Below are positions 1 through 38,414 of a DNA stretch of 38,414 nucleotides, in pieces. The notes beneath the pieces were generated by a model that worked only from the letters and a program-made list of their open reading frames with translations, searched no databases and was not told where the DNA came from. The stretch lies in NCBI GenBank assembly GCA_002711125.1, contig PAHN01000012.1:113587-152000 (forward strand). Reading direction: 5' to 3'. The translations under genes were made by a program, and so were the position numbers. The DNA comes from Flavobacteriales bacterium (GTDB lineage Bacteria; Bacteroidota; Bacteroidia; Flavobacteriales; BACL11). The number at the start of each line of letters is the position of its first letter. Position 1 is the first letter of the stretch.

Positions 1-606
1 TCTGAAGTTACTAATTTGTTAGGTAGTATAGGTTTTGATAAAATAAAATTGAAAAATAATTTTGTTCATATGCCCAAAAATATGAGCCTAGATTTTAACT
101 CATTAGCTCAAGGTTTTACTGTTGATTTAATAGGGTCCTATTTGAAAAATGAGGGGATAAATAACTTTCTGGTAAATGTAGGAGGGGAAAACTTAGCTAG
201 TGGAACAAATCAAGATGGAGATCTATGGAAAATTGGTATAGAAAAGCCAGTAAATCATATTAGCAATGATTATAAAATTATTTTAAATTTAAATAACAAA
301 GCAATTGCTACTTCTGGAAATTATAGAAAATTTCATGAGAGTAATGGGATTAAATATTCTCATGTTCTTGATCCTAATACTGGTTTTCCAGCAAATAACA
401 GGTTGTTAAGTGTTTCAGTAATACATAATGATTGTATTATAGCAGATGCATATGCTACAGCCTTTATGGTTATGGGGGTTAAAAAGACAAAGAATTTTGT
501 AAAAAGAAATAAAGATTTTGAAGTTTTTTTAATTTTTTCATCAAAAGAAAATGGAGATCTTGAGACCTATATCAGTCCTTCTTTGGAAAAGAGTGTAGTA
601 GATTAG
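1..606 (+). CDS. apbE: FAD:protein FMN transferase, 5'-truncated
   Basis: ApbE attaches FMN through a phosphoester to Thr/Ser of target flavoproteins, notably the NqrB and NqrC subunits of the Na+-pumping NADH:quinone oxidoreductase, on the outer side of the cytoplasmic membrane. The reading frame is open from base 1, so the N-terminal part lies outside the window; about 201 residues remain. Family hallmarks seen are the stretch DFNSLAQGF (the usual D-GG-A-KG region), NVGGE, and the C-terminal HVLDPNTGFPA followed by ADAYATAFMVMG, the Mg/FAD-binding end of the fold. The gene ends overlapping by three bases the stop of the convergent small gene at 603-797, a putative NqrM-like factor. That pairing suggests an nqr operon just upstream of the window (inference). 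Family assignment is firm; the specific target is inferred. Confidence 0.9.
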   Translation, partial: SEVTNLLGSIGFDKIKLKNNFVHMPKNMSLDFNSLAQGFTVDLIGSYLKNEGINNFLVNVGGENLASGTNQDGDLWKIGIEKPVNHISNDYKIILNLNNKAIATSGNYRKFHESNGIKYSHVLDPNTGFPANNRLLSVSVIHNDCIIADAYATAFMVMGVKKTKNFVKRNKDFEVFLIFSSKENGDLETYISPSLEKSVVD

Positions 607-797
607 TTTTTACATTTTTCTTCAGGAAGTGCTCCACAAAGACCACATGCTTCACCTTCTTTATTTAAAAAAGGATTTTGACTTGCACATGTTCCAGAAA
701 ATTTTCCATTTTTTTTAATGAGAATTTTGATTGCTATACCAATTAATGATAAGCCGAGCATAAAAATTGTAATTAAAAATAATGTTGAGAAATTCAT
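603..797 (-). CDS. Small four-cysteine membrane protein, NqrM-like
   Basis: This 64-residue protein has one hydrophobic segment (about residues 4-26), a short basic stretch (KKNGK) and then a soluble tail with four cysteines at 37, 51, 54 and 62. NqrM, needed to mature the Na+-NQR complex, has the same design: one transmembrane helix followed by four conserved cysteines. The tail (GTCASQNPF, then EACGLCG) also resembles small proteins I associate with Bacteroidota near apbE/nqrF. Placement next to apbE, the other Na+-NQR maturation gene, supports an NqrM-type role, but the cysteine spacing is not that of proteobacterial NqrM, so this is inference. A minus-strand -7 element (814-821) lies 16 bases before the ATG. 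It converges with apbE. Confidence 0.7.
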   Translation of the reverse strand: MNFSTLFLITIFMLGLSLIGIAIKILIKKNGKFSGTCASQNPFLNKEGEACGLCGALPEEKCKN

Positions 798-813
798 TTA
801 AAATACTTTATTG

Positions 814-821
814 CAAATTTA
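814..821 (-). promoter_or_regulatory. Bacteroidota -7 element for the NqrM-like gene
   Basis: Read on the minus strand this is TAAATTTG, an exact TAnnTTTG match, 16 bases before the start codon ending at 797. No TTTG -33 box is present at the usual 19-base spacing, so the call rests on the -7 element and its position. Confidence 0.4.
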
Positions 822-865
822 ATATAAATAGCTTTAATGGTTAATTTTACAGAAACTATTATTCT

Positions 866-1645
866 ATGCACAGTAAAATGAAAGCATTTGAACGTTTGCT
901 TAATATTATGGATGAACTAAGAGAAAAGTGTCCATGGGATCAAAAGCAAACAATCCAAAGTTTAAGATATTTAACCATTGAAGAATTATATGAGCTATCT
1001 GATGCTATAATTGATAATGATATGCAGGAAGTCAAAAAAGAACTTGGGGATATTTTACTTCATATTGTTTTTTATTCCCGAATAGCTTCTGAAAAAAACT
1101 ATTTTGATATTGAAGATGTGATTAATTCTATTTGTGAAAAACTTATTCATCGACATCCACATATTTATGGAGATACTAAAGTTGGTAATGAATACGATGT
1201 TAAAAAGAATTGGGAAAAGCTAAAATTAAAAGAAGGTAAAAAATCAGTTTTAGAAGGTGTTCCCAAATCACTACCGGCATTAGTAAAAGCTTATCGAATA
1301 CAAGAAAAAGTTCGTGGAGTTGGTTTTGATTGGGATAATAAAAAGCAAGTATGGGATAAAGTATTAGAAGAAATAGAGGAGCTTAAAGTTGAAGTTTTAA
1401 ATGGTGATCAGAAAAAAATAGAGTCTGAATTTGGTGATGTTATTTTTGCTCTAACTAATTATTCTCGTTTTATAAATGTTAATCCTGAAGATGCTATTGA
1501 AAAAGCAAATAAAAAGTTTATGAAGAGATTTAAAGTAATGGAAAAATTATTAAAAGATGAGGGTTTAAATTTTGATCAGATGAATTTAGAAGAAATGGAT
1601 GTTTATTGGAATAAAGCAAAAAATATAATCAATACTTTAGAATAA
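866..1645 (+). CDS. mazG: Nucleoside triphosphate pyrophosphohydrolase MazG
   Basis: MazG hydrolyses NTPs and dNTPs to monophosphates and pyrophosphate in the cytoplasm, a house-cleaning role. The 259-residue length matches the two-domain family. The N-terminal domain shows the hallmark CPWDQKQT near residue 22, the metal-binding EELYEL, and KKELGD further on. The second domain repeats the pattern as EEIEELK and ESEFGD, followed by ALTNYSRF. The start is the ATG at 866; the ATG at 878 (MKAFERLL) also fits the family start and cannot be excluded. It is divergent from the NqrM-like gene. A weak -7-like TAGCTTTA lies at 829-836. Confidence 0.93.
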   Translation: MHSKMKAFERLLNIMDELREKCPWDQKQTIQSLRYLTIEELYELSDAIIDNDMQEVKKELGDILLHIVFYSRIASEKNYFDIEDVINSICEKLIHRHPHIYGDTKVGNEYDVKKNWEKLKLKEGKKSVLEGVPKSLPALVKAYRIQEKVRGVGFDWDNKKQVWDKVLEEIEELKVEVLNGDQKKIESEFGDVIFALTNYSRFINVNPEDAIEKANKKFMKRFKVMEKLLKDEGLNFDQMNLEEMDVYWNKAKNIINTLE

Positions 1646-1653
1646 ATTTTTTG

Positions 1654-1661
1654 TATTTTTG
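1654..1661 (+). promoter_or_regulatory. Bacteroidota -7 element before the M43 protease
   Basis: TATTTTTG matches TAnnTTTG exactly. It lies 22 bases before the ATG at 1684 and inside what would be coding sequence if the upstream TTG at 1651 were used, which argues for the 1684 start. No clear -33 box at the usual spacing. Confidence 0.4.
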
Positions 1662-1683
1662 GGTATATTACGTAATTAAAAAA

Positions 1684-3534
1684 ATGAAAATGAAAAGAAT
1701 AGTTTTATTCTGTTTAATATCAATATTTGTAAAATATAGTTTTTCTCAAGAAAAGTGTGGTACAGAATTTTATACATTGCAGTTAATGCAAAAATACCCT
1801 GAATATAATGATGCTAGATCTAAGGTTAATGTTGAAACAATAAAATGGCTCAAAAAAAATAAAGATAACTTAACTAAAAGTATAATTACAATTCCAGTTG
1901 TAGTACATGTTGTTTATAATACAAGTGCTGAAAATATTTCTGATGCTCAAATTTTTTCACAAATAGATGTTTTAAATGCTGATTTTAGAAGGACAAATAA
2001 TGATGCCAGTAATACCCCTTCTGTTTGGCAAAATATTGCTGCTGATTGTGAAATAGATTTCTGTCTTGCAACTGTAGCTCCAAATGGTACTGCAACAACA
2101 GGTATTACAAGAACCAGTACTTCTCAAACATCTTTTTCTATCGGTAGTGATAATGTTAAATCATCTTCTAGTGGTGGGGTTGATCCTTGGCCACAGGATG
2201 ATTATTTAAATATTTGGGTTTGTGATTTATCAGGAGGTATTTTAGGTTATGCAACACCACCATCAAGTTGGACCAACCCAAATGATGGCGTTGTTATTGG
2301 TTATAGATATTTTGGAAATACAGGAGTAGTTCAAGCTCCTTATAATAAAGGAAGAACAGCTACTCATGAAGTTGGCCACTGGTTGAATCTTGATCATATT
2401 TGGGGTGATAGTAATTGTGGAAATGATCAATGTAATGATACTCCTGTTCAACAGTCTTCTAATTATGGCTGTCCTAATTTTCCTTCTACTTCAAATTGTA
2501 CAGGTAACGGAAGTAATGGTGATATGTTTATGAATTATATGGACTATACTAATGATGCCTGTATGAATATGTTTACAAATGATCAAAAGTCAAGAATGAT
2601 TGCAGCAATTAATCAGTACAGACCTAATTTACTGAACCATAATTTATGTAGTGGAAGTACAAATCCAACATCATGGGATTGTATAGGGTCAGGTTGTGTA
2701 GATCCAGGAACAGGCAACGGAACATATAGTAGTTATAATGCATGTTTTGCTGCTTGTGAGTGTTCAGGAAATATATATCAATTAAGTGAAGGTTTTCAAT
2801 CATTTTCATTACCTAATGATTGGTCTATTGATAATCCAGATGGAAGTCAAACATGGGAGATAAATTCAAATTATGGTTATAATAGTAGTAGCTCTATTTT
2901 TATTGAAAATTCTGTATACGCTGCCAATGGACAGTACGATGATTTAAATTCCCCAACATTTAATTTTACAACTGCAAACTCAATTAGTTTGACATTTGAT
3001 TATGCGTACTCGCTATGGACAAATCCTAATTCTTCTCAAATTTGGTCTGATACTTTAATTGTATTAGTTTCTAATGATTGCGGATTAACTTGGCAAAAAG
3101 TATGGGAGAGAGCAGGGAATAATTTGGTTACAACCTCTCCTGTATATAATGAGTTTGAGTGGTATCCTTCATCAAACAACGATTGGAAATCTGCAAATAT
3201 TAATTTAAATAATTATGCGAATTTAGATGGTGTAATTATTAAATTTAGAAACGTAAATCAATATGAGAATAATTTGTTTCTAGATAATATTAATATTAGC
3301 TCTGATGCCACAACTTATGTTTCTGAAGATTTATCAAATAATGCTATTTCAATATATCCAAATCCAACTACTGATTTTATTACAATTAATCACAATGGAT
3401 TAAAGCAAATATATTCACTTGTAGGAAAAAAGATATTTGAAACAAATGATAAAAATATTAATGTTTCAGAACTTGCAGAAGGAATATATATTATACGAAT
3501 TGAAAATCAAAATATTAGATTTTTTAAACAATAA
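1684..3534 (+). CDS. Secreted M43-family (pappalysin-like) zinc metalloprotease with T9SS type A tail
   Basis: An exported zinc endopeptidase of the pappalysin/cytophagalysin type. With the ATG at 1684 the product is 616 residues and opens with a clear signal peptide (MKMKRIVLFCLISIFV, then FSQ). An earlier TTG at 1651 would add eleven implausible residues. The zinc site HEVGHWLNLDH is at about residues 228-238, and the Met-turn lies in MNYMDYT. After the protease comes a short cysteine-rich insert (about 331-360, including PGTGNGTYSS), then a jelly-roll-like carbohydrate-binding or choice-of-anchor region (about 370-545). The C-terminal T9SS type A domain contains IYPNPTTDFI and ends EGIYIIRIENQ plus a short tail. 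It starts the run of secreted-protein genes; the next gene begins five bases after its stop. Substrate unknown. Confidence 0.9.
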   Translation: MKMKRIVLFCLISIFVKYSFSQEKCGTEFYTLQLMQKYPEYNDARSKVNVETIKWLKKNKDNLTKSIITIPVVVHVVYNTSAENISDAQIFSQIDVLNADFRRTNNDASNTPSVWQNIAADCEIDFCLATVAPNGTATTGITRTSTSQTSFSIGSDNVKSSSSGGVDPWPQDDYLNIWVCDLSGGILGYATPPSSWTNPNDGVVIGYRYFGNTGVVQAPYNKGRTATHEVGHWLNLDHIWGDSNCGNDQCNDTPVQQSSNYGCPNFPSTSNCTGNGSNGDMFMNYMDYTNDACMNMFTNDQKSRMIAAINQYRPNLLNHNLCSGSTNPTSWDCIGSGCVDPGTGNGTYSSYNACFAACECSGNIYQLSEGFQSFSLPNDWSIDNPDGSQTWEINSNYGYNSSSSIFIENSVYAANGQYDDLNSPTFNFTTANSISLTFDYAYSLWTNPNSSQIWSDTLIVLVSNDCGLTWQKVWERAGNNLVTTSPVYNEFEWYPSSNNDWKSANINLNNYANLDGVIIKFRNVNQYENNLFLDNINISSDATTYVSEDLSNNAISIYPNPTTDFITINHNGLKQIYSLVGKKIFETNDKNINVSELAEGIYIIRIENQNIRFFKQ

Positions 3535-3539
3535 ATAAA

Positions 3540-5126
3540 ATGAAAAAAATATTTAGTTTAATTTCTGTTTTCTTATTTTTAATTGAGATTACTAATGCTC
3601 AGTTTAATGGTTTTGCATTATATAATGCTCAAGGATCAAATACTACATACTTAATTGATGAAAATCAAAATATTGCACATACTTGGAATATGAACACAGA
3701 GTGTAATTACACAGTTGCTTTAAAAAAGAATGGTAATTTGGTAAGAGGAACTAAAACAAACACAAGTGTTTTTAGTAATGGAAATATTGCAGCTTCTGGT
3801 GGTAGAGTGCAAGAGATTGCTCCGGATGGTTCAATTGTTTGGGATTACACATATGTAAGTAATGATTATGTTAGTCATCATGATTTAACATTAATTGGAG
3901 ATAATGTTTTGCTCACAGCATACGAAAAGAAAACAGCTAGTGAGTTAAATGCTGCGGGATTCAATAACGCATCATCTGCAAAATGGCCTACGCACTTTAT
4001 AGAATTGGAGCCTGATGGTAATGGAGGGGCAAATATTGTGTGGGAATGGCATATTTGGGATCATCTTTGTCAAGATGTTGATCCTAATAAACCTAATTAT
4101 GTATCTAATATTTCCGATCATCCAGAACTTATTGACATCAATATGATTTCTGGAGGAGGTGGAGGTCCAGGAGGAGGAAATAATGGAGATTGGTTTCATG
4201 TAAATGGTGTTGATTATAATGAAGAACTAGATCAAATTGTATTTTCATCTCGTTTTGCTTCTGAAATTTATATAATTGATCATAGTACTACAACTGCTGA
4301 GGCTGCTTCTCACAGTGGAGGAAATTCAGGAATGGGAGGTGATATTTTATATAGATGGGGAAACCCTTCAAATTATGGCTTTTTTGGACTTCAAGTGATA
4401 CCAAATGCTGTTCATGATCCAAGATGGATTCCAAATGATGGAAGACCGTATGGAGGTTTTTTACAAATTTTTAATAATAGTGGTAACGGAAATAACCAAT
4501 CTACTGTTGATGGAATAGAAACTCCTTGGGATCCTGTTACTAACACTTATATAAGAAATTCAGGTCAAGCTTTTCAACCTTTTTCATATTCTACTAGATA
4601 TCAGTGTGCATACTCTGCAAACGGTCAGTCAGCATCTGATCGGATGTCTAATGGTAATATTTTTGTCAATGCATCTGGTGGTCAGGGTGGTGCTGGAGTA
4701 ATGTATGAAGTTGATACATTTGGTAACATTATATGGGGGCCATATAATGCAGATTCACAAAAAGGATTTAGGTATGAATGTGATTATCCTGGAATTATTG
4801 CCTTAGAACCTTACATTAATACTGCAACAACTTCATGTTTTGATCACACATCATTAAATACTTATGGGTTAGAAAATGTTTTAATCTTTCCTAATCCAAC
4901 AAACTACCAATTAAATATTGTGTTAGAGAATACGAAATATAATTATTTAAAGTTAGAAATTTATAATGTTTTTGGACAGAAAATTATTTCAAAAGTTTTA
5001 GAAAATGATAGTGATATTATTTCAAACAAGATTGATTTTTCTTCCTATAATAAATGTGTTTATTTTGTAAATTTAATAAGTAATGATCAAATTGTGTTAA
5101 GTAGAATGGTGTCATATGTTAATTAG
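3540..5126 (+). CDS. Secreted arylsulfotransferase (ASST)-family protein with T9SS type A tail
   Basis: A 528-residue exported protein with a signal peptide (MKKIFSLISVFLF, ITNAQ) and the repeated blade pattern of the ASST family, a six-bladed propeller that in characterised members moves sulfate between phenolic compounds through a histidine intermediate. Visible family-like segments include APDGSIVWDYTY, SHHDLTLIGDNVLLTAYE, NGDWFHVNGVDYNEE and VHDPRWIPNDG. Which histidine would be catalytic cannot be settled by eye, and many Bacteroidota members are known only by homology. A Gly-rich loop (SGGGGGPGGG) lies near residue 205. The C-terminal domain from about residue 440 (IFPNPTNYQL) is a T9SS type A sorting signal. 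The gene sits between the M43 protease and CotH genes and overlaps the latter by eleven bases. Confidence 0.8.
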   Translation: MKKIFSLISVFLFLIEITNAQFNGFALYNAQGSNTTYLIDENQNIAHTWNMNTECNYTVALKKNGNLVRGTKTNTSVFSNGNIAASGGRVQEIAPDGSIVWDYTYVSNDYVSHHDLTLIGDNVLLTAYEKKTASELNAAGFNNASSAKWPTHFIELEPDGNGGANIVWEWHIWDHLCQDVDPNKPNYVSNISDHPELIDINMISGGGGGPGGGNNGDWFHVNGVDYNEELDQIVFSSRFASEIYIIDHSTTTAEAASHSGGNSGMGGDILYRWGNPSNYGFFGLQVIPNAVHDPRWIPNDGRPYGGFLQIFNNSGNGNNQSTVDGIETPWDPVTNTYIRNSGQAFQPFSYSTRYQCAYSANGQSASDRMSNGNIFVNASGGQGGAGVMYEVDTFGNIIWGPYNADSQKGFRYECDYPGIIALEPYINTATTSCFDHTSLNTYGLENVLIFPNPTNYQLNIVLENTKYNYLKLEIYNVFGQKIISKVLENDSDIISNKIDFSSYNKCVYFVNLISNDQIVLSRMVSYVN

Positions 5127-7353
5127 GTTTATTTTAACCTTCATTTTATTTTTACAATTCAATTTATTTTCTCAGTCTAGCTTTTATGATATTGACACGG
5201 TAAGAGAGATACGTATTAATTTTTATGACTTAAATTGGGATTCAATTTTAGATAGTTTTTATATTGCTGGAAATAACGATAGAATACTAGCTGATTTAGT
5301 AATTGATGGTAATCAATACGATAGTGTAGGAGTTCGTTATAAAGGTTACAGTTCAGCAAGTGTTGATCGCTTGAAAAACCCTTTTAACATTAAATTAGAT
5401 TATACTATTGAAGATCAAAGTCATGAGGGGGTAAAAAAAATAAAATTAGCAAATGGTTATCAAGATCCTTCTTTTATTAGAGAAGTTTTAAGTTATGAGA
5501 TTTCTAGAAAGTATCTTCCATCATCACAAGCAAATTTTTCTAATTTATATATAAATGATAGTTTGTGGGGTTTGTATACAAATGTTGAATCTGTTAATAG
5601 CCCTTTTTTAATAAAACATTTTGATAGTAAGTATAATTCTTTTTTTAAATGTAATCCAGAAAATATTAATATTCAAATTGGAGGTGAAAATTCTAATTTA
5701 AGTCAATCTCATGGATTAGACAGTTTAAACTATATTCCATTTTATATTTTGAAGTCTGATTATGGATGGAGTGATTTATATAATTTAATTGATACCTTAA
5801 ATAACTTTTCAGATAGTATTAATTATATACTTAATATTGATAGAGCTTTATGGATGCATGCTATAAACTATTCTTTAATTAATTTTGATTCATATGTTGG
5901 TTATTCTCAAAATTATTATTTGTATAAGTCCGTCTCAAATCAATTCAATCCGATAATTTGGGATTTAAATATGTCATTTGGAAGTTTTAGATTAACTGAT
6001 GCTTCACAATTATTTTTTAATGGTTTTGATATTATTCAGGCACAAGAAATGGATCCTTTGATGCATTATAATATGGTATCAGTTTCTCCAAGACCATTGA
6101 TGCGAAAATTATTTTCATCAGAAAGGAATAGGAAAATGTATTTAGCGCATATTAGAACCATAATGGAAGAAAATTTCGTAAATCAAGACTATTATTATAG
6201 GGGTCAGTATTTACAAGCTTTAATTGATCAAGATGTACAAAATGATACTAACAAATTTTACACATATCAGGATTTTCTATCAAATTTAAGCAATCAAGTC
6301 TCTTTATCTACGACTATTTGTCCTGGAATATCAGAATTAATGGATGCTCGCTCAAATTACCTTGCAAACTATGAAGGCTATCAAGGATATCCTGTTTTAA
6401 GTAATATTTTAGTTCCTCAAAATAATAATTTAGGAGATGATTTATGGTTAAGTGTACATGTCAATGATGCAAATTATGTATGTGTTTACTATAGATTTGG
6501 AGCTAATCAAATTTTTAAAAATATTGAATTATATGATGACGGATTACACAATGATGGATTAGCTGGAGATGGAGTATTTGGTGGTAAAATTAGTAATTGT
6601 AGTAATTCTTTAGACTATTACTTTTATGCAGAGAATGATAGTGCCGGTTCTTTTAGTCCAGAAAGAGCAGCATATGAATTTTATACTGCTAGATTTTCAC
6701 TTCACTCCTCGGATATTGTAATTAATGAGTTAATGTCTAATAATGTTAGTGTTATTAATGACAATAGTGGTGTTTTTGAAGATTGGATTGAGCTATATAA
6801 CACTACAAATTTTCATATTTCAATCAATGGTTTGTTTTTAACTGATACAGTTTCAAATTTATTTAAATGGAAATTGCCAAATCATGTTATTGCACCAAAT
6901 TCATATTTTACAATTTGGGCTGATGAGGATGGTCACCAAGGATTTAAACATGCAAATTTTAAATTATCAAATATGGGTGAAACTGTCATATTATCACAGT
7001 ATGATAGTACAATAGTTGATTCAATAACCTATCAAAGTCAAATTGATAATATTTCATTTGGTAGAAGTCCTAATGGATTCGGTTTTTTTGATATGTTAAC
7101 TCCAACTTACAATTCAAATAATGATTTTCCTAATCCAATAAATGAAATAACACAAAATGTTTTGGTTTTTCCTAATCCATTTAATGAATTTATTTACTTG
7201 CAAGAAAAGTGCGATATACAGGTGAGAGATATACTAGGAAAGATTATTTATAGCGATTCAGTTAAGCAGCTAAAAACCTCTGATTGGAACTCTGGTATTT
7301 ATTTTATACATTTACTTAAACAAAATCAAACTATTAAAGTTATTAAATTATAA
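5116..7353 (+). CDS. Secreted CotH-kinase-fold protein with lamin tail domain and T9SS type A tail (copy 1)
   Basis: CotH proteins are atypical secreted or spore-coat protein kinases. The 745-residue product has a signal peptide (MLIRFILTFILFLQF, FSQ). A CotH region follows: VRYKGYSS (73-80), KIKLANGYQDPSFIRE (108-123), GLYTNVES (152-159), D258, NYYLYK (266-271) and IWDLNMSFGSF (281-291). The second acidic position of the usual WDxDxxxG motif is Asn here. After an Ig-like region (about 425-525, DDGLHNDGLAGDGVFGG) comes a lamin tail domain (about 535-650, VINELMSNN, DWIELYN), then a T9SS type A tail (VFPNPFNEFI, SGIYFIHL). The start ATG lies within the end of the upstream gene. A paralog lies at 8642-10852. 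Kinase activity is unproven. Confidence 0.88.
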   Translation: MLIRFILTFILFLQFNLFSQSSFYDIDTVREIRINFYDLNWDSILDSFYIAGNNDRILADLVIDGNQYDSVGVRYKGYSSASVDRLKNPFNIKLDYTIEDQSHEGVKKIKLANGYQDPSFIREVLSYEISRKYLPSSQANFSNLYINDSLWGLYTNVESVNSPFLIKHFDSKYNSFFKCNPENINIQIGGENSNLSQSHGLDSLNYIPFYILKSDYGWSDLYNLIDTLNNFSDSINYILNIDRALWMHAINYSLINFDSYVGYSQNYYLYKSVSNQFNPIIWDLNMSFGSFRLTDASQLFFNGFDIIQAQEMDPLMHYNMVSVSPRPLMRKLFSSERNRKMYLAHIRTIMEENFVNQDYYYRGQYLQALIDQDVQNDTNKFYTYQDFLSNLSNQVSLSTTICPGISELMDARSNYLANYEGYQGYPVLSNILVPQNNNLGDDLWLSVHVNDANYVCVYYRFGANQIFKNIELYDDGLHNDGLAGDGVFGGKISNCSNSLDYYFYAENDSAGSFSPERAAYEFYTARFSLHSSDIVINELMSNNVSVINDNSGVFEDWIELYNTTNFHISINGLFLTDTVSNLFKWKLPNHVIAPNSYFTIWADEDGHQGFKHANFKLSNMGETVILSQYDSTIVDSITYQSQIDNISFGRSPNGFGFFDMLTPTYNSNNDFPNPINEITQNVLVFPNPFNEFIYLQEKCDIQVRDILGKIIYSDSVKQLKTSDWNSGIYFIHLLKQNQTIKVIKL

Positions 7354-7355
7354 AA

Positions 7356-8591
7356 ATGAATAAATTATTATTTTTAGTTGTATTTTATTTAACCTGTTTT
7401 ACTTGTAGTGCTCAAACAATTATTAATTATACTACAGCAGATGGTCTTATAGATAACTTCGTAGAATGCATCGATGTTGATATAGATGATAATATTTGGT
7501 TTGGTACTAGTATGGGTTTACAAATGTATGATGGTACAAATTGGTATTTATGGGATCAATCAAGTTTCCCTAGCTTATTATCTAATAATATTAAGGCTAT
7601 AAAAACAACATCAAACGGTGAAATATGGGTGGGTTCTGATTATGGATTAAATAGATTATTATACGGTGTTCCTGGTAGTGTTTGGCTTTCTTATACTACT
7701 GCTGATGGTCTTGTAAATAATCAAATAAAAAGTATTGATGAAGATGATAGTGGAAATATTTGGGTTGGAACTAGTCAGGGAGTTTCTGTTTTTGATGGAA
7801 GCTCATGGACATCTTATGCTTCACCTGATCTTCATTGGAGCGGTGTCTCATCTACAGCTTTTGATTCTAATGGGGATAAATGGTTTGCTTCTCCTCTTGG
7901 AGGTATAACGCATTTTGATGGAATTAATTTCACAGTTTATGATACCTCAAATGGCTTACTATCTCAAAATGTTACTGATTTAGTTATTGATTATCAAAAT
8001 AATAAGTGGATAGGAACTGGTGGAGGTATTTCAGTATTAGATCCATCAAACACATCATTTATCCATTATACTCAAATGTACTCATTGTCTCCTCCAGATA
8101 CTTTAAATCCTGTAGTTGATCTTGAAATTGACTCTTATGGAAGGTTGTGGTCAGCTATTTATGTTGGATACTTAGCAAAGGGAGGTATTGCAATGTTGAG
8201 TGCTAATCAATGGAGTAATTTTGATGTAATTGACGGTGTGATTGGACAAAATATTAGAGCTATTTCTATTGATTCAGAAAATAGTGTTTGGATTGCAACC
8301 AGTACTGGAGTATCAAAAATTCTTTCACCACCAAATTTATTGCCAAATTCTCTAAAAAATAATTTTTCTTTTTTTCCGAATCCTACTAAAAAACATTTGT
8401 CTATTGTAGATAATGATTCAGAGATTCAAGAAATCTTCATTCATAATTCCATTGGTTCTTTAGTTTACATAGATGTAAACTTTTCTAAATATGATGTTAT
8501 TGATATATCATTATTTAAACAAGGGTTGTATTATATAACTTTTAGATGTGGTGATTTAAATTTTACAAAAAAACTAGTAATATCTCAATAG
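7356..8591 (+). CDS. Secreted seven-bladed beta-propeller (regulator-propeller repeats) with T9SS type A tail
   Basis: A 411-residue exported protein with a signal peptide (MNKLLFLVVFYLTCFTCSAQ) and about seven repeats of the two-component-regulator propeller type. Each is marked by an IW-G-GV pattern: IWFGTSMGLQ, IWVGSDYGLN, IWVGTSQGVSVFDG, KWFASPLGG, KWIGTGGGISV, LWSAIYVG and VWIATSTGVS. In hybrid histidine kinases such propellers sense glycans, but here no kinase follows. The C-terminal FFPNPTKKHLSI and later KQGLYYITF mark a T9SS type A tail, so this is a free secreted propeller. It starts two bases after CotH copy 1 and separates the two CotH paralogs. Its ligand or binding partner is unknown. 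Confidence 0.85.
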   Translation: MNKLLFLVVFYLTCFTCSAQTIINYTTADGLIDNFVECIDVDIDDNIWFGTSMGLQMYDGTNWYLWDQSSFPSLLSNNIKAIKTTSNGEIWVGSDYGLNRLLYGVPGSVWLSYTTADGLVNNQIKSIDEDDSGNIWVGTSQGVSVFDGSSWTSYASPDLHWSGVSSTAFDSNGDKWFASPLGGITHFDGINFTVYDTSNGLLSQNVTDLVIDYQNNKWIGTGGGISVLDPSNTSFIHYTQMYSLSPPDTLNPVVDLEIDSYGRLWSAIYVGYLAKGGIAMLSANQWSNFDVIDGVIGQNIRAISIDSENSVWIATSTGVSKILSPPNLLPNSLKNNFSFFPNPTKKHLSIVDNDSEIQEIFIHNSIGSLVYIDVNFSKYDVIDISLFKQGLYYITFRCGDLNFTKKLVISQ

Positions 8592-8641
8592 ATTCTTTTT
8601 GTTATAATTTATTAACTTTACAAAAAAATAACGTTTCGATA

Positions 8642-10852
8642 ATGTTTAGAAAATATTCATTTTTCTTCTTTCTCTTTTTTTCGTTCACATCTTTCACTCA
8701 AAATGTTTTTGACTTAGGTGTTCGTCAGATAGAGATTTTTTTTAGCGAGCCTAATTGGAATGACACTCTACATGCTTATTATTCTAATAATCTAGATCAG
8801 CGATTAATTGCAGATTCAATAATTATAGATGGTGAAGTAGATCAAAATGTTGGAATAAAATATTTTGGAAATAGTTCTTACAATACAAATAATGTTAAAA
8901 ACCCAATTGATATACAGTTAGATTATATACAAAATGGTCAATCTATTGATCGCTATAATAGATTAAAGCTATCGAATGGATTTAGAGATCCTTCTTTTGT
9001 AAGAGAGATTTTGGCATATGAAATTGCTAGTGATTACATGCCTGCGCCAAAAGCAACATATGCCAATTTATATATTAATGGGAATCTAATTGGGTTATAC
9101 TCGTGTATTCAATCAGTTGATGATGATTTTACTAATGAAAATTTTTATGAAAGAAGAGGTCCATTATTTCAGCTTAAAAATACAGGGATTAGTGTACCAG
9201 GTTGTTCTGGACAGCTAGGTATATTTAAGCATTATTCAGATACAAATTGTTACCAAAAATCCTATGATATGCTTTCATCAAATGATTGGCAAAAGTTAGG
9301 TAATTTTCTAGATACATTTAATAACCATTTCTCTGATGTTGAAGTAGTAATGGATATTGATAGAGCACTTTGGTTTATGGCTTTTGAGAATTTAATTGTT
9401 GCATTAGATGGTCCAATAAATTCTATTGCAGAAAATTTATATTTATTTAAAGATAATAATGGTAGGTTTTCTCCTGTTTTATGGGATATGAACATGTCCT
9501 TTGGGTCTTTTGCTGCAGGACTATCAAATCCTGTTTCAAATAATGATTTACAAGAACTTGCTGTTTTTCATGAGTCAGCAAATATTAATAATAAGCTTAC
9601 TAATAAAATATTCTCAAATGAAAGATATAAAAAAATGTACATAGCACATATGCGTACTATTTTGAATGAAAAATTTGCCAATAGTTTTTATTTAAATCGT
9701 GCTTCATTTTTACAATCTTTGATTTTAAATGATTTTAATAGTGATCCAAATTCTTTTTATAATCAAACTCAGTTTACTGATAATTTAAATAGTTCCGTTG
9801 GTTTAAATCCTGTAATTGGATTGAGTGAGTTAATGAGCACCAGAGTATCATATTTACAATCATTATCCGAATTTTCTACAAATGCTCCAATTATAAGTAA
9901 TATTAATCCTAATCCCGCGGCTGTCTTGCCTCATACCTCTGTATATATTACTGCTCAAATTGCAGATGTAAACTATGCTTATTTAGGATATAGATTTAAG
10001 TTTTCTGATAAATTCACTAAAATTCAAATGTATGATGATGGAAACAACGGAGATGGTGTTGCTGGTGATGGAATATATGGAGCATTGTTAGATGTTGATG
10101 CACGTGATATTCAATATTATATTTATGCTGAAAATAATGATGCTGCTATTTTTTCACCAGAAAGAGCGGAAAAAGAATTTCATCAGATACCTGTCGTGAG
10201 TGGTTTAGTTATTAACGAAATAATGGCTACTAATTTAACAGCAGTGCCAGATCAAGATGGAGAGTATGATGACTGGGTAGAGCTATATAATGGAAATAAT
10301 TTTTCTTTAAATTTAAATGGTTATTATCTTTCAGATAATGAAAATGATTTATTTAAATGGTCATTTCCAAATATTAGTATTGCTCCAAATGATTATTTAA
10401 TTATTTGGTGTGATACCGCAGGCAGTTCTCAAGCAGGTTTACATACTACTTATAGACTGTCAGCTGAACAAGAAGAAGTATATTTGAGTGATCCAAATGG
10501 AAATGTAATAGATGCTGTTCATTTTGTAAGTATGATTACTGATCAAGGTTATGCTAGAGTTCCTAATGGAACCGGTATAATGAAATATCAAAATCATTCT
10601 TTTGATGCTCCTAATTCTACTCCAACATTTTTAAATGAAGATTATAATAAAATAAATTTTAGAGCATATCCAAATCCATCTAATAACGTAGTTTATTTAT
10701 TAGGTGTCTCAGGAAATATTAGCGTATTTAATGTTATGGGTGAAAAAATATTTGAAGATATTGGTATTAAAACTATAGATATTTCTAAATGGAAAAGTGG
10801 TATATATTTAATTCACGCAAATGAACAGATTGTTAAAATTGTAAAACAATAA
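8642..10852 (+). CDS. Secreted CotH-kinase-fold protein with lamin tail domain and T9SS type A tail (copy 2)
   Basis: A paralog of the protein at 5116-7353 with the same architecture over 736 residues: a signal peptide (MFRKYSFFFFLFF, SFTQ), a CotH fold, an Ig-like segment (DDGNNGDGVAGDG), a lamin tail domain (VINEIMATN, DWVELYNG) and a T9SS type A tail (AYPNPSNNVVYL, SGIYLIH). Key CotH positions are IKYFGNSS (72-79), RLKLSNGFRDPSFVRE (107-122), GLYSCIQS (151-158), D256, NLYLFK (265-270) and LWDMNMSFGSF (280-290). The position that is Glu158 in copy 1 is Gln157 here, and both copies have Asn in the WDxN motif. A 50-base gap precedes it, with a -7-like TAACTTTA at 8613-8620, so it may begin its own transcript. 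A lipoprotein, VTC and DUF4956 genes follow directly. Confidence 0.88.
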   Translation: MFRKYSFFFFLFFSFTSFTQNVFDLGVRQIEIFFSEPNWNDTLHAYYSNNLDQRLIADSIIIDGEVDQNVGIKYFGNSSYNTNNVKNPIDIQLDYIQNGQSIDRYNRLKLSNGFRDPSFVREILAYEIASDYMPAPKATYANLYINGNLIGLYSCIQSVDDDFTNENFYERRGPLFQLKNTGISVPGCSGQLGIFKHYSDTNCYQKSYDMLSSNDWQKLGNFLDTFNNHFSDVEVVMDIDRALWFMAFENLIVALDGPINSIAENLYLFKDNNGRFSPVLWDMNMSFGSFAAGLSNPVSNNDLQELAVFHESANINNKLTNKIFSNERYKKMYIAHMRTILNEKFANSFYLNRASFLQSLILNDFNSDPNSFYNQTQFTDNLNSSVGLNPVIGLSELMSTRVSYLQSLSEFSTNAPIISNINPNPAAVLPHTSVYITAQIADVNYAYLGYRFKFSDKFTKIQMYDDGNNGDGVAGDGIYGALLDVDARDIQYYIYAENNDAAIFSPERAEKEFHQIPVVSGLVINEIMATNLTAVPDQDGEYDDWVELYNGNNFSLNLNGYYLSDNENDLFKWSFPNISIAPNDYLIIWCDTAGSSQAGLHTTYRLSAEQEEVYLSDPNGNVIDAVHFVSMITDQGYARVPNGTGIMKYQNHSFDAPNSTPTFLNEDYNKINFRAYPNPSNNVVYLLGVSGNISVFNVMGEKIFEDIGIKTIDISKWKSGIYLIHANEQIVKIVKQ

Positions 10853-10854
10853 TT

Positions 10855-11271
10855 ATGAAAAAAATATTTTTAGCTTTTTTATTATTATCTTTTTTTATTG
10901 CTTGTGATAAAGAAGCAGGAGAGGGTGGGACTTCATCTATAGAAGGTCAAGTATGGGAATTATTTACATATCAAGATCCATTTACTGGAAGTTGGGATAC
11001 TACATTTTACAGGCTAGATTCAGGAAAAGATGTATACATAATATATTCTGATGATGAAGGAGAAATATATGATGATAAATTTGAAACAGATTACAACGGA
11101 AGATATAGATTTGAGTTTTTAAGAAAAGGAGATTATACTATTTATGTATATGCGGATAGTACTGATATAAATATGGTGAATTATGATTATCCAATTTTTA
11201 AGCATATCACAATAGATGAGGGCAATTCTATTGTATTAGTAGAGGATTTTATAATTGAAAAGAATCAATAA
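10855..11271 (+). CDS. Small lipoprotein of unknown function in the CotH-VTC cluster
   Basis: A 138-residue protein with a lipoprotein signal (MKKIFLAFLLLSFFIAC, acylated Cys at 17) followed by a short Gly/Glu linker and one compact beta-rich domain. The pattern SIEGQVW, then GRYRFEFLRKGDYTIYVYAD, resembles carboxypeptidase-regulatory (Ig-like, prealbumin-like) domains, which fold as small beta sandwiches; this is a resemblance, not a firm family call. The last residues are charged and there is no T9SS tail, so it should stay anchored in the cell envelope. It begins two bases after CotH copy 2 and ends one base before the GTG of the VTC gene, so it is almost certainly co-expressed with them. 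I do not recognise a specific function. Confidence 0.75.
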   Translation: MKKIFLAFLLLSFFIACDKEAGEGGTSSIEGQVWELFTYQDPFTGSWDTTFYRLDSGKDVYIIYSDDEGEIYDDKFETDYNGRYRFEFLRKGDYTIYVYADSTDINMVNYDYPIFKHITIDEGNSIVLVEDFIIEKNQ

Positions 11272-12030
11272 GTGAGTCATTTTAAAGATTTGATAAAAGA
11301 TTTTGATCCGATTACTCTGGATGAAATGGATGAAGTGAAATTGATGAGTAGAACTGATACAAAGTTTGCATTTAGTTCCGCAAAATTACCACAACTACTT
11401 TCTCGTATGTTGCCTTTTTATAGAATATTAAACATTAATAATAAGCTTATACACGATTATAAATCGTTATATTATGATACATCTGAGAATAAGTTTTATC
11501 TTGATCATCATAATAATAGAGTTAATAGAAATAAAATACGTTTTAGAGAATATGTTGATAGTGGATTAGTTTTTTTGGAAATTAAAACAAAAAATAATAA
11601 AGGGAAAACTATAAAAAAGAGGATGAAGGTAAAAAGTATTAGCGATAAATTAAATTCTGAACAACAAGAGTATATAAATAAAATAATTGGCAATGAAATT
11701 TCTGTTGAGCCAAAGCAATGGATTAACTTTTATAGAATGACTTTTGTACATAAAAAACAAAAAGAAAGGTTAACTGTTGATGTTGACTTAACATTTAGTG
11801 AAAATGATAAAAAAGGTGACTTAAAGAATATTATCATTGGAGAAGTAAAGCAAGAAAGAATGTCAAGAAGTTCTGATTTTATGAGAATAGCTAAGGATTT
11901 AAATATTTTACCAATAAGAATTAGTAAATATTGCATGAGTACACTTTCCTTGCATCCAAATTTAAAATCTAATAGATTTAAGCCAAAAGTTTTATTTATA
12001 GAAAAATTAAAAAATTATAATTTAAATTAG
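11272..12030 (+). CDS. VTC-domain (polyphosphate polymerase-type) protein
   Basis: A 252-residue cytoplasmic protein of the VTC/triphosphate-tunnel fold, the catalytic domain that in yeast Vtc4 makes polyphosphate from ATP. The tunnel-lining pattern is intact: SRTDTKF near 26-32, KIRFREY (88-94), FLEIKTK (101-107), KGKTIKKRM (110-118), FYRM (153-156), RLTVDVDL (166-173), GEVKQE (190-195) and SKYCMS (218-223). These supply basic residues K88, R90, R92, K105, K115, K116, R155, R166, K193 and K219 and acidic E103, D170 and E191. Activity is predicted, not shown. The start is GTG at 11272, directly after the upstream stop. The next gene, four bases on, is its usual neighbour DUF4956. Confidence 0.88.
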   Translation: MSHFKDLIKDFDPITLDEMDEVKLMSRTDTKFAFSSAKLPQLLSRMLPFYRILNINNKLIHDYKSLYYDTSENKFYLDHHNNRVNRNKIRFREYVDSGLVFLEIKTKNNKGKTIKKRMKVKSISDKLNSEQQEYINKIIGNEISVEPKQWINFYRMTFVHKKQKERLTVDVDLTFSENDKKGDLKNIIIGEVKQERMSRSSDFMRIAKDLNILPIRISKYCMSTLSLHPNLKSNRFKPKVLFIEKLKNYNLN

Positions 12031-12034
12031 AAAA

Positions 12035-12985
12035 ATGAAGAATATTAAAATCATAGAAACAATGAGTTTATTTAAAATATTTACTGTTTTCTTTTTTTTG
12101 TTAGTTACTAATAGTAATGCACAAGAAAATTGGCGTAATGACTATAATATACCAAAAGAAAATATTGAAGAAAATGACAAGTTGTTAGATAATTTGTCAA
12201 GAACAGAGTTAGATTATCAAGAAGCAATAAAACAGCTTAAAATAGAGAAACTTACACTTTCTTCTTTAGACGATCAGGATAGAATTGAACAAATAGATGA
12301 TGAAATAAAAATACTTGAAGATCAACTTGATGAATTAAGAAAACTTAATGAAGATAATATTAATGAAAATAAAAATCAATATTTAGGTACTCCTGTTTTT
12401 GATAAAGAAGATTTTTGGAAATTAATTATAAAGGGATTATTTAATTTTATTATAATATTATTAATTGTTAGGTATATTTATTATCCTGTAACAAAAAATA
12501 AAGACTATTTATTTACTTATTTTTTGATAAGTTTAACTGTCTTTTTACTATGTTTTTTACTTGATAATGTAAAACTTGAATTAGGATTTGCACTAGGATT
12601 ATTTGCGATTTTTGGGATTATTCGATACAGAACAGATCCTATTCCAATTAAGGAAATGACGTATCTTTTTATTGTGATTGGTGTTTCAGTTATCAATGCT
12701 TTGGCTAATAAAAAAATTAGTTATGCTGAATTATTTGCAGCTAATATGATTATTGTTTTTGCTACATTTGGCTTAGAAAGGTTATGGTTACTTCGTCATG
12801 AAACAAGAAAGAACATCACTTATGAGAAAATTGATTTAATCGCTCCTGAAAGAAGAGAGGAGCTTATTGCTGATTTAACAGAGAGAACAGGTTTAAATAT
12901 TGTTAGAGTAGAAATAGGGAGGATAGATTTTCTTAGAGATACAGCCAATATTCGTGTATTTTACTATGAAAAAAATTCTAATTAG
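12035..12985 (+). CDS. DUF4956 membrane protein with N-terminal coiled coil
   Basis: A 316-residue membrane protein. The N-terminus is hydrophobic and could be a cleaved signal (MSLFKIFTVFFFLL, NSNAQ, if translation starts at the ATG at 12062) or an anchor (ATG at 12035). A charged, coiled-coil-like stretch spans about residues 42-110 (IEQIDDEIKILEDQLDEL). Four or five membrane segments follow at about 130-148, 158-177, 183-197, 208-223 and 234-250, with the DUF4956 signature GLFAIFGIIRYRTDPI between 188 and 203. A soluble C-terminal domain of about 60 residues ends the protein. DUF4956 genes are widely found beside VTC and CotH genes; no function is established to my knowledge. The start of the next gene overlaps its end. 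Confidence 0.85.
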   Translation: MKNIKIIETMSLFKIFTVFFFLLVTNSNAQENWRNDYNIPKENIEENDKLLDNLSRTELDYQEAIKQLKIEKLTLSSLDDQDRIEQIDDEIKILEDQLDELRKLNEDNINENKNQYLGTPVFDKEDFWKLIIKGLFNFIIILLIVRYIYYPVTKNKDYLFTYFLISLTVFLLCFLLDNVKLELGFALGLFAIFGIIRYRTDPIPIKEMTYLFIVIGVSVINALANKKISYAELFAANMIIVFATFGLERLWLLRHETRKNITYEKIDLIAPERREELIADLTERTGLNIVRVEIGRIDFLRDTANIRVFYYEKNSN

Positions 12986-13610
12986 TATTTTTATTTTTTC
13001 TTCTTCTTCATTTTATCTAACTGCACAAGAAAATGATTTTCAAAGTTGGCATTCTATGTCCTTGAAAAAGGAAATAAATAAAACAACAGATTTCAACTTA
13101 AAAGCAGGAGTTAGATTTAGAGAGAATTCATCATTGTTTGATAAGAACTTTATAGATTTAAGATGTAAAAAGGAGCTAAATAAAAGAATTTCAATATCGG
13201 TAGGCTATCGATACATTAATAGTTGTAATAGAGAATTTATCTTGTTAAAACAAAATAGATTTTACTTTGATTTAAATTATAAAAATAAGTTTTCTAAAAG
13301 ATTATCTTACTCTATTAGAAATCGCTGGCAAAATCAAACATCAATTTATAAATATGAAAGAGTTTTTCGTCAAAAATTTTCTTTAGAATATAATGTAAGA
13401 AAAACAAAAATAACTCCATATTGTGCAGTAGAATATTTTTCAAACTCCTTTGATCAAATAAATAAGCTTAGATCTACTATTGTGTTATCATATCCTATTT
13501 CAAAAGATATTGATATAGATTTTGCATATAGAATACAGAATGAGTTCTTAGTTAATAATCCACAAACTATTTTTATATTTGAAAGTAAAATATCATATTC
13601 ACTTAAATGA
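12966..13610 (+). CDS. DUF2490-type outer-membrane protein
   Basis: A 214-residue exported protein with a signal peptide (MKKILISIFIFSSSSF, LTAQ) and alternating beta-strand patterns typical of a small outer-membrane barrel. WHSMSLKKEINKTTDFNLKAG near the N-terminus, RYINSC, and later YSIRNRWQNQ and DFAYRIQNEF fit the DUF2490 family. The start is taken at the ATG at 12966, which gives a proper signal peptide; a GTG four codons upstream is less likely. It overlaps the DUF4956 gene by 20 bases and shares four bases (ATGA) with cdd, so it is translationally linked to both. Function unknown; as the last envelope gene of the cluster it could form its outer-membrane part (inference). Confidence 0.8.
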   Translation: MKKILISIFIFSSSSFYLTAQENDFQSWHSMSLKKEINKTTDFNLKAGVRFRENSSLFDKNFIDLRCKKELNKRISISVGYRYINSCNREFILLKQNRFYFDLNYKNKFSKRLSYSIRNRWQNQTSIYKYERVFRQKFSLEYNVRKTKITPYCAVEYFSNSFDQINKLRSTIVLSYPISKDIDIDFAYRIQNEFLVNNPQTIFIFESKISYSLK

Positions 13611-14095
13611 AAAAAAAGGAAATAAATCTTAAATTTTCCCAGGGCATTCTCTCAGAAATAGATCAATGTGATCAAGAACTTGTTAACAATGCTATAGCAT
13701 CTCTTAAAGATGCTTATGCGCCTTACTCTGGTTTTCAAGTAGGTGCCAGTATATTACTAGAAAATGGTGAAATTATTAATGGTTCAAATCAGGAGAATGT
13801 TGCCTATCCATCTGGGTTATGTGCGGAGAGAGTCGCTATTTTTTATGCAAGTTCTAATTATCCAAATATTAGAATAGTTAAAATGGCTATATCTGTTCAA
13901 GCTGTTGATTTTAATATCAATGACGTAATTTCTCCTTGTGGAGCATGTAGACAAGTTATGGCTGAATATGAAGAGAATCAAAACCATCCAATTCAAATTA
14001 TTTTACATTCTCCAAATAATGATATTTTGATAGTAGATAGAGTTCAAGATTTATTACCTTTTATGTTCAAAAGTCCTCATTTAAAAAAACATTAA
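13607..14095 (+). CDS. cdd: Cytidine deaminase
   Basis: Deaminates cytidine and deoxycytidine to uridine in pyrimidine salvage, in the cytoplasm. The 162-residue length suits the tetrameric class. The zinc site is complete: CAE at 72-74 (Cys72 ligand, Glu74 proton shuttle) and PCGACRQ at 110-116 (Cys111 and Cys114 ligands). The substrate-binding AYAPYSGFQVGAS segment is at 36-48. The start overlaps the preceding stop (ATGA). There is no functional link to the envelope genes upstream that I can see; it appears to ride on the same transcript. recG starts eleven bases downstream. Confidence 0.95.
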   Translation: MKKKEINLKFSQGILSEIDQCDQELVNNAIASLKDAYAPYSGFQVGASILLENGEIINGSNQENVAYPSGLCAERVAIFYASSNYPNIRIVKMAISVQAVDFNINDVISPCGACRQVMAEYEENQNHPIQIILHSPNNDILIVDRVQDLLPFMFKSPHLKKH

Positions 14096-14106
14096 ATTTT
14101 AAATCA

Positions 14107-16206
14107 ATGCATATACTTACAACATCAATTGAATATTTAAAAGGTGTTGGTCCTGTAAGAGCTGATTTATTAAAAAAGGAACTTAAAATTTTTACTTTTA
14201 GAGATTTATTATTTCATTTTCCATTTAGATATATTGACAAAAGTAAAATTTATCTTATTGCTGATTTAACACCTGAAATGCCTAATATTCAGTTATTTGG
14301 AAAAATTATAAAAATTGAAGAAAAGGGTCATAAAAAAAGTAAAAGATTAATAGCATCTTTTCAAGATAACTCTGGCGTGATCGAATTGGTATGGTTTAAA
14401 GGATTAAGGTGGGTTAAGTCTTCAATAAAATTAAATTCTAAATATCTTGTTTTTGGTAAACCTTCTTTTTTTAAGGGGACATATAATATAGTTCATCCAG
14501 AGATTGACTTAAAAGAGGATAATGATAATTTTTTTGCAACTGGTTTTCAAGCAGTTTACCCTTCAACTGAATTATTAAATGCAAAGGGGTTAAACAGTAG
14601 AGCAATTAGTAAATTAATTAAAACATTACTTCCTTTGCTAAAGGATTGTTTTGTTGAAACCTTATCTCCAGATATTATTTCTAAATCAAATCTCCCCAGT
14701 AGAAAAGAAGCTTTTTTTAATATTCATATCCCTAAAAATACAAAAAGCTTAATTCGTGCACAAAAAAGATTAAAGTTTGAAGAATTATTTTTTTTCCAAT
14801 TACATTTATTAAAAACAAAAGTTAATAGACAAGAAAAGATAAAAGGATATTCATTTGAAATTTTAGGTAATAATTTTAATAATTTCTACCAAAATTTCTT
14901 ACCATTTGATTTAACTAATGCACAAAAAAGAGTTTTAAGAGATATACGTAATGACCTAAAATCTTCAAAACAAATGAACAGATTGCTACAGGGAGATGTA
15001 GGTAGTGGAAAAACTTTAGTTGCATTGCTTTCAATGCTTATTGCTGTAGATAATAAGTATCAAGCATGCATTATGGCCCCAACAGAAATTTTAAGTCAAC
15101 AACATTTTCAATATTTTTCTGACTTTTTGAATAGTTTAGATATTAATATTGCATTATTGACAGGCTCTACTAAAGCTAAATACAGAAAAACAATACATGA
15201 GCAGTTAGAAGATGGAAGCATAGATTTACTGATTGGGACACACGCATTACTTGAAGATAGTGTTAAGTTTCGTAATTTAGGTTTAGTAATTATTGATGAG
15301 CAACATAGATTTGGTGTTGCTCAACGTGCTCGATTATGGAAAAAAAATAATCGTCCGCCTCATGTTTTAGTAATGACAGCGACACCTATTCCAAGAACTC
15401 TTTCTATGACACTTTATGGAGATTTAGATATTTCCGTTATTGATGAACTTCCTCCTGGAAGAAAGTTAGTTAAAACTACATGGAAATCTGATTCTTCAAG
15501 ACTACAAGTAATTAATTTTATCAAACAACAAATAAAAAGCGGGAGGCAAATTTATATTGTGTTTCCTTTGATTGATGAAAGTGAAAAATTAGAATATAAA
15601 AATTTAGTTGAAGGAATTAATTCTATTGAAAGAGAATTTCCATTGCCTGAGTACCAGGTAAGTATATTACATGGTCAAATGAAGGCTGAAGACAAAGAAT
15701 ATGAAATGAAAAGATTTGTTGAAGGAGTTACAAATATAATGGTTTCTACAACAGTAATTGAAGTTGGTGTAAATGTGCCTAATGCATCTGTAATGATTAT
15801 TGAAAGTGCTGAGCGTTTTGGTCTTTCTCAACTGCACCAGCTAAGAGGAAGAGTTGGAAGAGGTGCAGAACAGTCTTATTGTATTTTGATGAGTGGAAAC
15901 AAGTTAAGTAATGAAGCAAAGGCTAGACTTTCTACTATGGTGGAAACAAATGATGGTTTTAAGATTGCAGAAGAGGACTTAAGGTTAAGAGGTCCAGGTG
16001 ATATGATGGGAACTCAACAAAGCGGTATGCTCAATTTTAAATTAGTAGATCTAATCAAAGATAATAATATTTTAATTTTTGCTAGAAGAGAGGCCGAAAA
16101 TTTGCTGCAAAACGATCAAAATTTAGAAAAAGCAGAAAATATTAATATTGCTAGAACATATTTTCCATACGCAAAAGAGAGATTAGGCTGGAGTAGAATT
16201 TCTTAA
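14107..16206 (+). CDS. recG: ATP-dependent DNA helicase RecG
   Basis: RecG regresses stalled replication forks and branch-migrates junctions. The 699-residue product has the N-terminal wedge/OB domain (YLKGVGPVRADLLKKEL at the start, LFHFPFRYID, then the OB core near 60-130), followed by the two helicase lobes. The Walker A motif GDVGSGKT is near residue 296, the DEQH box lies in VIIDEQHRFGV near 396, MTATPIPRTL follows, and motif VI QLRGRVGRG is near 577. The C-terminal wedge-contacting segment DLRLRGPGDMMGTQQSG is present. Full length, no anomalies. It converges with the SRP RNA gene on the other strand. Confidence 0.97.
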   Translation: MHILTTSIEYLKGVGPVRADLLKKELKIFTFRDLLFHFPFRYIDKSKIYLIADLTPEMPNIQLFGKIIKIEEKGHKKSKRLIASFQDNSGVIELVWFKGLRWVKSSIKLNSKYLVFGKPSFFKGTYNIVHPEIDLKEDNDNFFATGFQAVYPSTELLNAKGLNSRAISKLIKTLLPLLKDCFVETLSPDIISKSNLPSRKEAFFNIHIPKNTKSLIRAQKRLKFEELFFFQLHLLKTKVNRQEKIKGYSFEILGNNFNNFYQNFLPFDLTNAQKRVLRDIRNDLKSSKQMNRLLQGDVGSGKTLVALLSMLIAVDNKYQACIMAPTEILSQQHFQYFSDFLNSLDINIALLTGSTKAKYRKTIHEQLEDGSIDLLIGTHALLEDSVKFRNLGLVIIDEQHRFGVAQRARLWKKNNRPPHVLVMTATPIPRTLSMTLYGDLDISVIDELPPGRKLVKTTWKSDSSRLQVINFIKQQIKSGRQIYIVFPLIDESEKLEYKNLVEGINSIEREFPLPEYQVSILHGQMKAEDKEYEMKRFVEGVTNIMVSTTVIEVGVNVPNASVMIIESAERFGLSQLHQLRGRVGRGAEQSYCILMSGNKLSNEAKARLSTMVETNDGFKIAEEDLRLRGPGDMMGTQQSGMLNFKLVDLIKDNNILIFARREAENLLQNDQNLEKAENINIARTYFPYAKERLGWSRIS

Positions 16207-16220
16207 AAAAGAAGGGTAAG
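16205..16220 (-). terminator. Terminator of the SRP RNA gene
   Basis: On the minus strand the closing 3' arm of the SRP RNA (16212-16220) is followed by TTC and a run of six T. Arm pairing with 16304-16312 plus the T run gives an intrinsic terminator; the same hairpin may also stop recG transcripts arriving from the other side. Confidence 0.6.
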
Positions 16221-16312
16221 CTACTTATATCGCACCGCTACAACCTACTACCCTTGCTGCATTCCTGCCCTGGGGGAGTTCATAGGGAGCTGGTCGTACA
16301 AGACTTACCCTT
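16212..16312 (-). ncRNA. ffs: Signal recognition particle RNA, small bacterial type
   Basis: On the minus strand this reads as a hairpin RNA of about 101 bases. The outer arms pair perfectly (AAGGGTAAG at the 5' end with CTTACCCTT at the 3' end). The apical domain shows the SRP signature CAGG-GCA-GGAA-TGC-AGCA: the GGAA tetraloop on a GCA/TGC stem, with the conserved CAGG and AGCA sides of the Ffh-binding internal loops. There is no Alu domain, as in the 4.5S class. The RNA binds Ffh and FtsY for co-translational targeting. A strong promoter lies just upstream (16318-16348). The 3' arm is followed by TTC and six T residues (16205-16210 on the other strand), forming an intrinsic terminator. 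Exact ends are estimated from pairing. Confidence 0.93.
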
Positions 16313-16317
16313 GGTTG

Positions 16318-16348
16318 CAAAAATAAGATTATTCTAATAAGATTCAAA
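16318..16348 (-). promoter_or_regulatory. Promoter of the SRP RNA gene
   Basis: On the minus strand: TTTG (16345-16348), exactly 19 bases, then TATTTTTG (16318-16325). This is a full match to the Bacteroidota primary sigma consensus (-33 TTTG, -7 TAnnTTTG). The predicted start falls about six bases downstream, at the base where the RNA's outer arm begins (16312). Confidence 0.75.
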
Positions 16349-16372
16349 TAATTTCTTGTCATGTATTTTATT

Positions 16373-16380
16373 TATATTTG
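16373..16380 (+). promoter_or_regulatory. Bacteroidota -7 element before the DUF4199 gene
   Basis: TATATTTG, an exact TAnnTTTG match 17 bases before the ATG at 16398. A TTG at 16356-16358 is closer than the normal -33 spacing. It is divergent from the SRP RNA promoter. Confidence 0.45.
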
Positions 16381-16397
16381 ACGAAGTTTAAAAAAAA

Positions 16398-16982
16398 ATG
16401 AAGGACAAAGAATTTATAAAAAATAAAGGCCTATATTTTGGTATATATTTATCAATTTTTCCTTTTTTTTATTTTTTATTTGATAATAATTTATCACTAA
16501 ACATCTTCAAGTTAGTATTTTGGGTTTTGTGGATTATAGGAGTTTTTTATTTATTGTATATCTTCGGTAGAGAGTATAGAAATAATTATAATCTTTTTAA
16601 TTTTAAGCAGGTATTCACTTTATTGTATAAAATATCTTTAAGAGGTCTATTAATTTTATTTGTAATTGAAATAATTTTATGGAAAGGTCTATTTGAAGAA
16701 AGATATATTAGTTTACAGACATCTCTCATGCAGCCATCCCTCAATGGTATAGAATCAATAAAATCTGAACTAAAGAAAGATAGTGCTAACAAAATAATAG
16801 GTGTAGTGGAATACCAAGAAAAATTAGAAAAATTGGAAAAATATAAAACAGATATCAATGATCAATGGAAAGATGGTGTGAAAATTAGTTATTTTATTAA
16901 AATTCTTATTGGGAGGCTATTTCTTTTTATATTTATTAATCTAATTCTAGCATTCTTTTTAAGAAAAAAAATAGTTATTTAA
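16398..16982 (+). CDS. DUF4199-type integral membrane protein
   Basis: A 194-residue membrane protein with four predicted membrane segments (about residues 10-28, 33-53, 74-94 and 168-190) and a charged loop of about 70 residues between the third and fourth. N-terminal IKNKGLYFGIYLSIF and the general layout fit DUF4199, a Bacteroidota family commonly encoded just upstream of a GtrB-like glycosyltransferase. That is the arrangement here: the GT2 gene starts three bases after its stop. No catalytic motif is visible. A role as membrane partner of the glycosyltransferase, perhaps in handling the lipid-linked sugar, is inference from position only. Confidence 0.75.
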   Translation: MKDKEFIKNKGLYFGIYLSIFPFFYFLFDNNLSLNIFKLVFWVLWIIGVFYLLYIFGREYRNNYNLFNFKQVFTLLYKISLRGLLILFVIEIILWKGLFEERYISLQTSLMQPSLNGIESIKSELKKDSANKIIGVVEYQEKLEKLEKYKTDINDQWKDGVKISYFIKILIGRLFLFIFINLILAFFLRKKIVI

Positions 16983-16985
16983 GCT

Positions 16986-17933
16986 ATGGATATTAGTATT
17001 ATTATTCCTTTATATAACGAAGCAGATTCATTATCTGAATTATGTTCATGGATTAATGACGTAATGAAAAAAAATAAATATTCATATGAAATTTTATTAA
17101 TTGATGATGGAAGTAAAGATAATTCTTGGAACAAAATTGAAAATCTATCAATATCTAATTCAAAAATAAAAGGAATAAAGTTTAGAAGGAATTATGGAAA
17201 ATCTGCGGCTATAAATGTTGGTTTTTCAAAAGCTAATGGATCCGTTGTAATTACTATGGATGCTGATTTACAAGATAGCCCTGAAGAAATTCCTGAATTA
17301 TATAAAAAAATTAAAAATGAAAATTTTGATTTGGTTTCAGGTTGGAAAGAAAAGCGTTTTGATCCAATAAGTAAAACTCTACCTACTAAATTATTTAACT
17401 GGGCAGTTAGAAAAGCATCTGGAATTAAATTAAATGATTTTAATTGTGGCCTAAAGGCTTATAAATCTATAGTTGTTAAATCAATTGAGGTTCATGGTGA
17501 AATGCATAGGTATATTCCTGTTTTAGCTAAGTGGGCAGGATTTTCAAAAATCACTGAACAGATTGTAGAGCATCAACCAAGAAAATATGGCGTAACCAAG
17601 TTTGGTGTTGAGCGATTTATAAATGGTTTTTTAGATTTATTGACAGTTACTTTTGTCACAAGATTTACCAAAAAGCCAATGCATTTTTTTGGTATACTAG
17701 GATTATTAATGTTTTTTTTAGGCTTTATTTTATTTGCCTATATAAGTGGTAATAAGTTATACTATATTATTAATGATTTACCTGCTACTAATATTGCAGA
17801 AATGTCTGGTTTTTATATTGCGTTAACTGCTATGATTATTGGAGTTCAACTATTTTTGGCTGGGTTTATTGCAGAAATGATTTCAAGAAATAATTATGAT
17901 CGTAATAACTATCAAATAGAAAAAGAAATTTAA
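16986..17933 (+). CDS. Family 2 glycosyltransferase, GtrB/dolichyl-phosphate-mannose-synthase-like
   Basis: A 315-residue membrane-bound glycosyltransferase of the kind that loads a sugar from a nucleotide donor onto a polyprenyl phosphate. Seen: the GT-A start IIIPLYNEADSL (5-16), LLIDDGSKDN (37-46), RRNYGKSAAINVGF (67-80), the metal-binding DADLQD (92-97) and the acceptor region RKYGVTKFGVERF near 199-211. Two C-terminal membrane segments (about 231-254 and 268-300) match GtrB-like enzymes. It is the second gene of a four-gene cassette with DUF4199, an epimerase and a GT4, which suggests a role in a surface glycan or glycolipid. Sugar and acceptor cannot be told from sequence. Confidence 0.9.
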   Translation: MDISIIIPLYNEADSLSELCSWINDVMKKNKYSYEILLIDDGSKDNSWNKIENLSISNSKIKGIKFRRNYGKSAAINVGFSKANGSVVITMDADLQDSPEEIPELYKKIKNENFDLVSGWKEKRFDPISKTLPTKLFNWAVRKASGIKLNDFNCGLKAYKSIVVKSIEVHGEMHRYIPVLAKWAGFSKITEQIVEHQPRKYGVTKFGVERFINGFLDLLTVTFVTRFTKKPMHFFGILGLLMFFLGFILFAYISGNKLYYIINDLPATNIAEMSGFYIALTAMIIGVQLFLAGFIAEMISRNNYDRNNYQIEKEI

Positions 17934-17936
17934 TTT

Positions 17937-18989
17937 ATGAAAACTAATTTAATAACTGGAGCATGTGGCTTCGTTGGTAAAAATATGGTCTGGAGATTAT
18001 TAGAAAAAACATCAGATCAACTTATTATAATAGATAATTTAAGTGTTGGTAAGCATCCTGACACTTGGATTGATCTTAAAAAAACACATCATTCTGATAA
18101 TATGTGTGTTTATTCTAAAGATGGTATAGATCGTGTTTTTTTTATTGAAGAAGATGCTAGAGAAACTTTTCGTTCCTTGAGATTAGATGATTCGTATTTT
18201 AAAAAGAAATTTAATTTAAATTATGATACATTAAACGATGTTTTTCATTTTGCAGCTATTGTTGGTGGACGTGCAAAAATTGATGGTGACCCAATGATGG
18301 TTGCGTTGGACTTGGCAATTGATGCAGAGTTTTTTTATTGGATCTGTAATAATAAACCAAAAAGAGTTTTATATCCTAGCTCATCTGCAGCTTATCCAAT
18401 CAATCTACAAACTGATGATGGGGCAATTGCTCTTAAAGAAACTGATATAGATTTTTCAAAAATGGGAGAGCCTGATATGACTTATGGATGGTCTAAGTTA
18501 ACTGGTGAATATTTAGCTAAAATAGCTGCTAAATTTTATGGAGTACATATCACTTGTATTCGTCCGTTTTCTGGATATGGTGAAGATCAGGATTTATCAT
18601 ATCCTATACCCGCCATAGCAAAAAGAGCTGCGCAAAAAGAAGATCCTTTTGAAGTATGGGGAACGGGTCATCAGGGTAGAGATTTTGTTCATATTGAAGA
18701 TGTAATTGACTGTATTCTTTTAGCTATGGATAAAATTAGTGATGGAACAGCAATCAATATTGGAATGGGAAGATTAACTACTTTTAGAGATATAATTAAT
18801 GTTTTTTGCAAATTTGCTGGATATAAACCCACTATTAAGACTTTACTTGATAAACCCGTAGGAGTACACTCTAGGTATTGTGACATGCAGTACGTAAAAA
18901 ATGAATTAAATTGGGAAGCAAAAATATCTTTAGAAGAGGGATTAAGAAGAGTATACGATAGAGCAATAGCTGATTTAGATAAGAAGTAA
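17937..18989 (+). CDS. NAD-dependent epimerase/dehydratase (extended SDR)
   Basis: A 350-residue nucleotide-sugar-modifying enzyme of the extended short-chain dehydrogenase family. The NAD-binding TGACGFVGKN (7-16) has the GxxGxxG spacing. The catalytic YGWSK (Tyr183, Lys187) and upstream YPSSSAAYP (146-153) provide the Tyr, Lys and Ser of the active site. HFAAIVGG (104-111) and RDFVHIEDVIDCILLA are typical of UDP-glucose epimerase and GDP-fucose synthase relatives. It most likely makes a sugar donor for the flanking glycosyltransferases; the exact substrate is not resolvable by eye. Its stop overlaps the start of the GT4 gene by one base. Confidence 0.88.
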   Translation: MKTNLITGACGFVGKNMVWRLLEKTSDQLIIIDNLSVGKHPDTWIDLKKTHHSDNMCVYSKDGIDRVFFIEEDARETFRSLRLDDSYFKKKFNLNYDTLNDVFHFAAIVGGRAKIDGDPMMVALDLAIDAEFFYWICNNKPKRVLYPSSSAAYPINLQTDDGAIALKETDIDFSKMGEPDMTYGWSKLTGEYLAKIAAKFYGVHITCIRPFSGYGEDQDLSYPIPAIAKRAAQKEDPFEVWGTGHQGRDFVHIEDVIDCILLAMDKISDGTAINIGMGRLTTFRDIINVFCKFAGYKPTIKTLLDKPVGVHSRYCDMQYVKNELNWEAKISLEEGLRRVYDRAIADLDKK

Positions 18990-20269
18990 TGCGAAAAGTT
19001 GTATGTCTTGGCCCAGGTCCAGTGTTCAAAGGAGGTATTAGTAATTATAATGTTTCTCTTGCAAAAGCAATTAATGATGAGCCTGAAACAGAAGTACATA
19101 TTATTTCTTGGTCAGAACAATACCCTAGAATAATTCCACGAAAATATAAAGATGAGGTTAGTAAGAAAAAATTTCTAGACAACACATCTATTAATATTGA
19201 ATATTTACTTAATTTTAATAAATTTAGTACTTGGAAAAAAACAGTTAATAGAATTTTAGAAATTAAGCCCCAAATTGTAATTATTCAATGGGCAATTGCA
19301 ATTCAAGGAATTCCATTAAATTACATTGTAAAAAAATTAAAGAGACACACTGAAATTGAAGTAATAGGAGATCTTCATTTTATTATACAAAAGGAGGGTA
19401 GTATTTTAGATAATTTTTTAACAAAGATTACTTTATCATCAATTGGAACCTATATAACACACTCTTTAAAGACATATGATGAGCTTAATTTATTATTTAA
19501 TAAAAAGCATAAACTAGCCACTAAAGATGGAGAAAGACAAATAAATAAACAACAAGTTATTAATTTATTTCATCCTGTATATAACTTATTTCAAGTTGAT
19601 CCAAAATTTGATCAACAAAAATTTAAAAAAGAATTAGGATTAAAAAAGCATGTCTTTTTATTTTTTGGTTTTATAAGAAAATATAAAGGATTACATAATG
19701 TTATTCCAGCCTTTCATAAACTTGAGCAAACACGAGATGATGTTAGTTTACTTATTTGTGGAGAAGAATTTTGGAATACCGTTGATCAAAGAAAAATGTC
19801 TGTCAAAGTCAAGAAATTTATTTTTGGAATCGCAAAGAAATTATTTTTAAGGACAAATAATGATGAATCTCAGTATAGACCACTTGATATGATTGAAAAA
19901 TTAGGGGTTCAAAATTGTCATGTTTTTTCAGATTTTATTCCTAACGAGGACGTAAATAAATATTTTCAGGTGTCAGATGCAATTTTATTATTTTATTCTT
20001 ATGCAACTCCTTCTGGTGTTGAATCATTAAGTTATAATTTTAGACTGCCTGTACTTGCCACAAAAGTAGGACATTTTCCAGAGACAATAAATGATGGTGT
20101 TGATGGATATTTAGCTGAAAAAGAATCTATAAATAGTATGGTAGATTCGATGATTAAATCCATTGAAAGTCCTATTGATAAGAAAATGATTGATAAAAAA
20201 GCTGATAAGATGAGCTGGGAAAATTATGCCAACGCTATTTTATATAAGTATCCATATTCTAAAAACTAA
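18989..20269 (+). CDS. Family 4-type glycosyltransferase
   Basis: A 426-residue GT-B-fold enzyme. The N-terminal lobe opens with VVCLGPGPVFKGGISNYNVSLAKAI, whose Gly-rich loop is typical of GT4 donor-side N-domains. The C-terminal lobe has FLFFGFIRKYKGL (near 222-234), LLICGEE, and the donor-binding region GVESLSYNFRLPVLATKVG, where the Glu of the usual E-x7-E motif is visible. It ends without membrane segments, so it should be cytoplasmic or peripheral. It closes the glycan cassette begun by DUF4199 and the GT2. A new promoter element (20302-20309) lies just downstream. Confidence 0.88.
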   Translation: MRKVVCLGPGPVFKGGISNYNVSLAKAINDEPETEVHIISWSEQYPRIIPRKYKDEVSKKKFLDNTSINIEYLLNFNKFSTWKKTVNRILEIKPQIVIIQWAIAIQGIPLNYIVKKLKRHTEIEVIGDLHFIIQKEGSILDNFLTKITLSSIGTYITHSLKTYDELNLLFNKKHKLATKDGERQINKQQVINLFHPVYNLFQVDPKFDQQKFKKELGLKKHVFLFFGFIRKYKGLHNVIPAFHKLEQTRDDVSLLICGEEFWNTVDQRKMSVKVKKFIFGIAKKLFLRTNNDESQYRPLDMIEKLGVQNCHVFSDFIPNEDVNKYFQVSDAILLFYSYATPSGVESLSYNFRLPVLATKVGHFPETINDGVDGYLAEKESINSMVDSMIKSIESPIDKKMIDKKADKMSWENYANAILYKYPYSKN

Positions 20270-20301
20270 ATTTTCTTAAAAATTTACTTGTCTTTTCTTT
20301 T

Positions 20302-20309
20302 TATATTTG
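20302..20309 (+). promoter_or_regulatory. Bacteroidota -7 element before the MORN-repeat gene
   Basis: TATATTTG, an exact TAnnTTTG match eleven bases before the ATG at 20321. It lies inside the extra codons that would be added by the upstream TTG at 20288, supporting the 20321 start and predicting a very short leader. Confidence 0.45.
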
Positions 20310-20320
20310 CTCAAAAAATT

Positions 20321-20980
20321 ATGCGAGCAATTTGTTTTTCTTTATTTTTTTTAATTCCTTTTTTTGCAGTTTCTCAATCTATAAATTATGTAGATAACAG
20401 TGGTATGAAACAAGGAGTTTGGCAAAAGAAATACGCTAACGGTAATATTAGATATGAAGGTATGTTTAAGGATAATAAAGAGATAGGCCTATTTAGATAC
20501 TTTTATGAAGATGGAAGTTTGAAATTAGAAAAAATTTTTTTTCATAATAGTATAGCGGCATCTGCGCATTTTTATTACAAGAATGGCGATATCAAATCTT
20601 CTGGTTTATATGTTAATAGTTTAAAAGATAGTACATGGAATTATTATGATTTTGATAGTGTTTTAATTATGACTGAGCAATATAAAAATGGTAAATTAAA
20701 TGGAGTTACCAAAACTTTTTATAATGAAGGTACTATCTATGAAGTAAAAAATTGGTCTGATAACATATTAAATGGTGTATGGAAGCAATTTTATTTAAAT
20801 GGTAATTTAAAGATGACAGCTTTATATAAAAATAATAAAAGAGAGGGGGAAGAGTTTTATTATTTTCCTAATGGCAATATTTTATCTACTGGATTTTATA
20901 AAAATAATTTGAAGATTGGGGTTTGGAAATACTATTTTGAAGATGGCACAATAGACACAACAATTAATTATAATGAGTAA
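20321..20980 (+). CDS. Secreted MORN-repeat (YwqK-like) protein
   Basis: A 219-residue exported protein with a signal peptide (MRAICFSLFFLIPFFAVSQ) and about seven MORN_2-type repeats built on the pattern Y-NG-I-EG-KN-K-G-W. Examples are YANGNIRYEGMFKDNKEIG, YKNGKLNGVTKTFYNEG, NGVWKQFYLNGNLK and IGVWKYYFEDGTI. These form an extended beta ribbon, often involved in binding or scaffolding. Relatives are sometimes named YwqK antitoxin, but no toxin is present here and the signal peptide argues against an intracellular antitoxin. No sorting domain, so probably periplasmic or outer-membrane associated. Its last eight bases overlap mnmA. Confidence 0.82.
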   Translation: MRAICFSLFFLIPFFAVSQSINYVDNSGMKQGVWQKKYANGNIRYEGMFKDNKEIGLFRYFYEDGSLKLEKIFFHNSIAASAHFYYKNGDIKSSGLYVNSLKDSTWNYYDFDSVLIMTEQYKNGKLNGVTKTFYNEGTIYEVKNWSDNILNGVWKQFYLNGNLKMTALYKNNKREGEEFYYFPNGNILSTGFYKNNLKIGVWKYYFEDGTIDTTINYNE

Positions 20981-22061
20981 AGGAAGAGTTTTGATGGCTA
21001 TGAGTGGAGGTATTGATAGTACAATGGCTTCATTGATTTTACATGAATCAGGCTATGAAGTCATTGGTCTAACAATGAAAACTTGGGATTATTCTAGTTC
21101 TGGTGGAAATAAAAAAGAAACTGGTTGTTGTAGTCTTGATGCAATCAATGATGCAAGAAAATTAGCTGTAGACTGTGGTTTCCCACATACTATTCTTGAT
21201 ATTAGAGATGAGTTTGGGGATTATATTATTGATAATTTTGTTGAAGAATACATTGCAGGAAGAACCCCTAATCCTTGTGTTCTTTGTAATACCCATATAA
21301 AATGGGAAGCATTATTGAAAAGAGCTGATATGCTTGGATGTAAATATATAGCAACCGGTCATTATGCTCAATTAAGATATGAAAATTCAAGATATGTAGT
21401 TTCTAAAGGTCTGGATAATAATAAAGATCAGTCATATGTTTTATGGGGAGTAAAACAAGAATGTTTAGCTAGAACTATTTTTCCAATGGGAGGTTACCAT
21501 AAAGAAGATATTAAAAAAATGGCAATTAGTAGAGGTTATAAAGATTTAGCAGCTAAAAGTGAAAGCTATGAAATTTGTTTTATACCTGATAATGATTATA
21601 GATCATTTTTAAAAAGAAGAGTTAATAATTTAGAATCTAAAGTTGCAGGAGGGAACTTTTTATCTACTAAAGGAGAAGTTCTTGGAAAACATGAAGGTTA
21701 CCCCTTTTATACAATTGGACAAAGAAAAATTGGAATATCTTTAGGTTCAAAGCCAACTTATGTTGTTGCAATAAATCCTGAAGATAATACAGTCGTAGTT
21801 GGTACAAAAGAGGATTTGAAAATGCAAACTATGTATGTGCGAAACATAAATTATGTAAAATATCCTATGATTACAGATGGTATAACTCTTTTAGTTAAAA
21901 TTAGATACAAGCATTCAGGAGAGATGGCTACCATTTTCAATTTTAAAAATAATTTAAAAGTTATCTTTCATAATAAAGTCTCTGGAATAGCACCAGGTCA
22001 GTCTGCAGCTTTTTACGAAGGTGATGATTTAGTAGCTGGGGGTTTTATTATGAAAAATTAA
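20973..22061 (+). CDS. mnmA: tRNA-specific 2-thiouridylase MnmA
   Basis: MnmA activates U34 of Lys, Glu and Gln tRNAs with ATP and inserts sulfur to give 2-thiouridine. The 362-residue length is standard. The PP-loop SGGIDS is at 11-16. The catalytic cysteines are Cys105 (in PCVLCN) and Cys202 (in YEICFIPD), and the tRNA-binding and thiolation region ATGHYAQL (127-134) is present. The C-terminal barrel with FYTIGQRKIGIS and PGQSAAFYEGD is complete. The start ATG lies within the last codons of the MORN-repeat gene, suggesting coupled translation. bshC begins three bases downstream. Confidence 0.96.
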   Translation: MSKGRVLMAMSGGIDSTMASLILHESGYEVIGLTMKTWDYSSSGGNKKETGCCSLDAINDARKLAVDCGFPHTILDIRDEFGDYIIDNFVEEYIAGRTPNPCVLCNTHIKWEALLKRADMLGCKYIATGHYAQLRYENSRYVVSKGLDNNKDQSYVLWGVKQECLARTIFPMGGYHKEDIKKMAISRGYKDLAAKSESYEICFIPDNDYRSFLKRRVNNLESKVAGGNFLSTKGEVLGKHEGYPFYTIGQRKIGISLGSKPTYVVAINPEDNTVVVGTKEDLKMQTMYVRNINYVKYPMITDGITLLVKIRYKHSGEMATIFNFKNNLKVIFHNKVSGIAPGQSAAFYEGDDLVAGGFIMKN

Positions 22062-22064
22062 ATT

Positions 22065-23591
22065 TTGGCTCACAAATTAAAATATAAAGATACCTTTCAG
22101 TTTTCTAATCTAATTTTAGATTACTTAAATGAGGATAAAAAATTAAAGCCCTTTATTAATTATTTTCCTCGTAAAGAAAATTTTTTAAAGCAAATAAAGC
22201 TTAAAGAAAAACAAAAAATAAATAGAAATGTTTTGGTTAATGTCTTAAAGACACAAAACAAAAGTTTAAAACTTTCAAAAAAAACTAATGATAATATTAG
22301 TTTAATATCTTACAAAAATACATTTACAGTTACAACAGGTCATCAGTTATGTTTATGTACTGGTCCATTGTATTTTATTTATAAAATTATATCTACAATT
22401 AATTTATGTGAACAATTAGCCGAACTAAATAAAGGATATAATTTTGTTCCAGTTTTTTGGATGGCTTCTGAAGATCATGACTTAGAAGAAATAAATCACA
22501 TCAATTTATTTAAAAAGAAATTAAAGTGGAATACTGATCAAGCAGGTGTAGTTGGAGAAATGAGTTTAAAAAATATTGAAGAATTTTTATTTGAAATAAA
22601 AAATTCTTTTAAAGATTTTTCTAATAACAAGATATTATCCATGTTTGAGGAAAGCTATTTGAAACACAACAATTTAGCTGATGCAACAAGATTTTTGGTT
22701 AATGAGTTGTTTGGAAAATATGGCTTAGTTATTATTGATGCAAATTGTAAAGAACTTAAACAACAATTTATCAAACAAATAAAAAAAGATATTTTTTATA
22801 ATACTTATTATGAATATTTAAAGAAAACTACTGATGATTTATCTAAATACTATAAACCACAAGCCAATATTAGAAAAATAAATTTTTTTGAAATTTCAAA
22901 AGGAAGGAGAGAATATATTACAGATGATTTTAAGAAAAAAAAGATTGAAAATAGTCCTGAAATTTTTAGTCCAAATGTATTGATGCGCCCACTGTATCAA
23001 GAAATTATTTTACCAAACATATCATATGTTGGAGGAGGTGCTGAAATTTCATATTGGTTACAACTAAAGTCGGTTTTTGATTTAGAAAACGTCCCTTTAC
23101 CTATATTAGTTTTAAGAAGTTCTATTATGCTTATTTCTTCAAAGCAAAAAAAGGTTCTAATGAAAAAAGGATTTAATCTAAAAGATATTTTTCTCTCAAA
23201 AGAAGAGTTGCATAAAAAATATGTTTTAAATAATTTCAGTAAAGAAATTTCTTTAAATAAAGAGTACAAAAAGCTTAAAGAGATATATGAAAAAATTAGA
23301 CTTAAAACTTCTGATGTTGGTTTGCAAAGTAGTCTACAAGCCCAAATTCACAAACAATTAAACTGGGTATCTAATTTTGAAAAAAAAATAATTCGAGAAA
23401 AGAAAAGAGAATGCACTAATTCTCTAAATCAAATTGATAAATTAAAAGAACAATTATTTCCTAATAATAAATTGCAAGAACGTAATGATAATTTTTTTCA
23501 ACATAATATTTCAAATAATGATAAGCTAATTGAAATTATTAAAGGTGCAATTGACCCACTATCAGCTAATTTTGTAGTTTTGGAAATATAA
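22065..23591 (+). CDS. bshC: Bacillithiol biosynthesis cysteine-adding enzyme BshC, TTG start
   Basis: BshC catalyses the last step of bacillithiol synthesis, joining cysteine to glucosaminyl-malate; bacillithiol is the low-molecular-weight thiol of many Bacteroidota. The 508-residue product shows the family core [20 protein letters not shown] (about 87-106), [36 protein letters not shown] and a long coiled-coil insertion towards the C-terminus (about 390-470). The start is TTG at 22065, giving [20 protein letters not shown], which aligns with the expected family N-terminus; no ATG fits. The first and second enzymes of the pathway (BshA, BshB) are not in the window. Confidence 0.93.
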
Positions 23592-23601
23592 TTTATTTTT
23601 T

Positions 23602-25137
23602 ATGAAGCATGAAAAAGTATTAATTGTTGATTTTGGTTCTCAGTATACTCAACTAATTGCAAGAAGAGTAAGGGAATTAAATATCTATTCTGAAATTCAT
23701 CCTTTTAATAAATTGCCTGATATAGATATTAGGTGGAAAGCTATTATTTTTTCGGGATCACCTTATTCAGTACATGATGATAATTATCCGTATGTTAATT
23801 TGGATAATATAAAAGGTGAAATTCCGCTTCTTACTATTTGTTACGGTGCGCAATTTTTAGTTGCAAATTGTGGGGGAGAGGTGAAAAGGTCAGAACATAG
23901 GGAATATGGAAGAGCGAATTTAACATCTATTGATACAAATTCTAAGTTATTTAAAAATGTTTGTGCAAATTCTCAGGTATGGATGAGTCATGCAGATACT
24001 ATTACTAAAATGCCTGAAGATTTTCTTTTATTAGCCTCAACCAATGATGTGAAATATACAGCTTTTAAAATTAAAGATGAAGATACTTATGGATTGCAAT
24101 TTCACCCAGAAGTCTATCATACACTTGATGGCAAACAAATATTAAGTAATTTTCTGTTAAATATTTCTTTGTGTTCTCAAGATTGGACCCCCTCTACGTT
24201 TGTTAATGAATCAGTAAAAAATTTACAAAAGCAAATACAAAATGACAAGGTTATTTTAGGTCTTTCAGGAGGAGTTGATTCAACTGTAGCTGCAGTACTA
24301 CTTAATCAAGCAATTGGAAGCAATTTATATTGCATATTTGTTGATAATGGACTTCTACGTAAAAATGAATATCAAAGTGTTTTAGAACAATACAAGGGTA
24401 TGGGGTTGAATGTTACTGGAATTGATGCTAAAGATAGCTTTTATAGTGTATTAAGTGGAGTTAAAGATCCTGAAGAAAAACGTAAAGCCATTGGCAAGAA
24501 ATTTATTGAGGTTTTTGACGAAGCATCAAATAATTTACAAAATGTTAAATGGTTAGCTCAAGGAACAATTTACCCTGATGTTATTGAATCAGTTTCAGCA
24601 ACTGGAGGGCCATCTCAAACTATTAAGTCACATCACAATGTAGGAGGTTTACCAAAATATATGAAGCTTAGTATTGTAGAACCATTAAAAATGCTTTTTA
24701 AAGATGAGGTTAGAAGAATTGGTAAATCGTTATTAATTAATAATAAACTCTTGCAACGTCATCCTTTTCCAGGTCCTGGATTAGCAATTCGTATTTTAGG
24801 AGAAGTTACTGTTGATAAAATAAACATTTTACAAGAGGTTGACTATATTTTTATTTCTTCATTAAAAAAAGCTGGTTTATATGATAAAGTATGGCAAGCA
24901 GGAGCAATTTTTCTACCAGTACAATCAGTTGGTGTTATGGGGGATGAACGTACATATGAGCATGCTGTAGCATTAAGAGCAGTAGAATCTACAGATGGGA
25001 TGACAGCTGATTGGGTACATTTACCTCATGATTTTTTAGCGAATGTTTCTAATGAAATTATTAATAAAGTTAAAGGTATTAACCGAGTTGTTTATGATAT
25101 TTCTTCAAAACCTCCAGCAACAATTGAATGGGAATAA
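23602..25137 (+). CDS. guaA: GMP synthase (glutamine-hydrolysing)
   Basis: Converts XMP to GMP with ATP and glutamine-derived ammonia. The 511-residue protein has the class I glutamine amidotransferase domain first: nucleophile Cys80 in [10 protein letters not shown], and the His and Glu of [10 protein letters not shown] near 168-177. The ATP pyrophosphatase domain follows, with [11 protein letters not shown] near 219-229. The dimerisation domain ends in the classic KPPATIEWE. The HHNVGGLP and [15 protein letters not shown] segments are present. Full length, no anomalies. The next gene starts inside its last codons (overlap of ten bases). Confidence 0.97.
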
Positions 25138-26426
25138 AGAGTCTTATATTAAATATTTTATTTGTTTTTTGTTGTAATTATATAATATCAGCTAAGGTGA
25201 CAAGTGATACTGTTATTTTTTCTGATAAAAAGTTTGTTGAACATATTGTAGATGCAGGTGAGTCATTAAATTCAATTTCTAATTTTTATAGTATATCTTC
25301 TGAAGATATTAAAAAAGCTAACGATTTAACAAAAAATTTGTATTATAAACAAATACTTTATATACCTATTTATTTAAATTTTGAAAATACTGTTATTGAT
25401 TCTAATAATTTTATTTCTAATGAGATTGATACAAATATTACAAATGTTGCACTCTTTTTACCATACTATATTGCAAAAAATGATATACTTGAAATTCAAG
25501 ATAGTCTTAAATATATTAATAAATATTATAGTAAGTCAGAATCTTCTTTATCTTTTCACCTTGGAGTTGAACTTGCTTTAGATTCTTTAATATCATTAGG
25601 AAAAAAAATAAATTTATTTTGTTTTGATTCAAATCAAGACAGTTTATCAGTTAGTAAAATTATTGAATCTGATACACTTAAGCATATGGATTTAATTATT
25701 GGTCCTATGTATTCTAAGCTTTTTCTTTTATTAAGTAAAAAATATGGAAACGATTCGACTAAAATTTTAATTTCTCCTTTGTCAAGAGAAAACAAAGCTA
25801 AATCATATTCTTCAGTATTTCAAATTGCTTTAACTCATTTGGGACAAGCAGAAAAATTAACTGAATATTTAATAGAATATAAAAAAAATGAAAACATCAT
25901 AATACTTCATGATTCAAAATTAGTTAATATTTTAAATAGAGTTAAGTATAATTTTAAAAAAGAAAATTTAATAGTCAGTGATTATGATGTTTCTGATATT
26001 AATAATATTAAAAATATATGTAAGGATACTCAAAACATTTTACTTTTATCAACTAGCAAGGCTTTTGTTAGTAGAGTTTTATCCTCATTAGGTTCTCTAG
26101 ATTCTCATTCTACTGTTTTTGCATTTGAAGCCTTGAAAACATATAGTAATTTAGATATTAATAATTTAATGAACCTTAATGTTCATATTATAAATTCACG
26201 TGGTATTGATTTAACTAATCATCATGATACAACTTTTGTTAATGCTTTTCAAAAAAAGTTTTTTGCAGACCCACAAAAGTACTCTAAAATAGGATATGAT
26301 ATTATAATGCATTTTATAGGAGATGCTAATATTTATAATTTTAGAAGAACTAAAGCAGGATGTTATGAAAATAGATTCGCTCCTATTTTTCATTATAAGG
26401 ATTATATGTTAGAACGAGTTTTCTAA
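25128..26426 (+). CDS. Exported LysM plus LpoA-like (type 1 periplasmic-binding fold) protein
   Basis: A 432-residue exported protein: signal peptide ([19 protein letters not shown]), one LysM peptidoglycan-binding repeat (about residues 37-84, [20 protein letters not shown], then ILYIPI), a linker, then a periplasmic-binding-protein type 1 domain (about 104-425). Clues to the latter are [29 protein letters not shown] and the second lobe with FAFEALKTY. In LpoA this fold activates penicillin-binding protein 1A, so a peptidoglycan-linked regulatory role is plausible but inferred. A LysM protein directly after guaA is an arrangement I associate with Bacteroidota. The start ATG overlaps the guaA stop; a terminator-like hairpin covers its stop codon. 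Confidence 0.8.
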
Positions 26427-26432
26427 CATTTT
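26407..26432 (+). terminator. Hairpin with T-rich tail at the end of the guaA-LysM unit
   Basis: TGTTAGAA (26407-26414), a six-base loop, and TTCTAACA (26421-26428) form a perfect eight-base stem followed by TTTTC. The hairpin overlaps the last codons and stop of the LysM gene and lies just before a new promoter, so it probably ends the upstream transcript. AT-rich stem, so moderate confidence. Confidence 0.5.
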
Positions 26433-26449
26433 CTAAAAATCTATTTTTT

Positions 26450-26457
26450 TATATTTG
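26450..26457 (+). promoter_or_regulatory. Bacteroidota -7 element before the lectin-GEVED gene
   Basis: TATATTTG, an exact TAnnTTTG match with only four bases before the ATG at 26462. If used, the mRNA would be leaderless or nearly so. No good -33 box at the usual spacing. Confidence 0.45.
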
Positions 26458-26461
26458 CATT

Positions 26462-29278
26462 ATGCGTATATTATCATTGTTTCTAATACAATTATTTTGT
26501 TCTATTTCTCTGTATTCTCAGACATACGACACCTTATCTATTTGTAATGGTGATAGTGTTTTTATTTATAATAATTGGCAATCACAAAACGGAGTGTACT
26601 CTGATGGTTTTAACTTTACGACACTAATAGTAAATCCTACACCTAATTTAACTGGTAGTTTTATTCTTAATGGCAATGCTACTCAACCAATACCTAATAC
26701 ATATGATTTAACTCAACCAATAGGAAATCAATCAGGTTCAGCTTGGAATAGTGTAACATTAAATCTTACGCAGCCTTTTAGTTTTGATGTAGATATGTTT
26801 TTTGGCTATAATAATGGTGGTGCTGATGGTATTGCATTTTTATTACAACAGGTAAATACAAGTGTTGGTACGAGTGGGGGAGGCTTGGGCTATCAAGGTA
26901 TATCTCCTTCATTTTGTATAGAATTTGATACTTGGAGAAACTCAAACAATTCAGATCCATATTATGATCATATTGCTGTCCAAAAAAATGGTAATTTAAA
27001 TCATTCAAGTACAAATAATTTACTAGCACCTGTGGGTTTCCCTCCAAACAATTTAAATATTGAAAATGGACAATGGCATAATGTGGTTTTTACATGGGAT
27101 CCAAATATGTTTAATTTTAAGGTTTATTTTAATGGTATAGTTGTTGTGAATTATTATGGTGATATTGTTTCTGATATTTTCGCAAATAATCCCAACGTAT
27201 ATTGGGGTTTTACTGCTGCAACAGGTGGAGCAAATAATTTACAGAGTTTTCGTGTGAACTCTTTAGGTATTCAATTAACAGATATAACTATATGTAGTGA
27301 AGATACTATTCAGATAGATCCGCAAATAAATAGTAGTATTTATTCATATTTATGGACGCCTAATCATAATATTATTGATAATACAGTTCCTCTTCCTTTT
27401 ATTTTTCCTAATACAACTACAAATTATTCATTTCAAGTTACAAATAGTTATGGTTGCTCATATTATGATTCATTAACCGTATATGTTAATCAACAGACAT
27501 CAACCTTTTTAGACTTAGCTGTATGTAGTTCTTATGTTTGGCCATTAAATGGAAATACATATCAAGCTCCGGGTATTTATACTAATATAAGTATTAATAC
27601 TGATGGATGTGTTCATACTGACTCTCTAAATCTGACTATAGCTAGTGGTGGATGTATTGATCCTCTGGCGTGTAATTATGATTCTTTAGCAATGTGTGAT
27701 GATGGATCATGTATATATAATAGTGGAAATCCAATAATTATAAGTACTTGTAATGGACTAAGTGAAGGAGGAATAGGTGTTAGTGTTTCTCCTTTTGTAG
27801 CAAATAACAACTATTCTTTTACCATAGATAATTCTTCTTTTTTTAATTATGATGATACTGTTAGTAATTTATCTGCTGGTTTTTACAGTTTTGAATTTTT
27901 TATAAACAATATAAGTTGTGGAATACAAACTGTAGAGGTTACTAATTATTCTGCAATTAATTATACATTAAATACTATTAATGAAACATGCTCTGGTTCA
28001 TCTGATGGAGTTGCATATGTAAATATGCAAGGAGGAAGTACACCAAATGGAACTATTTCTAATTTATCGTATTGTTCATCAAATCCTAATTCTAATTTTA
28101 TAAATACTCCGCAAACAATAATTGAAGGTGTTCAATTGTTCGGAGATAACTTTTCTATTAATAATAATACGCAGTTATCTGCTGATTTTTACGAAGACTA
28201 TACAGCTTCATTTTATGCTGATATTTCACCAAATCAAACTTATACAATTAATGTTACATTAGGAAATATGGGATTTTCTGCTTATGATCCTGAAGCTGTA
28301 AATGTTTATATAGATTTTAATATTGATGGAGATTTTATAGATCCTGGAGAGGATCTTGGCGTTATTTTGATTCCATCTGGAACTTGGGTTACTAATACTA
28401 TTTATCCTTTTACATTTACAGTGCCTGGTAATGTGAGTTTTGGACCAACAAGAATGCGGGTTGTATGTATGAGTAATGCTGGAGGAGCAAGTATTAACAT
28501 GGGGCCTTGTGAAAATCCAATTGGTTTTGGAACACCTTGGTTTGGAGCCACAGAAGATTATTCTTTAGTAATTAACAATAGTGTTGCTTGTTCATATTTG
28601 TGGTCTAATGGTGGTTTGTCAGACAGCATTTACGGTCTCTCTACTGGAACATATGATGTTTCAATTATAGATCAAAATGGTTGTATTTCTAATGAATCTG
28701 TATTTATTGATACTAATTATAACATAGCAGTCTCCGCAAGTCAGGATCAAATTATATGTCATTCAGGTTCTGCAAGTCAACTAACAGCAACTTCAAATTA
28801 TAATGGTAATTACAGCTGGTTTCCTCCAACTTCTTTTATTAACCCTAATGTTCAAAATCCTGTTATTTCATCTAATTTAATAGCAACAACTACATTTGTT
28901 GTTACTTTGCTAGATAATAATGGTTGTTCTGCTATGGATTCAGTTACGGTCTCTGTAAACCCAATACCAAGTGTTACAATTTCAGCCATTCCTAATCCAG
29001 CGTGTCAAAATGATACAATTCAATTAATTGCCTCTACATCCTTCCCACTTAATCTATTTAGATTTCAGTATAACGAAGGAAATGGTTGGCAGAATATTAT
29101 AACTACTAATAATGGAGGGTGGGGTAATATAAATCCCCAATTTTTTAATAATATTACAACAATAACTCAATTTCGTGTTAAAGTAAGAGAAGGATGGGGG
29201 TGTACGGTAAGTCCTTGGTCTCCAAATATTAGTATTCCAATTAATATTATAAATACACCATTAATAAGTCATAATTAA
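26462..29278 (+). CDS. Large secreted multidomain adhesin-like protein (L-type lectin, SprB-like and GEVED domains)
   Basis: A 938-residue exported protein with a signal peptide (MRILSLFLIQLFCSISLYSQ). Domains in order: an L-type (legume-like) lectin-fold region (about 60-272, with GGADGIAFLLQQ and FCIEFDTWRN); an Ig/PKD-like domain (about 273-343); a Cys-rich segment (about 397-417, DPLACNYDS, CDDGSC); an Ig-like region; an SprB-type repeat (about 502-750) that contains an inserted GEVED domain (about 528-708, YIDFNIDGDFIDPGED, GATEDYSLVI); and two more Ig-like domains (about 753-833 and 836-930). There is no T9SS tail; it ends INTPLISHN. The first of three adjacent secreted-protein genes. 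A surface carbohydrate-binding role is likely but inferred. Confidence 0.82.
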   Translation: MRILSLFLIQLFCSISLYSQTYDTLSICNGDSVFIYNNWQSQNGVYSDGFNFTTLIVNPTPNLTGSFILNGNATQPIPNTYDLTQPIGNQSGSAWNSVTLNLTQPFSFDVDMFFGYNNGGADGIAFLLQQVNTSVGTSGGGLGYQGISPSFCIEFDTWRNSNNSDPYYDHIAVQKNGNLNHSSTNNLLAPVGFPPNNLNIENGQWHNVVFTWDPNMFNFKVYFNGIVVVNYYGDIVSDIFANNPNVYWGFTAATGGANNLQSFRVNSLGIQLTDITICSEDTIQIDPQINSSIYSYLWTPNHNIIDNTVPLPFIFPNTTTNYSFQVTNSYGCSYYDSLTVYVNQQTSTFLDLAVCSSYVWPLNGNTYQAPGIYTNISINTDGCVHTDSLNLTIASGGCIDPLACNYDSLAMCDDGSCIYNSGNPIIISTCNGLSEGGIGVSVSPFVANNNYSFTIDNSSFFNYDDTVSNLSAGFYSFEFFINNISCGIQTVEVTNYSAINYTLNTINETCSGSSDGVAYVNMQGGSTPNGTISNLSYCSSNPNSNFINTPQTIIEGVQLFGDNFSINNNTQLSADFYEDYTASFYADISPNQTYTINVTLGNMGFSAYDPEAVNVYIDFNIDGDFIDPGEDLGVILIPSGTWVTNTIYPFTFTVPGNVSFGPTRMRVVCMSNAGGASINMGPCENPIGFGTPWFGATEDYSLVINNSVACSYLWSNGGLSDSIYGLSTGTYDVSIIDQNGCISNESVFIDTNYNIAVSASQDQIICHSGSASQLTATSNYNGNYSWFPPTSFINPNVQNPVISSNLIATTTFVVTLLDNNGCSAMDSVTVSVNPIPSVTISAIPNPACQNDTIQLIASTSFPLNLFRFQYNEGNGWQNIITTNNGGWGNINPQFFNNITTITQFRVKVREGWGCTVSPWSPNISIPINIINTPLISHN

Positions 29279-29311
29279 AATAAATAATAATATTCTATTA
29301 AATTAAAAACA

Positions 29312-30157
29312 ATGAAAACAATAAAAACAATGAAACTAAAATTATTAAAGATGCTACTAGTTTACTTTTGTTTCTTTAGTATCGAATGCGAAGCCCAAAC
29401 AAGTACATCGCCAACTCAAGATGTATGTGTTGGCTCAACTGAACCGTATTTATTAAATCCATCAACTAGTACATCAACATACCAATGGACCTTATCTGGA
29501 GGAGGAGTTATTTCTTCTGGTCAAGGAAGTGGTTCCATATTAATTGATTGGAATGCTAATTCGGGAGGTCCTTATACTCTTACTGTTGTAGAAACTGATT
29601 TAAATGGATGTGTAGGTCCACCAAAGACTGTAGATGTCACATTATATGATCTTGATAATGCAACTTTTGTACTTACAGATTTTTGTGAAGGGTCTTCAAA
29701 TTCTGCATCATCAATTATTACATCAGGAGGTGTTTTTTCTTTTAATCCCATTCCTACAAATGGAGAGACAATAGATTCTATTACTGCAGAAATTACAGGT
29801 GGAATTGCAGGTAATACATATTTTATAGAGTATATTACTAATGGAATGTGTCCACAACAACATATTGAATCAGTTTCCGTAAATAATTTAGATGACGCAT
29901 CATTTTTACTTAGTGATTATTGTGCAGGTTCTCCTAATTCTGCTACTGCCATATCTACTCCAGGTGGAGTATTTACATTTAATCCAATACCGACTAGTGG
30001 AGAGACAATAAATTCGTTGACGGGTGAAATTACAGGAGGTGTACCTGGAAATACTTATACTGTAGAGTATACGACTTCAGGAACATGTTCTTCTTCTCAA
30101 ATTGAAAGTGTTTTAATTTATTCAATACCTTCAACAGGACCAATTTTTCATAATTAA
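29312..30157 (+). CDS. Secreted protein with PKD-like domain and two tandem Ig-like repeats, no sorting domain
   Basis: A 281-residue exported protein. A signal peptide (ending CEAQ at about 29; ATG at 29312 or 29330) is followed by a PKD/Ig-like domain (about 30-111, CVGSTEPYLLNPS, SGGPYTLTVVETD). Two tandem copies of a repeat of about 79 residues follow at 112-190 and 191-269 (FSFNPIPTNGETID versus FTFNPIPTSGETIN). The protein ends with STGPIFHN. There is no T9SS type A or B domain. It lies 33 bases after the lectin-GEVED gene and two bases before the T9SS type B gene, so it is probably co-transcribed with both. Its C-terminal HN matches the upstream protein. Function unknown; a structural surface component is the reasonable guess. 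Confidence 0.78.
   Translation: MKTIKTMKLKLLKMLLVYFCFFSIECEAQTSTSPTQDVCVGSTEPYLLNPSTSTSTYQWTLSGGGVISSGQGSGSILIDWNANSGGPYTLTVVETDLNGCVGPPKTVDVTLYDLDNATFVLTDFCEGSSNSASSIITSGGVFSFNPIPTNGETIDSITAEITGGIAGNTYFIEYITNGMCPQQHIESVSVNNLDDASFLLSDYCAGSPNSATAISTPGGVFTFNPIPTSGETINSLTGEITGGVPGNTYTVEYTTSGTCSSSQIESVLIYSIPSTGPIFHN
29645..30118 (+). repeat. Tandem coding repeat, two units of 237 bases
   Basis: Two in-frame copies (29645-29881 and 29882-30118) encode near-identical 79-residue Ig-like modules. They share FNPIPT-GETI, EITGG and NTY-EY-T-G-C at matching positions. The nucleotide sequences have diverged at many third positions, so the duplication is not recent. Confidence 0.75.
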
Positions 30158-30159
30158 TT

Positions 30160-31434
30160 TTGTTGAGAATAACTATTATATTTTTATTTTCTCTAGTATC
30201 GTTTCTTTACACGTATGCTGAAGATACTATTTATGTTTGTACTGGAACAATACATGAATTTGGAGTTCCTCTTTCAAATGGATCAACTTATTTTTGGGAG
30301 GTAGATAATTCTTCTGCAAATATTGTTGCTGGAAATAGCACTGAATTAGTTTCTATACAAATAAATAGTCCTGACATATTTAAATTATTTGTTACTGAAA
30401 CTGATATAAATGGATGTATAGGTTTTGATAGCATTGTAATAGTTAGCTATCCATTGCCAAATCCAATAATCAGTGCTGATGAAGTTACCTTTTGTGATGG
30501 TGACAGCATTCTTATTGAATTAAATTTTGATTCTTCTTTTAATTCATTTTTATGGAATAACAACGATATAGAATCTTATACATATGTATCAAGTTCTGGA
30601 AGTTTTTTTGTAACAGTAATTGATACTAATGGCTGTTCAAAAAGTAGTAATATCATTGATGTTGATGTTTATTCTGATATAGTTGTAGATTTTTCTATTA
30701 TTGGTACTTGTGTCGATCAACCTAGTTTGTTTATTAATCAATCCATGTATAATCTTGGACAATTATCTCAAATTAACTGGGATATTAATGGGAATTATTT
30801 TAGTGGAGATTCTGTTTTTTATGTTTTTGATAAAGAAGGAATATATAATGTGTCTTTAAATATTCAAACCAATGATGCATGTTTTGATTCTATATCCAAA
30901 TTAATAACAATACACGATAATCCTATAGCTGATTTCACCTACACTCCAAAAGATGTTTCAATATTAAATCCACAGGTTAATTTTTTCAATAACACTATAA
31001 ACGCATTACCATTATATTGGGACTTTGGAGATACTTATTATGATGTGTCAGTAAATCCTATACATACGTATAATAATCCAGGTATATATAATGTTTTATT
31101 GGTTGTTGAAGACTTGAATCAGTGTGTAGATTCAATTTATAAAGAAATAATAATTTATTATGATTTTATTTTGCATGTTCCTAATGCATTTACTCCAAAT
31201 AACGATTCAGATAATGATGTCTTTTTTATAGAAGGTGTAAGAATGGAAAAATATCAATCGTTTGAATTGATAATTTTTAATAGTTGGGGTGAAAAGATTT
31301 ATCAAACTGATGATATAAATAATTATTGGGATGGGGGTAATCATCCTGAAGATGTTTATACATGGCTTATTATAATTAAAGATGAATTAGGTCAAATAAG
31401 AACAAAAAATGGTATAGTAAACTTGTTAAGATAG
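30160..31434 (+). CDS. Secreted PKD-domain protein with gliding-motility-associated (T9SS type B) tail, TTG start
   Basis: A 424-residue exported protein. The signal peptide (MLRITIIFLFSLVSFLYTYA) begins at TTG 30160 (or the TTG at 30163); no ATG is available before the mature part and an in-frame stop lies just upstream, so a TTG start is required. Ig-like domains follow (about 22-100, 100-170), then a PKD domain (about 250-332, with YWDFGDTYYDVS, HTYNNPGIYNVLLVVED). The C-terminal domain (about 335-424) is the type B sorting domain: VPNAFTPNNDSDNDVF, FNSWGEKIYQTDD, YWDGG and DVYTWLIIIKD. It is the only member of the three-gene run with a recognisable T9SS signal. It ends one base before the convergent lolA-like gene's stop. 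Confidence 0.87.
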   Translation: MLRITIIFLFSLVSFLYTYAEDTIYVCTGTIHEFGVPLSNGSTYFWEVDNSSANIVAGNSTELVSIQINSPDIFKLFVTETDINGCIGFDSIVIVSYPLPNPIISADEVTFCDGDSILIELNFDSSFNSFLWNNNDIESYTYVSSSGSFFVTVIDTNGCSKSSNIIDVDVYSDIVVDFSIIGTCVDQPSLFINQSMYNLGQLSQINWDINGNYFSGDSVFYVFDKEGIYNVSLNIQTNDACFDSISKLITIHDNPIADFTYTPKDVSILNPQVNFFNNTINALPLYWDFGDTYYDVSVNPIHTYNNPGIYNVLLVVEDLNQCVDSIYKEIIIYYDFILHVPNAFTPNNDSDNDVFFIEGVRMEKYQSFELIIFNSWGEKIYQTDDINNYWDGGNHPEDVYTWLIIIKDELGQIRTKNGIVNLLR

Positions 31435-31435
31435 T

Positions 31436-32074
31436 TTATCGTAAATCTATCACCTCTATTCCTTTATAATCCTTAACTTGAAAATTAAATTGTTCTGTAT
31501 TTGTATTGCTGTCAAAATTTTCAATAATGTAAGTATATGTTCCTCCATTTTTATCTTGCATTATTATTTTTTCCAAACGCATGCTTTTACTATCAATTAT
31601 AGTTAAATTTATTTTTATAAATTCTTCACTTTTTTTTGGATATAAGTCAATGTGATGTTTTGTTGTAGTATTGCTTATTTTTTCTGATTTTATAAGTTTC
31701 TGTTTGTAATTATTTTCATAAATAGTAAATATTTTTTCAGGAGATAATAGGTCATCATCTGGATCGTGCTCCATAATTTGGACCTCGTTATCTTCTTTTA
31801 AATAAATCCATTGAGTTTCTCCGTTATTTATAATTTTTTGATCTTCAAGGTTTAGAATAAACTTTTTATTTTCTATAATAAGACTTCCTTTTTGTGTTTC
31901 TTTAATTGCTTGACTTTTATTTTCAAAAATAAATTTAAAATCAATTGCTATATTTTTATGTTTTTTTGTTTCATTACTTAGTGTTTCAAGAATCTTTTTG
32001 GCTCTGGCATCTTGAGCATTGGAGTTTTGTAAACAAAAGAATACAATAAGTAATATGTTTATAATTTTAGTCAT
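31436..32074 (-). CDS. LolA-like outer-membrane lipoprotein carrier
   Basis: A 212-residue exported protein with a signal peptide (MTKIINILLIVFFCLQNSNAQ) and the unclosed-barrel strand pattern of the LolA/LolB fold. Clues are IDFKFIFEN, QKGSLIIENKKFILNL, INNGETQWIYLKEDNEVQI, LSPEKIFTIYE and the final FQVKDYKGIEVIDLR. LolA shuttles lipoproteins across the periplasm to the outer membrane. Its start overlaps the ftsK stop by eight bases, and an ftsK-then-lolA order is common in Bacteroidota. Identity as the housekeeping LolA rather than a LolA-like paralog is not certain by eye. Confidence 0.85.
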   Translation of the reverse strand: MTKIINILLIVFFCLQNSNAQDARAKKILETLSNETKKHKNIAIDFKFIFENKSQAIKETQKGSLIIENKKFILNLEDQKIINNGETQWIYLKEDNEVQIMEHDPDDDLLSPEKIFTIYENNYKQKLIKSEKISNTTTKHHIDLYPKKSEEFIKINLTIIDSKSMRLEKIIMQDKNGGTYTYIIENFDSNTNTEQFNFQVKDYKGIEVIDLR

Positions 32075-34421
32075 TATTGTTTAAATTTTCTAATAATTCG
32101 TTTAAGTCTTGTTCATTTTTTATTAAAACTTTTCTAGCTTTACTTCCTTCAAAAGGACCAACAATTTCTGCGGCTTCTAGCTGATCAATTATTCTTCCAG
32201 CTCTATTATATCCAAGCCTGAGTTTTCGTTGTATTAATGATGTTGATCCAGATTGATGTTTAACTACAATTTCTGCTGCTTGATTAAACATTTCATCTTT
32301 ATCATCTAAATCTGCTTTTGTGCCACTCCCTTCACTTTCTCCTTCATATTCTGGAAGCATATGAGCATCAGGATACGCTCTTTGTGATCCAATAAATTCG
32401 CAAATATTTTCAACTTCAGGTGTATCAACAAATGCACATTGTAGTCTATTGATTTCATTACCTGTTGATATAAGCATATCCCCCATTCCAATTAATTGTT
32501 CAGCTCCTTTTGTGTCCATTATTGTTCTAGAGTCTACACTTGATGTTACTCTAAAAGCCACTCTAGCTGGAAAGTTAGCTTTAATTAATCCAGTAATTAC
32601 ATTAACTGATGGTCTTTGAGTAGCTACAATTAAATGAATTCCAATAGCTCTAGCTAGCTGAGCTAATCTAGCAATTGGTGTTTCAATTTCTTTACCTGCA
32701 GTCATAATTAAATCTGCAAATTCATCTATTACTAAAATTATATATGGTAGGTATCTATGACCTTTGTTTGGATTTAATTTTCTAGAAATAAATTTTTTAT
32801 TATACTCTTTAATATTTCTACAGTTTGCTAATTTACACAGTTCGTATCTTTGATCCATCTCTATGCAAAGTGAATTTACTGTATTTACTACTTTTTTGGT
32901 GTCAGTTATTATAGCTTCTTCTGCGTCAGGAAGTTTAGCCAAGTAATGTCGTTCTATTTTATTAAACAAAGTTAGTTCAACTTTCTTTGGATCAACTAAA
33001 ACAAATTTGATTTGAGAGGGATGTTTTTTATAAAGCAATGAAACAAGCATTGCATTTAATCCTACAGATTTACCTTGACCAGTTGCTCCTGCCATTAATA
33101 AATGCGGCATTTTTGCTAAATCTATTACAAATGTTTCATTAGAGATAGTTTTTCCAAACGCTATTGGAAGCTCCATATCTGAATTTTGAAAATTATCAGA
33201 TTGCAATACTTCTAGCATTGAGACAGTGTTTTTATTAGCATTTGGTACTTCAATACCTATTGTCCCTCTTCCGGGAATAGGAGCAATAATTCTTATTCCT
33301 TCAGCTGCTAGACTAAGAGATATATCATCTTCTAAGTTTTTAATTTTTGATATTCTTACGCCAGCATCGGGAACAATTTCATAAAGTGTTATTGTTGGGC
33401 CAACTGTTGCAGAAATAGAAGAAATACCGATTTTATAATGCCCTAAAGTTTCAACAATTTTATTTTTATTTTTTTCTAGTTCACTTCTATCTATTTCTAT
33501 TTTGCTTGCTCCATAATCTTTTAAAAGATTCATAGCTGGCATTTTATATTTAGATAATTCCAAAGTTGGATCAAAGTCACCAAGCTCTTTCAGTTTATTT
33601 TCAATATCATCTTCACTCAGAATCTTTTCATGTTTTGTATCAACAATATCGACATCTATTTTTGTCTCGGATTTATTATTTTTAATTAGTTTTTCAGTAT
33701 TTTCTGTATTATTTTGAATATTCTCTGATACAGGATTTGATACGTTTATTACTTCTTTGTTTTTTATATCTATAGTAGTCTCTTCTTTCTCTTTGATGAA
33801 ATCATTAGATGCCTTTTTTCGGTTGCTTTTTAAACTTTTAATTAATTTAAGGATTTTTTGAGTGTTAAGATTAAATGAAATTATTACATATAAAAAAATG
33901 CATGTTATAAGTGTTAAAGTTGTTCCTGTGTAACCTAAAATCTGTTTTAAAAATTCACAAGAGTAAACACCAATACCACCTGAATAAAACAAACTATCTG
34001 TAAAATGATTTATAATTACAGGTAATAATATTAACCCTAAGACACCATGAAAAATAATTCTGCTTAAATTTTTAATTTTCAAACCTAAAATTCTAAGACT
34101 TATAAATGAAGTTAAAATTGGAACTAGAATAGCTGATATCCCAAACCACAATTTAATGAATACATAACTAATTTTTGCTCCAATACCTCCAATTTCATTA
34201 TTAGTTTTATCACTAAATATCGAGTAATTTTCATCTGAAAGTACACTATCATCAGTTTTCCAGTTAAACAGGTAAGAAATGAATGCAATAATTGTTAATA
34301 CAGAGAATAAAAGAAGAAAAGATGCAAATATCTTTTGATTATTTTTATCCTTAAGTATATCTAAAACCTTATTTAGATTTACTTTACTAGATGTTTTTAA
34401 ATTTAATTTCTTTTTAGCCAT
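32067..34421 (-). CDS. ftsK: DNA translocase FtsK
   Basis: A septal, ATP-driven DNA pump for chromosome segregation. The 784-residue protein has four N-terminal membrane segments (about 32-52, 83-110, 122-140 and 163-183) and a charged, low-complexity linker (about 190-280). The alpha/beta motor follows (Walker A GATGQGKS at 445-452, Walker B VIDEFADLI), then QRPSVNVITGLIKANFPARVAF. The C-terminal gamma winged helix that reads KOPS-like polarity sequences ends the protein (EIVVKHQSGSTSLIQRKL, GYNRAGRIIDQLE). The start at 34421 follows an exact minus-strand -7 element with only eight bases between. Full length, no anomalies. Confidence 0.96.
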   Translation of the reverse strand: MAKKKLNLKTSSKVNLNKVLDILKDKNNQKIFASFLLLFSVLTIIAFISYLFNWKTDDSVLSDENYSIFSDKTNNEIGGIGAKISYVFIKLWFGISAILVPILTSFISLRILGLKIKNLSRIIFHGVLGLILLPVIINHFTDSLFYSGGIGVYSCEFLKQILGYTGTTLTLITCIFLYVIISFNLNTQKILKLIKSLKSNRKKASNDFIKEKEETTIDIKNKEVINVSNPVSENIQNNTENTEKLIKNNKSETKIDVDIVDTKHEKILSEDDIENKLKELGDFDPTLELSKYKMPAMNLLKDYGASKIEIDRSELEKNKNKIVETLGHYKIGISSISATVGPTITLYEIVPDAGVRISKIKNLEDDISLSLAAEGIRIIAPIPGRGTIGIEVPNANKNTVSMLEVLQSDNFQNSDMELPIAFGKTISNETFVIDLAKMPHLLMAGATGQGKSVGLNAMLVSLLYKKHPSQIKFVLVDPKKVELTLFNKIERHYLAKLPDAEEAIITDTKKVVNTVNSLCIEMDQRYELCKLANCRNIKEYNKKFISRKLNPNKGHRYLPYIILVIDEFADLIMTAGKEIETPIARLAQLARAIGIHLIVATQRPSVNVITGLIKANFPARVAFRVTSSVDSRTIMDTKGAEQLIGMGDMLISTGNEINRLQCAFVDTPEVENICEFIGSQRAYPDAHMLPEYEGESEGSGTKADLDDKDEMFNQAAEIVVKHQSGSTSLIQRKLRLGYNRAGRIIDQLEAAEIVGPFEGSKARKVLIKNEQDLNELLENLNNND

Positions 34422-34429
34422 ATTTAAAA

Positions 34430-34437
34430 CAAATGTA
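34430..34437 (-). promoter_or_regulatory. Bacteroidota -7 element for ftsK
   Basis: On the minus strand TACATTTG, an exact TAnnTTTG match, eight bases before the ftsK ATG. This predicts a leader of only a few bases. No clear -33 TTTG at the usual distance. Confidence 0.5.
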
Positions 34438-34487
34438 CTAATGAATCGTATAATTTTTAAAACTATTTTTGATATCTATTAGCATGA

Positions 34488-34507
34488 AATTGTTAATAAT
34501 TGTTAAT
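34488..34507 (+). repeat. Perfect tandem 10-base repeat in the ftsK/hydrolase spacer
   Basis: AATTGTTAAT occurs twice head to tail (34488-34497, 34498-34507), one helical turn apart, upstream of the -7 element at 34541. It may be a regulator-binding site; no binding protein can be named. Confidence 0.5.
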
Positions 34508-34517
34508 CAAGTAAAAA

Positions 34518-34548
34518 TTAGTATTATATAATAGAAACATTAAATTTG
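34518..34548 (+). promoter_or_regulatory. Probable promoter of the amidinohydrolase-argS unit
   Basis: TAAATTTG (34541-34548) is an exact TAnnTTTG match eleven bases before the ATG. It is preceded at exactly 19 bases by TTAG (34518-34521), one or two changes from TTTG. Confidence 0.5.
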
Positions 34549-34559
34549 TAACTTTTATT

Positions 34560-35477
34560 ATGCTTAATATTAATATACAAAATGAATATAATTTTTTGCA
34601 AGCTGTAATCGTTGGTATTGCAGATGATTTTGGTAGTGTTTCAAATATCAATGAATGTTATGATCCAAAATCAAAGGAGCATGTATTAGCTGGAACCTAT
34701 CCAACAAGTGCAAGCTGTGTTAAAGAAATTAATAAATTAATTGATGTATTTCATAAATATGATATAAAAGTATATCAACCGAAAAATATTAAGGGAATAA
34801 ATCAGATTTTTGCTAGAGATATAGTTTTTGTTATTGATGAAAAATTAATTATTCCAAATATAATTGATGATAGACGATTTGAAATCGACGCTATAGATTA
34901 TATTTTGCAAGATATCAGTGATTCAAATAAAATTATAATGCCTAAAGATGCTAGAGCTGAAGGAGGTGATGTTGTAGCATGTAACGAAAGTGTTTTTGTT
35001 GGTTTTTCAGAAGGTGAAGATTTTATTAAATATAAAGTTTCTAGAACAAATAGCGCAGGATTAAATTTTTTAAAAGAGCTTTTTCCAAATAAAAATGTTA
35101 TTGGATTTGAATTATGTAAATCTGATAATAATCCACGAAATAATGCTTTACATTTAGATTGTTGTTTTCAACCAATTGGAAATAATATGGCTATTTTATG
35201 TAAAGAAGGATTTAAAAATAAAAAAGATATAGATTTTTTAATTGATTATTTTGGAGATAAGAATATAATTTATATTGATAGAGAGGAAATGTATAATATG
35301 AATTCTAATATTTTTTCAATTTCAAATAATATAATTGTTTCAGAAAAAAAATTTTTAAGACTAAATAATTTGTTAAGAAACTATGGATTTATTGTAGAAG
35401 AAATTTCTTTTTCTGAAATTGGTAAGATGTCCGGATTATTAAGATGTTCAACTATGCCATTAAGAAGACAGTTATGA
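34560..35477 (+). CDS. Guanidine-modifying-superfamily hydrolase, DDAH/arginine-deiminase-like
   Basis: A 305-residue cytoplasmic enzyme of the amidinotransferase/deiminase superfamily, which attacks the guanidinium carbon of arginine or methylated arginine. Expected active-site positions are visible: FARD (84-87), EGGDV (134-138), the catalytic His198 in NALHLD and the nucleophile Cys296 in LLRCSTMPLRR. This C-terminal Cys context fits dimethylarginine dimethylaminohydrolase and related Bacteroidota enzymes, but substrate (arginine, dimethylarginine or agmatine-like) cannot be fixed by eye. The ATG overlaps no other gene. Its stop shares four bases with the CtlX-like gene, so the two are translationally coupled and lie upstream of argS. 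Confidence 0.85.
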   Translation: MLNINIQNEYNFLQAVIVGIADDFGSVSNINECYDPKSKEHVLAGTYPTSASCVKEINKLIDVFHKYDIKVYQPKNIKGINQIFARDIVFVIDEKLIIPNIIDDRRFEIDAIDYILQDISDSNKIIMPKDARAEGGDVVACNESVFVGFSEGEDFIKYKVSRTNSAGLNFLKELFPNKNVIGFELCKSDNNPRNNALHLDCCFQPIGNNMAILCKEGFKNKKDIDFLIDYFGDKNIIYIDREEMYNMNSNIFSISNNIIVSEKKFLRLNNLLRNYGFIVEEISFSEIGKMSGLLRCSTMPLRRQL

Positions 35478-36409
35478 GTCAAATTACAAATACAATTTTT
35501 ATGATTAGGCCTGTACGTTTTCGTAGTAACGAGCAAACTATAATAAATAATTTTTATCAAAAAGATGATTCAAATTTTGATCTTTCTCTAATTAATAAAA
35601 AGGCTTTATTAGAGTTTGATATTTTTGTTAAAAAGTTGAAGTCTAAAGGTATAAATGTTATTGTAATTGATGATAATGAAAATTATGATACTCCTGATTC
35701 TATTTTTCCTAACAATTGGATTTCATTTCATTCTGATGGTAAGACTGTTCTTTATCCAATGTTTGCTAAAAATAGAAGATTAGAAAGGAGAGAAGATATT
35801 TTAGATTATTTAACAAATCAATATGGTTTTAAAATTAATTCAATAAAAGATTACACACATTTTGAAAACAAGAATCAATATTTAGAGGGCACTGGAAGTA
35901 TGATTCTCGATAGAGAAAATAAAATTTGTTATGCCGCTATTTCTGTTAGAACTAATAAGCAGGTATGCTTAAATTTTTGTAATGACTTTTCTTATAAGCC
36001 TATTTTTTTTGTTGCAAATCAAAATGTTCAAGGTAAGCGTTTACCAATATATCATACTAATGTTATGATGTGTATTGCTGATAAATTTGCGATAATTTGT
36101 TTAAATAGCATTGATAGTATTGGAGAAAGAAATCATGTTAAAACCATATTAAATAATTCTGGAAAAGAGATTATAGAAATTACTGAGTCACAAAAAGAAA
36201 GTTTTGCAGGTAATATGTTGCAGCTTCAAGGAAATAAATCTTATCTTGTCATGTCTAAAAGAGCTTATAGTGTTTTAACAAAAAATCAAATCTCTGCAAT
36301 TGAGAAATATTGTTCAATAATATATAGTCCTCTTGATACAATTGAAGATTATGGTGGTGGAAGTGCAAGATGTATGATGGCGGAAGTTTTTTTACCAAAA
36401 AAATACTAA
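35474..36409 (+). CDS. ctlX: CtlX-like citrulline hydrolase / amidinotransferase-fold protein
   Basis: A 311-residue member of the same superfamily but a separate subfamily. The start at 35474 (MSQITNTIFMIRPVRFRSNEQT) overlaps the previous stop as ATGA; a start ten codons earlier would run into the upstream gene. Hallmarks are PNNWISFHSDG (79-89), YLEGTGSMILDR (136-147), His194 in PIYHTNVMMC and Cys300 in YGGGSARCMMAEVF, as in CtlX (citrulline utilisation hydrolase). CtlX is reported to act in citrulline and arginine catabolism. The pairing with the DDAH-like gene suggests consecutive steps on the arginine side chain (inference). argS begins directly after its stop. Confidence 0.83.
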   Translation: MSQITNTIFMIRPVRFRSNEQTIINNFYQKDDSNFDLSLINKKALLEFDIFVKKLKSKGINVIVIDDNENYDTPDSIFPNNWISFHSDGKTVLYPMFAKNRRLERREDILDYLTNQYGFKINSIKDYTHFENKNQYLEGTGSMILDRENKICYAAISVRTNKQVCLNFCNDFSYKPIFFVANQNVQGKRLPIYHTNVMMCIADKFAIICLNSIDSIGERNHVKTILNNSGKEIIEITESQKESFAGNMLQLQGNKSYLVMSKRAYSVLTKNQISAIEKYCSIIYSPLDTIEDYGGGSARCMMAEVFLPKKY

Positions 36410-38179
36410 ATGATAAAAAGAATACTAGAAAAACAAATAACTGAAGCTATTTCAATCTTATATAGTAGTCAAGAAATATCTATTCAGCTCCAAAAAACAA
36501 GAATTGAGTTTGAAGGAGATTTTACGATTGTAGTTTTTCCTTTGCTTAAAATTTCCAAAAAAACCCCAGAAAAAACTGCCAACGAAATAGGGTGTTATTT
36601 GCAGAAAAATATAACTTATATTTCAAATTATAATGTTGTTAAGGGTTTTTTAAACCTTAGTATTTCTGATAATTTTTGGTTTAGTAAATTTTACGAAATA
36701 TATAATATAGTTAATTACGGTATTACAAATCCAGATAAAAATTCTCCTACTTTTTTAGTAGAATATTCATCTCCTAACACAAACAAGCCAATTCATCTTG
36801 GGCATTTGCGAAATAATTTTCTTGGCTATTCTCTAGCAGAAATTCTTACTGCAAATGGCAAAAATGTAAAGAAAGTTCAAATAATAAATGATAGAGGAAT
36901 ACATATTTGTAAATCTATGGTTGCATGGTTAGAATTTGGAAATGGTGAAACACCTGAAACATCAGGTGTAAAGGGGGATCATTTGGTTGGAAAATATTAT
37001 GTAAAGTTTGATGAACAATATCGGAAGGAAGTTCTAGATTTAATTAATCAGGGTGTGTCTGAGCAGGAGGCTAAGAAAGAGTCAGTTATATTTAAAAAAG
37101 CTCAACAGATGTTGGTTAGGTGGGAGGATAATGATAAAGAAGTTATAGATCTTTGGAAAACTATGAATAGTTGGGTTTATAAAGGTTTTGATGTAACATA
37201 TAAGAATATAGGTGTTGATTTTGATAAAAATTATTATGAAAGTGATACATATCTACTTGGAAAGAAAGTAGTAGATATTGGTCTTGAGAAAAATGTTTTT
37301 TATAGAAAAGAAGATGGTTCTGTTTGGATTGATTTATCAGATGAAGGTTTGGATGAAAAAGTAATTTTACGAGCCGATGGTACTACAGTATATATCACTC
37401 AGGATATTGGTACTGCAATACAAAGACAGCAAGATTTTTCTTTTTCTAATATGGTTTATACTGTAGCTAATGAGCAAGATTATCATTTTAAAGTTTTATT
37501 TCTTATTTTGAAAAAATTAGGTTATTCATGGGCTGATAATTGTTATCATTTGTCTTATGGAATGGTTGATTTGCCAACAGGAAGAATGAAATCTAGAGAA
37601 GGAACAGTTGTAGATGCTGATGAATTTTTGAATGAAATGATCAGTACTGCAAAATTAATTTCTAAAGACCTTGGAAAATTAGAAGGTATGAAAGAAGAAA
37701 AGGCAGAAGAATTGTATTCAACTATTGGTTTAGGAGCTTTAAAATATTTTATGCTTAAAGTAGATCCAAAAAAACGTATGTTATTTGACCCTAAAGAATC
37801 AGTTGATTTTAATGGAAATACTGGTCCTTTTATTCAATATACTTATGCTAGAATACAATCTTTAGTTAGAAATTATTCTACAAAATTTACTTTACCAAAT
37901 AATATTTCAATAAGTCCAAAAGAAAAAGATATTATAAAAAATTTACTTGATTTCTCAAATATAATTGATGAAGCGGCTAAAAGCTTTAGTCCTGCTGTTG
38001 TTGCTAATTATGTTTATGATCTTGTTAAAGGTTTTAATAATTACTATCAGCATACTCCAATTTTGAAAGCAGACAGTGAAGATTTAATTAAATTTAGATT
38101 AGCTCTTTCTATAAAAGTTGGGGAGGTAATAAAACACTCAATGAAACTGCTTGGTATTGATGTTCCGGAAAGAATGTAA
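36410..38179 (+). CDS. argS: Arginyl-tRNA synthetase
   Basis: Class I synthetase charging tRNA-Arg. The 589-residue protein has the N-terminal Add-1 domain (about 1-105), the HIGH-type motif PIHLGHLRN (127-135) preceded by the family's SSPNTNKP, the Arg-tRNA-synthetase segment RILR/ILRADGTTVYITQDIGTA, the KMSKS-equivalent GRMKSREG, and the anticodon-binding helical domain ending LLGIDVPERM, the classic ArgS C-terminus. The start is immediately after the ctlX stop. Full length, no anomalies. Its position behind two arginine-directed hydrolases is notable. Confidence 0.97.
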   Translation: MIKRILEKQITEAISILYSSQEISIQLQKTRIEFEGDFTIVVFPLLKISKKTPEKTANEIGCYLQKNITYISNYNVVKGFLNLSISDNFWFSKFYEIYNIVNYGITNPDKNSPTFLVEYSSPNTNKPIHLGHLRNNFLGYSLAEILTANGKNVKKVQIINDRGIHICKSMVAWLEFGNGETPETSGVKGDHLVGKYYVKFDEQYRKEVLDLINQGVSEQEAKKESVIFKKAQQMLVRWEDNDKEVIDLWKTMNSWVYKGFDVTYKNIGVDFDKNYYESDTYLLGKKVVDIGLEKNVFYRKEDGSVWIDLSDEGLDEKVILRADGTTVYITQDIGTAIQRQQDFSFSNMVYTVANEQDYHFKVLFLILKKLGYSWADNCYHLSYGMVDLPTGRMKSREGTVVDADEFLNEMISTAKLISKDLGKLEGMKEEKAEELYSTIGLGALKYFMLKVDPKKRMLFDPKESVDFNGNTGPFIQYTYARIQSLVRNYSTKFTLPNNISISPKEKDIIKNLLDFSNIIDEAAKSFSPAVVANYVYDLVKGFNNYYQHTPILKADSEDLIKFRLALSIKVGEVIKHSMKLLGIDVPERM

Positions 38180-38206
38180 TATTGGGAACTTAAAATTGTT
38201 ATAAAA

Positions 38207-38414
38207 ATGAAAAAACTACTAATTATATTACTTTGCTTACCTATGATTGGGTTTAGGCAGAACAATGGAATGATTTGTAATGCTGACTGGAATGTTGATT
38301 GGTCATGGATTAACTCCAGGTGAGACATATAGAGGTCAGGCGCGTACATGGTGTGATCCAAATGGAGGAGCATATAACTCTCTTTCATGGACTCCAATTG
38401 TTACGTGGACTCAA
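38207..38414 (+). pseudogene. Frameshifted 5' part of a secreted fibronectin-III-like protein, window-edge
   Basis: From the ATG at 38207 a signal-peptide-like start (MKKLLIILLCLPMIGF) runs on for 38 codons to TGA at 38321-38323. In the +1 frame, from about 38274 to the window end, the sequence reads GLTPGETYRGQARTWCDPNG and NSLSWTPIVTWTQ. This is the end of a fibronectin-III-like domain of the kind that precedes T9SS tails in marine Bacteroidota. So a signal peptide and a late domain sit in different frames with almost nothing between. Either an internal deletion plus frameshift made a pseudogene, or the assembly is wrong at this edge. Local GC is higher than in flanking genes. Confidence 0.6.

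What the first reader, a model, noticed from the sequence alone, without database searches (positions are those of the whole stretch)
26462..31434. Three-gene secreted set in which only the last protein has a sorting tail and the first two share a C-terminal HN
The lectin-GEVED protein ends INTPLISHN and the repeat protein ends STGPIFHN; neither has a T9SS domain, while the third has a type B tail. All three have their own signal peptide and lie 33 and 2 bases apart. The shared ending at the edge of an Ig-like domain looks like a conserved terminus, not chance. The first two may be carried to the surface by, or assemble with, the type B protein, or HN may mark a short tail not yet described.
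Basis: partly seen in the sequence, partly recalled or inferred. Interest (0 to 1): 0.58.

Follow-up and report, generated by a model that had tools for sequence, protein, structure and literature searches.

The report
Split surface adhesin with docking tails
Three neighbouring genes of a marine bacterium appear to encode one cell-surface fibre cut into three chains, the first two of which end in a short conserved tail that probably plugs into the front of the next chain, so that all three can hang from one exported anchor.

Summary
The trio sits between the same neighbours in relatives from 10 genera of the window's GTDB family (f1) and in a second family (f9). In f1 every readable first protein (P1, 23 of 23) and second protein (P2, 26 of 26) ends I-x-H-[N/Y/W/F]. 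In f9 the tail varies (PIIHN, PPPIISN, PGPIIFN). The terminal domains of P1 (4 classes) and P2 (5 classes) differ, and the tail stays. In one relative P1's usual last domain lies inside the chain without a tail, and the tail follows the new last domain.

P2 and P3 always begin with related PKD_6-like domains; P1 never does. In f9 genus g32 P1 and P2 are fused and the tail lies at the fusion's end. In g23 a P1-P2-P3-like single chain ends in a type B domain. Unfused tails align with the linkers that lead into the next PKD_6 domain.

Best reading: a split type B adhesin. Each tail docks on the next protein's N-terminal domain, and only P3 carries the T9SS signal. AlphaFold models of read-through constructs (11-15 sequences) did not show docking. 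Export as a complex is inferred.

The parts
26462..29278 (+). P1: secreted protein with L-type lectin, GEVED and Ig-like domains, no sorting domain, ends NTPLISHN
26645..27262 (+). L-type lectin domain of P1 (PF18483, 164.7 bits)
   Evidence: residues 62-267
28298..28567 (+). GEVED domain of P1 (PF20009)
   Evidence: residues 613-702
28970..29251 (+). D1, last Ig-like domain of P1, shared by most P1 relatives
29252..29275 (+). C-terminal tail of P1, NTPLISHN
   Evidence: conserved at the C-terminus of all readable P1 relatives
29312..30157 (+). P2: secreted protein with N-terminal PKD_6-like domain and Ig-like repeats, no sorting domain, ends STGPIFHN
29405..29599 (+). N-terminal PKD_6 domain of P2, proposed socket for the P1 tail
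30131..30154 (+). C-terminal tail of P2, STGPIFHN
30160..31434 (+). P3: type B T9SS cargo, 424 aa, TTG start
30229..30402 (+). N-terminal PKD_6-like domain of P3, proposed socket for the P2 tail
   Evidence: (E 0.0057, below cut-off)
31174..31419 (+). CHU_C / type B sorting domain of P3

Best explanation
The three genes encode one modular T9SS type B surface adhesin that is made as three separate chains. Shown: P1 and P2 end in a conserved short tail (core P-I-x-H-[N or aromatic] in f1) that is kept whatever domain precedes it; P2 and P3 start with homologous PKD_6-like domains; the set is present or absent as a unit; and in a second family the same modules occur fused in the order P1-P2 and P1-P2-P3, with a plain linker at the fused junctions and a tail at the C-terminus of the P1-P2 fusion. 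Inferred: the tail is the former inter-domain linker turned into a docking peptide. P1's tail binds P2's first domain and P2's tail binds P3's first domain, giving a head-to-tail P1-P2-P3 fibre with a variable tip (lectin in the window). Inferred with less certainty: the assembly forms in the periplasm, crosses the outer membrane on P3's type B signal and stays anchored by it.
For: Tail in 23 of 23 readable P1 ends and 26 of 26 readable P2 ends of f1. Tail independent of the terminal domain: 4 classes in P1, 5 in P2, and the G189 case with D1 internal and tail-less. P2-N profile matches the N-terminus of 27 of 27 P3 and 0 of 27 P1; P3-N profile matches 26 of 27 P2 and 0 of 27 P1; the two profiles match each other with E 1.3e-20. 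Fusions: g32 P1-P2 in one chain ending TPGAIGF/TPAAIGF before P3, g23 P1-P2-P3-like chain with type B end. Tail residues align with the linkers into the next PKD_6 domain, and in the g23 fusion the PKD_6 match starts at profile position 4, in the linker, against 5-9 in unfused P2/P3 (8 in the g32 fusion). SprA is in the genome.
Against: AlphaFold models of natural in-frame read-throughs gave the tails low confidence and no strand; P3-N is modelled with seven strands, so it is not obviously missing one. No PorP/SprF gene adjoins P3. The f9 g23 tails lack the histidine. No binding or localisation data. Part of the tail's conservation may be shared descent, since f1 genomes are related.
Confidence: 0.6

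Rival explanations
1. The tail is a new short sorting signal read by a separate factor (a carrier, a chaperone or a translocon part) that exports P1 and P2 on their own, not a docking peptide for the next chain.
For: It is strictly C-terminal, short and independent of the domain before it, as a signal would be. P3 has no carrier gene beside it.
Against: In the own genome only these two genes have it, and in 375 genomes of the class only the window's copy ended a long frame with the strict pattern: a general signal should occur at other loci. It does not explain the N-terminal PKD_6 domains on exactly P2 and P3 or the fusions.
Confidence: 0.18
2. Both tails dock directly on P3 (or on one shared third partner), giving a branched complex instead of a chain.
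For: P1 and P2 tails resemble each other in f1, as if they shared one receptor.
Against: P2 carries a socket-like first domain too, and the fusions are linear, P1 then P2 then P3.
Confidence: 0.13
3. The tail is an inherited remnant of an inter-domain linker without a function of its own.
For: It aligns with linkers in the fused homologs.
Against: I-x-H and the terminal residue stay fixed in f1 while whole domains are swapped. In the A1 alignment the tail's I and H are among 17 invariant columns of 114. A free end without function would drift or be lost.
Confidence: 0.06

Closest known systems
T9SS type B cargo with PorP/SprF carriers (SprB-SprF, PG1035-PorP)
   Same: P3 has the type B domain, and the genome has SprA and PorP-family proteins. 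Anchoring through PorP-like carriers is from passages of PMC9143113 and PMC12635249.
   Different: P1 and P2 have no sorting domain but a short tail; no PorP-like gene next to P3.
Flavobacterium johnsoniae sprC-sprD-sprB-sprF operon
   Same: Further secreted proteins encoded in one operon with a type B adhesin; SprC moves on the gliding track (passages of PMC12635249). The operon is known to me from reference lines and recall; Rhodes 2011 is not held.
   Different: No sprF here; whether SprC or SprD have tails or sorting domains was not tested.
Type V (FimA/Mfa1) pili of Bacteroidales
   Same: Chains of a Bacteroidota surface fibre joined by a terminal segment of one subunit in the next (search listing and abstract starts only; mechanism recalled).
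   Different: No fimbrillin domain in P1-P3, T9SS type B anchor, three unlike subunits, tail of about five conserved residues; strand exchange was not seen in the models.
GhpA grappling-hook protein of Aureispira
   Same: The eight best PDB matches of the P2-end/P3-start model by E-value (7e-9 to 2e-7) are tandem modules of this Bacteroidota surface protein.
   Different: One giant chain, not a split set (recalled, and from fragment coordinates up to residue 5009); TM-scores are low (0.31-0.35 of the query), so only the module type is alike.

Membership tests
T9SS type B cargo (P3) | Type B C-terminal domain (PF13585 / TIGR04131) | tested here: met
   60.1 bits against 27 and 39.1 against 35
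T9SS type B cargo (P3) | T9SS translocon in the genome | tested here: met
   SprA_N 530 bits, frame of 2369 aa
T9SS type B cargo (P3) | Cognate PorP/SprF gene clustered with it (usual, not always) | tested here: not met
   7 PorP-family matches in the genome, none on this contig
T9SS type B cargo (P3) | Signal peptide | tested here: inconclusive
   Judged by eye from the sequence only
T9SS cargo (P1, P2) | C-terminal sorting domain of type A or B | tested here: not met
   No match in Pfam or NCBIfam
Type V pilin | Fimbrillin domain | tested here: not met
   No such Pfam match in P1, P2 or P3
Type V pilin | Donor-strand exchange between subunits | tested here: inconclusive
   Read-through AlphaFold models do not show it; shallow alignments
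sprCDBF-like gliding operon | Orthology of P1/P2 to SprC/SprD | not tested
   No SprC/SprD sequence was at hand

The most novel reading that the evidence does not exclude
A C-terminal docking tail lets proteins without any T9SS sorting domain ride across the outer membrane on a type B carrier: a hitch-hiker route of type IX secretion and a modular way to swap adhesin tips by swapping a tail-bearing chain.
Probability: 0.4. Interest if true: 0.82.

Novelty: new variant of a known kind. Interest (0 to 1): 0.63.

Why it matters
T9SS cargo is recognised, in annotation and in the review passages read here, by a C-terminal sorting domain. A tail of about five conserved residues that marks partners without such a domain would add proteins now called 'hypothetical' or 'Ig-like' to the T9SS surface proteome. 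It would also make co-export of pre-assembled complexes through the translocon testable, and show how a giant adhesin can be cut into exchangeable chains.

Tried and rejected
Chance: rejected. Truncation of longer cargo: rejected, because tails are conserved in many separate genes, although fused homologs exist. A tail belonging to one Ig domain type: rejected by the G189 case and the domain classes. A class-wide tail: the strict pattern (two G/C, any, then P-I-x-H-N-stop) gave 8 places in 375 genomes of the class, and only the window's ended a long frame, the other seven being 3-45 codons. In 395 genomes of the order a P-x-I-x-H-[ND]-TAA pattern gave 47 places; 30 were read, and only two, both in f1 genus g3, end long Ig-type proteins (one other frame of 122 codons looks like chance); 17 places were not read. 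In the 52 genomes of f1 the P-I-W-H-N pattern gave 7 places, six at the trio and one inside another gene. Other type B genes of the own genome: 8 regions read, no such tail on neighbours. Covariation of P1 and P2 tails was looked at by eye only and is not claimed. Read-through AlphaFold models: no docking.

Full report
What is there. P1 (938 aa) has an L-type lectin domain, a GEVED domain and Ig-like domains; P2 (281 aa) a PKD_6 domain and Ig-like repeats; P3 (424 aa) PKD domains and a type B sorting domain. P1 and P2 have no sorting domain. All three begin with what looks like a signal peptide, judged by eye. The window is part of a 1.69-Mb genome with SprA, 18 CHU_C matches (15 over the cut-off) and 7 PorP-family matches, none on this contig. 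Relatives found by name are uncultured marine-type Flavobacteriales and similar records.

The ending is conserved. In the own genome only these two genes end a long frame with I-x-H-[ND] (24 DNA matches). The gene upstream (LysM protein) was found in 41 of 52 genomes of the GTDB family f1, and the stretches after it were read in all 41, the window included. In 22 of the 41 the end of P1 is present, and all 22 have the tail. In 5 the contig ends inside P1. In 12 there is no trio at that place. One (G092) is unclear and one (G024) has only a piece of the anchor. G219's P1 end lies on another contig and also has the tail, giving 23 of 23. For P2, 25 readable ends in f1 have the tail. G156's P2 looked different, but its frame is broken in a stretch with ambiguous bases and another frame ends TGPINHW just before P3, giving 26 of 26. 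G194's P2 is split into several ORFs, and G141's P2 has one residue after HN. P1 and P2 were picked for counting by a tail pattern; the full lists of ORFs show that no complete locus held a P1 or P2 without it, apart from G156. None of the complete f1 loci had only one or two of the three genes.

Second family. In f9, G060 has the same order of genes, with P1 ending TTQPIIHN and P2 NPGQIQHN. Four g23 genomes end P1 with PPPIISN, PPPIITN or PPPIVTN and P2 with PGPIIFN or PGPIIYN. So the histidine is not universal; I or V and the terminal N or aromatic are. Over all, [IV]-x-x-[NWYF] holds in 28 of 28 P1 and, with G156, 31 of 31 P2; strict I-x-H-[NWYF] holds in 24 of 28 and 27 of 31.

The tail belongs to the chain end, not to a domain. 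By mutual BLAST the 85 residues before the last 10 fall into 4 classes in P1 and 5 in P2, all with the tail. In G189 the usual last domain of P1 (D1) is internal and has no tail; another Ig domain follows and then TPPIWHN. P2 tails nearly always hold one aromatic, at the third-last place (PIFHN), the last (PINHW, PIQHF) or the second-last (PIIFN); QIQHN of G060 has none.

The sockets. A profile of the first domain of P2 matches the N-terminus of 27 of 27 P3 and 0 of 27 P1; a profile of the first domain of P3 matches 26 of 27 P2 and 0 of 27 P1. The two profiles match each other with E 1.3e-20. The 27 of 27 of each profile on its own set is by construction. P1 N-termini are diverse. Related domains also occur inside many of these proteins, so the point is their place right after the signal peptide.

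The fusions. In f9 genus g32 (G022, G091) there is no separate P1 and P2 but one chain: the last 240-260 residues of g23 P1 align with its middle (E down to 9e-54), g23 P2 aligns with the part after it, the P2-N profile hits there internally, and the chain ends TPGAIGF or TPAAIGF directly before P3. In g23 a chain of 1484-1636 aa upstream of the separate trio aligns with the end of P1 at about 424-534, with P2 from about 512-536 on and with P3 over its last 335 residues or so (40-49% identity), and ends as P3 does. At the fused P1/P2 junction the residues aligned with the tail (such as PPQITSS or PEINFD) lead on to the CFG of the PKD_6 domain. So chains that stop before the type B module carry the tail, and fused junctions carry only a P-x-I-like core as a linker.

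Mechanism. The simplest account is a head-to-tail fibre: P1 tail to P2-N, P2 tail to P3-N, and P3 anchored by its type B domain. Type B cargo is carried and anchored by PorP/SprF-like proteins (passages of PMC9143113 and PMC12635249). Whether P1 and P2 cross the outer membrane with P3 or join it outside is not shown; no tool here can show it. Two AlphaFold jobs on natural in-frame read-throughs did not show docking: the tails stayed at low confidence. The alignments had 15 and 11 rows and the constructs keep a signal peptide between the partners, so I count this as inconclusive, leaning slightly against a strand-exchange model, all the more since P3-N is already modelled with seven strands. 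Foldseek places the model nearest to modules of the Aureispira grappling-hook protein.

Literature. Passages of four papers and one review (PMC12635249, PMC9870892, PMC9143113, PMC10994853 and the review PMC10202324) and the listings of searches were seen. The review passages name sorting domains of types A, B and C; I saw no short tail of this kind. The library lacks most subscription papers, including Rhodes 2011 on sprC and sprD, which remains the most relevant unread source.

Verdict. The interpretation moves from 'may assemble with the type B protein' to a split type B adhesin with docking tails: tail and split well supported, docking and co-export inferred.

Noticed in passing
window 30160-31434; contig C9 of the own genome: P3 is a type B gene without a PorP/SprF gene beside it; the genome has 7 PorP-family matches against 18 CHU_C matches, none of the 7 on this contig.
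   Followed up: partly
L118, after P3 (G254): A further large ORF (1398 codons with stop) follows P3 on the same strand and ends in a type B-like way (...GKLLLQK-type ending, NGQYSYVINVLDD), as if more chains had joined the locus.
   Followed up: no
L155-L158 (f9 genus g23): A fused P1-P2-P3-like chain and a separate P1, P2, P3 stand side by side, which looks like duplication of the whole module with one copy split or fused.
   Followed up: partly
L106, L107, L109, L110, L113, L114 (genera g8 and g11): In these relatives the place after the LysM gene holds other genes on the opposite strand (a protein of about 320 aa and one of about 790 aa ending SYRIQF or SYRIEF) in place of the trio.
   Followed up: no
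P2 tails, all loci: P2 tails nearly always carry exactly one aromatic residue, which shifts between the third-last, second-last and last place (PIFHN, PIIFN, PINHW).
   Followed up: no
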